The position numbers and the translations under genes are program-made. From a virus: 64,000 bases of DNA. The stretch lies in IMG/VR virus record IMGVR_UViG_3300007538_000022, positions 26,275-90,274 of that record. One strand, 5' to 3'. Under the pieces are notes generated by a model. It saw only the letters and a list, made by a program, of their open reading frames with translations, did no database searches and was not told the origin of the DNA. This document shows positions 1 to 64,000 of the stretch, one piece after another (the first letter of the stretch is position 1; each line of letters starts with the position of its first letter).

Positions 1-161
1 TCTTCACGTTTTTTAATGATCTTTCCACCTGGACCTAACTCGTCACCTCGAGCATTAACCCTAACATTACCGACTGCAGGAGTTAATTCGTTTTTCTTTT
101 TGAGCAACTCCATGTCAACAATCTTTCCACGCATTGATTTATATTCACGTTTTATAGCCAT
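1..161 (-). CDS. Conserved T4-like marine phage protein (3' part outside window)
   Basis: The reading frame starts at an ATG at 161 and runs open off the left edge, beginning MAIKREYKSMRGKIV and containing a basic, glycine-rich stretch near NARGDELGPGGK. I recall similar short basic proteins as conserved hypotheticals in marine T4-like phages, but cannot assign a role. A purine-rich AAGGA motif lies just upstream of the start, in the 10 bases that separate it from the preceding gene. The C-terminus is not visible. Confidence 0.7.
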   Translation of the reverse strand, partial: MAIKREYKSMRGKIVDMELLKKKNELTPAVGNVRVNARGDELGPGGKIIKKRE

Positions 162-171
162 ATCTTTTTCC

Positions 172-690
172 TTATCTTAAAAACTCTCGCCAATCTAATT
201 CATATTTGATTGGATTAATTTTGTGTAGTTCAAGTAAATATAATACAAATGAACTAACACTACTACCTCTACCTACGCCCCATAATATATTATGTTCTCT
301 CATTAAGTCAACTAAAAATTTTACATATTTAAGAACATTTAAAAAATTAAGGTTAATGTATACTTCAAATTCTTCATTCAATCGGTCAACTTCTTGTTGA
401 CTTTGACATTTATTTAACAAATAATCATAAACATCAAACTCTTTATATTTAGTAGGCATAAGCCATTCTGTTTGTAAAATTTCATCAAACATTAGTACAT
501 CAATGTCTAATGACATATACAATTTTAAACCTGGTAAATCTTTATTAAATTGTATTTCATTAAATTTCTCAACATCTTCAGATGGTTCACACAATACATT
601 AAAAAGTTTACTAGCATCATTTGAATATAAGATATCTACAATATCTTTATCAGATGCTCTTAATAAACCATACTTATCTTTAACTAACAT
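172..690 (-). CDS. DNA polymerase III alpha (DnaE)-like fragment
   Basis: A 172-aa protein whose C-terminal part (about residues 135-172) reads GVGRGSSVSSFVLYLL followed by INPIKYEL and EFLR. This matches the DnaE/PolC palm segment GRGSAAGSLVAYLL...DPLKYxLLFERFLN. The aspartates of the DnaE catalytic centre normally follow this segment and are absent because the protein stops there. It is far shorter than DnaE (over 1000 aa) and lacks a PHP domain, so it cannot be a complete polymerase. It may be a relic, or a small binding protein derived from the polymerase. The family resemblance is seen by eye and the function is unknown. Confidence 0.6.
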   Translation of the reverse strand: MLVKDKYGLLRASDKDIVDILYSNDASKLFNVLCEPSEDVEKFNEIQFNKDLPGLKLYMSLDIDVLMFDEILQTEWLMPTKYKEFDVYDYLLNKCQSQQEVDRLNEEFEVYINLNFLNVLKYVKFLVDLMREHNILWGVGRGSSVSSFVLYLLELHKINPIKYELDWREFLR

Positions 691-721
691 ATCAACAAAC
701 TATTATTAATAAAACATTATT

Positions 722-955
722 TTAATTGATATTAATTAATGTGTCAAGCCCTTCGATTCCTGATTGTTGTCGTTGCTTTTCAGCTTCCTCTGCACGTCTA
801 TTGTACAATTCTTCTTTATACATATCAATTACTACTGCAATTTGTTGTTTTAATATTGGATTATGTGTCTGAAAATATTTCCTTTGTAAATCTATTGTTC
901 CAGTTTCAAGTTCAGATAGTGATATACTGGAAACATTAATTAATGGATTAAACAT
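722..955 (-). CDS. Small conserved phage protein, probably virion-associated
   Basis: A 77-aa protein with a helical, charged C-terminal half rich in E, K, R and Q (residues 45-65), ending in a short hydrophobic tail. Its start overlaps the stop of the upstream tail gene by 8 bases (ATG within the last codons), so the two are translationally coupled. No motif was recognised. The position at the end of the tail-fibre operon suggests a structural or assembly role. Confidence 0.6.
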   Translation of the reverse strand: MFNPLINVSSISLSELETGTIDLQRKYFQTHNPILKQQIAVVIDMYKEELYNRRAEEAEKQRQQSGIEGLDTLININ

Positions 956-1625
956 ATTGCCCTTTACATTCTACAAACAATGTTTGCCCAGAGTCAGGCG
1001 TCCAAATTTCAAAAATCATAGGATTATCTTGGCTAGTTGACTTTAATAGTCTAACCGTATTATCATATCCAATTGGTGTAGTTGCAGTATCATTTGCATA
1101 AATTGCTGATGTTGCGTATTTAGTAGTAGTTGCTGTATCAAAGTTTAAATTAACAGTAACATCACTATCTACACGAGTGCTAGTTACTGCAAGTCTCATA
1201 GATGTTACTGCAATATTGGAATCTTCCCGTAATGGCCAATCTGTAAAGTTAAACCCTACAGTTTGTATATTTTGTTCATCAATTGAGCTGTCAATCACAA
1301 TGCGAACTTCTTGATATAAACCATCTGGTACATATATTGACAAGTTGTTCGATACACTGTCGTTATTAATTACCATTGTTGACCGTTTAAATTGTACTGA
1401 ACTTAATGACAATATTGGATTAATTAGAATTTTACCAGTTGATCCAAAATTGTTATTTTCATTTATTTTAACAGTAGTATCTTGTAAATCAGTAATCTCA
1501 CTTCCTGCTTTAGCAAAATTATCTTTAATAATTTGGAAATTATCTCTAAAGCCTTGTGTATCGTTATCAACACCTGCTACTGGATATTCTGCATCTATTG
1601 TTTCACTTATGATTGTACTAGTCAT
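948..1625 (-). CDS. Virion structural protein with shared tail N-terminal module
   Basis: A 225-aa protein. Residues 20-40 (GFRDNFQIIKDNFAKAGSEI) are a version of the module found at the N-terminus of three neighbouring tail genes (LREAFIKVNQNFEEL, RIAFDKINDNFTELY, IRESFRKVNENFNELY). The rest is Thr/Ser/Asn-rich and looks like beta-structured fibre or baseplate material. It lies last in a series of tail genes and is probably a virion surface or adaptor protein. Confidence 0.65.
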   Translation of the reverse strand: MTSTIISETIDAEYPVAGVDNDTQGFRDNFQIIKDNFAKAGSEITDLQDTTVKINENNNFGSTGKILINPILSLSSVQFKRSTMVINNDSVSNNLSIYVPDGLYQEVRIVIDSSIDEQNIQTVGFNFTDWPLREDSNIAVTSMRLAVTSTRVDSDVTVNLNFDTATTTKYATSAIYANDTATTPIGYDNTVRLLKSTSQDNPMIFEIWTPDSGQTLFVECKGQYV

Positions 1626-1641
1626 TTGTTTTCCTTAAATT

Positions 1642-4600
1642 TTATACATTAACTTGATAATTCGCAAACAAAATAAATTGTTCACTTGAATTATCTTTTG
1701 TTCGTTTTATTATATATCTATCAATATCATAATTAATAGTTTGTGGATTATAATCGCTGTTTTTTATGTTTCTTAATATGTTTTCACTTGTGCCAGGTTT
1801 ACAATAACATATAGGAATAGCCATTTGATAATCCAGTTCTTGAAATTCTAATTGTGGGCTTCTCATCCATAATGGTAAAAACTCTCTTTCAGTTTTTCCA
1901 ATAGCTTTTATATTATCTCGCATATTAGCAATACTTGAAATAAATCGAATTTGATCTTTACTATTACTTACTTTAATTGATGTTGTATCTGCTTTAAAAG
2001 TATTTGCATATTTAGGTCTACGTCGCATTGGTTCACTATCACCGAGTTCTAAAACTACAGTTGCAGTAGACGAATCTCTTATGATAACTTCAAAATCATT
2101 CATATCAGTGTTTACTACTACATCAGTGTTACGAGTTTCTATAATTAGTTGATCGTTAGATACAATTAAAAATTTTGTAAGATTTCTTCCGTACACTGGT
2201 AACAGTTCGGTTCCTAAATTATATCCAGTAACGTCATCTTTTGCAGCATATTGCAAACTATCTACTGTAATATTATTAGCAGTATTTATAGTGAAGTGTT
2301 TTTTAGTTTTTCCAATTTTAGGTACCGCAGGATCAATAACATCAATATAAATTACTTCATATACAACATCACGAGTTCCAGGTAATATCGCAACTGCATT
2401 TTTAAACTCTCCCAATATATATTGTTTTCGTTTATGATTAGTTGCTGCCGCTGCTACAAATTTGTCTATCTCTTTAACTTCTATGCCGCTATAAACTAGC
2501 ATGTCTAGATTAAGTTGTAATCCAAAATTTTTATCTTGAGGTCTATAAATGCTTTCTGGTGTAAATATGCTTGAGTTACTAATAAATTCTCTATACGATA
2601 ATCTTGTAGATTCTGCTAACATTGGTCGCATATAGATGTCTGTATATAAGGTATTATCAAAGTCGTTTACAGATAACTTAAATTCACGTTCAACTGCTGA
2701 GTAATTAAATCTATCTCTAGCTTCGACTACAAAATGAAATTCTCTATCAAATGACGTATCACTTGATATGCCTCCATCAAACGTAGTAGATCTACTATCA
2801 AATATTGTTAACCCAGGTTGTTCGGGTGAGCTAGTTTGATTGGCAATTCCTATAATTTCCCCACTATACGACATATACATTCCGTATGGGAGTCTACCTG
2901 ATTTAAATGTATACACTATGCTACTATCTGGAACTGTAGTTTCTGCTTTAACAAATAATGTGCTTACATAATCTGAATTTATTGTACCTAAGTCAGAAGG
3001 AGTAATCCAATTAATATTCGAATCAATTTCTCCAATTACTGTAAGTTCAAATGTCTTAACTGAACTTGGCATAACAACATCATCCTGACTTGCTACTACA
3101 AAATCTTTAGTAAAATAGTCGTCTTTAAGTAACGCTAATCCAATATTTCTGTATATTAGTAATTGCTGTCCAATATTAGTATTAAGTTGTACTTTATCTT
3201 CGTTCTCACGAAGAACTTGTATTGTTGTAAGATCTCCAAAAATATCTTTTATATTTGTTAAATTAGTAGTATGTGCTGTTTGTGGGAGCATTACTGTCCA
3301 ATTTTTACTTGTTACTGCATTAATATAAGCATCATAATTAAATTCATGTTTTAACATTAATAAAGTTGCAGATACTATCTGGGATATTGATAGTTGATTA
3401 ATAGTTTCGGCGATTTCATCCCAATTTGATAATTCAAATGTAGAATAAGTATGATCCACTTTACATTTGTATATTTTACCATTTTCTCCTGTAACAATAT
3501 CTCCTATGAAATAGTTTGTTCCAATAACCAAATCATACGGCACATTTATTGGATATATATCGTTTTCACTAGTTATGCTATACTCAATATATGGTGAAAC
3601 AGAATTAATAGTATATGATACATACTCACTAAACTTAATAACTCTTTCTTTCACTTGTTCTCGTTGTGCATTTGTAATTCGATTAATAAAAAAGTAATCT
3701 TGTCCGGCTGCTGCTGTTCTACTTAATTTAAAGTCAATTTGTGCAATTAACGGTTGAGTTAATGTAATTGTGTCATAATCACTATTTGAATCATCTACAC
3801 TTAATACTGTATACTGATGAACTCCTAATAAGATTTTTTGATTTACTAAATTTTTTAAATCTTGAAAGTTATCATCGCTTGTTAAATCTAATTTGTATAT
3901 TTTAAATTTGGTATTTCCAGCAATTACATCTTCGTAAAAGTTTGCATAAACAGTTATATGTTCGTCGTCTTGCGTCATTCTAGTTGCACGAATTGTAAAC
4001 TTATAGTTTTCTGTAACTGCTGGCTGATATGGCAATATTCCTGCAATTTCTCCAGATAATGCATCTAATGACAAGCCTGGTGGTAGTTCACTAATTGATC
4101 CATCGTCATTAAGATCCTCAAGGGTATACACAGGTAATCCATCTAATGTTTCATTATGAATAATATCTAAAACTAATATAGTGTAATTATCGGCTCGTTT
4201 AAATCCTAGATTACGAGGAGTAATCCATACTGGAGTACGTACATTAGTATTATCTGCAGTGAAAATTCCTGTAGCTGCATGCGTAATAGTATTGTCTGCG
4301 GTTAAGAAATCATCACCAACAACATATATTGTAAAGTCACGCCTTACATACCAATCACCATCTGTTACTGTTACAGTGAATGGATAGTATCTATTTAATT
4401 TTATAGGCTGTCTTTCAGTTTCGCTAAAATCATATGGAACACTATCAAAATAATAGCTTGCAAATCCATTTGAACTTGGAACATAAAAATCTAACGGGTA
4501 TTTGGAATACGGAGCCGTATCGTACCCTCCTCCTTGATATATTTTTTCTAGACTTAATAAAGGTTCAACAATGCCTTGTATTCTACCATCTTTAGATAGT

Positions 4601-6006
4601 GTTAATCCTGGTGGCAGTTCACCGTCATGTTTTCCAATAAAAAATTCTAATTCATCTCCTGCCGGTATGTCAGAATCTGTTGCAATAAGTTGATAATCAA
4701 CTATTTCATTATCTAATACGAATACACTTTTCTTATTAGGATTAACAGGTAACAATCCAGCATTAGTTTGCCATTCGGGTGAATCAGGACCTATTACTAG
4801 TACTTCTAATGTTCTATCTTCAAATAAATCATTAAAGTATGCTCTAACAACAAATGTACTTAACTCATTATGCTGGACTTCAAATACTGTTCCAGTTATT
4901 CGATTTTTATTTAAACGCAAACCTCTAGGAAGTTTGCCACTAATTATTTCAGTATCAACAGTAGTTGAAGTTACTAACGGTAGTAATATATCTGTTGGTC
5001 TACGCTCAACTATTGTTCCTAAATTTGAGCCTGTTGGCACTTTCCATATAGTCGATAGCTCTGTGCTTGCAGAAGTTGGTTGATTAACATATGTTATTTT
5101 TTGTTTAGTACTAGGGCCAATGATATATGGATATGCCGGTGCACTTAATGTATCATCTGTAAATGTTACAAAATATGCGTAAGTACCTTTTGGATATTCA
5201 GGAGTTACACAATATCGTCCATTATACTCGTCTAAGTCGCCGTTACTATAATAAAATACATAATCATCAACAAACGCTCCTGCAGTAAATGATAATGTGC
5301 CAAAAGTTGTTGATAATGTTTTGTCATATTTCCAATCAGAAGGTCTATGAGTATCTTTAATTTTAGTTCGATACGAACTTAATAAAAGTTTTGTTCCACT
5401 ATACTGATTAATAGATGTTTTGTATCCGTATGGTCCGTAGATTGGATACCCATCAAAACAAAATCCTAAAATTTTACTATGTCCGTCTGAATGTCTAAAA
5501 AAATCACTATTAAAATTAGTAGTCCTATAATAATCATTACTAAAGTTATAAAATCGTTGAATACTCCATCCATTTGTTAGAAATGCACCGTCTCGATAAG
5601 TATACTCGTTTACCGATGTGCTTATTTGTTCTGTTACACCGTGTGCCGGATCGATAGTAAAAACACTTGGAAAATGACCTCGGTTTATTGTAAAACCTGA
5701 TGGCATTGCAATATTATTGTTTGGGATAGTAGATTCTGTTGAATACGGTTTTATTAAAACTCCATTTGCCAAAATACCAACATAATTATCAAACACTTTT
5801 TGTGGATTTTGTGTATTTGTTCCGCATCTGTCTACAAATGAAAATTTATAATCTTGTAACGTAACTCCATTTATATTTGCATTTGCAGGGAAAGGGTTTC
5901 CATTACTTTCAACTGACAGTACTCCTTGCAATGTTGAAAATATCGACCTACTATTGTAAGAGCCTTGCCGAACATTTATACTTATTAGTTTTGGGTCAAA
6001 TGCCAT
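1642..6006 (-). CDS. Large tail fibre protein with YHYH-like and Ig-like (He_PIG) repeats
   Basis: A 1454-aa protein. An N-terminal segment around residues 170-200 contains GFCFDGYPIYGPYGY, the signature of YHYH-type domains. It is followed by several putative Ig repeats of the He_PIG type, recognised by motifs such as LPPGLTLSKDGRIQGIV, LPPGLSLDALSGEIAGIL and LPYGMYMSYSGEIIGIA. These domains are typical of cyanophage and other marine T4-like fibre or baseplate-attached proteins and probably bind carbohydrate or receptor. The gene sits 16 bases downstream of another tail gene, in one operon. No catalytic motif is evident. Confidence 0.8.
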   Translation of the reverse strand: MAFDPKLISINVRQGSYNSRSIFSTLQGVLSVESNGNPFPANANINGVTLQDYKFSFVDRCGTNTQNPQKVFDNYVGILANGVLIKPYSTESTIPNNNIAMPSGFTINRGHFPSVFTIDPAHGVTEQISTSVNEYTYRDGAFLTNGWSIQRFYNFSNDYYRTTNFNSDFFRHSDGHSKILGFCFDGYPIYGPYGYKTSINQYSGTKLLLSSYRTKIKDTHRPSDWKYDKTLSTTFGTLSFTAGAFVDDYVFYYSNGDLDEYNGRYCVTPEYPKGTYAYFVTFTDDTLSAPAYPYIIGPSTKQKITYVNQPTSASTELSTIWKVPTGSNLGTIVERRPTDILLPLVTSTTVDTEIISGKLPRGLRLNKNRITGTVFEVQHNELSTFVVRAYFNDLFEDRTLEVLVIGPDSPEWQTNAGLLPVNPNKKSVFVLDNEIVDYQLIATDSDIPAGDELEFFIGKHDGELPPGLTLSKDGRIQGIVEPLLSLEKIYQGGGYDTAPYSKYPLDFYVPSSNGFASYYFDSVPYDFSETERQPIKLNRYYPFTVTVTDGDWYVRRDFTIYVVGDDFLTADNTITHAATGIFTADNTNVRTPVWITPRNLGFKRADNYTILVLDIIHNETLDGLPVYTLEDLNDDGSISELPPGLSLDALSGEIAGILPYQPAVTENYKFTIRATRMTQDDEHITVYANFYEDVIAGNTKFKIYKLDLTSDDNFQDLKNLVNQKILLGVHQYTVLSVDDSNSDYDTITLTQPLIAQIDFKLSRTAAAGQDYFFINRITNAQREQVKERVIKFSEYVSYTINSVSPYIEYSITSENDIYPINVPYDLVIGTNYFIGDIVTGENGKIYKCKVDHTYSTFELSNWDEIAETINQLSISQIVSATLLMLKHEFNYDAYINAVTSKNWTVMLPQTAHTTNLTNIKDIFGDLTTIQVLRENEDKVQLNTNIGQQLLIYRNIGLALLKDDYFTKDFVVASQDDVVMPSSVKTFELTVIGEIDSNINWITPSDLGTINSDYVSTLFVKAETTVPDSSIVYTFKSGRLPYGMYMSYSGEIIGIANQTSSPEQPGLTIFDSRSTTFDGGISSDTSFDREFHFVVEARDRFNYSAVEREFKLSVNDFDNTLYTDIYMRPMLAESTRLSYREFISNSSIFTPESIYRPQDKNFGLQLNLDMLVYSGIEVKEIDKFVAAAATNHKRKQYILGEFKNAVAILPGTRDVVYEVIYIDVIDPAVPKIGKTKKHFTINTANNITVDSLQYAAKDDVTGYNLGTELLPVYGRNLTKFLIVSNDQLIIETRNTDVVVNTDMNDFEVIIRDSSTATVVLELGDSEPMRRRPKYANTFKADTTSIKVSNSKDQIRFISSIANMRDNIKAIGKTEREFLPLWMRSPQLEFQELDYQMAIPICYCKPGTSENILRNIKNSDYNPQTINYDIDRYIIKRTKDNSSEQFILFANYQVNV

Positions 6007-6022
6007 TTAATCTTCCTTTGTA

Positions 6023-6718
6023 TTATACTTGTCCAAAATCAATTATTGCTAACGATGGTGATTCAAATGTTCCCATATCAATAGTAGATTCGTGTGCTAA
6101 CCATTCAATTGTAGTGTTAAACTTGGGATAAATATCTCCAAATTCCATATTTTCAAAATATGCAGAATACTGTGAAAAGTCAGATCCATTTAATGTTCCA
6201 TAAAATGATCCTGTAACTCGTGCAGCATCGATGATGCCCACTGTATAAAAATTATGCCCTTGTGCATTTAAACTGTTAGATAATTTAGGAAACGGATCAG
6301 TTTCTAATTTTGAAACAGTATTATCTATAACAAGATAATCTCCTTCTATTTTAGTTTTAATTCCATCCCCACCTACAATTTTCAGTTCAGAGTTAGCAGT
6401 TAAGTTTATATAGTTTTCATCTGCAGATATTGTAATATTAGCAAGATTTTCATTTGGAACACTAATAGTGATAGCAGAGTCTGACGACTCTAACACTACA
6501 TTAGATCCACTAACTAATTTTTTAAATTGTAAATCGTATATTAACTTTTGGGAAAAGATGCCTTCTCCTTCCCCTTCGATATTCGATGCAGTTACGTCAC
6601 CGGTGATTCTTAAATCAAGTTCTTCAAAATTTTGATTAACTTTTATAAATGCTTCTCTTAGATCATCGCCTGTTCCGTCGTTTGCAATGTATCCTATATT
6701 AATTAATTCTATTGCCAT
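6023..6718 (-). CDS. Tail structural protein with shared N-terminal module
   Basis: A 231-aa protein starting MAIELINIGYIANDGTGDD, then LREAFIKVNQNFEELD. This N-terminal module is nearly the same as in the 2619-aa fibre gene at 8649-16508. The rest is hydrophilic and rich in Ile, Asn and Ser. The shared module probably anchors different distal domains to the same baseplate or fibre site. There is a tight operon with the genes on both sides. Confidence 0.65.
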   Translation of the reverse strand: MAIELINIGYIANDGTGDDLREAFIKVNQNFEELDLRITGDVTASNIEGEGEGIFSQKLIYDLQFKKLVSGSNVVLESSDSAITISVPNENLANITISADENYINLTANSELKIVGGDGIKTKIEGDYLVIDNTVSKLETDPFPKLSNSLNAQGHNFYTVGIIDAARVTGSFYGTLNGSDFSQYSAYFENMEFGDIYPKFNTTIEWLAHESTIDMGTFESPSLAIIDFGQV

Positions 6719-6730
6719 TGTTATTTCCCT

Positions 6731-8071
6731 TTAAGCAATCTGTAACCAGATATTATTTAAATAAATCATTAAATGTTGTAATCCTGATCCAGTTGGATTC
6801 CAACTAATTCCATCCGATACTGCTATTGTTCCAGGAGCAGGTTGTGATGGGATTGATCCTGGCATTAATACTAGCTGTTCTGATAACAGTTCAAATATAT
6901 TAGCATATGGTGATGATATCGAGCCGTCTACTACATTAACTACTTGTGTAGAGTCATCTGCGTAAATTGACCCTACTACATCGCTGTGTAGCACTCCTGA
7001 ATTTTGTGTAATTTCTTTTGTTGTTGGATTATAAAATAATAAACTTTGTGTAGATTCTACTCTAATAGGGTCAACAAAAAAACCTTCGTTTAACGAATTT
7101 AATATCGACGTTGATAAAATTATCGAGTTACTATGTTGCTTCGTAAATCCTGCACGATTTCCTATTGCAATACAATTAGAGCCTTGTAACTGATACCCTG
7201 CTTCTACTCCAATTGCAATACTGTATGAATTTTGATCTATTTGCCCTGCAGATGTTCCGATAGCGATAGCATGTCTTTCTTGATTTTGATACCCTGACTG
7301 TACACCGATTGCTATTGCATTAGGTTGTTGATCAACATCACCTGCAAATATACCTAAAGAAATTCTATCTTCTCTACTCCGAATACTTTCTGCGTCAACA
7401 TGACCGAAATAAGTGCTAGTACCTATATCTATTAATTTACTGCTATCATCATTATAAATATCACCTCTAATATCTAACAGAACATAGTCGGCTAAACTTT
7501 TAATATTTTCAATTTCAGCTATTAATGTGCTAGATGTTACTACTTGTAAATCATCGACAAAGTTTGACAACGATGACGGAGCATCTTCAATTTTACTATA
7601 CGAAATGGTTCCTGATAATGCATCTACTATTATTTCACCGGATGACGAGTACAGTGAACCAACTAATGCAGTGGCGTTAATTTCTCTAAAAGGTCGAGCA
7701 GATGTGCCTATTAGTCCAACATTAGGAGTTTCTGGAATAATAACACCGTTTAATATAATAGATGTTACAGATATTTGACCCATATTTTCTAATGACCTAA
7801 ACTCAACTCCATCTCCTCTTTCGTTTACTTTTAAAAACGACCCTTCATTTCCAGTATAAGATGATGGAGTATCTACTAAATCTAAAACTGTTTGTGCTTT
7901 AATACTATTGCCATTAACTGTAATAGCAGCAGCATTAATAGTACCAATTGCATCAATGTTTTGTACATTTACTATGCTTGAGTCTTGGAGATTTAGATTA
8001 TCGCCTGCAGGAAGTTCTTTAACTTGGTTACTGTTAGATGTGTCTAACACTAGTGGAAATCTATTGCTCAT
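6731..8071 (-). CDS. Tail fibre protein with YadA-head-like repeats
   Basis: A 446-aa protein. About residues 245-320 hold five or so copies of a 20-residue repeat (NAIAIGVQSGYQNQ, HAIAIGTSAGQIDQ, YSIAIGVEAGYQLQ, CIAIGNRAGF), the SxAIAxGxxAG pattern of YadA-type trimeric adhesin heads. A trimeric, beta-roll fibre is therefore likely. The N-terminus (RFPLVLDTSNSNQVKELP) and C-terminus are fibre-like. A late promoter box lies 21 bases upstream of the start, so this is expressed late. Confidence 0.75.
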   Translation of the reverse strand: MSNRFPLVLDTSNSNQVKELPAGDNLNLQDSSIVNVQNIDAIGTINAAAITVNGNSIKAQTVLDLVDTPSSYTGNEGSFLKVNERGDGVEFRSLENMGQISVTSIILNGVIIPETPNVGLIGTSARPFREINATALVGSLYSSSGEIIVDALSGTISYSKIEDAPSSLSNFVDDLQVVTSSTLIAEIENIKSLADYVLLDIRGDIYNDDSSKLIDIGTSTYFGHVDAESIRSREDRISLGIFAGDVDQQPNAIAIGVQSGYQNQERHAIAIGTSAGQIDQNSYSIAIGVEAGYQLQGSNCIAIGNRAGFTKQHSNSIILSTSILNSLNEGFFVDPIRVESTQSLLFYNPTTKEITQNSGVLHSDVVGSIYADDSTQVVNVVDGSISSPYANIFELLSEQLVLMPGSIPSQPAPGTIAVSDGISWNPTGSGLQHLMIYLNNIWLQIA

Positions 8072-8091
8072 GTATGTATCCTATTTTTATA

Positions 8092-8099
8092 TATTTATC
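8092..8099 (-). promoter_or_regulatory. T4-type late promoter box (GATAAATA)
   Basis: The minus strand reads GATAAATA, close to the T4 late consensus TATAAATA, 21 bases upstream of the fibre gene that starts at 8071. The same octamer precedes several other virion genes in this window. Confidence 0.5.
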
Positions 8100-8109
8100 G
8101 CACACCTTA

Positions 8110-8619
8110 TCACCAAGTATCAGTTGACCAGGCAATCCGTTTCCATATATCAGCTTCTCCTGTTGTGTATGTTTCTACACAATAATATATGTATGTAGAG
8201 TCTACTGATATTGCTCCTTGTGTATCTAATACTTGACCTTTACTAGTAACAGGTACACTAAATTGTATTACTAAATCTCCTGCTACTATTATATTACCTA
8301 ATACTGTTAGATTTGAATTAAACACAATATCATCGGACGAATTATTAGCTAAAAATTCAGTATCGTTAATATAAGAGCTTAATGTATTTGGCACAGAAAA
8401 CTCTATAACATTATCAGTTTCGTTATAAGACACTGTTATGTTTTCTTGAACTCCATTAGTTATTATATCGGAAAGAGACTGCTGTGCTGTTTCACTAGTA
8501 AGAGCTGTAGTTTCGTACAACTCTGTAAAATTATCATTGATTTTATCAAATGCAATTCTTAATGGGTCTCCATCACCTCTATTGGGACTAGTCCCTAAAT
8601 TTATTAATTGTATAGTCAT
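8110..8619 (-). CDS. Small tail protein with shared N-terminal module
   Basis: A 169-aa protein starting MTIQLINLGTSPNRGDGDPL, then RIAFDKINDNFTELYE, the module shared with neighbouring tail genes. The remainder is a predicted beta-rich domain ending in a Trp-containing tail (DIWKRIAWSTDTW). It is probably a virion attachment or decoration protein of the fibre complex. It lies 29 bases downstream of the 2619-aa fibre gene. Confidence 0.65.
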   Translation of the reverse strand: MTIQLINLGTSPNRGDGDPLRIAFDKINDNFTELYETTALTSETAQQSLSDIITNGVQENITVSYNETDNVIEFSVPNTLSSYINDTEFLANNSSDDIVFNSNLTVLGNIIVAGDLVIQFSVPVTSKGQVLDTQGAISVDSTYIYYCVETYTTGEADIWKRIAWSTDTW

Positions 8620-8648
8620 ATTTTATTCCTTATTGTTAGCAACTAATC

Positions 8649-11600
8649 TTAGTGTTTACCAACAACTACTTCGATCATTCCACGTTCGGTATCGAACTTA
8701 TTTGTTAGTGCTTTTCCTATTATTGTACCTGGAATTGCAGAATCTATAGCACACGCATACTCAGATATAGAGCTTGATACTAATAGATCTCCTTTTTTAA
8801 CTTTTCCTACTACTTTACACATTACTCGACCTTGTAATGCTAATGGAATAACAAAATTTCCATCTAACGACGAGTTCATTAAGTGTGCAGGATTTTCAGA
8901 TACAATACCTGCAACTCGTGTATCAGATTTAATATTTGTAGTAGTTAATTCATATTCTCCACCAAAGATTAAAACAGTGCCAAATGTATAATAGTTATCT
9001 GCTAAATAATTTTCAGCTAAGTCAGCATACCTAGCAGTAGTTGCAGTCCCGTTAAACAATGTTGCGTATACAGTGTTGTATACTAAATTTGATGCTCCAA
9101 TGTTATATACATTTGTAGTGTCTGGTTTTACACCTGTACGGTCAAAAATAAACGGTGTAACACTAGAGTTTGATCCAGTATTTGCTGTTACAATTGCAAC
9201 TTGTCCTGCAGTTGTTTTACCTGTTCCAGCTCCTAATGCAATTCCTGTAGATGCTGCTGTTTTTTCTTCTTGTGCTTCAATAAAACTGCTGTAAATCCAA
9301 TTAGTTGATAAGAAACTCTGGTTATTGTAAGTTGACAAGCTTTGCAATACACTCTGTGATCCAGCATCGTCGCCTATTGACAAATTTCCATAAAAAGTTA
9401 CATCAGGATATGTAGGTGATGTTCCTCCAGACCCGCCGACAGCAGTTAAAATTAAACCTTGAGAAGGAGTTTTTAAATTTAACATAGTACCTGTTAGCGA
9501 CATTACTTCGTAGCTAGAGTCGTTACCTATTATTAAGGATCGAGCATGAACACTACCGTTTGTATTTGTTTTTACTAAACTGTTAGCTTCGCCGGTAATT
9601 GATATATTACTTATTCCAAAAGTACCAGTTGACAATTTAACTAATGCAGAGCCTGGATCTTGTGCTGCTGGTATTTCTGTTGTAAAGTTACTTGGGAGCA
9701 GTGCGCCTCCTTCTGTAACTACTGTAGAAAAAGATATTTGCTCTATATGTGCAGACCCAGTATCGTTTGCCCAATTTCCTAATACTTTATTATTTTCAAT
9801 TCTGGCAATTTTATTAAAATCAATTCCATTGTCAGCAAGAGAAATCCATCCATTTGATGCAGTAAATACCGTGCTGTTAAACGATGCAACTCCTAATTCT
9901 GATTGCGTGAGTCCGGTTGCATTACTTCGTGTAGTTGCTGCATTAAGTAATAATTTACTTTGTACAATCCCTGCTGTTGCAGAAACATCGCTATTAACAA
10001 TAGTATTTGGTTTAATTTGGAAATTAATTGTCGAATATTTTTCAGTAACTTCGTTATTAACTACAGTTAATGTATTAATATTTGTAAATGATATATCACT
10101 TAAATTATCATGTACAGCATTCGCCCATTCATCAACTGGTCCTGATAATATTACAGCTTCTGCTCCTCCGACGACTTGAACAGTATCCACCGCAGGAGAA
10201 TCTCCTTCAGGTTTACCATCACTAAATACTCCAGATACTGGAGTATAAATTATCTCAGTTAAGTTTGTTCCTAAACTTTGAAAATCTCTAGTTCCTAAAA
10301 TAGTACCAACTGCTCCAGTAACTGATCCTACCATCTGATCATTAACTTCAAACGGACCGTTTACAATCGAACCTGAAATTACAAATATTTTTTTGTAACC
10401 TGTACTAATTAATAGCTGACCATTTGATATATTTGTAATATCAACGTCGTTCATATCTGCTAACAATTCACTACTACTGTTAGCTAATATCAAGTCGTCA
10501 ACGTAAATTTTAGTAGCAACATCTGAATCGTTAGTAGGAGCTTTTAAATTAGTAATAGTGTTACTACCAGCATTTAAATCTCCAGTTAAAATAGTTGAGC
10601 CATCTGCTGCAATTGCACCTGGGCCGATTTTATTAACTATAACATTTCCATTTGTATCAAATCCTAGTCTTCGATTAATGTATCCTCGAACGGCACTTTC
10701 AGTAGGTACTGTATCAGATGCATTGTCAGCCATTGCAGTGTCTGTGGAAAATTCAGTAATAACAACTCCACGCTTGAATCCTAATCCATCAACATCGGAA
10801 AGTGCAATGTTAGCAGCAAACGAAACTGTGCCTGTACCTTGGTCTACACTAAAGAATCTTCCAGCTCTAAAAACACCATCCTGATCTGTTGATGTATAAA
10901 ATACACGGCCTTTATTAATTTCTGTAACTTCTTTAGAGCTGTCTTTTTCACTTGGGCTTCCGAAAATTACATTTGGGAAATTAGTATTGTTATAACTACC
11001 TGTACCTATGTCTAAGAAATCATGCCCAGTTACTCGACATGTTGAAATACCTACAGTAATGTTTCCAGTTTGATTTGCTTTCAACCCTGCTCTAATAGTA
11101 ATATTTTCTGATCCGTAGATAACTGGAAGTGCTATACCTGTAGAGTCTGTTTGGTTAATAGTTTCAATATCTTCTAGATCAACAAGTGCATACGCTATAT
11201 TTTCTGAAACAGGGACTTCGTTTCCTTCTGAATCAACACCTCGATAATTAAACACATAATGTGTTTTTCCACCCCATGATATAATAGGTGCTTCTACTAA
11301 TGTTTCTGGTCTCCACCCTAATGGCCTAAATCCTTCAGGTGTCTTGCTATTATTGTTTAATCGATATATTTCATTAGTGTCAGAAACTGGTTGCAGTGCT
11401 AACCGCACATCTCCTATTGTTGCACCTTTAGTTGTACCTGAGCCGGCTAATTCACTAGTTTGAGCTCTTGCACTGTCAATGATTAATCGAATATAGTCGT
11501 AACCTTCATCAAAACTAACTTGTGCAGTTCCATCTGGCAATTCATTGCCTATACTATCGCTAGTTAAAAATGATATCGAACGATATACAGTATCAGTATT

Positions 11601-14600
11601 TTCATCAAAGACTATAGCAGTTGACGGTCTAATTGCTATTAATTCTTGTGATTTAATATCTGAAATTATATGTGTTTGATTTCTTCTATAATTTATTATT
11701 TTACCATATGGAACATTTTCTAATAAACCGTTACGACTAAATTGAGTTTCGCTAGTAGAAAAATTCAATTTATATACACGACCGTCAAACATCGGAGTCG
11801 ACGCTTCAACTTTAATAGTACCTGCAATTGAAAATGCTGTAATAATTCCAGTTAATGCTACAGGATCACCATTATCAATTTCAGTTACTGTAATAATAGC
11901 ATCATGTTCTACACTAGTACCTCCTAATAAGTTACCGTCAACTGTAATAGTATCTCCTACTGTAAAGTTTGTACCGTTTGAAATTATATCTGCAGAATAC
12001 CCATTGTGAATAGTTTTATAAATTGTAAATACTGCATTGTTAGCAAGAGGATTAGTTACATCTTTAGTAACTGGAATCGATGTTCCTACATTTTCGTATC
12101 TTCCTACACACGCATTAGTTTTTTCTACGTTTGCTACTTCGTATCTAGCAAAGATTTGTTTAGTTTCATGATATATGTCAAATTCAGATCTTGATGATGG
12201 AACATCTTTAAAATCGAATGCATACAAGAACAATTTTTCCAATTGGTTTGTGTACCCATCTGGATCAATTGAAACTGGCACACTGTTTGCACCTAATGCT
12301 ACAGAAGTAGGAGCTCCAAGTGCTGTTTCAGTAATTTCCAATTCATTAGTTAAATCAAATGCTCCTTGAACATTGATAAGATAAATTACAGTTGACCCTG
12401 AAGTATCGCTTGAATCAACTACAACTGTGCCGAAAGCACCGCTACTCACTTGCGTTAATACTTGCCCTTGTTCAACTACTACACCCCCAGATAATGTTAA
12501 AATAACATTAGCATTAAAAGTTCTAGCTGATTGAACCATATCTTGAGCTAGAAAAATATCATCTGGAATTTCATTTGGGTCAAACCCATCTGCTACTAAT
12601 CCATATTCACCGTAACAACTTGAACTAGACAAAGACCTAATTTGTGATCCATTTTTTGAATAGTATGATGCCCAGCAATAATATGTAAACATTGATACTA
12701 GTTCTGACAATGCCCCATTAGCAACTACTAATCCATAACCTAAATCGTTAATATTAGTAAAGTCATTACCTAATATTGATCTATTACCTGCAGTTTGCAA
12801 TGTAATAGGAATTGGACTAGATAAATCATTTAAGTTAACACCTGTAGATAAACTACTAGTTACTCCAGAAAAACCAAGATTGTTATTTGAACTATAATCT
12901 AATTTTAATTCTGCTATACCTAAATCTGGATCATATTGTGCAATTGCATTAACTTGAAATCGTTTTCCATCTATATAAAACACGCTAGGTGTTTCAGGTC
13001 TACGGACGAATAATCCTTGTGGTTCTGCTTGAGATCCATAACTCTGAACCATAATTCTAAATGGATCTCCATCTATTTTTTCATATACTTGAACAGCAGT
13101 ATTTCCCACAAATGCATCTACAAAGATACCACCACTGAATGATTGTTTGTTTGATGATTTTGAAAACGACGAAGATCCTTGAATATATGGTGATTTTGTT
13201 AATACTTGGCCTTCAGGATCAAGTACTCCCATAAATCCTCCATGACCGTGAACTGATATGTTCCTAATCATAGTTGCATCATTTAATAAAAATACATCTA
13301 AGTCTTTATTGTTTAGTGGAGGATTATATTCACCATCAAACCAATAAACAATAGTATCTATTAAATTTTCAGTTGCAGCATAAACACCGTCAATTTCTCT
13401 CCAATAATTAATACTTTCTAAATAATCAAATTCTAATGATGACGTATGTGTTTTTGTTGCAACATAATAGTAATATACACCCGATGCTAAAACTTTAACA
13501 ACTTCTTTTTCTTTATAAAGCGTACTTGGAGCCCATTCAAACGGATCAGCAATTCCTAATGAAATATCGTGATCGTATGTTTTAGTTGATTCAGTTCCAT
13601 ATGTTAATACCGGTTCTTCTGCGTTGTACAATTGTGTTAATAGCGTGTTTATAAAACGAATTGAATTATTAATTTCAGAAGTTGCATTATAACGATTCGC
13701 AATATCGTAGAATTTTCCTTGAAGTTCTAAAGCATATTCATTGCCACCGTTATTTAAATCATTAATTAATCCATCAATAATAAGACCTATATTTTTGAAA
13801 AAGATCGATCTTGAATAATCTCCAGATAGTACATATGCAGGGAAAAAATATTCTACATAATTTGTAGCTTGTTCCTGTAAAAAAAGTTTGTTAACACGAA
13901 TAATTTCAGTAGCAGCTACCCATCTTCCAACATTCTCATAGACACTGCCAACATTTTTAGTCAATGCTGGATCAGTGAGATAATGTCTGCCAAAGTATCC
14001 GTCAACTCGTTGAGTTAACGGATTTATATATTCAACACCATTTGGAACTTTAGTAACAGTTAACACAATATCTGCAGCACCGTTGTTACCTAATTGTGCA
14101 TCTTTTATAAATATTCTTTCATCTTTTTGAAATGATGTTCCAAACTCTAATATTTCTACATTTGAAATCTCACCTCCGCTTCCTACTGTTATTCTAAATA
14201 CTGCATCTTTTCCAAAAAACTCTGAAATGTAAGAACTTACAGTATATGTACCGGGTATGCGATATACATCAGTTTGAGCATCGTATGTAATAGTTTCTAT
14301 ATTACTTTTACCTAATACCATACCGTCAAATTCTGCATCACGATAAAAATACATATCAGCCCAAATAGATTGAGATATTCTATTTTTAGGTTTAATAACA
14401 CATCTACGTAATTCGTCCCCGCAGATTGATACATTCGGAGGTAATCGTATAGGGAAATCTTCTTCATATACGCCAGATTCAACAAATATAGCAATATGAT
14501 TATTTCTTACAATATTACCATATTCCAGTTCTTCGCCATTTTCAAACTCAATTGGTTCTAATAGCTGAACATCTATCTCATCTGTTTCAAGTAAACTAAC

Positions 14601-16508
14601 TGCTCTAGGCCCTGCTTCGTACTTATAGTCGATGATTCTGCCAACAGCTCCTGAAAGTTTTCCTCTAACTATTTTCCCAGGTATAATGTCTGTATTAATT
14701 GGATCTGCTTGGTCAACATGACCATTATTGCCATTGGATAAATTAATTTTATATGTAGTTCCACCGTCAATAACACCAGGCGCTCCTAATACTCCAGATT
14801 CGATTACAGTTAATACTACGTTAAATTTCGCTTCTATTACAGATGCTGCTTGTAAGTCAGGTACTACAGTTTCATTTATATACTGTGTATACTTTGTTTG
14901 ATACATAGTATCTACCGCAGTATTTGTTAAAATATAGTCTACTACTAAATCTCTTACAAATTCAATACTAGCAACAGTTTGTACTTTTTGTCTACTAATT
15001 GCATTCCTAGAACTAATATTTGAGTAGTATCGAATGCCAGCCCATCGAGATAAGTAATTAGCATTGTTTCCAGATAACGAGTCTAATGATACACTTTCTA
15101 AAATTAATTCTATATCTCTCTGACATAGCTCAATATCGTAATTGTCAGAAAAACTTGGATAAGTAGATTTTATAAATCCAATAACTTCATTCACAATAAA
15201 CACTTTATTTTTTAAAATAAGTGTTCTAGAATTATTACGACCGGAAATTGGGGAGCTCATTCCTGATGTAATAATAGTCGAATTATTGCTATTATTACCA
15301 TATGTAATTGTTTGTATATAAGGGCCGGGCTCGTATGGAGTTGCTAGTATAAGTTCTTCTGCTTTTCTAGCAGCAGCGTTTATTGTTCGATATGCATAGC
15401 CGGGTGATCTTCCTTCTCTACCTATAGGAGTTGACAGTTGACGATCGTCTCCGGATGTGTTTACAAATAGATTAACATTGCTAGTTACTGCAGCATTGTC
15501 AACATATAATTTAGTAGCTGCTTGCAAATCAGTAGCATCGTTAGGAGTTCCTGTGCCGGACAAATCGCCAGGATGATCTGATAAGTACAATGGTCCTTCC
15601 ATTGTATCTCCTTGGCGCCGTACAACTGCATATCTTGGAAGTACAGAATTAGATAACCAGTTTCCTAATAGCGACGGATCGTAGTACAAGTCTGTTAACG
15701 TAAATTCTCCAGTTCCGCCAGTTAATAATATTCTATTAACATTATTAATAGCATCTTCTGCAGAAGAATATAATCCAATATTGTTTTCATCTTGTATACG
15801 TATATAATATATTTCACCTGAAACTACACCTGCAGGATCTGAACCTGATGAGTTAAAAATGTAAGCTCCGCCGGTATATTCAGAAGTTAATCCATGATCT
15901 TGAATGTATAAATATCCAGATGAAATTGTAGATGTAGTTAAAATATAATTACTAGTATCTTGAGGTTCATCACCTATCCTAATTCCACTTCCTGAAATTT
16001 GTTTTTTTTGATATGTTTGATCTGCATACCCTTTGTTAATAACTAATGCATCTAACGTGAAATCAGTATTATGAACATTGTTAAACAAGTCAATAGCATC
16101 AGATGATACTTCTACATTTGCAATAGCATACGAATTTGCATTAAGTGGGCTTGATAATTCTGCTTTCGGGTCGTTACTTAATTTTGATGAAAGTTGACGT
16201 ACTATTAATTTTCCATCAACTGTAAAATCAAAACCAATAGTATCGGCTGTATTATCTAATGCGCTGTTACTTGCTAGTTCTAAGAAAGTTAATCCTGACC
16301 CGTCTGATTTTACAATAACTGCTTTATTTTCATTATTATTATATGCATCAGGAACATCGCCTAAATCAGTAAATGATATCTGGCCTCCTATACCAAAAAC
16401 AGCATACAATTCGTTAAAATTTTCATTTACTTTTCTAAATGATTCTCGTATACTATCTCCGGTACCGTCATTACCTTCAACACCGATATCAATTTCTTGT
16501 TTTGCCAT
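8649..16508 (-). CDS. Giant tail fibre/structural protein (2619 aa) with C-terminal chaperone-like domain
   Basis: This is the largest gene in the window. The N-terminus (MAKQEIDIGVEGNDGTGDSI) carries the shared module. The middle is repetitive and beta-rich, with a likely beta-helix zone after about residue 350 and motifs such as DATDLQAATKLYVDNAA that recur near residue 2020 (APTNDSDVATKIYVDDLI). The last 120 residues (starting near RYADLAENYLAD, with GIVSENPAHLMNS and GKALTNKF) resemble the peptidase G2-type intramolecular chaperone domain that trimerises and cleaves itself from tail fibres. Two late promoter boxes precede it. It is probably a host-range determinant. Confidence 0.8.
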   Translation of the reverse strand: MAKQEIDIGVEGNDGTGDSIRESFRKVNENFNELYAVFGIGGQISFTDLGDVPDAYNNNENKAVIVKSDGSGLTFLELASNSALDNTADTIGFDFTVDGKLIVRQLSSKLSNDPKAELSSPLNANSYAIANVEVSSDAIDLFNNVHNTDFTLDALVINKGYADQTYQKKQISGSGIRIGDEPQDTSNYILTTSTISSGYLYIQDHGLTSEYTGGAYIFNSSGSDPAGVVSGEIYYIRIQDENNIGLYSSAEDAINNVNRILLTGGTGEFTLTDLYYDPSLLGNWLSNSVLPRYAVVRRQGDTMEGPLYLSDHPGDLSGTGTPNDATDLQAATKLYVDNAAVTSNVNLFVNTSGDDRQLSTPIGREGRSPGYAYRTINAAARKAEELILATPYEPGPYIQTITYGNNSNNSTIITSGMSSPISGRNNSRTLILKNKVFIVNEVIGFIKSTYPSFSDNYDIELCQRDIELILESVSLDSLSGNNANYLSRWAGIRYYSNISSRNAISRQKVQTVASIEFVRDLVVDYILTNTAVDTMYQTKYTQYINETVVPDLQAASVIEAKFNVVLTVIESGVLGAPGVIDGGTTYKINLSNGNNGHVDQADPINTDIIPGKIVRGKLSGAVGRIIDYKYEAGPRAVSLLETDEIDVQLLEPIEFENGEELEYGNIVRNNHIAIFVESGVYEEDFPIRLPPNVSICGDELRRCVIKPKNRISQSIWADMYFYRDAEFDGMVLGKSNIETITYDAQTDVYRIPGTYTVSSYISEFFGKDAVFRITVGSGGEISNVEILEFGTSFQKDERIFIKDAQLGNNGAADIVLTVTKVPNGVEYINPLTQRVDGYFGRHYLTDPALTKNVGSVYENVGRWVAATEIIRVNKLFLQEQATNYVEYFFPAYVLSGDYSRSIFFKNIGLIIDGLINDLNNGGNEYALELQGKFYDIANRYNATSEINNSIRFINTLLTQLYNAEEPVLTYGTESTKTYDHDISLGIADPFEWAPSTLYKEKEVVKVLASGVYYYYVATKTHTSSLEFDYLESINYWREIDGVYAATENLIDTIVYWFDGEYNPPLNNKDLDVFLLNDATMIRNISVHGHGGFMGVLDPEGQVLTKSPYIQGSSSFSKSSNKQSFSGGIFVDAFVGNTAVQVYEKIDGDPFRIMVQSYGSQAEPQGLFVRRPETPSVFYIDGKRFQVNAIAQYDPDLGIAELKLDYSSNNNLGFSGVTSSLSTGVNLNDLSSPIPITLQTAGNRSILGNDFTNINDLGYGLVVANGALSELVSMFTYYCWASYYSKNGSQIRSLSSSSCYGEYGLVADGFDPNEIPDDIFLAQDMVQSARTFNANVILTLSGGVVVEQGQVLTQVSSGAFGTVVVDSSDTSGSTVIYLINVQGAFDLTNELEITETALGAPTSVALGANSVPVSIDPDGYTNQLEKLFLYAFDFKDVPSSRSEFDIYHETKQIFARYEVANVEKTNACVGRYENVGTSIPVTKDVTNPLANNAVFTIYKTIHNGYSADIISNGTNFTVGDTITVDGNLLGGTSVEHDAIITVTEIDNGDPVALTGIITAFSIAGTIKVEASTPMFDGRVYKLNFSTSETQFSRNGLLENVPYGKIINYRRNQTHIISDIKSQELIAIRPSTAIVFDENTDTVYRSISFLTSDSIGNELPDGTAQVSFDEGYDYIRLIIDSARAQTSELAGSGTTKGATIGDVRLALQPVSDTNEIYRLNNNSKTPEGFRPLGWRPETLVEAPIISWGGKTHYVFNYRGVDSEGNEVPVSENIAYALVDLEDIETINQTDSTGIALPVIYGSENITIRAGLKANQTGNITVGISTCRVTGHDFLDIGTGSYNNTNFPNVIFGSPSEKDSSKEVTEINKGRVFYTSTDQDGVFRAGRFFSVDQGTGTVSFAANIALSDVDGLGFKRGVVITEFSTDTAMADNASDTVPTESAVRGYINRRLGFDTNGNVIVNKIGPGAIAADGSTILTGDLNAGSNTITNLKAPTNDSDVATKIYVDDLILANSSSELLADMNDVDITNISNGQLLISTGYKKIFVISGSIVNGPFEVNDQMVGSVTGAVGTILGTRDFQSLGTNLTEIIYTPVSGVFSDGKPEGDSPAVDTVQVVGGAEAVILSGPVDEWANAVHDNLSDISFTNINTLTVVNNEVTEKYSTINFQIKPNTIVNSDVSATAGIVQSKLLLNAATTRSNATGLTQSELGVASFNSTVFTASNGWISLADNGIDFNKIARIENNKVLGNWANDTGSAHIEQISFSTVVTEGGALLPSNFTTEIPAAQDPGSALVKLSTGTFGISNISITGEANSLVKTNTNGSVHARSLIIGNDSSYEVMSLTGTMLNLKTPSQGLILTAVGGSGGTSPTYPDVTFYGNLSIGDDAGSQSVLQSLSTYNNQSFLSTNWIYSSFIEAQEEKTAASTGIALGAGTGKTTAGQVAIVTANTGSNSSVTPFIFDRTGVKPDTTNVYNIGASNLVYNTVYATLFNGTATTARYADLAENYLADNYYTFGTVLIFGGEYELTTTNIKSDTRVAGIVSENPAHLMNSSLDGNFVIPLALQGRVMCKVVGKVKKGDLLVSSSISEYACAIDSAIPGTIIGKALTNKFDTERGMIEVVVGKH

Positions 16509-16532
16509 TATTTTGCTCCATTAAAATCTGTA

Positions 16533-16564
16533 TATTTATTAGAAATATGTTTAATATATTTATC
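16533..16564 (-). promoter_or_regulatory. Two late promoter boxes upstream of the giant fibre gene
   Basis: On the minus strand GATAAATA (16557-16564) and AATAAATA (16533-16540) lie 25-56 bases upstream of the start at 16508. The stretch 16509-16687 otherwise holds no gene. It also contains a 10-base direct repeat, GCGTACTTGC on the plus strand, at 16571-16580 and 16640-16649. Confidence 0.5.
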
Positions 16565-16626
16565 TGGGATGCGTACTTGCTGCATTCTGCAAATACTAGC
16601 AAAAATAATGTATAGTAGTTATATTA

Positions 16627-16659
16627 TGAAAAGAGATAGGCGTACTTGCACTATCTCTT
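16627..16659 (-). terminator. Probable terminator after the lysis-side gene
   Basis: The minus strand can form AAGAGATAG...CTATCTCTT with an 11-base loop, followed by a short T run. It lies between the stop of the 110-aa membrane protein and the giant fibre promoter, so it would separate the two operons. Confidence 0.5.
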
Positions 16660-16687
16660 AATAAAGAAAGGTATTTAAAATTATTTT

Positions 16688-17020
16688 TTATGCAGCAGTA
16701 CCTGTATCTGTTTTAGATACAGATTTAGTCTTTGATGCTGTTTTAGACTTAGATGTTGCTCTAGGTTTAGATTTTGCTCTGGGTTTGGGTTTAGGTTTTT
16801 CTACAATATTTGGGACTAATTTTTCTATAAATTGTATTTTTTCTTTTTTCCACATAGTCCATAAGCTATAACCTATACCAAAGTATGCAACATACTGGGT
16901 AAACTCTTGAACAATTAAAAATGCAACACATGCTGACAATAATATTAATCCGTCTAATGTAGTGCGTTCTTTAGATCGTTCAATAATCCAATTTTTCATA
17001 TTAATTAATGTTTGTTTCAT
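16688..17020 (-). CDS. Small membrane protein with Lys/Ser-rich tail (holin candidate)
   Basis: A 110-aa protein. Residues about 20-55 (GLILLSACVAFLIVQEF and YVAYFGIGYSLW) form one or two membrane segments. The C-terminal 40 residues are basic and low in complexity (KPKPKPRAKSKPRA...KTKSVSKT). The size, topology and position two genes from the GH19 lysozyme fit a holin, but there is no family signature. There is a good AAGGAG ribosome binding site. A small DNA- or membrane-binding virion protein is the alternative. Confidence 0.6.
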   Translation of the reverse strand: MKQTLINMKNWIIERSKERTTLDGLILLSACVAFLIVQEFTQYVAYFGIGYSLWTMWKKEKIQFIEKLVPNIVEKPKPKPRAKSKPRATSKSKTASKTKSVSKTDTGTAA

Positions 17021-17060
17021 TATTACTCCTTGCTGATGTTATAATCGTATTTAGTTCTCA

Positions 17061-17522
17061 TTATTTAAATGGATTTGTCGAATTATAAGAAAGCAATTCT
17101 TTTATGTTAATCCGTTTTGCCTTTGATCCAGATTGCTGTGTTATTATGTTTGGAAATTCGTCTTTAGACTTAACTCTATTGTTAGCTGGCAAACGTAGTA
17201 TTATTGGCATTTTAGATATATTTGATTTTTTAATCATAGTAGCTCTTGCTCGTCCTTCATGATCATAAACTTTGCCATCTATAGTTATATCTAAAGTAGG
17301 TAACCAATCGCTTGTAAATTTTTCATTATCAAATTGCCCGTACTGTAATGCACGGTCTGATGCTTGTCCGTTGCTATCGTCTGCAAGAAATAAAAAGTCA
17401 TCTGGAGATATTTCAGCAACCGCAGCCCTAGATCGATCATCTGGATAGACGTTATTCTTAATCTCTTTTTTCCATTGCTGATCTGAAATATAGATTCGAT
17501 TAGTTATTTCTACAATCTTCAT
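17061..17522 (-). CDS. ParB-like phage protein with capsid-targeting-like N-terminus
   Basis: A 153-aa protein beginning MKIVEITNRIYISDQ, one of many N-termini in this window of the MKxxE[IV] type. Residues 85-100 contain YDHEGRARATMIKK, similar to the DGxHR motif of ParB/sulfiredoxin-like domains. It starts directly after the stop of the lysozyme gene. The function is unknown; it may be a virion-packaged protein. Confidence 0.6.
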   Translation of the reverse strand: MKIVEITNRIYISDQQWKKEIKNNVYPDDRSRAAVAEISPDDFLFLADDSNGQASDRALQYGQFDNEKFTSDWLPTLDITIDGKVYDHEGRARATMIKKSNISKMPIILRLPANNRVKSKDEFPNIITQQSGSKAKRINIKELLSYNSTNPFK

Positions 17523-18368
17523 TTATGATCCAGATTTTGCAGTTGCAGTAGAAGTATTGTTAGCAACAGTTGTATTCATAGAGGAAACATATTTGTTATA
17601 CTTATTAGTTCGATCGTCTAACCCATTTAAGCTACTGTTAATACGTTTAGTTACTTGTTTAATATCTGTAAAATCAGTTACATGTGGTCTTACTCTTTTT
17701 TTCCAATACATTATAGCAACTTTTGCAGCAGTTTCAGGTTCAGATAATTTATTTGCATTTGTCCAAGTACTAGTAAAATCGTCACCTAACAATTTACCCA
17801 TCCAATTATAGTTCCATCTACCAGTAAGTTGAAAATAACCTCTACCGATAAATCGTTTTGCATCATTTAAATTTTTATTACCTAAACTTTTATTTTTTAA
17901 ATAACTTTTAATCCTAGGATTAGTTTCAACCATTCTAGTAAAATTTTGGCATTCGTGTGCTGCTTGTGCCATAAATGCTGCTAATTCTGTTCCTTTGATT
18001 CCAGCTTTTTTCGCAGCATCTAACAATGTTTTTTCACTGGGCTGCTTAGTTAATAATTTAACAGTAGCTGCTTGTTTAGTAGTCTTTACTGTTTTAGGCT
18101 GATCTGCATTTGATTTAGGTGTACTTTTAGACACTGAGTCTATCTTGGGAGATTTTTCTTGAGATGTTGGATTTCTAATTTTATCCAATTCTTCTTGCGA
18201 ATAAGTTTGATAAGTAGGGTCTTTAGTAAAGTCTGGATGATTATAGTCTTTAACTTTCATTAACCCAGCACCTGCTCCTGCAGTAACTGCTGCACCAATC
18301 CCTAAACTTGCTGCTAAATCCTTCCAACCTTCGTTAATCATGTCGTCAGTTATTTCTATCATTTTCAT
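17523..18368 (-). CDS. GH19 (chitinase-like) lysozyme/endolysin with N-terminal extension
   Basis: A 281-aa protein. The C-terminal domain (about 100-260) contains FMAQAAHECQNFTRMVETNP and GRGYFQLTGRWNYNW, the GH19 hallmarks including the catalytic Glu of AHE. The enzyme would cleave the peptidoglycan glycan strand. The N-terminus (MKMIEITDDMINEGWKDLA) matches the capsid-targeting-like signature and precedes a short hydrophobic stretch (GIGAAVTAGAGAGL) and a disordered Lys/Ser/Thr linker. Because of this extension it may be a virion-borne lysin rather than, or as well as, a classical endolysin. Confidence 0.85.
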   Translation of the reverse strand: MKMIEITDDMINEGWKDLAASLGIGAAVTAGAGAGLMKVKDYNHPDFTKDPTYQTYSQEELDKIRNPTSQEKSPKIDSVSKSTPKSNADQPKTVKTTKQAATVKLLTKQPSEKTLLDAAKKAGIKGTELAAFMAQAAHECQNFTRMVETNPRIKSYLKNKSLGNKNLNDAKRFIGRGYFQLTGRWNYNWMGKLLGDDFTSTWTNANKLSEPETAAKVAIMYWKKRVRPHVTDFTDIKQVTKRINSSLNGLDDRTNKYNKYVSSMNTTVANNTSTATAKSGS

Positions 18369-18380
18369 ATTGGTATTCCG

Positions 18381-18629
18381 TTATGTTTGCCGTATACTAT
18401 ACATTTTTTTCTCTATTCGACTTAATGCTTCGCGTTGTACTCGTAATTGTGCTTCAAGTGCTTGAACATATCGTTGAGTAGGTATTTTTTGAATAACTCC
18501 ATTTTCTCCTAGTAGCTCAAAATGGTCTACTCCTTGCCCTTTTAACCCACCTGCAACTCTGTTAGGATTTTTAGTATCAGTGGAAGACTGCTGGTGTTTT
18601 TTTCCATACATTGTATTTAAATAATTCAT
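18381..18629 (-). CDS. Small coiled-coil hypothetical protein
   Basis: An 82-aa protein with a polar N-terminal half and a C-terminal heptad-like helix (VQALEAQLRVQREALSRIEK). Its start overlaps the stop of the upstream peptidase gene by 4 bases. No family was recognised. Confidence 0.55.
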   Translation of the reverse strand: MNYLNTMYGKKHQQSSTDTKNPNRVAGGLKGQGVDHFELLGENGVIQKIPTQRYVQALEAQLRVQREALSRIEKKMYSIRQT

Positions 18630-19621
18630 TGTAATTCCTGTTTTTTATCTAAAAGTTGTTTGAGATTATCTCGATAATTTAATAATAACTTGCCGACTAA
18701 CTTATAAAATCGTTTAAATATTTTATATTCTGAATAATTAGTCTTATCAAAATAAGAAGCATAGTTTGCCATTATGCTACTATAATATTCTTCTTTCATA
18801 AAGTTGCCATTTTTAATAAAGATTGATAACCGTTTAAGGTAAAATTTTATATCTTCAATACTAGCATAATTAATATTATCTTCAATTAATTCATGTAAGA
18901 TGTATAATACTGCTTCGTTTGCATATGCTGATATTTCTTGTGGACTAGACAAATATAATTTTAAATCATTTTTGTCCCTTTTACCAGACATAATTGAATC
19001 TATTGCTTTATTAAAGATTTGCTGATCATTAGTTAAATATGATCGATATTCTTTTGATTGTTTATTCTGTTTTAAATCTTGTTGCATATGTACTAATTCA
19101 TGTATAAAAACATAAATTAGTTTTGCAACAGAATTACTTATTTTGTAAATAGGACTTTTAAATTTAATAGATTTAATAGTTTTGTATGCACGTTGGATGT
19201 TATGAATTGTATTAGTTTCATCAAAATCATTTTGATTAAATAATTCTTGTGTAATACTATTTTTTAAATTTTCCAAAATAGCATCAAGTAAATCTATATT
19301 TAATAAAATTTCAGTGTTTGACGCTTGGCCAGGTACTGTTAAATTTTTTGAAAATTGAATCTCTAATGTATCTGCTAATTCCATATTTAATATATGTTTT
19401 GTAAAATATCTAAACTTTTTTATAATATTATTTTTTAAAATCCGTAGTAAAGTTTTATCTAAAAATAAATAAAAATCATCATAAGATATTAATTTTTGAT
19501 TACTATATTGTTGATAGAATATCTCACCAATAGAAGCAACAGTATCATGCAACGCATTGTCAACTAGTGATAACAATTCATCTCTATAATTGCTATATGA
19601 AATTACTTCATGTAGTTTCAT
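18626..19621 (-). CDS. Zinc metallopeptidase-like protein (HExxH), paralogue C
   Basis: About 331 aa from the ATG at 19621. A GTG further upstream at 19633 is also in frame but lies inside a repeat copied from the neighbouring gene. The motif VFIHELVHMQQ provides HExxH zinc ligands and LSSPQEISAYANEA about 65 residues later probably provides the third ligand. The architecture (helical N-terminal half, HExxH, xxEIxAYA, helical C-terminus) matches the genes at 20597-21637 and 29455-30297, so these are paralogues. The N-terminus MKLHEVISYSNY is a weak version of the capsid-targeting-like signature. The target is unknown. Confidence 0.7.
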   Translation of the reverse strand: MKLHEVISYSNYRDELLSLVDNALHDTVASIGEIFYQQYSNQKLISYDDFYLFLDKTLLRILKNNIIKKFRYFTKHILNMELADTLEIQFSKNLTVPGQASNTEILLNIDLLDAILENLKNSITQELFNQNDFDETNTIHNIQRAYKTIKSIKFKSPIYKISNSVAKLIYVFIHELVHMQQDLKQNKQSKEYRSYLTNDQQIFNKAIDSIMSGKRDKNDLKLYLSSPQEISAYANEAVLYILHELIEDNINYASIEDIKFYLKRLSIFIKNGNFMKEEYYSSIMANYASYFDKTNYSEYKIFKRFYKLVGKLLLNYRDNLKQLLDKKQELQ

Positions 19622-19693
19622 AATATAATACACTCCGATATACGATCAATTAAACTAGCTCTATATTGTGTTAATTGTTGATATACAATTTTA
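19616..19693. repeat. 78-bp direct repeat, copy 1 (remnant of a peptidase 3' end)
   Basis: Identical to 20583-20660 except for one base (A at 19630, T at 20597). Copy 2 is the last codons and stop of the peptidase gene 20597-21637 plus the start of the next gene. In copy 1 the substitution removes the stop codon (TGA to TGT on the minus strand). The copy is mostly non-coding, lying between the genes at 19704 and 19621. It is a scar of tandem duplication or recombination between the paralogous peptidase genes. Confidence 0.9.
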
Positions 19694-19703
19694 TCGCTGT
19701 GAT

Positions 19704-20588
19704 TCATAAATCCCTCTCTTTGTTAAAATGTGTTGCTAATGATTGGTCAATATAATTGTACGGTTCTTCTCTAGCTGCTGCACGTTTTAAATAACGGTTC
19801 TCAGGGTCTATTTTACTAGTATGTGATAGCATTGCGCTATGTGTTCCAACTTTAGTAGCACCTACTTTAAATATTTTATCTTCAACAAAACTAACGTACT
19901 TAACCTGAGAGTTATTTTCAATAAACTTATTAATTACATCGCCTAAAATTTTGATACATTGCGAATATGCAGCAGTGTCAAATGGCATTTTTTGTTTACC
20001 AGTACCGTAATATTTTTTCCAGTCTGCTGTGAATAAGCCGCCAGACTGTTGTGTGTCATCTGTGAATAATCCGGGATTATCATATTGTGGGAAATCCCCC
20101 CATAAACTACTAGGAACAATTCCTAATGGTTCAGACACTGTTACAAAATAAACCGGATATTTATTATCGTTTATAATTCTGTTATAGCTTTTGTATATTC
20201 CACGAGCAGCATTTGCCCATGGTTTAGTTTTACCACAAGGTACAAATGCTACCATTTTATATTTAGAGGGAACTTCATACTTAACAATTTCTCGATGCCA
20301 GTTAGCAATCTCAGGATGCTTAAATAATGCAAGTGTTTCGCCAGGAGTGTATGCTGTGAGCTCAGGATTAAGCAATGGATTACTAGCTAGACTACGTTGT
20401 ACCAACCATTTTCTAAATTGCGGCCACATTTCTTTTGAAATATATTTAGGAGAACCTAATTGATCTATTTCTGTTTGAGTGAGGTTGGCAAATGCGTTTT
20501 GTTTTTCTTCTGAACTGATATTAGTCGGTGGGGCAATACTTTTGATAGATATTTTTCCTGCTTCCTGTATAAATTCACTTGCTTTCAT
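19704..20588 (-). CDS. ArcS/DUF5591-like protein with capsid-targeting-like N-terminus
   Basis: About 294 aa from the ATG at 20588; a GTG 12 bases upstream overlaps the GGAG ribosome binding site and is unlikely. The middle reads FVPCGKTKPWANA, then VTVSEPLGIVPSSLWGDFP and YDNPGLF. This resembles the DUF5591 domain of archaeal tRNA-guanine modifying enzymes (ArcS and TGT relatives: PCSxxKPY...PLGxVPxELxxxYP..YDxP). With QueD encoded 4 kb away, a link to 7-deazaguanine chemistry is possible. The N-terminus MKASEFIQEAG is very like the T4 internal-protein targeting sequence (MKTYQEFIAEA). The catalytic role is inferred, not shown. Confidence 0.55.
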   Translation of the reverse strand: MKASEFIQEAGKISIKSIAPPTNISSEEKQNAFANLTQTEIDQLGSPKYISKEMWPQFRKWLVQRSLASNPLLNPELTAYTPGETLALFKHPEIANWHREIVKYEVPSKYKMVAFVPCGKTKPWANAARGIYKSYNRIINDNKYPVYFVTVSEPLGIVPSSLWGDFPQYDNPGLFTDDTQQSGGLFTADWKKYYGTGKQKMPFDTAAYSQCIKILGDVINKFIENNSQVKYVSFVEDKIFKVGATKVGTHSAMLSHTSKIDPENRYLKRAAAREEPYNYIDQSLATHFNKERDL

Positions 20589-20660
20589 AATATAATTCAC
20601 TCCGATATACGATCAATTAAACTAGCTCTATATTGTGTTAATTGTTGATATACAATTTTA
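20583..20660. repeat. 78-bp direct repeat, copy 2 (inside the peptidase 3' end)
   Basis: The intact source-like copy. It covers the C-terminal codons of the peptidase (ending RASLIDRISE), its stop and the ATG of the following gene. Its partner is at 19616-19693, 967 bases away. Confidence 0.9.
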
Positions 20661-21637
20661 ATGAATCGTTTATAGATAGCAAACTCTTTTTTATTTGCAG
20701 GTTTATAGAAAAAATCTCGATACGTTTGAATAATCTGATAACTTGTTGTATTATTTGACAAGCCTAATATTGCTTGATCCAACTTAAATAAAACATCACG
20801 TACAGAATCTTTGTTTTCAAGTGAAGAATCTAATACAGTACCTAAAATCTCTAAAATAATCCCATAAGCAGATTCTTGTGCATACGCAGCTATTTCTTGA
20901 GGACTAGCATAATATAATTTAAATTTGTAATCAGTGTCTTTGTTTTTCATTAGTTCCGCAAACTTTTTCTTATCCTTCATTAAGTAGGATCTGTACTCAA
21001 GTGCGTCTACGTTTTTTTGATAATGCAGTTGTCTTGAAATTTGGATAAAATGTCCAATTTCATGGATAAGAGTTGTTACAAAAGGAATTGTCACGTCTCG
21101 ATATTCTCTAAACATAAAATTCCAAGTATTAAACATTTTTTTCAATACCGAAATCGCTTCACCTACTGTTGGAATGTATGCATCTTCATCTTCTTCTTCT
21201 TCTTCATCATCATCGTAGTTAAACCCTAGACTATCTAGTTCTAACACATCTGTTAACATCATATGCATAGAGTCTATCACAACAGACACCATATCCATTA
21301 TTAAGCTAATATTAACGACTATATATTCATTTCCAACAGCTTTTGCTTGAATTGACGGTCCTAACGCATCAAACCGAACTCTAACTAATGTTTTTTCATA
21401 TATTCTATTAGACATTGCATCTAACATTGTAGAAAAAAGTGAGTCTGGATCGTTAAAGTTAAGTTCTGATCTCATGCTTATAGGGGGTTCTAATAACTCG
21501 TCAGTAGGATCGTCTTCCTCTAATCGATTAACCAATGCTCGAAGCGTATCGTCCATTGCTTGTAAAATTGCTGCTTTAAGTTTAACTTGCAGCTCTCTAT
21601 GATCTACTGCTTCGATTATTACATCTTTTATTTTCAT
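20597..21637 (-). CDS. Zinc metallopeptidase-like protein (HExxH), paralogue A
   Basis: A 346-aa protein. TLIHEIGHFIQISRQ supplies the HExxH motif and YYASPQEIAAYAQES the probable third ligand. An acidic loop (DDDEEEEEDEDA) lies at about 148-159. The N-terminus MKIKDVIIEAVDHRE fits the capsid-targeting-like pattern, with Glu at position 9 followed by Ala. A GAGGAC ribosome binding site precedes the start. It is a paralogue of the genes at 18626 and 29455. It may process a virion or host protein; the substrate is unknown. Confidence 0.75.
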   Translation of the reverse strand: MKIKDVIIEAVDHRELQVKLKAAILQAMDDTLRALVNRLEEDDPTDELLEPPISMRSELNFNDPDSLFSTMLDAMSNRIYEKTLVRVRFDALGPSIQAKAVGNEYIVVNISLIMDMVSVVIDSMHMMLTDVLELDSLGFNYDDDEEEEEDEDAYIPTVGEAISVLKKMFNTWNFMFREYRDVTIPFVTTLIHEIGHFIQISRQLHYQKNVDALEYRSYLMKDKKKFAELMKNKDTDYKFKLYYASPQEIAAYAQESAYGIILEILGTVLDSSLENKDSVRDVLFKLDQAILGLSNNTTSYQIIQTYRDFFYKPANKKEFAIYKRFIKIVYQQLTQYRASLIDRISE

Positions 21638-21638
21638 T

Positions 21639-22079
21639 TTAGTCCTCAGTATTGAAAAAATCTAAACTTAATACATTGCAATATATTGTTTTCTTTCCTT
21701 GAAGATAACTAGCGACAATTCTATGGTTGCCATCAGCTGCATAGTATATTTCATTAGCAAGATATAGCAAAGGCGGTTCAAAAGAATCGCCTTTATTTTT
21801 CACGATATTTTTAATATGCTCGGAGCTTAGTTTTTCTTCAATACACTTAATAGATTTAATTGGCACTTCCATTCGTGTTCCATATAACATATTCCTTTGT
21901 ACAAATGGAACGTCAGGATACATATATTCATACACTTCGTCGATTATATCCATTGTATCTGAAACAATTTTACCTTTTGCAACTGGCAATGGATTGATAA
22001 AATCATATATTGGCTTTTTTTGCTTATTTTCTGCAATATAAGATTGCACTACTCCATGTATAATTTCACTTAAATGCAT
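21639..22079 (-). CDS. ParB/Srx-like domain protein
   Basis: A 146-aa protein with VPIKSIKCIEEKLSSEHI and, later, YYAADGNHRIVASYLQGKK, the GNHR form of the ParB-like nuclease motif. Single-domain ParB-like proteins are common in phages and can bind nucleotides or nick DNA. The N-terminus MHLSEIIHGVVQSYIAE again fits the short hydrophobic/acidic signature. The stop lies 1 base before the peptidase start, so the two are probably co-translated. Confidence 0.7.
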   Translation of the reverse strand: MHLSEIIHGVVQSYIAENKQKKPIYDFINPLPVAKGKIVSDTMDIIDEVYEYMYPDVPFVQRNMLYGTRMEVPIKSIKCIEEKLSSEHIKNIVKNKGDSFEPPLLYLANEIYYAADGNHRIVASYLQGKKTIYCNVLSLDFFNTED

Positions 22080-22134
22080 TAAATATTTCCTATATTTTTA
22101 GTACAATGTATTGCACGTTTATTGTAGATAGAAA

Positions 22135-22142
22135 TATTTATG
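22135..22142 (-). promoter_or_regulatory. Late promoter box (CATAAATA)
   Basis: The minus strand reads CATAAATA 56 bases upstream of the ATG at 22079. It would drive the peptidase/lysozyme block late in infection. Confidence 0.4.
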
Positions 22143-22151
22143 CAAAATTGG

Positions 22152-23219
22152 TTACATCAACTGATCTTTAAACTTATTATAAAGTTCAGTTGTTGCAAGA
22201 TTTTTATTTTTTGATTCGCACATAATATCGGCAGTATTTGAAAAGGACAATGCCCATTCATTTACTGTATGATTTGGGTAATTATCACTATGCGCTCGTA
22301 ACTTTTGTCGTTTACATCCAGACTCTTTCAACAGTTGCATATTTGGAAAGTCATTTTCAATATGACCAACAAATTCGTGTCTACTATAACTATAATGAAT
22401 TACCGGTCTTACTCCGTTCCACGAATCTATAATACGTAGATATCGACTGTCATTTGGTTTGATATATTCTCCAGTGTTAACAAAATGATGATGAATATCT
22501 AATACTAATGCACAATCATTAGCTAGTTCTAAACTAGCATCGATACCCCATTTATTTTCGTCATTTTCAATAGTTATACAATTCCTTGCTTCAGACGATA
22601 GTCTAGGTAATACTTGTTTAATACCATCAGGCCCACGTTTACCTGAAATATGAACATTAATTTTAAAATCTTGAAATTGTTTTCCATATCCCATCCATCG
22701 AGCAATGTCGGTGTGATATTCAAATTCTTTAATTGAATTTTCAACAATAGCATCATTATCGCTTGCTAAAACAGTAAATTGACCTGGATGCATTGATAAT
22801 CTAATATCATTATCTCTTGCAATTTTTCCAATTTTTGATAATTCAGATTCGCATAGAGATCTAACATCTGATTGTTTCCAAAACGGTTGAAACTGCTCAT
22901 GAGTGTATAATGGAAGACAATCACTTCCTATACGATACATTCTTAAACTTTGATCTAATTTTGAAACATATTCAATTGCATTTTTTAATGCAAGTAAGTT
23001 ATGCTGTGTTAAGTACCATAACCGTTCATTTACACCATATGCTGTTTGTTCAGATAACCATTTAACTGTTGTAGATTTAAAATTTAAATTAGGTACAGCA
23101 ACTACTTTATTTTTTACTTTTTCTGATATTTTACAAGCAAACCCTAGACGTTTGATATTTTGATTAAACATGATTATTTTTTCCAAGTTAGTGAATTGCG
23201 CTTGATTGATGTTAAGCAT
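22152..23219 (-). CDS. uvsE: UV damage endonuclease (UvsE/UVDE family)
   Basis: A 355-aa TIM-barrel enzyme that nicks DNA 5' to UV photoproducts. Family motifs: IKRLGFACK near the start, RLSMHPGQFTVLAS, IENDENKWG, LVLDIHHHFVN and RPVIHYSYSR, which supply the metal-binding His, Glu and Asp residues. Two starts are possible. The ATG at 23219 lies about 26 bases from the expected transcript start but has no obvious ribosome binding site. The ATG at 23171 directly precedes the conserved region. A sigma70-like promoter lies upstream, so it is probably an early gene. Confidence 0.9.
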   Translation of the reverse strand: MLNINQAQFTNLEKIIMFNQNIKRLGFACKISEKVKNKVVAVPNLNFKSTTVKWLSEQTAYGVNERLWYLTQHNLLALKNAIEYVSKLDQSLRMYRIGSDCLPLYTHEQFQPFWKQSDVRSLCESELSKIGKIARDNDIRLSMHPGQFTVLASDNDAIVENSIKEFEYHTDIARWMGYGKQFQDFKINVHISGKRGPDGIKQVLPRLSSEARNCITIENDENKWGIDASLELANDCALVLDIHHHFVNTGEYIKPNDSRYLRIIDSWNGVRPVIHYSYSRHEFVGHIENDFPNMQLLKESGCKRQKLRAHSDNYPNHTVNEWALSFSNTADIMCESKNKNLATTELYNKFKDQLM

Positions 23220-23251
23220 AGAGGTAATGTGTACTATACAACATAGTGTAC

Positions 23252-23281
23252 ATTATACTGTAGTTTTTATTGATTTGTCAA
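23252..23281 (-). promoter_or_regulatory. Sigma70-type promoter for uvsE
   Basis: On the minus strand TTGACA (23276-23281), an 18-base spacer and TATAAT (23252-23257), both perfect hexamers. It lies in the 136-base gap 23220-23355, which holds no gene. Confidence 0.75.
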
Positions 23282-23355
23282 TAGTTTTTGTAAGTTCGAT
23301 TTAACCGTTGAATTGCTGCATAAATATATGTATCAATTTGATTACATTATATACA

Positions 23356-24177
23356 TTAGTACGATCCCCAATTAGATTCTTCTTCGTCGTGTGCTAATTG
23401 TGCTTTAGTGGGTTGTATTGGTGAATATTTGTTATCTACTAATTTTCTATTTTTAATGATAGAAGTTTTAAAGAAAAGTGCTTGAATCGGTTCATTATGA
23501 TGTATGATTCCAGTATTATCAATAAAACCATCTATTCCAAGATGTTTTGTGAATAATACAGTTAGTGCAGATGGAATTGACTTTGGTGTTGGTAAATAAG
23601 GAATATGCTGAACTGCGTAACAAAACGCCCAAAATCTACCACCTGGTAACTTTGATCTTAACGCTGTTTTAAAGACTTTTTGTTTCAACTCGTTTATATA
23701 TTCTACTAAAAATGATGTATCAACATCTTCGATACTAATTTCATAGTCAATTTCTTTCATTTGTGCAAGGTATTGAGTAATCCAAGAATAGATAATACGT
23801 TCTTCTATGACTTTGTAGTAATGAGAAACTTGTTCTTCGGATATTGATGGCAAATCGATAATATTTCCAGAAACTGAAAACAAATTAGCATACGGAGATG
23901 TTCCTGCAAATGGTAAAAAATAAGCAGATTTGCCATCTTTCATAATGTTATATACATATTCAAGTGGATATGCGTATATTCCAACTGGAGTGTTGTATGA
24001 TGTTTGAGGATTGATTCCTAACTTCTCAATGTTTGTAAATGAAATAAACGCATTTTTAATAGTCGAGTTAGGCAATGTACCTGCTTTTTCTAAGTAATCT
24101 TTAATATGCTGATTAATAGATATTTTTGGATTTAATATCGAATGTTTTCGTGCTTCTAAGATATCTTTTACTTTCAT
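23356..24177 (-). CDS. Hypothetical protein with capsid-targeting-like N-terminus
   Basis: A 273-aa protein. It starts MKVKDILEARKHSILN, the clearest capsid-targeting-like N-terminus together with the genes at 20588 and 21637. Residues 60-75 contain TPVGIYAYPLEYV and residues 180-195 LPGGRFWAFCYAVQ; neither points to a known family for me. The C-terminus is polar (LAHDEEESNWGSY). It may be a virion-internal protein. The function is unknown. Confidence 0.6.
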   Translation of the reverse strand: MKVKDILEARKHSILNPKISINQHIKDYLEKAGTLPNSTIKNAFISFTNIEKLGINPQTSYNTPVGIYAYPLEYVYNIMKDGKSAYFLPFAGTSPYANLFSVSGNIIDLPSISEEQVSHYYKVIEERIIYSWITQYLAQMKEIDYEISIEDVDTSFLVEYINELKQKVFKTALRSKLPGGRFWAFCYAVQHIPYLPTPKSIPSALTVLFTKHLGIDGFIDNTGIIHHNEPIQALFFKTSIIKNRKLVDNKYSPIQPTKAQLAHDEEESNWGSY

Positions 24178-24189
24178 TACAGTATTTAG

Positions 24190-24897
24190 TTAAATCCAAT
24201 TATCAATTACCCATTGATCTTTACAATTGTGAGGATTTGGATCTCCATGAAACACTGCAATAGAAGTTTCTTTTTTTATTATAGGATCTCCGTTTTTTAT
24301 AAAATCACGTTTTCCTTTAATTCCTTTTTCTAACGGAGATTTGTTACGCATTTCCCATTTATAACTTTGTATCCATTCATCGGGCCAAAATTCATAATTC
24401 TTTTTAATTGAATATCTAATCCAATCTTGATCACCTAAAAATCGATTCATTACATTTTTAGGATTTTTCATAAATTCAGTATAAACGTAACTATGCTGTC
24501 CTGTTTCTAATCTAAATACACTTGAATTAAACTTCTCATAATTTCTAATCACACATCGATTAAAGTCTCGGATAATTAAAAATTCATAAGGATTATATGT
24601 AAACAAGTAATTTATATTTTTAAATATAATTAGATCTAAATCTAAAAAGAGAATAGTACCTTTTAATACATTATTGGGATTAAACATTAGAGTTTTAAAC
24701 CACCAACCTGTAATATCATATTCTAATGATAGTGGTTCAACTCTAATGTTCTTATTAATTTTAAAGTCGTTGTCAGTAAAACATACAAATTCATGATCCA
24801 ATGTTAAATTACGTTGGATCATGTTATATAATTTGTTTACATACGTTGAGCTATATTTCTCTCCATACTTTAGGCAAACTACATATCTTTTTCCCAT
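24190..24897 (-). CDS. Putative glycosyltransferase (GT-A fold)
   Basis: A 235-aa protein. KRYVVCLKYGEKYSSTYV at the N-terminus, HEFVCFTDND and then GTILFLDLDLIIF supply a DxD-type nucleotide-sugar/metal motif. FLGDQDWI fits the acceptor region of GT8-like proteins. It probably transfers a sugar to DNA, a virion protein or a surface glycan; the donor and acceptor are unknown. It lies 3 bases downstream of queD. Confidence 0.7.
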   Translation of the reverse strand: MGKRYVVCLKYGEKYSSTYVNKLYNMIQRNLTLDHEFVCFTDNDFKINKNIRVEPLSLEYDITGWWFKTLMFNPNNVLKGTILFLDLDLIIFKNINYLFTYNPYEFLIIRDFNRCVIRNYEKFNSSVFRLETGQHSYVYTEFMKNPKNVMNRFLGDQDWIRYSIKKNYEFWPDEWIQSYKWEMRNKSPLEKGIKGKRDFIKNGDPIIKKETSIAVFHGDPNPHNCKDQWVIDNWI

Positions 24898-24900
24898 GTT

Positions 24901-25536
24901 TTACCCATATCTGCAATGACTTTTTTTAGTTTCCCATAATTCTACTGCAGATACAGTTGCTATATTACCGATTTTTGATTGTGCATAATCTTTTAAAAAT
25001 TTACAAATGTTTTCACTTGTAGGACAAAAATCAACAATAACAAAACTATCACGGTGTAATTGTAAATTTTCATCATCTACCGGAAATTCAGCTCCTAAAT
25101 GAATAATCTTATTTTTAAGAAAGTTTTCTTTAATTGCAATATCATACGGACTTACTGTAGTAATTATCATACAATTTGGATCATTAATATCAACCATAAA
25201 TTTATGATCTAATATTTCATCTAAAAACTGTTTCATAAAGTTTAAATTTTTGAAATCAGTTACCATAAACGACTGGTCTAATTCAGATGATGATAACTCA
25301 ATTTTTACTTCGTATGAATGTCCATGTAAATGTTTACATGCACAATCTGTTGTTATACTTAAATCCTCATGCTCCAACTTTTGAGACCATACACGATGTC
25401 CCATTTCAAAATTAAATGTCTTATCAATTGACCAAATCGGCTTTTGTTCCTGTGGTTCAACGTCAGGAGTAACTGGAATATCTTCTACTACTGGCAATTC
25501 TACTACTTTTTTTGATTTTTTAAAAAAACTAAACAT
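24901..25536 (-). CDS. queD: 6-carboxy-tetrahydropterin synthase (QueD), N-terminally extended
   Basis: A 211-aa protein. After a 35-residue low-complexity extension comes the PTPS/QueD fold: FEMGHRV and CACKHLHGHSYEVKIE provide the Cys and zinc-binding His residues, DHKFMVD follows, and the C-terminal LWETKKSHCRY holds the conserved Glu. It makes the preQ0 precursor. In phages QueD usually belongs to a 7-deazaguanine DNA- or tRNA-modification set. No queC, queE or folE is in this window, although an ArcS/DUF5591-like gene lies at 19704-20588. An alternative is a pterin route unrelated to DNA modification. Confidence 0.85.
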   Translation of the reverse strand: MFSFFKKSKKVVELPVVEDIPVTPDVEPQEQKPIWSIDKTFNFEMGHRVWSQKLEHEDLSITTDCACKHLHGHSYEVKIELSSSELDQSFMVTDFKNLNFMKQFLDEILDHKFMVDINDPNCMIITTVSPYDIAIKENFLKNKIIHLGAEFPVDDENLQLHRDSFVIVDFCPTSENICKFLKDYAQSKIGNIATVSAVELWETKKSHCRYG

Positions 25537-25562
25537 GATTTATCCTATATTTAAAGTTTAAA

Positions 25563-25820
25563 TTAATCATTACTAAATGATTTACGAATATTTTTTATTT
25601 CAGTATATATTTTGGTAATATTTTTCGACGCAGATGTTAGTATCTTATAAACTTTTAACGTATGAAACAGCGTCCAAGTACACCATATTACTGAAAACAA
25701 GGCTGTAGACAATATAAATTTGTCATGTAATGTAAATACGTAAAGCCCAACAAAGCATAGTATAACTACAATGTTACTAATAACTACATATTTTTGCCAT
25801 GTGTGTAATTTTTTGAGCAT
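25563..25820 (-). CDS. Small two-TM membrane protein
   Basis: An 85-aa protein with two hydrophobic segments (about 12-30, YVVISNIVVILCFVGLYV; about 35-55, FILSTALFSVIWCTWTLF) and a basic, soluble tail (ASKNITKIYTEIKNIRKSF). It lies between queD and the topoisomerase genes. No family was recognised. Confidence 0.55.
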   Translation of the reverse strand: MLKKLHTWQKYVVISNIVVILCFVGLYVFTLHDKFILSTALFSVIWCTWTLFHTLKVYKILTSASKNITKIYTEIKNIRKSFSND

Positions 25821-25834
25821 AGTATTACTATTTA

Positions 25835-27166
25835 TTAAATAGTAATGTTAAGTGCGTCTTTAAGTAAAATTTCTTCAAAAGTAAATGTTCCATATTCTAT
25901 AATTTTAGAGTGCAAATCTGCAGATTTAGCATTCAACTTAGCAATTTCTTCCTCAGTTAACGACTTCATTGGGAGAGATAAGAATTTTTGAATATACGGT
26001 GTTAACAGTTGATTATATTTTTCTGCTTGTAAAATAACATCTTGCTCTTTTTTATTGCGTAGCTCAATTTTACCATTAACTACTCCTGATATAAAAATAG
26101 ACTTTGCTGTAATATAATCTAAATCAACTTGCATTTGTTGTAGTACATGTTGCTTTCTTAAATTATTAAATTCAATCCGTTTTTCATACCATGCATTTAA
26201 TAACTCATCAATTGAATTAAATATAATTATTTTATTATCTTCATCTATACAAGTAAAGTTTTCTGTTATTTTTTTTACTAATTTAAGTTTATTAAGAATC
26301 CACTCATCGTCTCGTTCGCTAAACTGTCTATCTACTAGAATTTCAAATAAAAATTCGTCGTTATCTGACAAGTCGTCGTAATCTTTAATGTCTTTATCAT
26401 CAACTAATTTATCCAAAACTGCTTGATATTGTTTTAATGTATATCCAATTGGAAGGGCATCAATTACTAATCTGTGTTTTAACTTTCGATAAAAATTTCC
26501 TTTAATAATCCATTGTGTATCTAACTCTCCTGATTCAACAGTACACTTCATTCCATTCCAATGTGGTGTTAAATTAACTTTAGGTTTTCTAATTTTTGTT
26601 CGTTGCTTAACCCACTTTAAGATTTGTTTTGGATCTCTTGGCAGAATTTTCTGTGCAAATCCAATTGACACACCTTCCGATCCATTAATTGCAATTAATG
26701 GTAATACAGGAACGTAGAATCTAGGTTCAATAGATTCATTTTCAAATAATTGATGATTTAATATTTCATAATCGTCTTTAATAAATATTGATTTAAGAAT
26801 GGGATTCATTCTTGCAAAAATGTAACGTGTAGCTGAAGCATCTGGAATAAACGTACTACCAAAATTACCATCGCCTTCTAATAAAGGTAAATTATTACCC
26901 GAACCTACGTAATCCGCAGTCATATTTACAATAGTACTTTCCAGAGAACCATGCAAGTATTGTGCATAGTCTTGAACTTTAGGACCTAAATTTGATACTT
27001 TTACAAATTTATCAATATTTTGTCTAATAACAGTGTGAAGTATTTTACGAGAAGCATTTTTTTGCCCATCAATATAACTTCCTAATTTACGAACATTATC
27101 ATAAACTGAAAATGAAATATATTCATCTTTGAAAAAGTCTTCCAATGGTAATGTATGTGTATTCAT
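25835..27166 (-). CDS. 52: DNA topoisomerase II medium subunit (T4 gp52-like)
   Basis: A 443-aa protein corresponding to the GyrA/ParC breakage-reunion domain without the C-terminal beta-pinwheel, as in T4 gp52. SVYDNVRKLGSYIDGQKNASRK opens the winged-helix region (quoted here only as a landmark near residue 20). The active-site Tyr is in PDASATRYIFARM near residue 112. ISIGFAQ-like GVSIGFAQKILPRDP follows. It relaxes DNA and unlinks replicated phage genomes with the large subunit encoded just upstream (7-base gap). Confidence 0.93.
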   Translation of the reverse strand: MNTHTLPLEDFFKDEYISFSVYDNVRKLGSYIDGQKNASRKILHTVIRQNIDKFVKVSNLGPKVQDYAQYLHGSLESTIVNMTADYVGSGNNLPLLEGDGNFGSTFIPDASATRYIFARMNPILKSIFIKDDYEILNHQLFENESIEPRFYVPVLPLIAINGSEGVSIGFAQKILPRDPKQILKWVKQRTKIRKPKVNLTPHWNGMKCTVESGELDTQWIIKGNFYRKLKHRLVIDALPIGYTLKQYQAVLDKLVDDKDIKDYDDLSDNDEFLFEILVDRQFSERDDEWILNKLKLVKKITENFTCIDEDNKIIIFNSIDELLNAWYEKRIEFNNLRKQHVLQQMQVDLDYITAKSIFISGVVNGKIELRNKKEQDVILQAEKYNQLLTPYIQKFLSLPMKSLTEEEIAKLNAKSADLHSKIIEYGTFTFEEILLKDALNITI

Positions 27167-27173
27167 TGTTTTC

Positions 27174-28961
27174 CTATATGTGCATTATATTAAATGGAGC
27201 TGCTTGTAAAATTTGATCTTTTCTAAATGTTGTTGTACTTCCAGAAAACCATTGATTAAACAGTTCTGTATCTGTAATTGAAACTGTAGGTAACATACTT
27301 GCTAAAGTATCAATTGCAATAATATCTTTTAAATCTCTTTCACTCCATGAACCTAATCCTTTTTGATATTGTATATCTAATTTGTTATCTAACTTTGACA
27401 CGTCGCTAAATGTATATGCCCACTCTTTAACTTTGTTATTCTTTTTTCCAATAGCAATCGGAGTTCTTAGAATTTTAAGGAGTCCGTTATTTAAATGGTC
27501 TGGAAAAAACTTAAACATAAATAACGCCACTAAACCTCTAATTCTAGAGCCGTCTGCATCTGCATCAGTTGCGATACAAATTTCTGCTTCTGGGAAAGTA
27601 GTTATAATAGCATACAACTCAGATAGTTCTTTGTTAGCCATAAACTTTTGATGGGACACTTCTAGAACGTTTAGTGGAACTCCTTTCAACGCATAAAATG
27701 CGTTACCTTTCCTACCGAGACACTTAATAAGACCGCCCGAAGCTGAGTCACCTTCAACAATTAGTATACGTTTTGTGCCACCAATTGCAGGAAAGTATTT
27801 ATCAGACGCTATTTTCTTTTTCTTTTCTAGCTTATTAAGATCTTTTTTAGCAGCTAATTCTTCCTGTAGCCTAGTGTACGCACAAATTTCATCAATTAAT
27901 TCTTCATTAGTTAAAAGCTTTTTTACTATCTTCGTTACATCAAACTCGCCAATCGCATCTCGACACTCTGTAGCGGAATTTGTAATTCGTTCTTTTGTTT
28001 GTGAATCAAATTTTAATGCAGGGAAATTATTAATAATTGCATGAACTCTTAAATGTTGTTTCAATCTAGCAGCAGTAATATCAACTTTCTTTTTCTTTTT
28101 TAATACTTCCCTAAATTCGGAAATAACAGCATTTGTAAAGTAGTCAATGTGTGTACCTGCTTTAATGCCTAATCCATTAACTACTGAATATGTTTGAAAT
28201 GCTCCATCTGATTTTGTAATACCAAACAATGCTTTTTCTGTTTGAAACTGATCGCATTTTCCAAAAAAGTCTTCAAATTTTACTTTAACTACTTGGTTAT
28301 TAAATTTGAATTTAATTGTATCAAACGCTAATGCTAACGATTTTACACGTTCTTCGATCATTTTAACATGATCTTGATCTATATTTGTAATACCAAAAAA
28401 ACTATAATCTGGTTTAAATTTAACAGTTGTACCTTTATGCGACGATGCTTTAGTGTTAACTGTCTTAATTTGACCTCGTGAACCAACTAATTGAACTTCT
28501 GTAGTACCATCAGAAGATGTTGCATGAAACATTTCCGTTGTTACAAATGTAATCATTGATCCTACGCCATTCATACCAATTGATTCTCGATTAGAATCAT
28601 CAAAATTTGATCCTGCTCTTGCCCTAGTAAATGCTGCAACCATTTGGTATTCTAAACCGTCTGGAGTTTCAATTTTATTGCTGGGGATCCCCCTTCCATT
28701 GTCAGATACTGTAACTATGCCATAATTATCTATAGTAATATCAATTTTATTAGCATATTTGCGATTAGTTCTTACATGTTCGTCTACCGAATTATCTATA
28801 ATTTCATTAATAATCTTTAGTAATCCCCCAACAATATTTACTTTTGTAAATTCAGCATCTGCAAACACTGTTTCTTCTTGAGAAACTTGACTTCCTCCAT
28901 ACATAGAAAATCTCTTTCTAATATGGGAAGCGTCACTTAAAATTTTAAAATCATTATTCAT
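27174..28961 (-). CDS. 39: DNA topoisomerase II large subunit (T4 gp39/60-like)
   Basis: A 595-aa protein with a GHKL ATPase domain (NEIIDNSVDEH, DNGRGIPSNK, GMNGVGSMITF), a transducer domain and a TOPRIM domain (LIVEGDSASGGLIKCL, then TDADADGSRIRGL). It is the ATP-hydrolysing half of the T4-type topoisomerase II. In T4 this subunit is split into gp39 and gp60; here it is one continuous gene. It is co-transcribed with the medium subunit. Confidence 0.95.
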   Translation of the reverse strand: MNNDFKILSDASHIRKRFSMYGGSQVSQEETVFADAEFTKVNIVGGLLKIINEIIDNSVDEHVRTNRKYANKIDITIDNYGIVTVSDNGRGIPSNKIETPDGLEYQMVAAFTRARAGSNFDDSNRESIGMNGVGSMITFVTTEMFHATSSDGTTEVQLVGSRGQIKTVNTKASSHKGTTVKFKPDYSFFGITNIDQDHVKMIEERVKSLALAFDTIKFKFNNQVVKVKFEDFFGKCDQFQTEKALFGITKSDGAFQTYSVVNGLGIKAGTHIDYFTNAVISEFREVLKKKKKVDITAARLKQHLRVHAIINNFPALKFDSQTKERITNSATECRDAIGEFDVTKIVKKLLTNEELIDEICAYTRLQEELAAKKDLNKLEKKKKIASDKYFPAIGGTKRILIVEGDSASGGLIKCLGRKGNAFYALKGVPLNVLEVSHQKFMANKELSELYAIITTFPEAEICIATDADADGSRIRGLVALFMFKFFPDHLNNGLLKILRTPIAIGKKNNKVKEWAYTFSDVSKLDNKLDIQYQKGLGSWSERDLKDIIAIDTLASMLPTVSITDTELFNQWFSGSTTTFRKDQILQAAPFNIMHI

Positions 28962-28981
28962 GTAATTTCCTTGATAAGAAG

Positions 28982-29155
28982 TTAGAGTGAACTATGTTGT
29001 TCTGTATGTTCACTATCGTTATTAGTTGATTTCATTTTTTTGTAATAGATAATGCAGAAAGAACATTTTCGGTCACTTCCCTCAAGTCTATTAATTAACT
29101 CACTAAGGGACGGGTAGTCTTCTTCTGATATATTTCTACATGTACATGCTATCAT
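28982..29155 (-). CDS. Small Bfd-like [2Fe-2S] protein
   Basis: A 57-aa protein missed by length cut-offs. Cysteines at 4, 6, 31 and 34 (MIACTCRNISEED ... KCSFC) form the CxC-x24-CxxC pattern of the bacterioferritin-associated ferredoxin fold, followed by a short basic and polar tail. It lies 20 bases upstream of the topoisomerase large subunit and 0 bases after the 68-aa membrane protein stop. It may be an iron-sulphur redox protein; an electron donor for the phage bilin reductase is a speculative possibility. A zinc ribbon is the alternative. Confidence 0.6.
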   Translation of the reverse strand: MIACTCRNISEEDYPSLSELINRLEGSDRKCSFCIIYYKKMKSTNNDSEHTEQHSSL

Positions 29156-29362
29156 TTATTCAGGTTTTTTAAACATTGCGGAATTTTTGCAGGTAACAGT
29201 GCTATAACTAATTGTGCTAATTCCTTCGTTCTTTTCACAAACAGAAGTAGCCCATTCAATATCTTTAATAGTAATTTCATTATTTGAAATGGTCATTCCA
29301 ACCATTACTGCTAAACTACAAATTATAATAATAGCAAGTATAATATCAGTCATTAATTTCAC
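29156..29362 (-). CDS. Small exported or membrane-anchored protein
   Basis: A 68-aa protein with an N-terminal hydrophobic segment (TDIILAIIIICSLAVMVGMTI) and a short extracytoplasmic domain containing two cysteines (SVCEKNEG, TVTCKNSA) that could form a disulphide. It is the first gene after a consensus promoter and is probably early. The function is unknown. Confidence 0.6.
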   Translation of the reverse strand: MKLMTDIILAIIIICSLAVMVGMTISNNEITIKDIEWATSVCEKNEGISTISYSTVTCKNSAMFKKPE

Positions 29363-29394
29363 CTTTTATTTTTTATTAAAACATATATGTATAT

Positions 29395-29423
29395 ATTATA
29401 TAGCATTTTTTTACTTCTGTCAA
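29395..29423 (-). promoter_or_regulatory. Consensus sigma70 promoter for the topoisomerase operon
   Basis: On the minus strand TTGACA (29418-29423), a 17-base spacer and TATAAT (29395-29400), a perfect match. It drives the 68-aa gene, the Bfd-like gene and probably both topoisomerase subunits as an early unit. Confidence 0.8.
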
Positions 29424-29454
29424 GCTAAATAGTTAATACTATACAGGAGTACAA

Positions 29455-30297
29455 ATGTTATCACTAAAACAACTATTAATAGAAAAAATTATATTAAGTA
29501 ATGAAATTTTTTCTAAAATCGAACGAGCAGTAGACAAATGGTTTAATATAGTTAGTAATGGTCAATTAAGTGTTCAGTACGATCGGCGAGATCGAATTAA
29601 AGAAGAAAAAGGGAAACTTGAAATCCTACGCAAAACCCTTCATCCTACTATTAACAAAGTATTAAAAGATAATTTAAATTTCATAAAAGATCAACACTAT
29701 TTAGGTCATAAGTTACGACTAGTTATTAATACTAATACATTTGCAGACGATGTTTCAGTTTCTGGGTGGTTTTCAAAAAAACCTTTCAAATTGAGCAAAT
29801 CACCGCACAGTTTAGACTACTTTCTAGTATGTGAGCTATATCTCGAGGTTCCACAAAAAGTTAACAAGAATACTACCCGTGATGAATTAATATCAGTAAT
29901 TTCACACGAACTAACTCATTTGATTCAATTAGCTCGAACTAAAAACAAAGACCACCAAATAACTGCTAAACCTAGTAATCTAAAAAATTCTGACAACGAC
30001 ACTAACTACTTAGCATTAAGATATGAAATTGATGCATTTGCACAATCTGTTGCTTCTGATATCATTTTACATGCAAAACAGTTTGACGATCCTTATCAAA
30101 CTGTTCAAAATCAATTAACTGCTGTGAAACATGGTTTAGACAGCCTATTTGGTAAAAAAATAATCCCTAGTGATAGCTATCATACATACAAGAAAAAGTT
30201 TTCAAATATTAAAGATGATCGTAACCGTACTGCTGTTTGGAAAATATTTAACAAAAAATTGTACGAAAAATTAGTTAATTGGTTAGAACATAATTAG
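29455..30297 (+). CDS. Zinc metallopeptidase-like protein (HExxH), plus-strand paralogue
   Basis: A 280-aa protein and one of only three clear plus-strand genes. VISHELTHLIQLAR gives HExxH and ALRYEIDAFAQSVAS about 55 residues later the probable third ligand, the same layout as the genes at 18626 and 20597. The N-terminus MLSLKQLLIEKIILSNE is a leucine-rich variant of the capsid-targeting-like signature with Glu at position 10. AGGAG precedes the start. It converges with the 87-aa gene on the minus strand, overlapping by 4 bases. Confidence 0.7.
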   Translation: MLSLKQLLIEKIILSNEIFSKIERAVDKWFNIVSNGQLSVQYDRRDRIKEEKGKLEILRKTLHPTINKVLKDNLNFIKDQHYLGHKLRLVINTNTFADDVSVSGWFSKKPFKLSKSPHSLDYFLVCELYLEVPQKVNKNTTRDELISVISHELTHLIQLARTKNKDHQITAKPSNLKNSDNDTNYLALRYEIDAFAQSVASDIILHAKQFDDPYQTVQNQLTAVKHGLDSLFGKKIIPSDSYHTYKKKFSNIKDDRNRTAVWKIFNKKLYEKLVNWLEHN

Positions 30298-30557
30298 CTC
30301 GAGTGAATTACTTTGTTATATTCGTCACGCATTTGTTCAAATTTTAAATGCTGCTGACATACTGATTTTAAATATTCATGTGCTGATTCAACTGCTACAT
30401 CAATTGTTAAATAGCCTGACATGGAAAAATTATTAAACTCGAAAAAAAATTTAATTTCTCGATTAATACATACACCTAATTTAAAATTATGTATATTATC
30501 GTCATATTTGTTTAATAGTGCTATCAATTGATTAATTTGTTGTTCCTTAGATTTCAT
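30294..30557 (-). CDS. Hypothetical protein
   Basis: An 87-aa mixed alpha/beta protein (MKSKEQQINQLIALLNKYDD at the start, SGYLTIDVAVESAHEYL in the middle). No motif was recognised. It lies just downstream of the glycosyltransferase gene. Confidence 0.5.
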   Translation of the reverse strand: MKSKEQQINQLIALLNKYDDNIHNFKLGVCINREIKFFFEFNNFSMSGYLTIDVAVESAHEYLKSVCQQHLKFEQMRDEYNKVIHSS

Positions 30558-30563
30558 TCTATA

Positions 30564-31277
30564 TTATTCCCAGTATTTTCTATTATCTAAATTAGTCCAG
30601 TACGTTTCATTATTGCGATTTATGAAATTTTTAATAAGATATATAGTCATTCCAAGATATCCCATTTTCTTAAATCGTCTGCTATCCTGTCCAAAATAGT
30701 GGTTGAGAATTTTGAATTTCTTAGGATTATACATTCTTGATAGAAAAAAATCTTCACTAGTAGAATATTTTGCAGGAAAGCCGCCTAAGTTATCAAAGAT
30801 TGTTTTTCTAGTAAGCATAAACGCTCCTACAGCAAATGGGACTTTATATTTCATAATATTATTAATAACATTGAAAATTTTAAATCCTATAATAGTTCTA
30901 AAATCATTATCATAACATTTAATGTTTAATCCGACTAAATCTAAATTTTTAGTTTCTAGTGCTTGTACTGCATCGTATATTGTATTAGAGTTAAAGAAAA
31001 TAACATCAGCATCTATAAAAAGTATATAAGGAGTTTTAACTAATGCTGCACCATTATTCTTAGCAATTGATACAGGACCACCTTGAATTACTTCAACCCG
31101 TAAATCACCTTTATATTTTTTAATTATTTCTCTAGTATTATCCGTCGAAGCATCGGCAATAATAATACGAACTCCTTCTATTTCTTTTTGTTTTTTTAAA
31201 CTATTTAAAAGATTGTGAATATAATCTCTTTCATTTTTACACGGTACAACAATTGTTATTTTATTTGCTAGAGTCAT
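30564..31277 (-). CDS. Family 2 glycosyltransferase
   Basis: About 237 aa from the ATG at 31277; longer starts back to 31331 would overlap the phosphoesterase gene by 71 bases. KITIVVPCKNERDYI opens the GT-A fold, IIIADASTDNT and PYILFIDADVIF give the nucleotide-sugar DxD motif, and STSEDFFLSRM fits the catalytic ED motif. It overlaps the LpxH-like gene by 17 bases, which suggests joint action on an envelope lipid or glycan. Confidence 0.85.
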   Translation of the reverse strand: MTLANKITIVVPCKNERDYIHNLLNSLKKQKEIEGVRIIIADASTDNTREIIKKYKGDLRVEVIQGGPVSIAKNNGAALVKTPYILFIDADVIFFNSNTIYDAVQALETKNLDLVGLNIKCYDNDFRTIIGFKIFNVINNIMKYKVPFAVGAFMLTRKTIFDNLGGFPAKYSTSEDFFLSRMYNPKKFKILNHYFGQDSRRFKKMGYLGMTIYLIKNFINRNNETYWTNLDNRKYWE

Positions 31278-32004
31278 AGTAAATTTCCCAAGTGCCATCT
31301 GTATGTTCAAGTAAGGCTGTGGCACTTTCAACCCAATCTCCGTCGTTCATATATAATACACCATTAATTTTTTTAATTTCTGCATGATGTATATGTCCAC
31401 AAATTATTCCATTATAATTGTTCTCAATGCAATAATCTGCAATATAATTTTCATACTTATTGATAAAATTAACAGCTTGCTTAGTATTATCTTTAAGCCA
31501 TTTGCTTAAACTCCAATACTTTAATCCTAAAAGTTTTCTAATCGAATTAAAATGAATATTCACCCATATTAGTAATTCATACAACGTATCGCCTAAGTGC
31601 ATCATCCACTTATACTTATCTATCATTAATTTATCAAATATATCTCCATGAACTACAAGGTATCTTTTATTATCAACACCTGTATAGTCGTAGCTGTTTA
31701 TAATTTGAATACTTCCTATGTTAATGTCGTAGTTTAAAAATTTACGAATTCCCTCGTCATGATTTCCGATAATATAATAAACATTAGTACCTTTTTTTGC
31801 TAATGTTAATATACGTCGAATAACATTAGCATGCGATTGTGGAAAGAACCATTTTTTTCGTAATTTCCACCCGTCAATTATATCACCTACTAGAAATAAA
31901 TTATCAGATGTATTATTTTTCAAAAAAAGACACAAAGCATCAGCTTGACAACCCCGTGTTCCTAAATGAACATCTGAAATAAAAATACTTTTATAATGTT
32001 TCAT
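31261..32004 (-). CDS. LpxH-like metallophosphoesterase
   Basis: A 247-aa protein. The motifs FISDVHLGTRG, LVGDIIDGWKLR, YIIGNHDEG, VVHGDIFD and ICGHIHHAE form the calcineurin-like dimetal site in the order seen in UDP-2,3-diacylglucosamine hydrolases (LpxH/LpxH2). In a bacterium this step makes lipid X for lipid A. In a phage it may remodel the outer membrane together with the overlapping glycosyltransferase. Substrate identity is inferred from motif order only. Confidence 0.8.
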   Translation of the reverse strand: MKHYKSIFISDVHLGTRGCQADALCLFLKNNTSDNLFLVGDIIDGWKLRKKWFFPQSHANVIRRILTLAKKGTNVYYIIGNHDEGIRKFLNYDINIGSIQIINSYDYTGVDNKRYLVVHGDIFDKLMIDKYKWMMHLGDTLYELLIWVNIHFNSIRKLLGLKYWSLSKWLKDNTKQAVNFINKYENYIADYCIENNYNGIICGHIHHAEIKKINGVLYMNDGDWVESATALLEHTDGTWEIYYDSSK

Positions 32005-32012
32005 AATTATTT

Positions 32013-33314
32013 TTAAATCTTTTCGCCTATTTCAAAACCTCTAAATGTTTTAAATCTTGGAAATCGTAGCGAGTATGTACTATCTTGATTTTGAGTTATT
32101 GCATCTGCACGAACTTCCACCATATGCCCTATAACATTAGTGTTCCATATATCATTTCTCTGTTCATCTGTAAATCCAGATCCAACATTAACTTTAATGA
32201 TTTTCCCGCTATCAATCCCTTCACATACTAACGCCCCTAATCTTCCTATATTTTTACCTGTTCCTTCCTCAACAGAAATAACATTTAATGTAACTTCGAT
32301 AAATGGTTTTATTTTTAGCCACGAATGTGTTCTTTTACATTCATACGGTGCATCAGGATCTTTTACCATAATACCTTCGTATCCTAACTCGATTGCTGAT
32401 TGATTAATTTCTTTAAATCTATCACTTCCATTAGGTGTATCTAAATCTACTTCTTCATTTCCAACTATTCGAATAATTTCATCATTAAACAATTTTGATA
32501 ATCTCGATAAGTTAGTTGACCTATCTTTTTGAGGAACTAATGACTTTCCATTTTTAAAATCTTTCAAACTAATTACATCAAACAGATATAGTACTGCATC
32601 ATTTGTTTGAACATTTGTTTTTCGATGTACTTGTTTCATTAGATCTTGAAAGGTTGAACTCATCACTTCTCCATCAAACACAGTGTCTTCTGTTAGCTGT
32701 GAAGAAATATGATTTTTAAACCATTTTGCTATTCTAGGAAAGTTTTGTAATTCTTTACCATTTCGGCTATACATTGTTACAATGCCGTTTGTCCTGACAA
32801 CAGTTATAACCCTAACGCCATCTAATTTAACTTCGATTAGTTTATTGCCACTTAGTTTTTTTTCGTGATTAGCACCGTCATGTGCTAATTGACATGAAAA
32901 TACAGGTATTGAATATTTTGGGTACGTTTTAGTTACTTTATTAACTGTTTTTACACTAACTCCACATTTTAAATCTTTAGTTAAAATGCGTCTGTACCAC
33001 ATATTCCATTCTACTGTAGTTGCAACATCCATGCACAATTTAATTGCATCACGAGCAGCATATCCTGTTAATTCTCTATTATTTAACTTGTTTGCTAAAT
33101 CTTCAAATACATTCCATGCTAATCCCTGCCCATTAACTGTTGACTCTGGTACTTGTTTGATCCCAAACGTGAATAATGGATCCAAGCACATTTTTAAACC
33201 TGAAAAAAATGTATCCACATTCTCATTCATTGCAAGTGTTAAAATAGATTCTTTTGCAAGTCTAGAATTATTTGATTCTAAATTTTTAATTATTTCGTGT
33301 GGCAAAGTATGCAT
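32013..33314 (-). CDS. 30: ATP-dependent DNA ligase (T4 gp30-like)
   Basis: A 433-aa protein. The adenylation motif KLDGVRV holds the catalytic Lys; YSRNGKEL, VFDGEVM, LYLFDVIS, EGIMVKD and SWLKIKPF follow as motifs III-V. The OB-fold C-terminus has GTGKNIGRLGALVC. It seals nicks during replication and repair. Length and order match T4-type ligase. Confidence 0.93.
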   Translation of the reverse strand: MHTLPHEIIKNLESNNSRLAKESILTLAMNENVDTFFSGLKMCLDPLFTFGIKQVPESTVNGQGLAWNVFEDLANKLNNRELTGYAARDAIKLCMDVATTVEWNMWYRRILTKDLKCGVSVKTVNKVTKTYPKYSIPVFSCQLAHDGANHEKKLSGNKLIEVKLDGVRVITVVRTNGIVTMYSRNGKELQNFPRIAKWFKNHISSQLTEDTVFDGEVMSSTFQDLMKQVHRKTNVQTNDAVLYLFDVISLKDFKNGKSLVPQKDRSTNLSRLSKLFNDEIIRIVGNEEVDLDTPNGSDRFKEINQSAIELGYEGIMVKDPDAPYECKRTHSWLKIKPFIEVTLNVISVEEGTGKNIGRLGALVCEGIDSGKIIKVNVGSGFTDEQRNDIWNTNVIGHMVEVRADAITQNQDSTYSLRFPRFKTFRGFEIGEKI

Positions 33315-33360
33315 AGTAGCGATCCTATAAATAGTAGTGTGATGTATGTAAGGCTATAGT

Positions 33361-33495
33361 TAATTGATATTTAATTCTTGTTGTAGTGATTCGATTCGTT
33401 CAGCGGCAAGAATTAATAGCATCGACAACGATTCGTTGTTTGAATAATTAACTGACATTATTAAAAGTGTATTTACAAGTTCGGTATTTGTCATA
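33361..33495 (-). CDS. Very small hypothetical protein
   Basis: A 44-aa protein (MTNTELVNTLLIMSVNYSNN ... ERIESLQQELNIN), probably two short helices. It lies between the ligase gene and the divergent HNH-like gene, with its start only 2 bases from the plus-strand start. No strong ribosome binding site is seen. Confidence 0.4.
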
Positions 33496-33497
33496 TT

Positions 33498-33809
33498 ATG
33501 AAAGAAATTAAAGAATTATATAATCATTTAAAAAATTCAGCAAAAAAAAGAAATATTCCATTTTCGCTAACATTAACAGATCTAAATAACTTATCATTTC
33601 CGTTAACGTGTCCAGTGTTAGGTATAAAATTACAATGGAATACTGGAAATCCAAAAGATAATTCGTATTCCATTGATCGAATTGATTCTACTAAAGGGTA
33701 TGAAATTGACAATATTATTGTCATTAGCTATAGAGCTAACAAATTAAAAAATAATGCAACATTAAATGAATTAAATCTAATAGCTGGATTTTACAACTCT
33801 TTAATGTGA
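33498..33809 (+). CDS. HNH-like small endonuclease-related protein
   Basis: A 103-aa protein. SAKKRNIPFSLTLTDL, CPVLGIKLQ, SIDRIDSTKGYEIDN and SYRANKLKNNATLNEL follow the pattern of the small phage HNH/endonuclease VII-like family (SxDRIxxxxGYxxxNxxxxSxxANxxK). The gene is on the opposite strand to its neighbours, as expected for a mobile or homing-type gene. Only one cysteine of the usual metal site is visible, so activity is uncertain. Confidence 0.65.
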   Translation: MKEIKELYNHLKNSAKKRNIPFSLTLTDLNNLSFPLTCPVLGIKLQWNTGNPKDNSYSIDRIDSTKGYEIDNIIVISYRANKLKNNATLNELNLIAGFYNSLM

Positions 33810-33970
33810 TTATTAATGTAATTTATCCAATGCCCTTTAACATCAACAAAATCGTGTGGATTGTAAAAAAATCGAGTATATTTAACATTTGATTCTTCTT
33901 CAACCCACTCTTTAATAGCAAATACTTGGTTAATGTTTATTAAATATTGGCTAATATGTACAAAGTTCAC
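33791..33970 (-). CDS. Small hypothetical protein (GTG start)
   Basis: A 59-aa reading frame starting with GTG inside the stop of the upstream 46-aa gene (GTGA overlap). It reads NQVFAIKEWVEEESNVKYTR and ends WINYINNHIKEL. The coupled start and full use of the gap support it. Its 3' end overlaps the convergent HNH-like gene by 19 bases. Confidence 0.5.
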   Translation of the reverse strand: MNFVHISQYLININQVFAIKEWVEEESNVKYTRFFYNPHDFVDVKGHWINYINNHIKEL

Positions 33971-34107
33971 GCACGTGTTGCCTGTCTTTTACGAAGTTCT
34001 TTATTAATTTTAACTTGATCCTTTTTTCTACCTTTAAAGTTAAGAAGTTTTTCAGTTGACATACCTTCTACTGAAACTTTTGAACCTTTAGAACCTATTT
34101 TCATCAT
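33967..34107 (-). CDS. Small basic hypothetical protein
   Basis: A 46-aa protein starting MMKIGSKGSKVSVEGMSTEK and ending KELRKRQATRA. It is very basic and may bind nucleic acid. A GGAG ribosome binding site lies 6 bases before the start, and the stop of the preceding 27-aa gene overlaps that region. Confidence 0.5.
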   Translation of the reverse strand: MMKIGSKGSKVSVEGMSTEKLLNFKGRKKDQVKINKELRKRQATRA

Positions 34108-34117
34108 ATTTCTCCAA

Positions 34118-34201
34118 TTAAAATTTTTGAATTGTTACAATTCTACCAATAATGAACCCTAATATAAAAGAAATTAGCATCCACCCTATAAATAATTCCA
34201 T
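34118..34201 (-). CDS. 27-aa single-TM peptide
   Basis: Reads MELFIGWMLISFILGFIIGR then a short basic tail. It is almost entirely a membrane segment. It fits exactly between its neighbours with 3- and 10-base gaps, which supports it as a real mini-gene. Confidence 0.45.
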   Translation of the reverse strand: MELFIGWMLISFILGFIIGRIVTIQKF

Positions 34202-34204
34202 TGT

Positions 34205-34498
34205 TTAATGCCCGTAGTTAAACCCGTATAAATATGATTTTCCACTTTTACATCTCATTTGACTGTCAAAAAACCCACAGCAACCTTCATTTTTTATTTT
34301 TGTGTATTGTTTATGTCCATTATATGTATTAGGAAAAATCCTAAAATTATCTTCATATTCAGTATCTAGCATTGCTATAGATAATGCAACTAAAATTTCT
34401 AAACGATCTTCCATAGGAATTTCTTGCATCATTTCATCATCTAACAAATACCCTATTTTATCTATCGCATACTTTTCATAAGAATCTGTAGTATTCAT
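34205..34498 (-). CDS. Hypothetical protein with Cys motif
   Basis: A 97-aa protein with an acidic helical N-terminal half (EDRLEILVALSIAMLDTEYED) and a C-terminal GCCGFFDSQMRCKSGKSYL containing three cysteines, possibly metal-binding. It is the first gene after a consensus promoter, so probably early. Confidence 0.55.
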   Translation of the reverse strand: MNTTDSYEKYAIDKIGYLLDDEMMQEIPMEDRLEILVALSIAMLDTEYEDNFRIFPNTYNGHKQYTKIKNEGCCGFFDSQMRCKSGKSYLYGFNYGH

Positions 34499-34529
34499 AC
34501 AGTTATTTTTTTATTTTGTTAAAAACTAT

Positions 34530-34558
34530 ATTATACATGTTTGTTAATATTATGTCAA
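34530..34558 (-). promoter_or_regulatory. Consensus sigma70 promoter
   Basis: On the minus strand TTGACA (34553-34558), a 17-base spacer and TATAAT (34530-34535). It lies 32 bases upstream of the 97-aa gene and should drive the run of small genes down to the ligase. Confidence 0.8.
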
Positions 34559-34611
34559 CTGTTTTTAAAAAATATCGTTTATGTGTTAGTAAATGTAAAT
34601 TTGATCGAGTA

Positions 34612-34845
34612 TTATTCGTTATCATCTAATAACTTTCCAGTATTACAATAATATATAAATTTAACCCATTTAATATCATCATTTAACTTGTTAATATCCA
34701 TATCGTAGGAGCTTATAACTGTTGCATATCGCATTTCGCTATGTCGATTTTCTCTAATCATTAATTCTAAATCGTTTAATCTACGAGATTTAATTCGTTG
34801 TTTCAGTTTAATTTTTTCTTTTAGTGCTCTAATTGTTTGTTTCAT
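34612..34845 (-). CDS. Small basic helical hypothetical protein
   Basis: About 77 aa from the ATG at 34845 (MKQTIRALKEKIKLKQRIKS), a basic coiled-coil-like N-terminus with a mixed C-terminus ending GKLLDDNE. An in-frame ATG at 34929 would overlap the upstream gene by 62 bases and its AAGGAG motif is too distant, so the shorter start is preferred. No family was recognised. Confidence 0.5.
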   Translation of the reverse strand: MKQTIRALKEKIKLKQRIKSRRLNDLELMIRENRHSEMRYATVISSYDMDINKLNDDIKWVKFIYYCNTGKLLDDNE

Positions 34846-34867
34846 TGTGTCTCTATTGTTAAGTAGT

Positions 34868-35500
34868 TTAAGTCCATAGGGAATGATAATATTTACCAAA
34901 TAATCTAAGACCATTATTAATTCGTTCATGATACTTATCTAGATTCTCCTTATCAATTTCAAAGTTAAAAGGTTTGTCCGGTGTACTAGGTAGTTCTTTA
35001 AAAAACTCATCTTCTCCATCGATTAATTTTTGCTGAAATGCCCAAATCATTTCATCTATGATCCAATCCCACCTTAAAAACCAGTTGTCGTCAACATCGT
35101 CAAATTGTTGATTTTCATTTTTATTCCGTAAGTTATCTGGAACATCATCATTATCAACAAATGGAGCTCCATGTTTTTCCTTTTTTAGTTCAATAAGTAA
35201 CGGTACAATGATATGCGCCAAAGTTACATCAGCAGACCATGTATCATACTTATCTATTTTTACTTTTACTTTTTGTTTCTTTTTAGAATGTATCCACTCT
35301 AAAAAGTTATACAATATTGTTTGATTACTTTCAATCCGTTCTTTAAATCCATAAGCAAGCCAGTCACCGAACTTATGAACACAATCTGCTGAACATTTAA
35401 TACCATACTCGTCAGTTTGTTTAGGATACCACCACATTAACATTTCTGCTAATTGATACGGACCTATCCAAGTTATATATGGGCCTACATACACTTTCAT
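34868..35500 (-). CDS. Conserved marine-phage protein of unknown function
   Basis: A 210-aa protein with KVKIDKYDTWSADVTLAHII, KKEKHGAPFVDNDDVP and FLRWDWIIDEMIWAFQQ. I recall this pattern (KxxxYDTWSxDxTLAxIxxPxLxxLK..HGAP.VDxxDVP) in many marine T4-like phages and pelagiphages, always without known function. It is Trp-rich and acidic. The start overlaps the stop of the upstream gene by one base. Confidence 0.7.
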   Translation of the reverse strand: MKVYVGPYITWIGPYQLAEMLMWWYPKQTDEYGIKCSADCVHKFGDWLAYGFKERIESNQTILYNFLEWIHSKKKQKVKVKIDKYDTWSADVTLAHIIVPLLIELKKEKHGAPFVDNDDVPDNLRNKNENQQFDDVDDNWFLRWDWIIDEMIWAFQQKLIDGEDEFFKELPSTPDKPFNFEIDKENLDKYHERINNGLRLFGKYYHSLWT

Positions 35501-35814
35501 TATTTTTCCTCTAAAAAGTCAAGAGCATCTTTAACTGCAGATATCCAATTTAATGCTGTTTGTTTAGATAATATAATTTCATGATCGATAGTGTTTGAAC
35601 CACTAAACAAGAATTTAAGTTTTTCAAAAAATGTAAACTGTTTTTGAACATAAAAACTTACTTCCACACACTGCAAATCTTTTTCAGCATTAACTTCAAC
35701 CCATGTATTTATTGAATGCTCGTGTGACATGCAATCACATTGTACTGTAAAACAAATTGCATTATCGTATTCAGCAGAAGTTGATATTCCAACCGTAGGT
35801 TTTTCTCTTTTCAT
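35500..35814 (-). CDS. Conserved hypothetical protein
   Basis: A 104-aa protein: a beta-rich first half (ICFTVQCDCMSHEHSINTWV) and a C-terminal helix (KQTALNWISAVKDALDFLEE). Its stop overlaps the start of the 210-aa gene, so the pair is coupled. The function is unknown. Confidence 0.6.
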   Translation of the reverse strand: MKREKPTVGISTSAEYDNAICFTVQCDCMSHEHSINTWVEVNAEKDLQCVEVSFYVQKQFTFFEKLKFLFSGSNTIDHEIILSKQTALNWISAVKDALDFLEEK

Positions 35815-35816
35815 AG

Positions 35817-35924
35817 CTATTTATTTTTTTTAAACTGTGGAAATAATGAAATTAAAACAATCGGTACTATTTTGAAAACGTATAGTATTTTAATTTCAAT
35901 CCAGATAGTATTAGATTTACGCAC
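35817..35924 (-). CDS. Possible 35-aa membrane peptide
   Basis: A GTG-initiated frame reading VRKSNTIWIEIKILYVFKIV and ending QFKKNK: basic ends around one hydrophobic segment. It fills the gap between two genes but has no clear ribosome binding site, so it may not be translated. Confidence 0.3.
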   Translation of the reverse strand: MRKSNTIWIEIKILYVFKIVPIVLISLFPQFKKNK

Positions 35925-35938
35925 AATAACAACTAATG

Positions 35939-36712
35939 CTAAATTTCAAGTACTTTAGTAAAATAACTAGTATCTTTAAGCTCACCGGGATATCCTTTGG
36001 GATTACTTTCAATTTGAGTATTTCCAATTTCATAACTCACTGATTCATGTATATGTCCGTGAATCCATAACTTTGGGTTATACTGTAATATATGTTCGGA
36101 CAAATCTGAACAATAACCGTGATTAATTGATGAATTTTTAAATTTTTCTGCAATTGATTTAAAACTAGGAGCATGATGTGTAATTACAATATTAGTATGC
36201 TCAGTTGAGTACGATTTTTTAAAAAACTCAATAGTTTTATTAAATTCAACAAATGCATCTTTAGGATCAAATTTTCTCATATATGGCACTCCATATGATC
36301 CTGTTCTAATACAGTGAAAATCATTCATTCGTTTTCTAACTATAAACGCAGTTAATTCATCATAGTTATTATAGTCCGACCACATAGTACTACCTAAAAA
36401 TCGGTAGTTTTCAATGTCAATGTAAGATCGATTAAGTACAGTTAAATTAGGATAGCTCAATTGACTAATATAATCATTAACTAGTTTAACTGAACCTTTA
36501 TAAAATTCATGATTACCAAATACATATAAAACATGTTTAAATCGTGTAGTTACATCATTAAAAAAATATTCAAACTTTTTAATTTTGGATAAAATGCAAA
36601 TATCTCCTGCTAGAATTAGTATAGTATTTTGTTCATCTTCTGAACTGTCTAAACAAAATGGTTCTTTATCATACCATTCTAAATGTAAATCTGATTCTAT
36701 TCTTACTTTCAT
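35939..36712 (-). CDS. Calcineurin-like metallophosphoesterase
   Basis: A 257-aa protein. RIESDLHLEWYD, LILAGDICILS, YVFGNHEFYKG, IVITHHAPSF and WIHGHIHESV form the complete dimetal site (D-H, GD, GNHE, HH, GHxH). This family of small phage and bacterial phosphoesterases includes Ser/Thr phosphatases and nucleotidases; the substrate cannot be told. It lies downstream of thyA and a membrane protein. Confidence 0.8.
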   Translation of the reverse strand: MKVRIESDLHLEWYDKEPFCLDSSEDEQNTILILAGDICILSKIKKFEYFFNDVTTRFKHVLYVFGNHEFYKGSVKLVNDYISQLSYPNLTVLNRSYIDIENYRFLGSTMWSDYNNYDELTAFIVRKRMNDFHCIRTGSYGVPYMRKFDPKDAFVEFNKTIEFFKKSYSTEHTNIVITHHAPSFKSIAEKFKNSSINHGYCSDLSEHILQYNPKLWIHGHIHESVSYEIGNTQIESNPKGYPGELKDTSYFTKVLEI

Positions 36713-36915
36713 TTTTTGTATAATCTCTTATGGGTTAGTCTATGATGTTTTAATATTTTACCTATAGATTTATATAGGGCATATTCTGTATATAAAAACG
36801 AACTTGCTAATCTTAACATAAAAATTAAATCTATAACTGTATCTGAAACTAGCAATGCTCCAATGGAAAATGATAATACTATAGTTATTATAACATCTAT
36901 AAACATAGTAGTCAC
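36709..36915 (-). CDS. Small membrane protein
   Basis: A 68-aa protein with two hydrophobic stretches (FIDVIITIVLSFSIGALLV; IDLIFMLRLASSFLY) and a basic tail (KHHRLTHKRLYKK). The start lies 1 base from the thyA stop and it overlaps the phosphoesterase start by 4 bases. Confidence 0.55.
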   Translation of the reverse strand: MTTMFIDVIITIVLSFSIGALLVSDTVIDLIFMLRLASSFLYTEYALYKSIGKILKHHRLTHKRLYKK

Positions 36916-36916
36916 G

Positions 36917-37939
36917 CTATACTGCTACAGGAGCAGAAATTTTTCCTAATGGATTATAATTAACAACATTAAAATCGGATAACTTAAAATCATTAATATT
37001 ATTAACAGTGTTTGTTATATATAGTTTTGGATCAGATAAATTGTATGTATCCCTAGACAATAACTCCGTAACTTGTTCGATGTGATTCTTATATATGTGG
37101 CAATCACCTCCTGTCCAAATAAATGTATGGGGGATCATATTTGTTATATGTGCAATCATATACGTTAGCAAGGAATAACTAGCAATATTATATGGCAATC
37201 CTAAAAACAAATCTGAAGATCTTTGATACAATTGACAAGAAAGTGCATATCTTGGAATATTCCTTTCATCCAAATCCATATTAATTATGTATTCTTCTGT
37301 TTTTAACACAACACTACTACATTTTGATAATCGATCTCTTACCATATCAACATATTCGGTGTCGTTTGTTAGCCTAGCTCTTTCAATTGTAGGAATTTGA
37401 CTAGTATAAAACTGAAAAAAACAGTGGCATGGAGCTAATGCCATTTTACCATTTAATACATTATTGTGTGGGGATTGTGTTTCATCTGGTAAGTCTGCTA
37501 CATTCCATGCTGACACAATATGTCGTCTACTTGCTGGTCTTTCAATTAATGATTGAATAACTTGTTCTATTTGATCTATTGTTTGCCCGTTTGGAGTTTT
37601 CCATGATCTCCATTGATGTCCGTAAATTGGGCCTAATTCACCTGAATGATTATTATCATATACTGCCCATTCTTTCCATATAGTGTCTTGATTTTCTTTT
37701 AAATTACAAATTTTGGCAAGATCTTCGTTATTCGTTGATCCTGATAACATCCATAATAACTCACCCGCGATTAATTTAAATGATGTGTATTTTCCACTAA
37801 GTAACGGGAATTGATTATTTTGCAAATCAAACGTCAACTGTTGTCCAAACAAACTAAGTGTTCCGACAGAAGTCCTATCGTTATCAATATGATTTCCATA
37901 TTGCAACACCTGGTGTAATAAACTGTAATAATTTTTCAT
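36917..37939 (-). CDS. thyA: Thymidylate synthase (ThyA)
   Basis: A 340-aa protein. DRTSVGTLSLFGQQL, GELLWMLSGSTNN, LGPIYGHQWRSW, RPASRRHIVSAWNV and the catalytic LAPCHCFFQFY identify folate-dependent ThyA. It converts dUMP to dTMP for phage DNA synthesis, together with the ribonucleotide reductase at 53.7-58.2 kb. The enzyme is somewhat longer than E. coli ThyA (264 aa), as is common in T4-like phages. Confidence 0.95.
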   Translation of the reverse strand: MKNYYSLLHQVLQYGNHIDNDRTSVGTLSLFGQQLTFDLQNNQFPLLSGKYTSFKLIAGELLWMLSGSTNNEDLAKICNLKENQDTIWKEWAVYDNNHSGELGPIYGHQWRSWKTPNGQTIDQIEQVIQSLIERPASRRHIVSAWNVADLPDETQSPHNNVLNGKMALAPCHCFFQFYTSQIPTIERARLTNDTEYVDMVRDRLSKCSSVVLKTEEYIINMDLDERNIPRYALSCQLYQRSSDLFLGLPYNIASYSLLTYMIAHITNMIPHTFIWTGGDCHIYKNHIEQVTELLSRDTYNLSDPKLYITNTVNNINDFKLSDFNVVNYNPLGKISAPVAV

Positions 37940-37953
37940 ATAGTTGTACTAAG

Positions 37954-38295
37954 TTAATAATTTATAATTTGAACTTCTAATCCAAGTTTTTTAGCTTGAT
38001 TAATCATATGTTTAGTTCCTTTTGATTCACCGTCCCAAAATGCAATTAATTGTTCAGCATAGTTTGCCATTTCTGTATTACGCTTAGGACCTGCGCCTCT
38101 GCCGTATCTTTTCCAATCTGCAGGGAACATTTTTACAGGAACATTACGCAATTCTGCCCACTTTTTACCCATTGCATCAGCACCTTTAGCACCGCCGCAT
38201 ACGATTTCTGTAATTGAATTTGCTTTTTTATCTAATATAGTTGATAAAAAGTTAAAATCTGTAAAGTCTCTTCCACCAGCGACTATAGTTTTCAT
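37954..38295 (-). CDS. SLOG-family (YspA/cpYpsA-like) nucleotide-binding protein
   Basis: A 113-aa protein. MKTIVAGGRDFTDF, ITEIVCGGAKGADAMGKKWA and MANYAEQLIAFWDG match the SLOG Rossmann-like fold (GGRxF...SGGAxGADxLGxxWA...). SLOG proteins bind nucleotide ligands and appear in anti-phage or phage signalling and in general metabolism. It lies 14 bases upstream of thyA. The exact ligand is unknown. Confidence 0.8.
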   Translation of the reverse strand: MKTIVAGGRDFTDFNFLSTILDKKANSITEIVCGGAKGADAMGKKWAELRNVPVKMFPADWKRYGRGAGPKRNTEMANYAEQLIAFWDGESKGTKHMINQAKKLGLEVQIINY

Positions 38296-38313
38296 AAAAA
38301 CTCCGTGTTATAA

Positions 38314-38347
38314 CATAAATATACTTTGTATATATTATATATTTATT
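38314..38347. promoter_or_regulatory. Divergent late promoter boxes
   Basis: CATAAATA on the plus strand (38314-38321) faces the phosphoribosyltransferase gene, and AATAAATA on the minus strand (38340-38347) faces the SLOG gene. The two genes diverge here. Confidence 0.4.
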
Positions 38348-38362
38348 TTATAAGGAAGTCAA

Positions 38363-39208
38363 ATGAGAAAGTTAGATATATTATTTGAAAATATAATTAA
38401 AAAAACTAGAGTCGATGATCAAGGTGAGGAGGAAAATTATGCTGATATCGATATGAAACCTACTGCAATGCCTTTAAAAATGATTCCTGCATCTACAGGC
38501 AGTAAATTTAAAAAGAAAAATCCCGAATATGATAAACCACAAATTTCTACTCGTTTTGGAAAAGATGCAAAAAATACCCCGTACGAGTTAACTCCACACC
38601 AATCATCTTTTAAAGTATATTCATGTTATAGTACATCGTTAGATGCAAAAAAAACAAAAGACAGTATTGTTAATTTAATTAAAAATAAAATGGTCGGTAA
38701 TGACGAGCAATATACTAATTTGCTTTCTGCATGTGCTGATTATACTGCAAAAGCTATGAAAATTATATCAAGTAATAATGGGTTTCCATATTTTGATGCG
38801 ATTGTTGTTGCACCTTCTTCATCTAGTCTTGCACATGATTATGCCGAAGCAATTCGTGATGTTTATCCTAATGTAATAGTGTATCATCGAGATGTTGCTA
38901 AGAAAACTACTGACACTTCCAGAATTAAAATTACAGGTAATTTACCAGAAAAAGAAAAAGAAGATTTACGCAGAGAAATTGACAAACAAAATGGTAAACC
39001 GTTTAATATAAAAGCAATGAGAAATGGTGGTCATTGGAGAAGATTTATCTCCAATTTTATTGAAATAAATGAAATGTTTGGTTTTACTGGAGCTAATATA
39101 TTAGTAGTTGATGACAAAGCAACCTCTGGCTCTACTATTAAAGATATTGGTACACAAATTTTACAAAAAGGTGCTAATACTGTAGTTGGGTTTACCCTAT
39201 TTAAGTGA
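38363..39208 (+). CDS. Phosphoribosyltransferase-like protein
   Basis: A 281-aa protein. The PRPP-binding loop ILVVDDKATSGSTIKDIG lies near residue 252, preceded by FDAIVVAPSSSSLAHDYA, the usual type I PRTase arrangement (ComF-like). The N-terminus MRKLDILFENIIKK resembles the capsid-targeting-like signature and is followed by a basic, disordered region up to about residue 70. It is a plus-strand gene with an AAGGAAG ribosome binding site. It may be a virion-packaged enzyme or a salvage enzyme; the substrate base is unknown. Confidence 0.75.
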   Translation: MRKLDILFENIIKKTRVDDQGEEENYADIDMKPTAMPLKMIPASTGSKFKKKNPEYDKPQISTRFGKDAKNTPYELTPHQSSFKVYSCYSTSLDAKKTKDSIVNLIKNKMVGNDEQYTNLLSACADYTAKAMKIISSNNGFPYFDAIVVAPSSSSLAHDYAEAIRDVYPNVIVYHRDVAKKTTDTSRIKITGNLPEKEKEDLRREIDKQNGKPFNIKAMRNGGHWRRFISNFIEINEMFGFTGANILVVDDKATSGSTIKDIGTQILQKGANTVVGFTLFK

Positions 39209-39216
39209 ACTAGATA

Positions 39217-39597
39217 TTATTTAAAATTACGTCTTTTAAGAAGTGCGCTAATTTCTTTCATTATAGCTGGTTCGGTATTAATTGCTTTAGTTTGTTCTCT
39301 TACTACCTTTTCCAGCTTTAATGAATTTATTTGATCGTTTTGTACAAACCTCCAAATATAATTACCGTCTGGCTTTACTACACCAAATATTGAGTATTTA
39401 ACACCAATCTTTACAATAATAGCGTATTCGTCGTCAATTAGTACAGTATCACCTTCATTAAATAAAGGATTATACTTAAATAAGAGACCTTTAACAAACG
39501 ATGTTGAAACGTCTTTAACGGCTAAAGACATAACTAATCCTATTAAGGTTGCTAAGTAAGGAGCAACTAATTCCATTTTAAATATATCTTCCATCAT
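39217..39597 (-). CDS. Mini MscS-like membrane protein
   Basis: A 126-aa protein. An N-terminal membrane helix (VAPYLATLIGLVMSLAVKD) is followed by FNEGDTVLIDDEYAIIVKIG and WRFVQNDQI, which fit the MscS beta-domain (FxxGDxVxIxxxxGxVxxI). It resembles the pore helix plus beta domain of a mechanosensitive channel with all other helices missing. It converges with the phosphoribosyltransferase gene. A channel or a membrane scaffold are both possible. Confidence 0.6.
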   Translation of the reverse strand: MMEDIFKMELVAPYLATLIGLVMSLAVKDVSTSFVKGLLFKYNPLFNEGDTVLIDDEYAIIVKIGVKYSIFGVVKPDGNYIWRFVQNDQINSLKLEKVVREQTKAINTEPAIMKEISALLKRRNFK

Positions 39598-39602
39598 ATA
39601 TC

Positions 39603-39610
39603 TATTTATC
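39603..39610 (-). promoter_or_regulatory. Late promoter box (GATAAATA)
   Basis: GATAAATA on the minus strand, 6 bases upstream of the MscS-like gene start. The short distance means its transcript would be leaderless or nearly so, and the box may be fortuitous. Confidence 0.3.
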
Positions 39611-39781
39611 TTAATCGCCGATATATTTAATCCCTAATTTGCAAGGGCCAAACTCGCTGTAACTATAAACACAATTCACAGTAAGCATATACTCAGTAGT
39701 GGTATACTTTTCATATTGCGTCTGAAAAGAAGCACATCCTTGTGTAAAACATAATAATAGTATAATAATTATAAGTTTCAT
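39611..39781 (-). CDS. Small lipoprotein
   Basis: A 56-aa protein starting MKLIIIILLLCFTQGCASFQ, a signal peptide with a lipobox ending in Cys16. The mature part (about 41 aa) has two more cysteines (VNCVYSY, GPCKLG). A short phage lipoprotein could be an outer spanin or an exclusion protein, but no partner inner spanin is evident next to it. Confidence 0.55.
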   Translation of the reverse strand: MKLIIIILLLCFTQGCASFQTQYEKYTTTEYMLTVNCVYSYSEFGPCKLGIKYIGD

Positions 39782-39814
39782 AAATCCATATCTACAATAA
39801 GGAGCATTGCATTA

Positions 39815-40105
39815 CTATTTATCATCCTCAAAAACAATATTATTAATTCGATCATACTTAAAACTTCTCCAGCCGTTAGCATTGAGATCCCAAACATTGA
39901 CTGTATTAGGAGCTGGCTCTTTATTTGTTTTTGGATGGTGTTCTTTTGGAATAACATTAAGTGATTTTGTACATGTCATTACACGGTTACTACCATCTAA
40001 CTTTTTAAAGGTAACTATCGCTACTTTTTCAAGTAATATTTCAGATAAGTCTGGTAATGAAGGGATATCACAGTTGGCTACTTTATAATCTTTTTCTTCT
40101 AACAT
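39815..40105 (-). CDS. Conserved phage protein (DUF2693-like)
   Basis: About 96 aa from the ATG at 40105, preceded by AGAGG; an upstream ATG at 40126 would overlap clpP. VAIVTFKKLDGSNRVMTCTK and VNVWDLNANGWRSFKYDRI recall small SH3-like proteins of the DUF2693 type from T4-like phages. It lies directly downstream of clpP. The function is unknown. Confidence 0.6.
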   Translation of the reverse strand: MLEEKDYKVANCDIPSLPDLSEILLEKVAIVTFKKLDGSNRVMTCTKSLNVIPKEHHPKTNKEPAPNTVNVWDLNANGWRSFKYDRINNIVFEDDK

Positions 40106-40106
40106 A

Positions 40107-40700
40107 TTAACCTCTATTAATAACAATTTCGTCTACTAAACCATATTCTAAACTTTGTTCAGCAGTCATAATATTATCACGATTCATATCATGTTCTAAT
40201 TCATCAAATGTTTTGCCTTTTGAATTATGCTTAACATATAGTTCTGTTAATGTTTTCTTCATTCTAACAATTTCTTTAGCATGTATTTCAATATCGCTTG
40301 CTTGTCCTTGTGCCCCTCCTAATGGTTGATGAATTAAATGTCTTGCATTAGGTAGCATTTTACGTTTACCCGGTGCTCCTGCCTGCGCTAAAAAAGAGCC
40401 CATTGAACATGCTTGACCCATTACAATAGTTTGAACATCTGGTTTAATAAATTGCATAGTGTCATAAATGCTTAATCCTGAAGTAATTACACCACCAGGT
40501 GAATTAATATACAAGTAAATATCTTTTTCAGAATTTTCTGATTCTAAGAATAACAATTGGGATACAATAGAGTTAGCAACATGATCATTAACTTCGCTAC
40601 ATAACATTACAATACGATCTTTTAATAATCGACTGTAAATATCCATAGCACGTTCGCCACGTGGACTTTGCTCGATTACCATTGGTACTAGATTAGTCAT
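40107..40700 (-). CDS. clpP: ClpP-type ATP-dependent protease proteolytic subunit
   Basis: A 197-aa protein of normal ClpP length. The catalytic triad is complete: Ser in [14 protein letters not shown], His in [10 protein letters not shown] and Asp in [31 protein letters not shown] and [16 protein letters not shown] are the usual oxyanion-hole and head-domain segments. It could form its own barrel or mix with the host ClpP and accept the host ClpA/ClpX. No Clp ATPase is in this window. With ClpS and tmRNA encoded nearby it points to phage control of proteolysis. Confidence 0.95.
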
Positions 40701-40701
40701 T

Positions 40702-40947
40702 TTATTTTCTACCTTGATATGTTACAGTTTCAGTTGGGCCTTTGCTAGTAAGATTAAAGCCAGCCATTGATGCTTGATATTCATCAAATTTCTCATTGTA
40801 TCTGAGAACTAATTTTAAACTTCGTTGCAATGCTACAGATAATGTTTGTTTTGGATAAAAATCTAATATTTCTGCTGTAACAGTTTGATTTTTATCAACA
40901 TTATACACTTCACACGTGTCGCTATATGTAGTTTTTAAATTATTCAT
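40702..40947 (-). CDS. Hypothetical protein
   Basis: About 81 aa from the ATG at 40947, which overlaps the upstream stop (ATGAATAA). Sequence features: [19 protein letters not shown] and a conserved-looking [18 protein letters not shown] end. Proteins with this layout are common small phage genes of unknown function. It lies 1 base upstream of clpP and is probably co-expressed with it. Confidence 0.55.
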
Positions 40948-41194
40948 GTTCTTTACTATCATTTAATGCTGATTTTAACAAAATATTTTCCACTAATGTT
41001 TTTACTAAAGTTGCGAGCATAACAACAACTTTTTGGTCATCTTGTATTGACTCAAAATCATTTAATACACTAGCTGACACTTTTTCAAAGAGTTCTTCTT
41101 TAGAACACGATAACTTCTCCCATTTTACTTCAAATGAAAAATCGGTACTTTGTGCAATCTCTGCTATGTTTTTTATATTTTCTTCGTTAGCCAT
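40940..41194 (-). CDS. Hypothetical acidic helical protein
   Basis: An 84-aa acidic, mostly helical protein (MANEENIKNIAEIAQSTDFS; C-terminal [18 protein letters not shown]). No motif was recognised. It lies between a SprT-like peptidase and the clpP genes, with short gaps. Confidence 0.5.
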   Translation of the reverse strand: MANEENIKNIAEIAQSTDFSFEVKWEKLSCSKEELFEKVSASVLNDFESIQDDQKVVVMLATLVKTLVENILLKSALNDSKEHE

Positions 41195-41195
41195 A

Positions 41196-41651
41196 TTATT
41201 TCAACCTATGTTGGTTATTTGAATACCATTCTTTAAATATTTGCTGTTCCTTTTCAAATGCTTCTACTTCCCACGGATAGTTTGAGTAGGAAGTAGATGA
41301 AACATCAAACACCTTAGAATGCCATGTTAATTGATTTGTTTTAATTAATTGTTTAAGTTCATTTCTAGCATATTGCTTTACATGAACTAATTCGTGTGCT
41401 AATGCAATTAATAATTCTTTCAATCCTAAAGAATTATCTACTTCTATGGAAAACCATCGTGGTCGATGATTAGTATCTTCCCATGCACACACTGCGTCGA
41501 TACCTGTGTTTTTTTTAAGACCTGTAACAAACTCTATTTCAATATAAAGTTTATTTTGTAATTTAGGCATTAACATTTTAACACCTAAATTGTACATATC
41601 AGTAATACATTGTTGTTTTAACTTTGTTCCACCTTTAAAATCAATCGTCAT
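41196..41651 (-). CDS. SprT-like zinc metallopeptidase
   Basis: About 151 aa from the ATG at 41651, which overlaps the previous stop. LIALAHELVHVKQYARNEL provides HExxH and YPWEVEAFEKE the likely third ligand. Length and layout fit a compact SprT/zincin domain. It is the fourth HExxH protein in this window but is shorter than the three paralogues with the xxEIxAYA motif. It lies close to the ClpP cluster. Confidence 0.7.
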   Translation of the reverse strand: MTIDFKGGTKLKQQCITDMYNLGVKMLMPKLQNKLYIEIEFVTGLKKNTGIDAVCAWEDTNHRPRWFSIEVDNSLGLKELLIALAHELVHVKQYARNELKQLIKTNQLTWHSKVFDVSSTSYSNYPWEVEAFEKEQQIFKEWYSNNQHRLK

Positions 41652-41958
41652 CTTTGATAATTTTGTTGTTAACAATAGCTTTATCAAGACGTTCTTTGAT
41701 TAATTCTTCTGTTTTTTTAATTAATAATTCCATAGAGCCTGGACCTTCCCAAACTTCATTTAATGCTTTATTAATTTCATCCATTGGAACTCTTGATAAT
41801 TTAGTATATGAATAAAAATATTCAGACAAATAATTCCTAACAGGACTTGGAATGTTCTGATGAGCTGAAATATTCCATGTTCCATTAAATCCATTAACAT
41901 TATGTGGTGCATCGTTAATACGAGTTTTCCAATATTCACCTGGAAGATAATTCATCAT
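41641..41958 (-). CDS. Conserved hypothetical protein
   Basis: A 105-aa protein starting MMNYLPGEYWKTRINDAPHN, with TWNISAHQNIPSPVRNYL and a helical C-terminus (ELLIKKTEELIKERLDKAIV). It is the first gene after a sigma70-like promoter. The function is unknown. Confidence 0.55.
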   Translation of the reverse strand: MMNYLPGEYWKTRINDAPHNVNGFNGTWNISAHQNIPSPVRNYLSEYFYSYTKLSRVPMDEINKALNEVWEGPGSMELLIKKTEELIKERLDKAIVNNKIIKDDD

Positions 41959-41992
41959 AGTTTTTTCTCTTTGTTATGTTGTGTAAAATAAT

Positions 41993-42022
41993 ATTATATA
42001 ATATAAATGCACGTATTGTCTA
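41993..42022 (-). promoter_or_regulatory. Sigma70-type promoter for the ClpP cluster
   Basis: On the minus strand TAGACA (42017-42022), an 18-base spacer and TATAAT (41993-41998), 35 bases upstream of the gene at 41958. It would drive that gene, the SprT-like peptidase, two small genes and clpP. Confidence 0.6.
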
Positions 42023-42244
42023 CTATAAACGTAAACTAATACGTCCTTTTGATAAATCATATGGGGATATTTCAAGCTTTACCTTGTCGCCGAGTACTAT
42101 TCTAATGTTAAATTTCCTCATTTTACCACTAGAATAACATATTACGGTATGATCTTGATCATCTAATTTAACTTTAAACATTTGGTTAGGTAAGATATCT
42201 GTAATTGTTCCAATTACTTCTATTAAATCTTTTTGTGTTGCCAT
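42023..42244 (-). CDS. infA: Translation initiation factor IF-1
   Basis: A 73-aa protein of full IF-1 length. IEVIGTITDILPNQMFKVKL, GKMRKFNIRIVLGDKVKLE and YDLSKGRISLRL follow the IF-1 OB-fold pattern. It would bind the 30S A-site region and bias translation initiation. Few phages are known to encode it. With bS21 and tmRNA nearby it suggests reprogramming of host ribosomes. Confidence 0.9.
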   Translation of the reverse strand: MATQKDLIEVIGTITDILPNQMFKVKLDDQDHTVICYSSGKMRKFNIRIVLGDKVKLEISPYDLSKGRISLRL

Positions 42245-42294
42245 TAATTTCCTTTAAAATATATTCGTTTAATAGTGTTATTTATTTGTAATAT

Positions 42295-42471
42295 TCATTT
42301 TTTCTGTATTATAATTTCACCATCATCGTTTACTGACACTAATAATGCATCTCCAGCTTGCCATCCCATTTTTTCCATAATATCTGGAGGGATATTTAAT
42401 AATACATTTTTATCATCACCGTCAATTTTAGTGAATATTTCTTCAGTTTTATATGAGACTGTTTTAGTCAT
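42295..42471 (-). CDS. AbrB/MazE-like small DNA-binding protein
   Basis: A 58-aa protein. VLLNIPPDIMEKMGWQAGDALLVSV fits the swapped-hairpin AbrB fold (IPxxIxxxxGxxxGD); the fragments NIPPDIMEKMGW and AGDALLVSV show it. AAGGA lies 7 bases upstream. Such proteins are widespread in marine phages as possible transcription regulators. It lies between infA and a 243-aa protein of unknown function. Confidence 0.65.
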   Translation of the reverse strand: MTKTVSYKTEEIFTKIDGDDKNVLLNIPPDIMEKMGWQAGDALLVSVNDDGEIIIQKK

Positions 42472-42473
42472 TG

Positions 42474-43205
42474 TTAATCCTTAATTGAAATTTTTTCAAA
42501 ATTCATAATTTCCAATATGAGAAAATCTGACACATCAGATAATCGTAATGGATACACTGTTGCATTATGAAATGTAATAGTACGATTCACTACACTGTTA
42601 AGAAGCACAGTTGCAGTATGATCAACTGTGCTAATTTTATATAATCGATTAGTTCGATCTTTAAAAATAAATTGATCGCATTTATTGTTTTTACGGCTTT
42701 TTATTATAGTTTTTACATAATCTAATGATACTTCATTAACTTCGTAGCTACCCGAAGCTTCTGCAGAAATATATGTACATGAAAGTTGTTTGTATTCATT
42801 ATCTTCTTTAAAAAATGTTGGCATTTTTATAATAAGACCTATAGAATTAACAGTGATCTTAGTAGGACTAGTAAGCACTTCTGCTACAGCTTTCCAGTAG
42901 TCTGAAATATTATCTCCATTTAATGCTTTTAATGTTAACTTATTTTTAAAGTATTTTCTAATACATTGAGCATCATCATTAAATCTACAAACAGCATCAC
43001 AATCTATTAATGTTTCAATAGGATGTTCTTCTTTAATTTTATATACAATATCAACAAGATTACTATACATTGTAGAATAAGAATAAGATAGACTACCATA
43101 ATATAAACATATAGCTATAGGATCTATGTTTAATTCATGAGCACTATACGACTCACTCATTGCTATTGTTTCACATATGCTTTCAAGCATTGATTGTTTA
43201 GTCAT
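42474..43205 (-). CDS. Hypothetical protein
   Basis: A 243-aa protein. The N-terminal helix bundle (MLESICETIAMSESYSAHEL) is followed by a Cys-containing stretch (ETLIDCDAVCRFNDDAQCIR) and a beta-rich C-terminal half (VDHTATVLLNSVVNRTITF). No family was recognised. It is the first coding gene downstream of the gene-free, promoter-bearing region 43206-43895. Confidence 0.5.
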   Translation of the reverse strand: MTKQSMLESICETIAMSESYSAHELNIDPIAICLYYGSLSYSYSTMYSNLVDIVYKIKEEHPIETLIDCDAVCRFNDDAQCIRKYFKNKLTLKALNGDNISDYWKAVAEVLTSPTKITVNSIGLIIKMPTFFKEDNEYKQLSCTYISAEASGSYEVNEVSLDYVKTIIKSRKNNKCDQFIFKDRTNRLYKISTVDHTATVLLNSVVNRTITFHNATVYPLRLSDVSDFLILEIMNFEKISIKD

Positions 43206-43244
43206 ATTAAGCCTTTACATTATAAAATTATTTAATTACTATTA

Positions 43245-43848
43245 ACCGTTGATTTCATCAACGTATTTCGTTACTGATGTCTTGTTTGTGACTTCGTCAA
43301 AACAGACATTACGTAACTCATATTTTTTATTTTTTTTAGAATAATTATAATTTTTTAATTATTTCTTTTATGATACTTTCTGTAGATCGTTAGCCATAGG
43401 TCACCCTAGCAAGCTAGAGTGACAAAAAGATTTTTCTGTGAGTCGCTTCGCACATGAGTTTGTCAGCGGACTTTGTGACTCTCCCTTAGGCTCTGTACCT
43501 TACCTATGCCGCTACGAATTTTAAGAAATACTTTCAGGTGACTGTGTATTTCATAGGGATCAAACGTCAAAAACTTTTATACTATAAACAAACTAGGCAT
43601 TACCCTAATCATCGTCCTGTAAAGGATAGTGTATTATAGTCTGACAACAGACAGCCAAATTACGCATAGACCACACTCTCGATAATGTGACATTACGCAG
43701 CACTATTACAATCGGCGTGCCAACCTTAATTCTGTTTGTTTAAATGCCTAAGTATGATGTGATAGATGCCATTGAGATTTGCCTGTACTAACTTGCCTAA
43801 CTTTGTGCCTAAATTTTGTATTTAAAGATTGCCTGTAATTTTTTAATT
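43245..43848 (-). ncRNA. Probable structured non-coding RNA, about 600 nt
   Basis: No reading frame of useful length exists on either strand over 690 bases, which is exceptional here. A perfect promoter lies directly upstream. Within the transcript there are several strong hairpins: 43400-43423 (10 bp with a CTTG loop), 43270-43317 (a stacked hairpin of about 17 bp with a GAA loop), 43247-43263 (7 bp, GAA loop) and GTCTG-TTGT-CAGAC near 43640. The local base composition is richer in GC than the flanks. I could not match it to RNase P RNA, 6S RNA, tRNA or an intron core. A long leader or a replication origin are alternatives. The ends are estimates. Confidence 0.55.
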
Positions 43849-43854
43849 GTGTAT

Positions 43855-43883
43855 AGTATAATGCTGAATAAAAGATTTGTCAA
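43855..43883 (-). promoter_or_regulatory. Sigma70 promoter for the structured RNA region
   Basis: On the minus strand TTGACA (43878-43883), a 17-base spacer and TATACT (43855-43860). Transcription would begin near 43848 and enter the gene-free region, well separated from the next coding start at 43205. Confidence 0.75.
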
Positions 43884-43895
43884 CACTTTTTTAAA

Positions 43896-44144
43896 TTAAT
43901 TTTTATCTTCAATGGAAATTATTTCTGTTTTCTGAATAATTAAAGTTTTAAATGATGCAGAGTCAGATAAGTCTGGATTGTTTAAGTCTGTAGAGATAAT
44001 TTGTATTGGTATAAATTGTCTCGGATCGTTCAAAAGATCTTGTAATCGTTCATCTTTTGAAAGATAAATGTAACCTACAAATGCAGGCATTGATTTTGTT
44101 TTAATATTAACTCGTTTACACTCTTTGTATGAATTGTTTTTCAT
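43896..44144 (-). CDS. Conserved hypothetical protein (DUF6812-like)
   Basis: An 82-aa protein. AFVGYIYLSKDERLQDLLND and PRQFIPIQII recall small beta-rich bacterial proteins of the GxLxxxxxxRLxDLLN...FLPL type. A late promoter box lies 28 bases upstream. It is downstream of the bilin reductase gene; any link to it is unproven. Confidence 0.55.
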   Translation of the reverse strand: MKNNSYKECKRVNIKTKSMPAFVGYIYLSKDERLQDLLNDPRQFIPIQIISTDLNNPDLSDSASFKTLIIQKTEIISIEDKN

Positions 44145-44171
44145 AAATTAAATTAATATAGTTAAAGAAAA

Positions 44172-44179
44172 TATTTATC
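44172..44179 (-). promoter_or_regulatory. Late promoter box (GATAAATA)
   Basis: GATAAATA on the minus strand between the bilin reductase stop and the 82-aa gene start at 44144. Confidence 0.4.
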
Positions 44180-44181
44180 AT

Positions 44182-44868
44182 TTAAATTTGCGGAAAAAGC
44201 ACATTTTCTGAAAAATATTCTAATTCATTGTCTGAAAATCCTAACTTTTTTAATACTGCAGGTGTTTTTGGATTTTGTTTTTGATTATGACAATAAAAAT
44301 TATGTTTCTTAATTACAGTCTCCGACAGTTCTGTGTTGTTAAACATCTGAATAGATGTTAAGTATTGATTTAACACTTTTAACATTAAATGAATAAGTAG
44401 AGATACTTCTGCAATATTTTGAATGTTGCCAGCAGCAATTATACGATCGCTAAAGATATTCTTTGCCCATTCTGGAAGAACTCGTTCTTTAGAAACAGAT
44501 GTATTTTTTACTAAAGAATAATATTGAGAAGATACTAAATGGTTAGCTCCGGCAGACCCTGGACTAACATCCAAAAATAAGCCAGTTACTTTGTTAGCAC
44601 CGGCTATAACATCAAACCCAAAAATTGGGCTATTATTAGTATGACTTGGAAAAATGCATAAATGCATCATCCATAATTTTTTTGTAGTTCTAGCATCGAT
44701 AATATTTAGATGTGCTCGACTTATGTAATCGTTAGTCCAACTTCGATTTATTGAAGTAACAGAATTAAATGGTAATGTATGTACAGGGATTTCAGTTGCA
44801 TATGTATTAACGCATGTAACTGCAGACTCTGCACATTTTTCTAATAAGTCCCATATTTCACTATTCAT
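44182..44868 (-). CDS. pcyX: Ferredoxin-dependent bilin reductase (PcyX/PebS type)
   Basis: About 228 aa from the ATG at 44868, which overlaps the heme oxygenase stop; an upstream ATG at 44886 is possible. SRAHLNIIDAR aligns with the His88 region of PcyA and SPIFGFDVIAGANKVTG with its Asp105 region, so the catalytic His and Asp are kept. The PcyA Glu76 position (ENR) reads INR here, so reduction of the 18-vinyl group is unlikely. Phage enzymes of this family (PebS, PcyX) reduce biliverdin to phycoerythrobilin. The PcyX assignment rests on phage context and likely host, so the subtype is uncertain. Confidence 0.8.
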   Translation of the reverse strand: MNSEIWDLLEKCAESAVTCVNTYATEIPVHTLPFNSVTSINRSWTNDYISRAHLNIIDARTTKKLWMMHLCIFPSHTNNSPIFGFDVIAGANKVTGLFLDVSPGSAGANHLVSSQYYSLVKNTSVSKERVLPEWAKNIFSDRIIAAGNIQNIAEVSLLIHLMLKVLNQYLTSIQMFNNTELSETVIKKHNFYCHNQKQNPKTPAVLKKLGFSDNELEYFSENVLFPQI

Positions 44869-45397
44869 ACAATTGACGAAAAACATTAATAATAAACTTA
44901 AAACACGTTTTAGCTTCGTCAGCCATTGTGTCGTCTAAGTTAGATTTAATAAATGATTTTAAAGCGTCAACATCCCCGTCAAATGTATACATTTTTCCAC
45001 TACCCGGAGTGCGAGATGCTAACAGTTGACCTCCATTTAAATCACCCATAAAGTGAACATATATATGTGACCACAGTTTATGTACATTATTGCTGATAGA
45101 GTATAGGTATGTAATATACTCAGTAGTACTAGTTAAGATTTTAGGAGGTTTATCGTATGGATTTAGCTCTAATAAGTCTTCAGATATATAGTTAGTTCGA
45201 TATAATTCGGTATGATCTTTAAATAAATTATGTAGTGTTATAAAAGATTCTAAAGTATTGTATATAAGATATCTATTTTGCAAAAAAACAACGTAATCGG
45301 CAGTATTAATATTATTATTAAGCAAATCTTTAACAAAAAGTTGATTTTCTGCTTCTTTGTGTAATTCCCAAATAGCTTTAGCTAATGTAGACATCAT
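44861..45397 (-). CDS. ho1: Heme oxygenase
   Basis: A 178-aa protein. The proximal heme ligand is the His of AIWELHKEAENQLF, and the distal helix reads YVHFMGDLNGGQLLASR, matching the GDLSGGQ signature. It opens heme to biliverdin, CO and iron, giving the substrate for the overlapping bilin reductase. Its start overlaps the clpS stop by 4 bases and its stop overlaps the reductase start, so clpS-ho-pcyX form one translationally coupled string. Confidence 0.9.
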   Translation of the reverse strand: MMSTLAKAIWELHKEAENQLFVKDLLNNNINTADYVVFLQNRYLIYNTLESFITLHNLFKDHTELYRTNYISEDLLELNPYDKPPKILTSTTEYITYLYSISNNVHKLWSHIYVHFMGDLNGGQLLASRTPGSGKMYTFDGDVDALKSFIKSNLDDTMADEAKTCFKFIINVFRQLYE

Positions 45398-45693
45398 TCT
45401 TCCTCTAATTTAATTTGTAATGGAAATCTGTGAGATCTACTTAACAGTTGTGCTTCTGAAGCTTTTTGTTCAGCAATCTCAAAGTGATAAACACCTACAA
45501 TAGCTGAGCCTTCGTTGTGGATTTTTGAAGTTAAGTTTATTGCAGATTGTTCAGAGTGTTTAAACACATTTATTAAAATGTTAATAACCCATTCAAACGG
45601 AGTTTGGTCGTCATTCACAAACACAACTTTATATTTTTTTGGTTTTTTAAGTGACTTTTTAGTTTTAGTATCTAATACAGCTTCGGTAGTCAT
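45394..45693 (-). CDS. clpS: ClpS N-degron adaptor
   Basis: A 99-aa protein. YKVVFVNDDQTPFEWVINIL holds the N-degron pocket residues Asn and Asp (NDDxTP), and KIHNEGSAIVGVYHFEIAE holds the conserved His. ClpS delivers proteins with destabilising N-termini to ClpA. A phage copy could redirect the host ClpAP or work with the phage ClpP encoded 5 kb away. Its C-terminal residues and length are normal. Confidence 0.93.
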   Translation of the reverse strand: MTTEAVLDTKTKKSLKKPKKYKVVFVNDDQTPFEWVINILINVFKHSEQSAINLTSKIHNEGSAIVGVYHFEIAEQKASEAQLLSRSHRFPLQIKLEEE

Positions 45694-45715
45694 TGTAAAT
45701 CCTTAGTGGAAGTAT

Positions 45716-45747
45716 AAAAATACGCCCTTTATTTCTAAAGGGCGTAT
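45716..45747 (-). terminator. Rho-independent terminator after hsp20
   Basis: The minus strand forms an 11-bp stem (ATACGCCCTTT with AAAGGGCGTAT, loop AGAAAT), followed by a T run. It sits between the hsp20 stop and the clpS start, so clpS-ho-pcyX need readthrough or their own promoter; no clear promoter was seen. Confidence 0.85.
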
Positions 45748-45754
45748 ATAGTAA

Positions 45755-46216
45755 TTAGTTTTTTGATAATGTTAATACATTGTCATCGACTTGACTAATT
45801 TTAATTTGTTTAGGTTGCAGTTCTTCAGGTACATTTCTTACTAAATGAATATCTAACATACCAATATTTAGTTTAGCAGATTTAACTTCGATATGATCAG
45901 CTAAGGTAAACTCTCTTTGAAAATTGCGACCACCAATACCTCGATGTAAGTACTGCACATTGTCGTCTACTCTAGGTGAAGTTCCAACGACTTTTAAGGT
46001 GTTTTGATGATATGTAATTTCCAAGTTTTCCATGCTAAACCCGGCAACTGCTAATGAAATAAGATACTCATTTTCATTAAGTTGACAAATGTTATAGGGA
46101 GGATACCCTGATGAATGATTACTCGAATAATGTCGATCTAATGTATTAAATAATTGATCAAAGCCGATTGATGCTCTGTAAAACGCAGGTAAGTCTAATG
46201 AAGTTACTTTTTTCAT
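45755..46216 (-). CDS. hsp20: Small heat-shock protein (Hsp20/IbpA family)
   Basis: A 153-aa protein. The alpha-crystallin domain covers about 40-130: PPYNICQLNENEYLISLAVAGF opens it (landmark PPYNI and AVAGF), followed by LKVVGTS, YLHRGIGGRNFQREFTL and the start of the last strand. It is a holdase for unfolded proteins. Hsp20 is one of the more common chaperones in marine T4-like phages. The leader is nearly identical to that of groES. Confidence 0.9.
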   Translation of the reverse strand: MKKVTSLDLPAFYRASIGFDQLFNTLDRHYSSNHSSGYPPYNICQLNENEYLISLAVAGFSMENLEITYHQNTLKVVGTSPRVDDNVQYLHRGIGGRNFQREFTLADHIEVKSAKLNIGMLDIHLVRNVPEELQPKQIKISQVDDNVLTLSKN

Positions 46217-46245
46217 TTTAATTTCTCCTTATATTAAGCAAGATA
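46217..46245 (-). promoter_or_regulatory. Leader element shared with groES
   Basis: The minus strand TATCTTGCTTAATATAAGG then AGAAAT, carrying the ribosome binding site of hsp20. It matches the groES leader at 48315-48338 at all but one or two positions, suggesting a common control element. Confidence 0.55.
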
Positions 46246-46273
46246 TATGATTAAGCCTGAAAGCACTTAATCT

Positions 46274-46333
46274 AAAAAAACACTTATAGCAAGGCGACTT
46301 GGCTTCATATTTTTCTTACTCGCTATAAGTGTT
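46274..46333 (-). terminator. Rho-independent terminator after groEL
   Basis: The minus strand forms a 12-bp stem AACACTTATAGC/GCTATAAGTGTT around a 36-base loop that may fold further, followed by a run of T. It ends the groES-groEL transcript and separates it from hsp20. Confidence 0.8.
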
Positions 46334-46368
46334 AAAGCTATTACATATTAAGCATTACTGCTTATTTT

Positions 46369-46376
46369 TATTTATC
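46369..46376 (-). promoter_or_regulatory. Late promoter box (GATAAATA) after groEL
   Basis: GATAAATA on the minus strand 3 bases past the groEL stop. It could fire towards hsp20 but would have to read through the terminator at 46274-46333, so its use is unclear. Confidence 0.3.
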
Positions 46377-46378
46377 AT

Positions 46379-48019
<1,641 letters not shown>

Positions 48020-48026
48020 CTATTTG

Positions 48027-48311
48027 TTACTGTACAACTGCTAAAATTTGTGATTCATCTAAAATTAGATAATCAACCCCATCTTCGGATACTTTAATAC
48101 CTGCCCCTTTATTAAAGATAACAGTATATCCAATCGATACTTCGAGAGGAACAATTTGTCCATCGGCAGTAACTCGACCACTGCCTACTTCACATACTTC
48201 CCCTTTGATTGGTTTTTCTTTAGCGTTGTCTGGAATAAATAAACCACCAGATGTTTTTGTTTCAGTTTCACAAGGTTTGACAAGAATTTTGTCACGAATT
48301 GGTTTCATCAT
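48027..48311 (-). CDS. groES: Cochaperonin GroES
   Basis: A 94-aa protein. MMKPIRDKILVKPCETETKT opens the beta-barrel, the mobile loop reads KTSGGLFIPDNAKEKP, and GDYLILDES-like VDYLILDESQILAVV closes it. The size is that of cellular GroES, unlike T4 gp31 which is longer and divergent. It is the first gene of the chaperonin pair. Confidence 0.95.
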   Translation of the reverse strand: MMKPIRDKILVKPCETETKTSGGLFIPDNAKEKPIKGEVCEVGSGRVTADGQIVPLEVSIGYTVIFNKGAGIKVSEDGVDYLILDESQILAVVQ

Positions 48312-48314
48312 AAA

Positions 48315-48338
48315 ATTTCTCCTTTATTAAGCAAGATA
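48315..48338 (-). promoter_or_regulatory. Leader element shared with hsp20
   Basis: The minus strand TATCTTGCTTAATAAAGG then AGAAAT, with the groES ribosome binding site. It is near-identical to 46221-46245 upstream of hsp20. Confidence 0.55.
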
Positions 48339-48383
48339 AAAATGAGCCCATTATTGGCACTCTACAATACGCACAATGCGTGG

Positions 48384-48629
48384 TTAAAAAAGCCGTTTCG
48401 ATCTAATTGAATCTTTTTCAATCTTTTTCAAATGTCGAACTCTTCCTGCGGCTTTATCCTTTTTACGTTGTACACTAGGTTTAGTGTAAAACTCACGTTC
48501 ACGTAACAGTTGTAAAAGTCTGTCTTTTTGTACTAGTTTTTTAAGTTTTCTTAATGCAAAGTTTACGTCGTTATTTCTAACTTCTACAGAAAGACCTTTT
48601 ACTTTATTGTAACTTCGTTTGTTCTTCAA
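48384..48629 (-). CDS. rpsU: Ribosomal protein bS21
   Basis: An 81-aa protein starting with TTG at 48629, chosen because a strong GGAGG motif lies 5 bases upstream. LSVEVRNNDVNFALRKLKKL, REREFYTKPSVQRKKDKAAG and the basic C-terminus match bS21. bS21 sits near the anti-Shine-Dalgarno region of 16S rRNA, and phage copies are known in marine phages, including pelagiphages. It may favour phage mRNAs. Confidence 0.9.
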   Translation of the reverse strand: MKNKRSYNKVKGLSVEVRNNDVNFALRKLKKLVQKDRLLQLLREREFYTKPSVQRKKDKAAGRVRHLKKIEKDSIRSKRLF

Positions 48630-49017
48630 TCGTACCTCCTAAGATACTTGTTAGTATGTCTAATGAAATTATTTTATTATTACTTATAATACTATATATA
48701 CTTTTTGTTGCTTTTGATAACCAAAAAGTTTTCGATTTACTAATTAAAAAACTTAGCAAATCTCGCACACATCCAGATGTGTTATCTACATCAATAATAG
48801 CTATATCACACATGTTAAACGACGATAATAACCAGTTAATTTCTTCAGTTGTGTTTTCTAAACTATTATAATAGTAAATATTTATGTTTTTGTCAATTTT
48901 ATTTAGTAAAATGTCTTGTACATTTTCTTTTAATTCTATACTAGGGTATAACAATAATACTTGAAACGACTCGTTAAATAAGTTATCAGGGTATGAAATA
49001 ATGTTAATTTTATTCAT
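48604..49017 (-). CDS. Hypothetical protein, possibly receiver-like
   Basis: A 137-aa protein. VLLLYPSIELKENVQDILL, MCDIAIIDVDNTSGCVRDLL and FWLSKATKSIYSIISNN show alternating beta strands and helices like a small Rossmann or receiver-like fold. No catalytic motif was recognised. It overlaps bS21 by 26 bases and the nuclease by 8 bases. A promoter-like TTGACA-17-TATTAT lies inside it near 48854-48895 (minus), possibly for rpsU. Confidence 0.5.
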   Translation of the reverse strand: MNKINIISYPDNLFNESFQVLLLYPSIELKENVQDILLNKIDKNINIYYYNSLENTTEEINWLLSSFNMCDIAIIDVDNTSGCVRDLLSFLISKSKTFWLSKATKSIYSIISNNKIISLDILTSILGGTIEEQTKLQ

Positions 49018-49426
49018 TTATTACAATTAATCCCTCGTTAATCAGTTTAGCTCTATTTTGTAAATGTAAAACATCCCTTTCTTCTTTACTATCAACATAC
49101 GGAACAGCATATCCTTCTGATAACATTGTTTCAGCAACAGACACTGCATCTACTAAAAAGTCGCCTAAAATTCTTCCAAATTTACCTTTAAATTGATTAG
49201 ACACTAGTACAACTGTAGAACCATTATTAAAGATTTCTTTTAACCGTTTAGTAGATAATAATCCAAACTGTTTCTCAACTAAATCAGAAGATCTAGATTC
49301 AGGAGCATCAATCCCAACTATTCGCACCCTTTCATTATAAAGCCAGACTCCAAACCCTAAATCGATGTTAATATCAACTGTGTCACCGTCTACTATTTTA
49401 TTTATTACACAATTGTAACTGTACAT
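49010..49426 (-). CDS. Thermonuclease-like (SNase) nuclease
   Basis: A 138-aa protein. NKIVDGDTVDINIDLGFGVW, RVRIVGIDAPESRS, and FKGKFGRILGDF keep the SNase-fold Asp, Arg and Glu positions. It would cut DNA or RNA near calcium. There is no signal peptide, so it acts inside the host or virion. It lies just after the tmRNA terminator. Confidence 0.8.
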   Translation of the reverse strand: MYSYNCVINKIVDGDTVDINIDLGFGVWLYNERVRIVGIDAPESRSSDLVEKQFGLLSTKRLKEIFNNGSTVVLVSNQFKGKFGRILGDFLVDAVSVAETMLSEGYAVPYVDSKEERDVLHLQNRAKLINEGLIVINE

Positions 49427-49445
49427 AAAAAATAACCTATATGTG

Positions 49446-49474
49446 AAAAAAAGTTGGGGGATTTCTCCCCCAAC
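49446..49474 (-). terminator. Rho-independent terminator of the tmRNA gene
   Basis: The minus strand forms GTTGGGGGA-GAAA-TCCCCCAAC, a perfect 9-bp stem with a GAAA tetraloop, followed by seven T. It ends the tmRNA transcript just before the nuclease gene. Confidence 0.92.
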
Positions 49475-49916
49475 GGCATAAGTAGTTCTGTTGACCGGAT
49501 ACTTACAATCCGCGAACCTGCTGGTTATTAAGCAGCCATTTCCAGATCGGAAAACAATCCTTCAATTTTCAGTTCAGGGGTAAATGTTTTATTGTCATTT
49601 ACATTAATTACTTCTTTGTCTAATCTAATTAGACTTATGTTAATTCCGCGAATACTAATATTCAAGCATACATTAACAACGGTTTTCCGTATTAACCGAT
49701 TCTCACTATTACCAAACATACCACGTCGAAACTATGTCACCCCCATCGTAAGCACTATTCATTAACTAACGCATTACGATATTCGTCTTAGGTTTTTAAT
49801 TTGCTATGCTGGAAGATACCTTATCTCCCGATTACCACTTAATAGTGCTTATGGTGGAGGTGGCGGAGAATCGCACTCCGCGTCCGCAATATCCCTAATA
49901 ACAGGTCAACGAATTC
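49475..49916 (-). ncRNA. ssrA: Circularly permuted (two-piece) tmRNA
   Basis: In transcription order: acceptor piece (about 49916-49852) ending CACCTCC-ACCA with a T-arm at 49863-49881; intervening segment 49745-49851 with an 11-bp helix (49749-49759 with 49841-49851); then the coding piece starting at 49744 with GGGGGTGACATAGTTTCGAC. GGGGGTG pairs with CACCTCC (7 bp, one G-U). The tag frame is 49531-49602, starting VNDNKTF and ending DLEMAA followed by two stops. The helix CTGCT-TAATAACC-AGCAG spans the stop (49518-49535). GGTCAAC in the coding piece (49490-49496) pairs with GTTGACC in the acceptor piece (49904-49910). Piece ends and the resume codon are inferred. Confidence 0.93.
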
Positions 49917-50063
49917 TTAATAAAACTTATTTTTATATTTATAATCTAAGTCAATTCGAGCTTTTCTATCGAGGATCTTTCGTTCTTTCCACCAAGAAAT
50001 TGGAGGATCAAACTTAGAAAAGTAATCCTTAGGCCTTTGTTGAGATTTAATTTTTTTACTCAT
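49917..50063 (-). CDS. Small basic hypothetical protein
   Basis: A 48-aa protein (MSKKIKSQQRPKDYFSKFD, then SWWKERKILDRKARIDLDY), basic with two adjacent Trp. Its ATG overlaps the stop of the gene at 50056 (ATGAGTAA), so it is coupled, and it ends at the tmRNA. I recall similar small phage proteins with a PPxSWWKER motif but no function. Confidence 0.6.
   Translation of the reverse strand: MSKKIKSQQRPKDYFSKFDPPISWWKERKILDRKARIDLDYKYKNKFY
49936..49943 (-). promoter_or_regulatory. Late promoter box (TATAAATA) upstream of tmRNA
   Basis: The minus strand reads TATAAATA, the exact T4 late consensus, about 20 bases upstream of the tmRNA acceptor piece and inside the 3' end of the 48-aa gene. The tmRNA should therefore be made late. 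Confidence 0.6.
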
Positions 50064-50373
50064 TTGAAATAGCAATAGTTAAAACTTCTTTTAATGATAA
50101 CTTATTTAAGTCTGCAAAGCAACTTACAATAGATAAGTTTCCTTTTGACAAGTCACCACCGCAAAACATAATAATGTCTTGCTCAGTTAGCAATTCATTT
50201 TTATGTTGTGCCAACCAAAGCAATGCTAAAACAACAGCAGATGATGCTTTAGATTCGGAGATTCTATTTTGTTTTTTTATAAATCGAACTGCTTGATCTT
50301 TTACAGTTACATAATCTATAATACGATGTGTTAAGGATTCAAAATATGCGATTGTTTCTTGTCTAGGGGTCAT
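50056..50373 (-). CDS. Hypothetical helical protein
   Basis: A 105-aa mainly helical protein (MTPRQETIAYFESLTHRIID; SAVVLALLWLAQHKNELLTE). No motif was recognised. It overlaps the HAD phosphatase stop by 11 bases. Confidence 0.5.
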   Translation of the reverse strand: MTPRQETIAYFESLTHRIIDYVTVKDQAVRFIKKQNRISESKASSAVVLALLWLAQHKNELLTEQDIIMFCGGDLSKGNLSIVSCFADLNKLSLKEVLTIAISNE

Positions 50374-50959
50374 TGTATTGTTTAGTAGTTAAAATAAAAT
50401 TTGTAATTTCTTTCCATGTACTAAATCTATGTACGTTAGAATGCTCGATTTCTCTGTTATATTTATGATCTAAAATAATTGGTTGTAAATTATGCGATAA
50501 TCCATCAAAAATATTTTCCCATTTATCTTCAATCCAAAACATATTAGTATCTTTATACCTACTTAATGAATTATACTTGCTAGAGCTACATGGTAAACAT
50601 ATTATACTATTAAATGCGTAATAACCAAAGACATTTTTTAAATTTTTTTCCCTTAATGCAACGGAATACACATCATTTGAAAAACTAGTAATACATTCAA
50701 TTATAAATCCATTCCTACGTAGAGTATCGATACCTTGTTTAGCATCTCTTAATGCAGGTAAAAATCCAATCCACGACGAGTTATTAAATTCATTTACAAA
50801 GTTAATAGCAGTATTTACTGGAATTTCATAACGATCTGAAGGATAGTACGCATTCTCGTTTTTTATCTTATAAGATCCTTTTAAATTAAGCCATTCATGG
50901 AAATATTCATCCCAGTTAAGTAATACACCGTCGACATCGACTAATACTTTGTTAAACAT
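50363..50959 (-). CDS. HAD-family phosphatase
   Basis: A 198-aa protein. KVLVDVDGVLLNWD is HAD motif I (DxDG), ECITSFSND fits motif II and FWIEDKWEN motif IV. Possible roles are a 5'-nucleotidase or polynucleotide phosphatase; T4-like marine phages often carry such nucleotidases. The substrate is unknown. Confidence 0.75.
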   Translation of the reverse strand: MFNKVLVDVDGVLLNWDEYFHEWLNLKGSYKIKNENAYYPSDRYEIPVNTAINFVNEFNNSSWIGFLPALRDAKQGIDTLRRNGFIIECITSFSNDVYSVALREKNLKNVFGYYAFNSIICLPCSSSKYNSLSRYKDTNMFWIEDKWENIFDGLSHNLQPIILDHKYNREIEHSNVHRFSTWKEITNFILTTKQYNDP

Positions 50960-51252
50960 TAGTTACATCCACAATCTTCAGTTGTTTTTGGTCTTTTTGT
51001 ATTATAAACTGCAATATCTAATTGCTTTTGAATGTCTTGAAATTTAATAGTTTTTAATGCAACTGGCAATACAGGATTCATATGAACTTGATGCCCTGAT
51101 ATAATTTGACTACCAGACGCATTAATAATATTTACACCGTTAATTTCGTGTGCTACATTTGATTTCCATCTAATAATTACTGAGCCGTCGTTGAATGTTT
51201 CAACTTCGTTAATTGCGTTTAATAGTGAATTTAATTTTTCTTCATTTGTCAT
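50959..51252 (-). CDS. Hypothetical protein
   Basis: A 97-aa protein with an amphipathic N-terminal helix (EEKLNSLLNAINEVETF), a beta-rich centre (GSVIIRWKSNVAHEING) and a C-terminal CGCN. It joins the upstream structural gene without a gap. The function is unknown. Confidence 0.5.
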   Translation of the reverse strand: MTNEEKLNSLLNAINEVETFNDGSVIIRWKSNVAHEINGVNIINASGSQIISGHQVHMNPVLPVALKTIKFQDIQKQLDIAVYNTKRPKTTEDCGCN

Positions 51253-52881
51253 TTAATTACCCTCAGTCGGTGGTATGAAATTTAAATCTTCGTATGTAAA
51301 TTCTTTTACGACATTTACTAAATAGTCGATAGTTTTTGCATTTTTTGGAGTAGAGCTATGATTTTCTTCAAACACTGATAACCTACCATCTAAGATTGTA
51401 GGAAATAATAATGCACGAACTTCATCTATTTTTTCTTCAATATCAAATGCGTTGCTGTCTAACATTAGAACTTTAGACCCATCTCGAATCTCATAAACAG
51501 CTTCTAATCTTAATCTCATAGGTACTATACTAAACGGTTCTAAAACACCTTCATTAGGTTGTCCGTTTGCACTTTCAAAAACGTATTCTACACCTGGTAC
51601 AATTCTTGGATTTTTAGGATTATTACGATAGTACGGACTGGTTTCTATTTCATAAAACAACACTTTATCTAAAAATTGATAGCCTAGTGAATACGGTCGC
51701 ATAGTTTCACCTTTGCCAAATGGGTCATCAGTTTCTGCAAGTTTTTGAATTGTATCTTCGCTACATTCGTCAAATTCATCAATAAAAACCCCACCTGCAG
51801 GATTTTGACCGTATAGTTTTTCTCTAACTAGAAAATCAGGATCGCTGAACACATTATTTTGTCCTATAAATTCTGTAGGATATTGATTCACACACGGGTC
51901 CGTATCAAGAACACACAGCAAATACTGATCAGCTAATTGATTTTTAATATAAACTTCGTTGTAGTAAGGCATAGAGCTTCGAACTTCATCCTCTCCAATA
52001 GGTTCTATGCATGGGCTTGATACTTTTAAATATAACCAATTCTTTGTTAAAACATCATCTAAATTGCTATAGTCGTATTTTAGTGATCGTAACTGGTTTA
52101 AATGAAATATTAAATTAGTAAGTAACCCAATATCATAATGTGATGGAGAATACTTAGTTGTGTAGTATACATCGATTATTTCACCATCGATTTCAACTTG
52201 TTCATATAAATCTGTACTTATGTCAAATTTTTCATATTCAGGCATGTACCCAGCAAATTCACCCGCTTCACCTATTTTAAAGTATTCATAAAGTCCAGCT
52301 TCGATAAAAGTGTAACTGTAATCTTTTACATATACCCAAGATTCACCATTGAGCGATACTGTTTCTTCTTCTAGTCGACTTGCTGGATTTACTGTAATTG
52401 TATGTTTCTCTGATTGATTAAAACCTTGCCATTCGTATGTAAACACAGACAGTAATCTTAAATTATCAAAAAAGTCGTGACTAGATGGTAAAGTTTCAAC
52501 ATGATACCAATTGTATTGAAAATACCAGCGTTGTAATTCATGTGTAAGAATTGCAACATTATTGTTAATATAATTATTTAATGCTAAATTCCACAAAGAT
52601 TCTGGTAATTTTTTATTATTCCAACTTAATACATTGTCTAATAGATGAGTTCTAAATCGCTCCAATCTAAGCCACGGTATCGAACCCCCATATTCAGATT
52701 CGTAGTCGCCTCGAATAATGCTACGATATGGAAATTCTCTAACATTTGTACCACTATGTAATAATTTATCACCGTTTGTGTACTCTTGAATTACATCAGC
52801 AGATTCATTAATTTCCAAGAAATATTCTTCTCGCATAGTTCGATCTGCATTAGGCGATGCATGGATGTTAGTATCGACCAT
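51253..52881 (-). CDS. Probable virion protein downstream of the PAAR spike
   Basis: A 542-aa protein rich in Tyr, Asn and acidic residues, for example YFLEINESADVIQEYTNGD and WLRLERFRTHLLDNV. No catalytic motif or known fold was recognised. Its position 2 bases after a PAAR-type spike gene and its size suggest a baseplate, spike-associated or fibre protein. Confidence 0.5.
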   Translation of the reverse strand: MVDTNIHASPNADRTMREEYFLEINESADVIQEYTNGDKLLHSGTNVREFPYRSIIRGDYESEYGGSIPWLRLERFRTHLLDNVLSWNNKKLPESLWNLALNNYINNNVAILTHELQRWYFQYNWYHVETLPSSHDFFDNLRLLSVFTYEWQGFNQSEKHTITVNPASRLEEETVSLNGESWVYVKDYSYTFIEAGLYEYFKIGEAGEFAGYMPEYEKFDISTDLYEQVEIDGEIIDVYYTTKYSPSHYDIGLLTNLIFHLNQLRSLKYDYSNLDDVLTKNWLYLKVSSPCIEPIGEDEVRSSMPYYNEVYIKNQLADQYLLCVLDTDPCVNQYPTEFIGQNNVFSDPDFLVREKLYGQNPAGGVFIDEFDECSEDTIQKLAETDDPFGKGETMRPYSLGYQFLDKVLFYEIETSPYYRNNPKNPRIVPGVEYVFESANGQPNEGVLEPFSIVPMRLRLEAVYEIRDGSKVLMLDSNAFDIEEKIDEVRALLFPTILDGRLSVFEENHSSTPKNAKTIDYLVNVVKEFTYEDLNFIPPTEGN

Positions 52882-52883
52882 TT

Positions 52884-53174
52884 TTAATCTCCTGCAAATA
52901 CATCTGGACTATGCTCGTTGCATCGACTACCGCATGAGATAGGATCGCTTTGACGAGCATATTCTAAGTTATTTGCAAATACAGTTTCACTGCCATCTGC
53001 AACTACTCCAGAATGACACCCATTACCGCAACAATGAACAACATAAGAATCTGTTAATCTAATTTGATTTAAATTGTTTGCAAACACATCTGGACTCCAT
53101 GACGAAGGAGGTCTAGGAGGCCAGCATCCGTGTCCTGTACAATTATCTGTTCTTCTATGTACCGGTAATGTCAT
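52884..53174 (-). CDS. PAAR-like spike tip protein (T4 gp5.4-like)
   Basis: A 96-aa protein. Repeated units VHRRTDNCTGHGCWPPRP, SPDVFANNLNQIRLTDS and VFANNLEYARQSDPI show PAAR-type repeats (VxxxGxxxxxVRxGD), with many Cys and His residues (HCCGNGCHSG, CGSRCNEH) for a metal ion. It forms the sharp tip of the tail spike that pierces the host outer membrane. Confidence 0.85.
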   Translation of the reverse strand: MTLPVHRRTDNCTGHGCWPPRPPSSWSPDVFANNLNQIRLTDSYVVHCCGNGCHSGVVADGSETVFANNLEYARQSDPISCGSRCNEHSPDVFAGD

Positions 53175-53177
53175 AAT

Positions 53178-53465
53178 TTATAATGTAAGTCCTGAAGTTT
53201 GTTGCATATATGCTGATGCAATTTCTTTTGTTGTTTTGACAATTGAAATAATATGCGATGTGTTAATTTTAAAAGAATTGTCTAAATCAACTGAAAACAT
53301 ATAGGGAGTTAATCCTACGCCTTGTTGATTAATAGAAAGAGACATTGCTTTTGCTACTACAACAGCAGTAGAACTTTCATTCTCAAATCTTCCAATAACT
53401 TCTTCACCGGAAGTTAATTTTAATGAAATGATATCGTTTTGTTTATATGGTACATCTAACAGCAT
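53178..53465 (-). CDS. LSm-like small beta-barrel protein
   Basis: A 95-aa protein. ISLKLTSGEEVIGRFENESS, VVVAKAMSLSIN and MFSVDLDNSFKINTSHIISI follow the SH3-like LSm pattern (LxxGxxxxGxxxxxxxxxxL) seen in conserved cyanophage and pelagiphage proteins. RNA binding is possible. It lies just upstream of the PAAR gene, with a 3-base gap. Confidence 0.6.
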   Translation of the reverse strand: MLLDVPYKQNDIISLKLTSGEEVIGRFENESSTAVVVAKAMSLSINQQGVGLTPYMFSVDLDNSFKINTSHIISIVKTTKEIASAYMQQTSGLTL

Positions 53466-53477
53466 ACTAACCTCTAT

Positions 53478-53702
53478 TTAAAGTTGAAATTTTAATAATT
53501 CATTAAGACCGCCAATGTGCATATCATCGACGAAAATTTGAGGAACAGATCTTGCACTTGGAACAGCACTTAATAAATCCTCTTTAGACCATCCATTGCC
53601 TATTTTTCTAATTTCAAATTCTAAGTTTTTAGAATTTAAAAATGAAACTGCTTGCTCGCATTGCGGGCATTGATCTTTACTCCATACAATTATATTATGC
53701 AT
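53478..53702 (-). CDS. nrdC: Glutaredoxin
   Basis: A 74-aa protein. IIVWSKDQCPQCEQAVSFL has the CxxC active site, and SARSVPQIFVDDMHIGGL holds the cis-Pro and glutathione-binding TVP-like and GG motifs. It probably reduces the neighbouring ribonucleotide reductase. A late promoter box lies 23 bases upstream. Confidence 0.9.
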   Translation of the reverse strand: MHNIIVWSKDQCPQCEQAVSFLNSKNLEFEIRKIGNGWSKEDLLSAVPSARSVPQIFVDDMHIGGLNELLKFQL

Positions 53703-53724
53703 CTAGTTTTTCCTTGTATAAAAA

Positions 53725-53732
53725 TATTTATA
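53725..53732 (-). promoter_or_regulatory. Late promoter box (TATAAATA)
   Basis: The minus strand reads TATAAATA at the end of nrdB, 23 bases upstream of the glutaredoxin start. It could drive glutaredoxin, the LSm-like gene and the PAAR spike late in infection. Confidence 0.45.
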
Positions 53733-54831
53733 GTTTGTAATTTGAAAAATTATTTATATTTAAGTCATGTTTAATACCGCCTACTATATAACTTTCAATT
53801 TCTGTCTCTTGAGGAGCATTTTGTAAAGTTGAACTAGACAACCAGTGTGTAGTCCACGGTAACGGGTTGTTATTAATCGGTGCATCAAACATTGGATTAT
53901 ATCCAATAGATTTAAGTCTTCGATTTGCAATATATTTACTGTACTGGTGTAACAATGTGCTGTTTAGACCTATAATCGAACCATCTTTAAATAAGTAATC
54001 AGCCCATGCCATTTCTTCAGCAATACAAGTTTCCCACATTTGATAAACTTCATCTTCGCACTCTTTAATAATGCTAACCATTTCAGGATCGTCTTTTCCC
54101 TGAGCCCATAATTTAATTATATGTGTAGAAATAGCTAAATGTTGTGCTTCATCTCTTGCAATTAAACTAATAATTTTAGCCGAACCTTCGACTAGTTTTA
54201 ATTCACCAAATGCAAATGAACACGCAAATGATACATAAAATCTTAATCCTTCTAAGATATTAACATTCATCATTGCAAGAAATAGTTTTTTCTTAACTTC
54301 CCGTAATGTTCCAGATTTGTTATAGATAAAATTATTAGCAGCATCTATGAATGAATCGTAATTCTTAGTTACACTTGATGCACGTTTAATAATCTCTTCG
54401 TCATTTAAAATAGTATCAAAAATTTCACTAGGATCAGGGTAAATATTTTTTATAATATGAGTGTATGATCTAGAATGAATTGTTTCAAAAAAGTCCCAAG
54501 TAACAACAGCACCTTCTAATTCAGGTAAACTGATAAATGGTAAAAATGCAGTACATGGACCTCTACCTTGTACAGAATCTAATAAGATTTGATACTTCAA
54601 GTTACTAGTGAAAATATGCTTTTGTTCAGGTCTAAATTCAGCATAATCTGCTCGATCTTTTTGGAGACTAACTTCCTCAGGCCTCCAAAAGTATCCTAAC
54701 ATTGTTTGATTTAATTTGTCAAATACGGGAAATCTAAAAACATCATATCTTTGTGTATTTTGATCCTCACCAAAAAACATATATTCTTTAGTAAAATCTA
54801 TGTTTTTATTATTGAAAATAGTTTTAGCCAT
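53728..54831 (-). CDS. nrdB: Ribonucleotide reductase class Ia beta subunit (NrdB)
   Basis: A 367-aa protein. The di-iron ligands lie in FFETIHSRSYTHIIKNIY (EXXH plus the radical Tyr of SRSYTHI) and in ARDEAQHLAIS. It holds the tyrosyl radical passed to NrdA. It lies 10 bases downstream of the last NrdA fragment and is probably translated from the same transcript. Confidence 0.95.
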   Translation of the reverse strand: MAKTIFNNKNIDFTKEYMFFGEDQNTQRYDVFRFPVFDKLNQTMLGYFWRPEEVSLQKDRADYAEFRPEQKHIFTSNLKYQILLDSVQGRGPCTAFLPFISLPELEGAVVTWDFFETIHSRSYTHIIKNIYPDPSEIFDTILNDEEIIKRASSVTKNYDSFIDAANNFIYNKSGTLREVKKKLFLAMMNVNILEGLRFYVSFACSFAFGELKLVEGSAKIISLIARDEAQHLAISTHIIKLWAQGKDDPEMVSIIKECEDEVYQMWETCIAEEMAWADYLFKDGSIIGLNSTLLHQYSKYIANRRLKSIGYNPMFDAPINNNPLPWTTHWLSSSTLQNAPQETEIESYIVGGIKHDLNINNFSNYKL

Positions 54832-54841
54832 TTATAATTCC

Positions 54842-55357
54842 TTACAGTTTACATGCGCTACATTCTTCATCTGAATCAGTAGCAGAATCGTCAATTTCAC
54901 TTGGGTCAGTTTTATAATCGTATGTATTTGAATAATAAACTGTTTTTAATCCATACTTATATGATTGTAGTAAATCTTCAGTTAACACGCTCATTGGAAT
55001 TTCATTGTTAGAATACTGAGTTGGATTATAACTCCAGTTAGTTGAAATAGATTGATCAAAAAACTTTTGCATAACTGCCATTATATTTAAATATCCTTTA
55101 TTTGAAGGCATATCCCACAGTAAAGTATAATGGTTTTTAAGTGTTTGATATTGAGGTACAATTTGCTTTAGTGGTCCTTTTTTTGATTTTTTAACAGATA
55201 AAAACCCTCTAGGAGGTTCTACACCGTTAGTTGCATTAGACACAACTGAGCTGTTATGCGAGATTAAATTCTCAACAACGTAATGATGAACATCAGGAAC
55301 TTCGATGTCATACGTTGGTAACACTTCATTTAAAAACTCTACTTTTTTAACTTTCAT
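54842..55357 (-). CDS. nrdA: NrdA fragment 4: split-intein C-part plus C-terminal extein
   Basis: A 171-aa protein. Residues 1-35 are an intein C-terminal piece (MKVKKVEFLNEVLPTYDIEV ... HHYVVENLISHN, ending in the HN motif). Residue 36 is Ser, the +1 nucleophile. The extein SSVVSNATNGVEPPRG matches NrdA downstream of the P621-E623 active-site loop. The C-terminus ECSACKL is the redox-active Cys tail. It should be spliced in trans to fragment 3 at MPSES. A 2-base gap from fragment 3, with AAGGA overlapping its stop. Confidence 0.9.
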   Translation of the reverse strand: MKVKKVEFLNEVLPTYDIEVPDVHHYVVENLISHNSSVVSNATNGVEPPRGFLSVKKSKKGPLKQIVPQYQTLKNHYTLLWDMPSNKGYLNIMAVMQKFFDQSISTNWSYNPTQYSNNEIPMSVLTEDLLQSYKYGLKTVYYSNTYDYKTDPSEIDDSATDSDEECSACKL

Positions 55358-55359
55358 TA

Positions 55360-56307
55360 CTAATCCTTTAAGTTTAATTCAATAATATCATCATTTTCAT
55401 TTAATTCACTTGCATGCTTCCATAATGTTTGGTTATTTTCTGTTCGAACTAAGAATTTATGAGTCGGTGTACATTTAATTACTTTCCCATTATCTAAAGT
55501 AATCGATACAACTTCTTTATGACCGTTGAAATAAATTTTAGTTACTTCTTTATTCCCTTCAAGAGTTGGAACTATTAACGGTTCTTCTAACGTAAACCAT
55601 CCTATAGCATTATTTAATTCAATTCGATACCAACTAATATGATTCATTTCACAAATTTCGTGAAAGTTTAAATACCCTTTATTTGTTAAAATTTTATGTT
55701 CCCAGTTTAAGCACGATTCACTAGGCATTTGTGCAGATAATGTTGAATGACGTAAGCCATGTGTAACGATATCAGCTCTTAAACTTTCCCAATCGTAAGC
55801 AAGAGAATGTGGAACAATTAAGTCAACATCTTTTTTGTAAGTGTCAATTGGTAAGATTCCTTTTGAATATTTTGTACGGTTAAAATACAAACAAGGGCCT
55901 TTTTCTTTAGCTAAGTTGTTACTTGCTTTTAATAAGTAATATTGAAATGCCTCAGATAAATCGTGTACTAATTTCCAAGCCTTTGGATCATCATATTTCA
56001 CATGATGTTTAGCTAAGTAATGTGCTAACCCTACGTATCCGATTCCTAGAGATCTTCGAGCTTTAGTTTCAATTTCAGCCGCTTTAACAGGATATTCCTG
56101 ATAATCTATCAATTCATCTAAAGACCGTACAGTTAACTCGCACAGTTCTTCTAATTGATCTAAATGTTTAATAGATCCTAAATTAATAGCAGATAAAATG
56201 CAAAGAGCAATTGCAGGAGAATCTTTACTTACAATAACGTCTTCTTCAAAATACACATACTCATCGTCGTTATCGCACTCTGTTACAAAACTGTATAATT
56301 CATTCAT
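55360..56307 (-). CDS. nrdA: NrdA fragment 3: middle extein plus split-intein N-part
   Basis: A 315-aa protein. Residues 1-30 (MNELYSFVTECDNDDEYVYF...) have no clear NrdA counterpart. From PAIALCILSAINLG on (C462 equivalent in E. coli numbering) it follows NrdA to LSAQMPSES at 198. At residue 199 a second intein begins (CLNWEHKILT), with block B KVIKCTPTHKFLV. This N-terminal intein piece has no stop-spanning linker to its C-part, so splicing would be in trans. Its N-terminus is not joined to fragment 2 by any visible intein. Confidence 0.88.
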   Translation of the reverse strand: MNELYSFVTECDNDDEYVYFEEDVIVSKDSPAIALCILSAINLGSIKHLDQLEELCELTVRSLDELIDYQEYPVKAAEIETKARRSLGIGYVGLAHYLAKHHVKYDDPKAWKLVHDLSEAFQYYLLKASNNLAKEKGPCLYFNRTKYSKGILPIDTYKKDVDLIVPHSLAYDWESLRADIVTHGLRHSTLSAQMPSESCLNWEHKILTNKGYLNFHEICEMNHISWYRIELNNAIGWFTLEEPLIVPTLEGNKEVTKIYFNGHKEVVSITLDNGKVIKCTPTHKFLVRTENNQTLWKHASELNENDDIIELNLKD

Positions 56308-56318
56308 TATATTTCCTT

Positions 56319-56576
56319 TTAAATAGAACGATCTTGTAAATAATTACCAATCGATTTTTTGTACTCATTGTACTTATCCATATCTGATTTCTTAACTTTT
56401 ACTAATCGTTTTTCAGTAGTGCCGATGTCATCGATGTGTTGCAATGGAGTAGTAGGTAACGTAATTTCTTGGCAATTGTGTACAAGAATGTCATTTGCAT
56501 AAAAATTATGATTATCCTCGACGGTTATATCGTAAACTTCAATAGGGGCATCTAAATATTCTATAATTAAACTCAT
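56319..56576 (-). CDS. nrdA: NrdA fragment 2: split-intein C-part plus short extein
   Basis: An 85-aa protein. Residues 1-34 are an intein C-piece (IEVYDITVEDNHNFYANDIL, ending LVHN). Residue 35 is Cys, the +1 residue and also the catalytic thiyl-radical Cys of NrdA (E. coli C439, in NLCQEITLPT). The next 50 residues run TPLQHIDD and then an unusual Lys-rich tail (EKRLVKVKKSDMDKYNEYKK) to a stop. It starts 12 bases after fragment 1 with its own ribosome binding site. Confidence 0.88.
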   Translation of the reverse strand: MSLIIEYLDAPIEVYDITVEDNHNFYANDILVHNCQEITLPTTPLQHIDDIGTTEKRLVKVKKSDMDKYNEYKKSIGNYLQDRSI

Positions 56577-56587
56577 TGTGTATTTCC

Positions 56588-58228
56588 TTATTCTTGTGAA
56601 AAATTATTTATTATACGTAATTTGTCGGTTTCTGTCAAGTTTTTTGCTAACACATAACCTCTATTTTCAGTATAAACTTTATGCTCTGGTGTACATATAA
56701 TGGATTTACCGGACGTTGAGTCTGTAATTTTCATTACCTTAGCAGAAGTGTTAGTTAACGCACTGTTAGAAATCCGTTTGTATTCAGACTTTTGAGTGTA
56801 TTCGTTAAACGATAGTACATCAATAGTTTCGCCATTATGAAAATGTGTATTAGCTTGTTCTAATGTAATAGCTTGTTCGGTATTATTTACAATAGCATGG
56901 ATAATAGTATCACCGGACAAACACAAGTTACTCATATAAACAGTATCTAAAAATGAACTATGATTATTACAATGATCGGTAAACATTATATACAATCTGC
57001 CAGTTTCAGTTTTTTCTTTAATTAAAGTAGAAAACAGTTCAACAGCAGGAACTACTGATTGTTTAATATTTGAATTTTTTTCATATGCAGAATATAATTT
57101 AGAAAATACATCAGGGTCTCCAAAATACGCTTCGTATAAATCTGGAACGTCATGAGGGGAAAATAAAGTAATATTTCCATTACTGAGAAATCTCTCAATC
57201 ATAGTTTTATTAATTTGAATAGAATAATCTAATTTTCTAACTCGATTATCTTCAGTACCTTTGTTGTTTTTCAAAACTAATATATCTTTAATTTCTTGAT
57301 GCCAAATTGGAAAATGAACAGTTGCACTTCCACCTCTAACACCGTTTTGTGTACAGCATTTAACAGTAGATTCAAATTTCTTTAAAAATGGAATAACGCC
57401 AGTATGTGCAACTTCTCCTCCTCTAACTTTAGAGTTTACTCCTCTAATTCTTCCAGAATTAATACCTATACCTGCACGTAAAGCAGTATACCGACCAATA
57501 GCCATATCACTTGAAAAAATGCTGTTTAACGTATCGTCGCTATCAACTAGCACACAACTAGCATACTGCCGTACAGGAGTCCTAACGCCTGCATTTACAG
57601 GGGTTGGAATATTAATATGAAATAATGATAGTCCGTCGTAATATTTTTTAATATAATGCATACGAGATGCTTTATCGTATTGAGAAAACATAGTAGCAGC
57701 AATCATAATGTACATTATTTGAGGAGTCTCAAAAATTTGTCCAGTTGATCTGTCTTGAACTAAATATTTGTCAACAATTTGTCTTAACCCTGCATATGTA
57801 AAGTTTTCATCGCGATTATAATGGATCATTGATTCTAATTTTTCTATGTCTTCTTTAGAAAACATATCTAAAAATGATTTATCATACACTCCTCGATTAA
57901 CATTAGAAACAATAATATCATACAAAGGAACCGGTCGATATTGTCCGTACACCTGTTTGTTTAAATTATAACTCATTAAACGAGCAGCAGCATATTGATA
58001 ATTAGGAGATTCTAATGATATTAAATCACTAGCAGACCTAATAAGGATTTTTTGTATTTCATGGGTACTCATTTTGTTATAAAATTGTAAATTTGCATTC
58101 ATTTCAATTTGACTAGCACTTACTCCTGCAAGATTTGCACATGCCTCCTCTACTACAAAATGAATCTTTTCAATGTTTAATGGTTCTTCGACCCCATCGC
58201 GTTTAACGATCATAATCTGTTCTGACAT
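56588..58228 (-). CDS. nrdA: NrdA fragment 1: N-terminal extein plus split-intein N-part
   Basis: A 546-aa protein. The ATP-cone-like start (IMIVKRDGVEEPLNIEKIHF) leads into the NrdA alpha domain, with YASCVLVD at the C225 equivalent and GIGINSGRIRGVNSKVRGGE near the substrate site. The extein ends at residue 435 (YMSNL) and an N-terminal intein piece of 111 residues begins CLSGDTII, with block B SIICTPEHKVYTENRGYV. The splice with fragment 2 would restore SNLCQEITLPT. No homing endonuclease remains in the intein. Confidence 0.9.
   Translation of the reverse strand: MSEQIMIVKRDGVEEPLNIEKIHFVVEEACANLAGVSASQIEMNANLQFYNKMSTHEIQKILIRSASDLISLESPNYQYAAARLMSYNLNKQVYGQYRPVPLYDIIVSNVNRGVYDKSFLDMFSKEDIEKLESMIHYNRDENFTYAGLRQIVDKYLVQDRSTGQIFETPQIMYIMIAATMFSQYDKASRMHYIKKYYDGLSLFHINIPTPVNAGVRTPVRQYASCVLVDSDDTLNSIFSSDMAIGRYTALRAGIGINSGRIRGVNSKVRGGEVAHTGVIPFLKKFESTVKCCTQNGVRGGSATVHFPIWHQEIKDILVLKNNKGTEDNRVRKLDYSIQINKTMIERFLSNGNITLFSPHDVPDLYEAYFGDPDVFSKLYSAYEKNSNIKQSVVPAVELFSTLIKEKTETGRLYIMFTDHCNNHSSFLDTVYMSNLCLSGDTIIHAIVNNTEQAITLEQANTHFHNGETIDVLSFNEYTQKSEYKRISNSALTNTSAKVMKITDSTSGKSIICTPEHKVYTENRGYVLAKNLTETDKLRIINNFSQE
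56610..56638 (-). promoter_or_regulatory. Consensus sigma70 promoter inside the NrdA split point
   Basis: On the minus strand TTGACA (56633-56638), a 17-base spacer and TATAAT (56610-56615), a perfect match. It lies inside the last intein codons of fragment 1, some 27 bases from the likely transcript start to the ATG of fragment 2, so fragments 2-4 and nrdB can be transcribed on their own. Confidence 0.65.
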
Positions 58229-58273
58229 AATAATTCCTTGTTGAAAAATATTTTAAATATTTAGTGTTTAAAT

Positions 58274-58705
58274 TTAATGATTTATTTTAGTCGACAAGTT
58301 AAACGACTCAGAAACTGACAATGTATTTGGCAATTCTGATACATGTATTGCTTGGTCATTTTCGAACCCTACAACACAATCGTTTATAAAAAGCAAATAA
58401 AAATATTTTGAAGTTGAATGATCATTCATAAACTTTAATGAAAAGACACATTCTTTAAATCGATTAAGTAATGATAATGAGTAATAGATTGCTAATATTT
58501 TGGTAAATTCACAATATGAATTGTAATCTAATAGTTCCCACGCAGATGGCCATGACGATTGATCATATGGGTCAGTTTGCAGTTGACTAAGTGGCGCAGC
58601 ATTGTAAAAGTTAATTGCATCGCGTATTGGATCAGAAGATGTTTCTAATTCCAGTCTAAAATTTCTCCAAATTAATATTCGATCTTCATAAGTAGAATTG
58701 AACAT
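58274..58705 (-). CDS. Hypothetical protein
   Basis: A 143-aa protein with several Tyr- and Phe-rich segments (CEFTKILAIYYSLSLLNRF; STSKYFYLLFINDCVVGFE). It lies between the tailspike and the nrdA genes. No family was recognised. Confidence 0.5.
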   Translation of the reverse strand: MFNSTYEDRILIWRNFRLELETSSDPIRDAINFYNAAPLSQLQTDPYDQSSWPSAWELLDYNSYCEFTKILAIYYSLSLLNRFKECVFSLKFMNDHSTSKYFYLLFINDCVVGFENDQAIHVSELPNTLSVSESFNLSTKINH

Positions 58706-58736
58706 TTTTATCCTAAAAGTGTATTATATAGTTTAA

Positions 58737-60356
58737 TTAAGATTTAATAGTAACTTTATAATGAAACATTGCATTGTCACTATTTGTTAAGTTTATAATC
58801 ATTATAGCAATAGTATCAACAATTAAATTAGTATTTTCGTCAAAATGTTGTGGAAATAATGTTAAATTTTCAGAATATATTGAATCTCCGGTAAAGTCAT
58901 ATTCTTCACTTGCACTCCAAGTATTATTGTATGGATCAGATACTAGTGTTATAACTCCAGAACGATATGCATTAACTACACTACTTTTATAAAAATAATC
59001 AATTACATACCCTGTAACATTATTAGCAGGGAGTCTAAACAACTTAACAGGCTCAGTATATTCATTAATTGATATTACGTGAGTTTGATTTAACTCAGTA
59101 ATCGCAGGAGCATCGATTTCTGTTATATAGGGAATATGTAGCAAATATGAAGGGTTATATCCGAGGTCGCTTGATCTTGAAAACCAATCGTTACTGCTGG
59201 TATTACTTTCTCTTAAAAATGATAATACTGGATATAATGCGTTAGAAGAAGAACCGCCATCGTTGCCAATAGAAAAGAATTTGTTAAACGAACTAAAGTT
59301 ATTCCGACCTTCAGTAATTTTTATGGCATTTGTTCGAATACGATCAAATGTACTGTTAGAAATACTATTTGTAGAAGGGCCGAACTGCATTCCACTAGCA
59401 CCTAATGTAATGTTTTCACCAAACATTACCCCGCAATCTAATGTATCAAATACGCAGTAATCCCAATTGTTATTATCAATATCGTGATCTGAATATATTC
59501 CAGAATAATAGTTATTAATAACTATTGATTTGAAATAGTTATAAGAACACGTTACAGAAGAACTAAAACTTTCTAATATAATTGCCGGAGCCTGCGGACT
59601 ACTTTGATTATCAAAATCCCAAACACCTTGCACTTTTATGTTTTCAAAATAGCTATGTCTACAACTATCTAAATGTAATGCAGTGCTCCCAACAGTTTTA
59701 ATTGTAAAGTTTGATAATAGTATATTTTGTGGTTGTGAAAGATATGATACAGGTTGCGATGGAACGTAAGAACCTATATCGCACGACTCGTCGATTGTTA
59801 CAAATGCTGGAAATGAATCATCGATAGTTTCAAAAATAGTTTTATCTATTCCAGCTCCAATTATAGTTGAATTTGGAGGAATAAATAAGGAATTTGATAA
59901 TTTATAAATACCTGCTTCTATGAATAGTTCAATTCGACTTTGAGTAGATCCTTTTGTTGCTGGATTTAAGAACAGTTGATCAATAGCCCTTTGCAGTTCT
60001 TCAGTCTCATCACCACCAATTCCTAATGCACCAAACGCACGAACACTAACACGATCGTCAAGCCTATCTTGCAACGATCTATAAATTGGAAAGTCAGTTG
60101 AAGACCCGGTTTGAATAAAACTGTTATTTTTCTTATATGCGTAGTTACTAACATAATCGAAAATGTTGTCATTCTCGCTTAACAGTCTAGTGTTTCCTAC
60201 ATACGGTGCTCCTTCTGATACTGCACCGTTACCAATATATAATTCTTGAGAGTCAATTGCCCATCCAAGTTCTCCGCTTGCTAATTGCGGTAAACCCTCG
60301 CCTTGATTTTTTCTCCCTCTTCGAACTTGTATTCTGCTTATAGATACAACTGCCAC
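58737..60356 (-). CDS. Tailspike with beta-helix (pectate lyase-like) domain
   Basis: A 539-aa protein. The first 50 residues (ISRIQVRRGRKNQGEG, QLASGELGWAIDSQELYIG) match the N-terminal domain of phage major tropism determinants and marine fibre proteins. From about residue 100, VSVRAFGALGIGGDETEELQ and IYKLSNSLFIPPNSTIIGAG fit the pectate-lyase-3 right-handed beta-helix. It probably binds or cleaves host surface polysaccharide. A late promoter box lies 28 bases upstream. Confidence 0.8.
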   Translation of the reverse strand: MAVVSISRIQVRRGRKNQGEGLPQLASGELGWAIDSQELYIGNGAVSEGAPYVGNTRLLSENDNIFDYVSNYAYKKNNSFIQTGSSTDFPIYRSLQDRLDDRVSVRAFGALGIGGDETEELQRAIDQLFLNPATKGSTQSRIELFIEAGIYKLSNSLFIPPNSTIIGAGIDKTIFETIDDSFPAFVTIDESCDIGSYVPSQPVSYLSQPQNILLSNFTIKTVGSTALHLDSCRHSYFENIKVQGVWDFDNQSSPQAPAIILESFSSSVTCSYNYFKSIVINNYYSGIYSDHDIDNNNWDYCVFDTLDCGVMFGENITLGASGMQFGPSTNSISNSTFDRIRTNAIKITEGRNNFSSFNKFFSIGNDGGSSSNALYPVLSFLRESNTSSNDWFSRSSDLGYNPSYLLHIPYITEIDAPAITELNQTHVISINEYTEPVKLFRLPANNVTGYVIDYFYKSSVVNAYRSGVITLVSDPYNNTWSASEEYDFTGDSIYSENLTLFPQHFDENTNLIVDTIAIMIINLTNSDNAMFHYKVTIKS

Positions 60357-60383
60357 AGTATTTCTCCCAAAGTATATAGTATA

Positions 60384-60391
60384 TATTTATC
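60384..60391 (-). promoter_or_regulatory. Late promoter box (GATAAATA)
   Basis: GATAAATA in the context ATTCTGATAAATA on the minus strand, 28 bases upstream of the tailspike start. The same 13 bases occur at 62723-62735 upstream of a membrane protein gene. Confidence 0.55.
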
Positions 60392-60457
60392 AGAATTATG
60401 TGATTTAAAACTACATTAACTTAATAATTGATATAGTTAATACTGTAGCAGATATGT

Positions 60458-60484
60458 AAAAATGCGAGATTAATCTCGCATTTT
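60458..60484 (-). terminator. Rho-independent terminator
   Basis: The minus strand forms AAAATGCGAGA-TTAA-TCTCGCATTTT with a run of T, 2 bases past the stop of the 88-aa gene. It is nearly symmetrical and may also work for the other strand. Confidence 0.85.
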
Positions 60485-60486
60485 CA

Positions 60487-60753
60487 TTAGTTGGATAAAT
60501 CAGTTGCGTGTTTTGCCATTTGGGAAACAGTATTTTCCCCACTATTTTCTTGATCTTGAACAGCTAAATCAGTTTCATCGGGTGATTTTATAACAATAGC
60601 ATCTTTATTAAAATTAGATACTAATGATTGTATTTCAGGATCATGGTCATACATTGTTTTAAATAGCTCAGGAGTTAATGTTTCATCTGACAAATTTTTA
60701 AATAACTTATTTAATTTATTAAATGAAATATTTTTATAATTACTATCTCTCAA
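60487..60753 (-). CDS. Hypothetical protein
   Basis: An 88-aa protein with a basic, helical N-terminal half (YKNISFNKLNKLFKNLSDET) and an acidic C-terminal half (DETDLAVQDQENSGENTV). No motif was recognised. It ends an operon at a strong terminator. Confidence 0.5.
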   Translation of the reverse strand: MRDSNYKNISFNKLNKLFKNLSDETLTPELFKTMYDHDPEIQSLVSNFNKDAIVIKSPDETDLAVQDQENSGENTVSQMAKHATDLSN

Positions 60754-60797
60754 GTGTGTTATTAAAAATGTAAGAGCAGATGTGTCTATATCTTCAG

Positions 60798-61538
60798 TTA
60801 CTTTTTTTTTAACCGACGAGCATTATAATCGACTGATTCGCGTTTTTCACGACCGATAGGTTCAGCACCGCCTGCACTAGCCTCAGCTGATGCAAAATCG
60901 TCAGTTTCAATAGGTTCCATAGGAGCTTCCATGTTTGCTGGCTCTTCCATATTAGGTTCTTCTTCGGAACCTAGTGGAACAGGCATTTCACCTTCACCTG
61001 CTAATACTGAAACATTTTGATCTAATACTTTTCGAGTTTGTTCTAATGTATCATACATTTGTTCTAAAGCAGGTCTTACACTAGATACAAATTGTTCAGC
61101 AACTTGATCACCTAATTCATCTCTAATAGCATCAGCTAAATCAAGCATCGACTCAGTTCTCATTTCACCTGAATCTTCCATCCATCCAGTAACTCGATCA
61201 ACCATATCTTTTGCAGCCATGATAATTTCTGCACGTTGTTCTTCGCCTTCTGTTACTATGCGATTTTGTGCATGTTCGAGTTGAATATAGGTTCTTTCTT
61301 TTAATTCTGCATTTAACACATTTAAAAACAATACATTTTTCTGATGGGACAACGAATGTGTTGTATCATAGCTTTCTGTAGTCTGTGTTTGACTCATTTT
61401 AGTCCGTAGTTTATTTCGTACATCTTGTAATTCCTCTGTAGTAAACTTTGACAAGTTAATTTTCTGTCCAAACTGTTTAGCAAGAGAATTGTTTAATAAT
61501 TCCGCAGTTAACGGTTTTGAAAAATCTCTAATGTTCAT
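60798..61538 (-). CDS. Acidic coiled-coil protein, probably prohead core or virion
   Basis: A 246-aa protein. MNIRDFSKPLTAELLNNSLA opens it, then a long helical part (LERTYIQLEHAQNRI region; ALEQMYDTLEQTRKVLDQN) and a Pro/Glu/Ala-rich acidic tail (EEPNMEEPANMEAPMEPIE) with a basic C-terminus. I recall proteins of this form as conserved in marine T4-like phages. Composition suits a scaffold or core protein. A late promoter box precedes it. Confidence 0.6.
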   Translation of the reverse strand: MNIRDFSKPLTAELLNNSLAKQFGQKINLSKFTTEELQDVRNKLRTKMSQTQTTESYDTTHSLSHQKNVLFLNVLNAELKERTYIQLEHAQNRIVTEGEEQRAEIIMAAKDMVDRVTGWMEDSGEMRTESMLDLADAIRDELGDQVAEQFVSSVRPALEQMYDTLEQTRKVLDQNVSVLAGEGEMPVPLGSEEEPNMEEPANMEAPMEPIETDDFASAEASAGGAEPIGREKRESVDYNARRLKKK

Positions 61539-61568
61539 TTTTATTTCCTGTAAATACTGATATACATA

Positions 61569-61576
61569 TATTTATG
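61569..61576 (-). promoter_or_regulatory. Late promoter box (CATAAATA)
   Basis: CATAAATA on the minus strand overlaps the stop of the upstream gene, 31 bases before the start of the acidic coiled-coil gene. Confidence 0.45.
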
Positions 61577-61994
61577 CTATACCGAAAATTACCTTTTCTA
61601 GTTTTTTATTAATTTGAGCAGCTTTAGCATTTGATAACTCTAATCTAGTTTCAATTATACTAATAGTTTCAAAATCTGTAGAGTTTTTAAGAATGTTTTC
61701 ATAAAACAACGATTCGTTATGCAGTTTAATTAGTTCTTGATCATAGTTTAACAATGTTTTTGATATTTCTTTATTAAATGCGAGTTGCTTTGTAATAGCT
61801 AACGCTGTTGACTTAAAATAAGTACATGCTACGCAGATATTGCTACGGTTATAGATATAGAATTTGTTATCATTAGACACTATTGTAAAGTTTCTAATTT
61901 TAATACACCCATTTACTACAGATGGGATTGTAACATATTCGAGTTCTTCTGTGAGAAATTGGTCTAAATTTTCAGCAATACGGTCATTTAACAT
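61572..61994 (-). CDS. Conserved marine phage hypothetical protein
   Basis: A 140-aa protein with a beta-rich N-terminal half (IRNFTIVSNDNKFYIYNRS) and a long helical C-terminal half (ISIIETRLELSNAKAAQINK). The layout matches small virion-cluster proteins I recall from T4-like marine phages. It overlaps the previous gene by 11 bases. The function is unknown. Confidence 0.6.
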   Translation of the reverse strand: MLNDRIAENLDQFLTEELEYVTIPSVVNGCIKIRNFTIVSNDNKFYIYNRSNICVACTYFKSTALAITKQLAFNKEISKTLLNYDQELIKLHNESLFYENILKNSTDFETISIIETRLELSNAKAAQINKKLEKVIFGIA

Positions 61995-62190
61995 TTTTAA
62001 TTACCAGTTGGTTAGAATTTATAAAAACTTTTTTAACTAGATCTTTTTTAACTAAACTATTTAATATAATTTGGTCATGCTCTGAAAACGAACTAAAATC
62101 AGTAAGTTTATCCCCCATATTTTCGAGCATTTTAGATTCTTCATTTGTTGTAAAAATGAAAAAATTAGGGATTAATTCGTTTAATTTCAT
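61984..62190 (-). CDS. Small conserved phage protein
   Basis: A 68-aa protein (MKLNELIPNFFIFTTNEESK, then LVKKDLVKKVFINSNQLVI). The first residues fit the MKxxEL type N-terminus common in this genome. It overlaps the upstream gene by one base. The function is unknown. Confidence 0.55.
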   Translation of the reverse strand: MKLNELIPNFFIFTTNEESKMLENMGDKLTDFSSFSEHDQIILNSLVKKDLVKKVFINSNQLVIKNVK

Positions 62191-62444
62191 TATGCTGTAG
62201 TAACCTTATCACCAGGTTTGATTATATTCTTAGGATCTTTATCGTCATCTCCAGATAACGGTTTAGTATTTAATGTAACTTCACCGGTATTCGGATCTTT
62301 AGTTAACGCATTAGGATCTTTTTTTAAATCTAGTTCAGTCTCGGTACCTGTTTTTTTGTCTTTTATAGTGGCTGTTTTTCCAGGTATAAGTTTGGTAATA
62401 GAACTTTGAGATGGTTGTTTTTGATATAGTTCTCTGATTTTCAT
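62190..62444 (-). CDS. Small phage protein with MKxxEL N-terminus
   Basis: An 84-aa protein (MKIRELYQKQPSQSSITKLI) with a Lys/Asp/Thr-rich low-complexity body (KDKKTGTETELDLKKDPNAL) and the segment KNIIKPGDKVTTA at the end. It may be a virion-internal protein. No fold was recognised. Confidence 0.5.
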   Translation of the reverse strand: MKIRELYQKQPSQSSITKLIPGKTATIKDKKTGTETELDLKKDPNALTKDPNTGEVTLNTKPLSGDDDKDPKNIIKPGDKVTTA

Positions 62445-62454
62445 ATGGGCTCTC

Positions 62455-62691
62455 TTAGCTGAATGATATTAGTATTACTATAACAGTTGAAAGCAATCCT
62501 GCGATAATTGTTCCAGTAGTACCTATTAATACTTTAGTCATTGACTTATTACTATTTAACATGTCTCTGTGAATTTCTTCTACTTTCGATTCAATTTTTG
62601 TAAGGCGAAAGTCTAAAATTTTATATCTTTGATGGCATAAATCAACATGTGCTTCAAGATTTGTTTTTTCAAGATCTGTTGGATTTGACAT
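62455..62691 (-). CDS. Small membrane protein (XhlA/holin-like)
   Basis: A 78-aa protein. A coiled-coil N-terminal half (ILDFRLTKIESKVEEIHRDM) is followed by one C-terminal membrane helix (VLIGTTGTIIAGLLSTVIVI). This layout is that of hemolysin XhlA-type phage membrane proteins, but short tail-membrane proteins look the same. Confidence 0.55.
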   Translation of the reverse strand: MSNPTDLEKTNLEAHVDLCHQRYKILDFRLTKIESKVEEIHRDMLNSNKSMTKVLIGTTGTIIAGLLSTVIVILISFS

Positions 62692-62722
62692 AGTTATTAT
62701 TCCCTTAAATTAAATTTAAATG

Positions 62723-62730
62723 TATTTATC
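62723..62730 (-). promoter_or_regulatory. Late promoter box (GATAAATA)
   Basis: GATAAATA on the minus strand, 32 bases upstream of the 78-aa membrane protein; preceded by the same ATTCT as at 60384. Confidence 0.5.
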
Positions 62731-62745
62731 AGAATTATTAAGGTT

Positions 62746-63135
62746 TTAATAATTATCAAAGTGAATATTTGCCATCTTTTTATCTAAGGTATTGAATGAT
62801 GGAATTTTAATCGGAGCAGTTTCGTCTAATCCTAATATGATGGGTATTAAATTAAAATCAGATCGAAGCATTTCTACACTTAATGCATTTTCATGTTCGA
62901 TTTCAAAAATAAATGACCATATTTGATGCTGATCTTTATATGCTGATCCTAATTTGTAGTTTATTGGTTTATCTGTAAACTTAATAGGACTAACTGAATA
63001 AATTGGGTTAACACGTAATCCAATAGTTTGTAATACAGTTAAAAAGTTTTGTTGCTGATTTACAATGTAGTCAGCATCTCCTCTACGACCGTGTGTTTCG
63101 GTAATATCTATTAAAGTATATAGTTGGAATTTCAT
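62746..63135 (-). CDS. Conserved T4-like phage hypothetical protein
   Basis: About 129 aa from the ATG at 63135, where the conserved part begins (MKFQLYTLIDITETHGRRGD); a longer frame to 63192 has a poor start. QQQNFLTVLQTIGLRVNPIY is a pattern I recall from marine T4-like phages. The function is unknown; a late structural or assembly role is likely. Confidence 0.65.
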   Translation of the reverse strand: MKFQLYTLIDITETHGRRGDADYIVNQQQNFLTVLQTIGLRVNPIYSVSPIKFTDKPINYKLGSAYKDQHQIWSFIFEIEHENALSVEMLRSDFNLIPIILGLDETAPIKIPSFNTLDKKMANIHFDNY

Positions 63136-63190
63136 TTTAATCTCATTTGTGTTATGTAATGTATTATATAAAATATTTAGTAACAGCATC

Positions 63191-63226
63191 AAAAAAAAAG
63201 GCTTACAAAAATGTAAGCCTTTTTGT
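63191..63226 (-). terminator. Rho-independent terminator
   Basis: The minus strand forms AAAGGCTTACA-TTTT-TGTAAGCCTTT followed by nine T, downstream of the 107-aa gene. It isolates that gene from the next operon. Confidence 0.9.
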
Positions 63227-63261
63227 GGTGTAACACACCGTTCCTAAGGTAGTAGGAATCT

Positions 63262-63585
63262 TTATGCAGTAGCAGTAATACCTACCAGTGAAGTTGCTTC
63301 AACTACAACTGTATTATCTACACCTAATACTTGATCTGCACGAATTTTAACAATATCAGCATCCAGTGCATGACCGTCACCAATAATAATCATATCTTTA
63401 CCATTTGTGGTAAATTCAAATAAAGCACCTGTAGTGCCGAACTCACGAGCTAATGCTTCAGCAGTACCACCGATACCGGTAGTTAATGCAGCTGATACAG
63501 TAACTTTAAATACTTTTAATTGTAAAGTACTGTATAAAGTGTTTAATTCGTGACCAATGCCGTTTACTCTTTCAAAAGTTGCCAT
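63262..63585 (-). CDS. Small abundant-type virion protein candidate
   Basis: A 107-aa Ala/Gly/Thr/Val-rich protein (ERVNGIGHELNTLYSTLQLK; TVVVEATSLVGITATA) with no catalytic motif. It stands alone between a late promoter box and a strong terminator, with an AGGAG ribosome binding site, which suits high late expression, for example a decoration or capsid-associated protein. Confidence 0.6.
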   Translation of the reverse strand: MATFERVNGIGHELNTLYSTLQLKVFKVTVSAALTTGIGGTAEALAREFGTTGALFEFTTNGKDMIIIGDGHALDADIVKIRADQVLGVDNTVVVEATSLVGITATA

Positions 63586-63646
63586 TGCTAATTCTCCTAT
63601 TCTTTAATAATGGCAAATTCGCTTTCTCTGCGAACTTGTATGTAAG

Positions 63647-63654
63647 TATTTATC
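63647..63654 (-). promoter_or_regulatory. Late promoter box (GATAAATA)
   Basis: GATAAATA on the minus strand, 62 bases upstream of the 107-aa gene. Confidence 0.45.
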
Positions 63655-63672
63655 TTTTTATGTTAATTTAAC

Positions 63673-64000
63673 CTAGATATATGATTTTGTAATATGATAA
63701 AGTTTTTTTCCTTTAGATTCAACAAGTGAAAATCTAACTCCTAAATTATTCCATGATATATGATATTCTGTTAACATATTTGAAATTGATCGATATGTAG
63801 AGTCAGAAATAAACTTATCTTTTTCTCTTGCAGAGGAAAGCCATTTACTTTTAACAGTAGATACATCCAAACCTTTTTTAGCTAGTCGTATTATTAAATC
63901 ACCGATATCTGATAATTGTTTGTTTTTTTCTTTCCCAAAAAGTGTATCAGCATGTTTTAACAGTTTATTGATGTATACAATTTTACTATGTGGTATTTTC
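63673..64000 (-). CDS. Hypothetical protein (5' end outside window)
   Basis: The frame is open from the right window edge to a stop at 63673, giving at least 108 aa. The only internal candidate start is a TTG at 63870, so the true start is probably beyond the window. IGDLIIRLAKKGLDVSTVKS and SISNMLTEYHISWNNLGVRF are visible; no family was recognised. Confidence 0.6.
   Translation of the reverse strand, partial: KIPHSKIVYINKLLKHADTLFGKEKNKQLSDIGDLIIRLAKKGLDVSTVKSKWLSSAREKDKFISDSTYRSISNMLTEYHISWNNLGVRFSLVESKGKKLYHITKSYI

Follow-up and report, generated by a model that had tools for sequence, protein, structure and literature searches.

A genuine but structurally deviant two-piece tmRNA gene in a phage genome encoding Clp proteins

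Identification of the tmRNA gene

The DNA analysed here, from an uncultured aquatic phage, is a 64-kb window of a 90,274-base IMG/VR virus record, which may itself be a fragment. At positions 49916-49453 of the minus strand, the window contains a circularly permuted (two-piece) tmRNA gene, in which the acceptor piece precedes the coding piece (Table 1). This order, evident in the sequence, was also seen in the alignment with the Rfam model RF04321 (tmRNA_permuted), which was built by merging the alpha, beta and cyano models (PMC11915505). Window positions 49915-49528 on the minus strand covered the whole model with 73.1 bits (E=3.9e-12 for the 64-kb window), above the gathering cut-off of 47 bits. 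This score is low compared with those of most bacterial permuted tmRNAs (113-167 bits), which counts against a working tmRNA. Of the other model checks proposed in the first-pass annotation, alpha_tmRNA yielded a partial match of 43.1 bits, under its cut-off of 50, and ARAGORN reported no tmRNA gene within the 64-kb window. The fold of 49919-49475 was better than those of 100 of 100 shuffled sequences (z=-3.56). The 7-bp acceptor helix, the perfect 11-bp helix around the intervening segment, the tag frame with an Ala-Ala end and tandem stops, and the perfect terminator, all described in the first-pass annotation, are present as it stated. The RF04321 match, together with the covariation and synteny described below, supports its identification of a phage-encoded, circularly permuted tmRNA, and we conclude that 49916-49453 is a genuine but structurally deviant two-piece tmRNA gene.

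A sister contig (IMGVR_UViG_3300025655_000108) shows 99.9% identity to the record across 12.3 kb. The two tmRNA genes differ at a single position (49782, A/G), which lies inside the intervening segment that is expected to be removed. A comparison with GenBank phages by DNA similarity gave no match.

Table 1. The tmRNA gene and its neighbours in the 64-kb window, listed in minus-strand order
Feature	Position	Strand	Sequence or remarks	Basis
HAD-like gene (phrog_420)	50363..50959	-	conserved 5' neighbour of tmRNA	
TATAAATA box	49936..49943	-	in relatives, the sigma-70 promoter has its -10 here; without properly spaced -35	
Acceptor piece	49852..49916	-	5' piece of precursor: P2 strands, T-arm, acceptor 3' strand, CCA	RF04321 alignment, covariation
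P2a strand	49911..49914	-	AUUC, partner GAAU 49702-49699	covariation over 28 tmRNAs
P2b strand	49896..49901	-	UUAUUA, partner UAAUAG 49711-49706 (L363: GUAAUG/CAUUAC)	
P2c strand	49885..49892	-	AUAUUGCG, partner CGUGGUAU 49725-49718	
T-arm	49863..49881	-	6-bp stem GCGGAG/CTCCGC, 7-nt loop UGCGAUU, 19 nt	
Acceptor 3' strand	49852..49862	-	CACCTCC + ACCA (encoded CCA 49854-49852)	
Acceptor helix	49862-49856/49744-49738	-	7 bp, with G3.U70	
Intervening segment	49745..49851	-	107 nt, expected to be removed in maturation	
Helix closing intervening segment	49851-49841/49759-49749	-	TAAGCACTATT/AATAGTGCTTA, 11 bp, perfect	
Coding piece	49528..49744	-	acceptor 5' strand, D-loop-like region, P2 partners, pseudoknot-like region, tag frame	
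Acceptor 5' strand	49744-49738	-	GGGGGUG, G3.U70	RF04321 alignment, covariation
D-loop-like region		-	TTTCGACG, in coding piece, 3' of acceptor 5' strand	
P2 partner strands	49725-49699	-	followed by pseudoknot-like region	
Resume signal	49606..49611	-	GUAAUU; A at -4 is 49609 if resume codon is AAU 49605-49603	
Tag frame	49528..49605	-	NVNDNKTFTPELKIEGLFSDLEMAA, 25 codons (49605-49531) + TAA; second TAA 49527-49525 (TAA TAA 49530-49525)	
3' pseudoknot	49475..49518	-	S1 CGGAU/AUCCG, S2 UAAGU/ACUUA	by eye
Intrinsic terminator	49453..49474	-	GTTGGGGGAGAAATCCCCCAAC + T7, 9 pairs	
SNase-like nuclease gene	49010..49426	-	conserved 3' neighbour of tmRNA	
Ribosomal protein bS21	48384..48629	-		
GroEL and GroES	46379..48311	-	GroES read from sequence	
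ClpS adaptor	45394..45693	-	about 4 kb downstream of tmRNA	PF02617, E=5.4e-27
Translation initiation factor IF-1	42023..42244	-		
ClpP	40107..40700	-		PF00574, E=5e-79

Conservation of the secondary structure

Covariation was analysed for the 30 pairs of the window structure in 28 tmRNAs, namely the window tmRNA and 27 other viral permuted tmRNAs. Paired cells accounted for 84.5%, compared with 64.4% in shuffles and 39-53% when the structure was slid, and the covariation score was 0.511 versus 0.159 in shuffles (0 of 500) and a maximum of 0.115 when slid. The acceptor, T and P2 helices covary strongly; a lack of covariation in the acceptor helix would have spoken against the first-pass annotation. 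The acceptor and T helices are paired in 100% of cells, and the U-G pair of the acceptor (G3.U70) is invariant (28/28). In P2a, 98.2% of cells are paired, and for each of its four pairs there is some sequence in which both bases differ. Pairing is weaker in P2b (48%) and P2c (79%), partly because the register varies among the sequences. When the P2 strands of 56 tmRNAs were compared, with relatedness not removed, cognate strands gave -14.6 kcal/mol and swapped strands -11.4 kcal/mol (0 of 5000 permutations).

The proposed GTTGACC/GGTCAAC pairing between the two pieces fared differently. Both strings are present (49910-49904 and 49496-49490), but the pairing is not conserved: across 58 tmRNAs, strings from one RNA paired no better than strings swapped between RNAs (permutation p=0.28), and a 7-mer complement of this kind arises by chance in 15% of shuffles. 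GGTCAAC belongs instead to the 3' pseudoknot, where it is overlapped by a recurring CAACAGAA linker.

Viral relatives and the conserved locus

The clamp-loader protein of the phage has 342 relatives in uncultured viral contigs, and nearly all of the best 80 show 72-75% identity; the nearest GenBank phages by this protein are the jumbo phage PA5oct and its kin (52%). RF04321 matches above the cut-off were obtained in 2 of the 50 contigs searched in the clamp-loader group (G026, 111 bits; G021, 98.5 bits). The G026 tmRNA gene lies between the same neighbours as that of the window, with the HAD-like phrog_420 gene upstream and the SNase gene downstream. In the collected loci, ARAGORN identified 61 distinct permuted tmRNAs, and a screen that does not depend on the T-stem added approximately 19.

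The window tmRNA gene is part of a one-strand block that consists of NrdB, glutaredoxin (Grx), a 95-residue protein, the HAD gene, the tmRNA, SNase and S21. This block is common, wholly or partly, to several contigs (L256/L134, L471 and L140). Five contigs (L471, L365, L366, L370 and L437) were fetched by the tmRNA motif alone and also carry parts of the block; therefore, the synteny is not only an artefact of locus retrieval. Because this conserved same-strand block is common to other viral contigs, the tmRNA gene is a resident phage gene. Host ssrA genes serve as prophage integration sites (PMC9004378), and a temperate phage could have gained a host ssrA copy by imprecise excision and carried it as a passenger, without phage function. 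We consider such an origin highly improbable, given that the gene is intact, that it lies in an internal block common to divergent viral contigs and that the bacterial tmRNAs sampled include none close to the window tmRNA.

Several other features were observed in these genomes. Contig G026 contains a cluster of 18 tRNA genes (L090, 116039-119082), and ARAGORN found none in the 64-kb window. The NrdA region (54842-58228, minus strand) is divided into separate ORFs with junctions that resemble intein halves by eye: C-GDTIIHAIVN occurs near the end of one ORF and HNFYANDILVHNC near the start of the next, and the junction between 55360-56307 and 54842-55357 is similar. The NrdA ORFs thus apparently carry split inteins. 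In L005 (9740-13101, minus strand), a family B DNA polymerase shows a comparable split: the break falls at the YGDTDS motif, and each of the two ORFs has, by eye, an intein-like end. A heme oxygenase gene followed by a ferredoxin-dependent bilin reductase-like gene (phrog_7278) was found at 44182-45397 (minus strand), and homologues of both are located just downstream of the tmRNA in the viral contigs L388, L407 and L421.

Host lineage

The first-pass annotation regarded the permuted tmRNA as a marker of the likely host lineage. With a support of 0.925, the tmRNA core does fall among permuted tmRNAs of the betaproteobacterial type and apart from those of the alpha type, and the closest matches of the phage GroEL are beta/gammaproteobacterial, at most 67%. 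However, the syntenic tmRNA of G026 (L087) is of the alpha type despite having the same flanking genes as window positions 49010-50959, and the tmRNA is therefore a weak host marker. This difference may possibly reflect in-place replacement of the tmRNA at the shared locus. Among 37 named genomes that are close by GroEL, only one contains a permuted tmRNA above the cut-off.

Promoter region

The first-pass annotation proposed that a late promoter drives the tmRNA gene. The TATAAATA string on which this rested is present upstream (49943-49936), but a T4-type late-promoter function is not supported by the motif counts, in which TATAAATA is not enriched upstream of phage genes. It occurs 11 times in the window, compared with 20.65 copies expected, and 99 of 100 shuffles contain at least as many. 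The whole record contains 12 copies, only four of which are on the coding strand, which carries 111 of the 117 selected ORFs. Furthermore, a sigma-70 type promoter (at least 10 of 12 matches) is located just upstream of the tmRNA in 32 of 60 relatives, whereas approximately 2.4 would be expected. Its form is mostly TTGACA-N17-TATAAA, with a 17-base spacer in 30 of the 32 and TATAAA as the -10 in most, and it occupies the position of the TATAAATA box. The proposal that the tmRNA acts late in infection is not supported either. The best sigma-70 fit in the window is 9/12, the level found in shuffles, and no -35 is present. Because the -35 is absent and the TATAAATA box falls within a small upstream ORF (49917-50075), the tmRNA may be transcribed by read-through from upstream genes.

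Deviations in the T-stem, resume codon and tag

Two deviations were overlooked in the first-pass annotation. First, the T-stem consists of 6 bp rather than 5, which produces a 13-bp acceptor-T stack and a T-arm of 19 nt, compared with 17 nt in viral relatives; the 7-nt loop, UGCGAUU, is the same as in L112 and L407. The T-stem is 5 bp in all 60 of the parsed viral relatives found by ARAGORN. Since these relatives could have been selected for 5-bp T-stems, the T-stem-independent screen was performed, and the approximately 19 further relatives that it yielded all have a 5-bp stem, so that each of about 79 viral relatives compared differs from the window in this respect. Bacterial permuted tmRNAs (n=30) also mostly have 5-bp T-stems (L515 has an unusual T-arm and L494 was not parsed). 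A 5-bp T-stem is thus usual, not defining, for permuted tmRNAs. The inserted bases pair with each other and occur in the window record as well as in the sister contig; the insertion is therefore not a sequencing slip. The additional pair could weaken interactions with EF-Tu, SmpB or RNase P, which counts against a working tmRNA.

Second, the resume codon is not an alanine codon (AAU or GUA), whereas alanine (GCN) is found in 60 of 61 relatives. The A at position -4 of the resume codon is invariant in the relatives (61/61), and in one E. coli assay its replacement by C or U abolished activity (PMC2481249). By this rule, the first codon is AAU. GUA, which aligns with GCA, was rejected because a start there would have U at -4, a change expected to abolish activity (PMC2481249). 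If AAU is the resume codon, the resume signal retains A at -4 and leads into an open tag frame with Ala-Ala just before the stop. An alanine resume codon is likewise usual, not defining, but its replacement here, unlike the state in 60 of the 61 relatives, would count against the reading as a working tmRNA.

The tag of 25 residues, ending in EMAA, is also long: the relatives usually have tags of 9-15 residues, and a few have tags of 17-29. Long tags were observed in other viral permuted tmRNAs (29 residues in L194, 24 in L134/L256, 20 in L426 and 18 in L355), and the L426 tag, ANDNFKPELSFDFDGVLEAA, resembles that of the window. A ACATTTACNCCTGAACT search for long-tag homologues yielded 25 matches, and since, besides the sister contig, the sole tmRNA among them was that of L134/L256, the common TFTPEL may be due to chance. 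The 3' module of L134 is only about 0.72 identical to that of the window, and a mosaic origin of tag and core is suspected. The tmRNA core of L426 is 99% identical to that of L359, the gene of which runs off its contig, and 90% identical to that of L401; L426 and L401 differ strongly in the tag and 3' region. It is possible that tag cassettes have been exchanged between these phage tmRNAs.

These deviations raise two alternatives to a working tmRNA. The gene may be decaying, a once-canonical phage tmRNA that is now losing its function, as the low RF04321 score, the missing -35, the odd T-stem and the non-alanine resume codon could suggest. This seems quite unlikely to us, considering that the additional T-stem bases lie on both strands and pair, that the acceptor and P2 pairings are intact and covarying, that the open frame with tandem stops and the perfect terminator are retained and that the one sister-contig difference falls in the segment expected to be removed. 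Alternatively, the RNA may be a decoy that binds host SmpB or stalled ribosomes but works poorly, and so blocks host trans-translation rather than taking it over. The 13-bp stack and the resume codon, in which it differs from its relatives, would fit such a role, and inhibition of this kind is reported for a tmRNA limited to the tRNA-like domain (TLD), like that of mycobacteriophage DS6A (PMC4131195). However, the full tag frame, resume signal, tandem stops and 3' pseudoknot have been kept, although a decoy would not need them, and the relatives at the same locus look canonical; we therefore regard a decoy as improbable.

Proteostasis and translation genes

The 90-kb record encodes ClpA, ClpP, ClpS, DnaJ, GroEL, GroES, Hsp20, IF-1 and bS21. 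The best solved match of its ClpA (748 aa) is E. coli ClpA, and its ClpP and ClpS have their namesakes as best matches. Nearly every contig of the clamp-loader group has a Clp ATPase, and the three tmRNA carriers in this group (G000, G026 and G021) all contain ClpA, ClpP and ClpS. ClpS was found on 7 of 21 tmRNA-bearing contigs, compared with 2 of 24 others, and its absence from the remaining 14, many of which are short, counts against the function proposed below. Two contigs with clpS and no tmRNA (G038 and G048) are uninformative, because clpS lies 6.3 kb and 2.3 kb, respectively, from their upstream ends; the tmRNA-clpS separation in G026 and G021 is roughly 9.5 kb, beyond these ends. In G000, G026, G021, G052 and G055, clpS is on the same strand as the tmRNA, 4-12 kb further downstream. 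Given that the contigs are fragmentary and related, the tmRNA-clpS association may be taken as a lead.

One could imagine from this gene content a private phage pathway, either tag-and-destroy or tag-and-spare, in which a tmRNA with a 13-bp stack and a long tag would be tuned to the phage's own ClpA-ClpP-ClpS. We consider this unlikely; if true, proteins from ribosomes stalled during infection would be handled by phage machinery and not by the host degradation route. SmpB was found neither in the 90-kb record nor among the 45 records searched, and thus host SmpB must serve, a dependence that counts against the reading as a working tmRNA.

Proposed function

Taken together, we favour the reading that the phage encodes a resident, functional two-piece tmRNA, with a probability of roughly 70%, and that this deviant RNA probably acts in trans-translation with host SmpB. 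A precursor that starts at a promoter close to the TATAAATA box, or that arises by read-through from upstream, would end at the 49453 terminator. Host tRNA-processing enzymes would cut it and remove the intervening segment, and the acceptor and P2 helices would then hold the acceptor and coding pieces to each other. The RNA would be charged via G3.U70 by host AlaRS, and host SmpB and EF-Tu would bring it to stalled ribosomes. Translation would resume at AAU (49605), adding Ala and NVNDNKTFTPELKIEGLFSDLEMAA; the ribosome would be freed, and the tagged protein would pass to Clp proteases, possibly phage ClpAP with ClpS.

Comparison with known phage tmRNAs

The tmRNA genes of Bxz1-type phages are of the standard one-piece form. 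Like the present phage, mycobacteriophages of the Bxz1 type and DS6A, and Bacillus phage G, encode tmRNAs, but the tmRNA of DS6A is little more than a tRNA-like domain, unlike the full tmRNA of the window (PMC4131195). A 2025 tmRNA database contains 79 bacteriophage tmRNA sequences (PMC11915505). As a member of the RF04321 family, the window tmRNA exceeds the gathering score and covers the whole model, and it is set apart by its low score and its T-stem insertion.

According to a 2022 report, a two-piece tmRNA is encoded by the Methylophilales phage Melnitz, and ARAGORN suggested 53 two-piece tmRNAs among 18,146 phage genomes, nearly all of them aquatic (PMC9004378). The window resembles Melnitz in having a permuted two-piece tmRNA encoded by a resident ssrA of an aquatic phage. 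The Melnitz tmRNA is predicted there to lie downstream of an early promoter and to be under glutamine riboswitch control, whereas no riboswitch above the Rfam gathering threshold was found in the window. An additional T-stem pair or a 25-codon tag is not described for Melnitz or the 53 tmRNAs in the accessible text of that report (PMC9004378). The Sinorhizobium jumbo phage AP-J-162 likewise combines a tmRNA gene with genes for Clp proteins, S21, GroES, Hsp20 and DnaJ; its account, in the accessible portion, draws no tmRNA-Clp connection and does not state whether the tmRNA is permuted or standard (PMC11242549).

A phage-borne two-piece tmRNA was thus already known, whereas the T-stem/tag variant and the clpS neighbourhood have no match in the accessible text of the reports cited here. 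Set beside these systems, the present case illustrates the extent to which a phage tmRNA can diverge with its architecture kept, in a form that ARAGORN overlooks. With clpS linked to the tmRNA, and clpA and clpP also encoded by these phages, it becomes testable whether phages combine trans-translation with a protease of their own, and the approximately 79 other permuted tmRNAs of viral contigs provide a set in which such questions can be asked.
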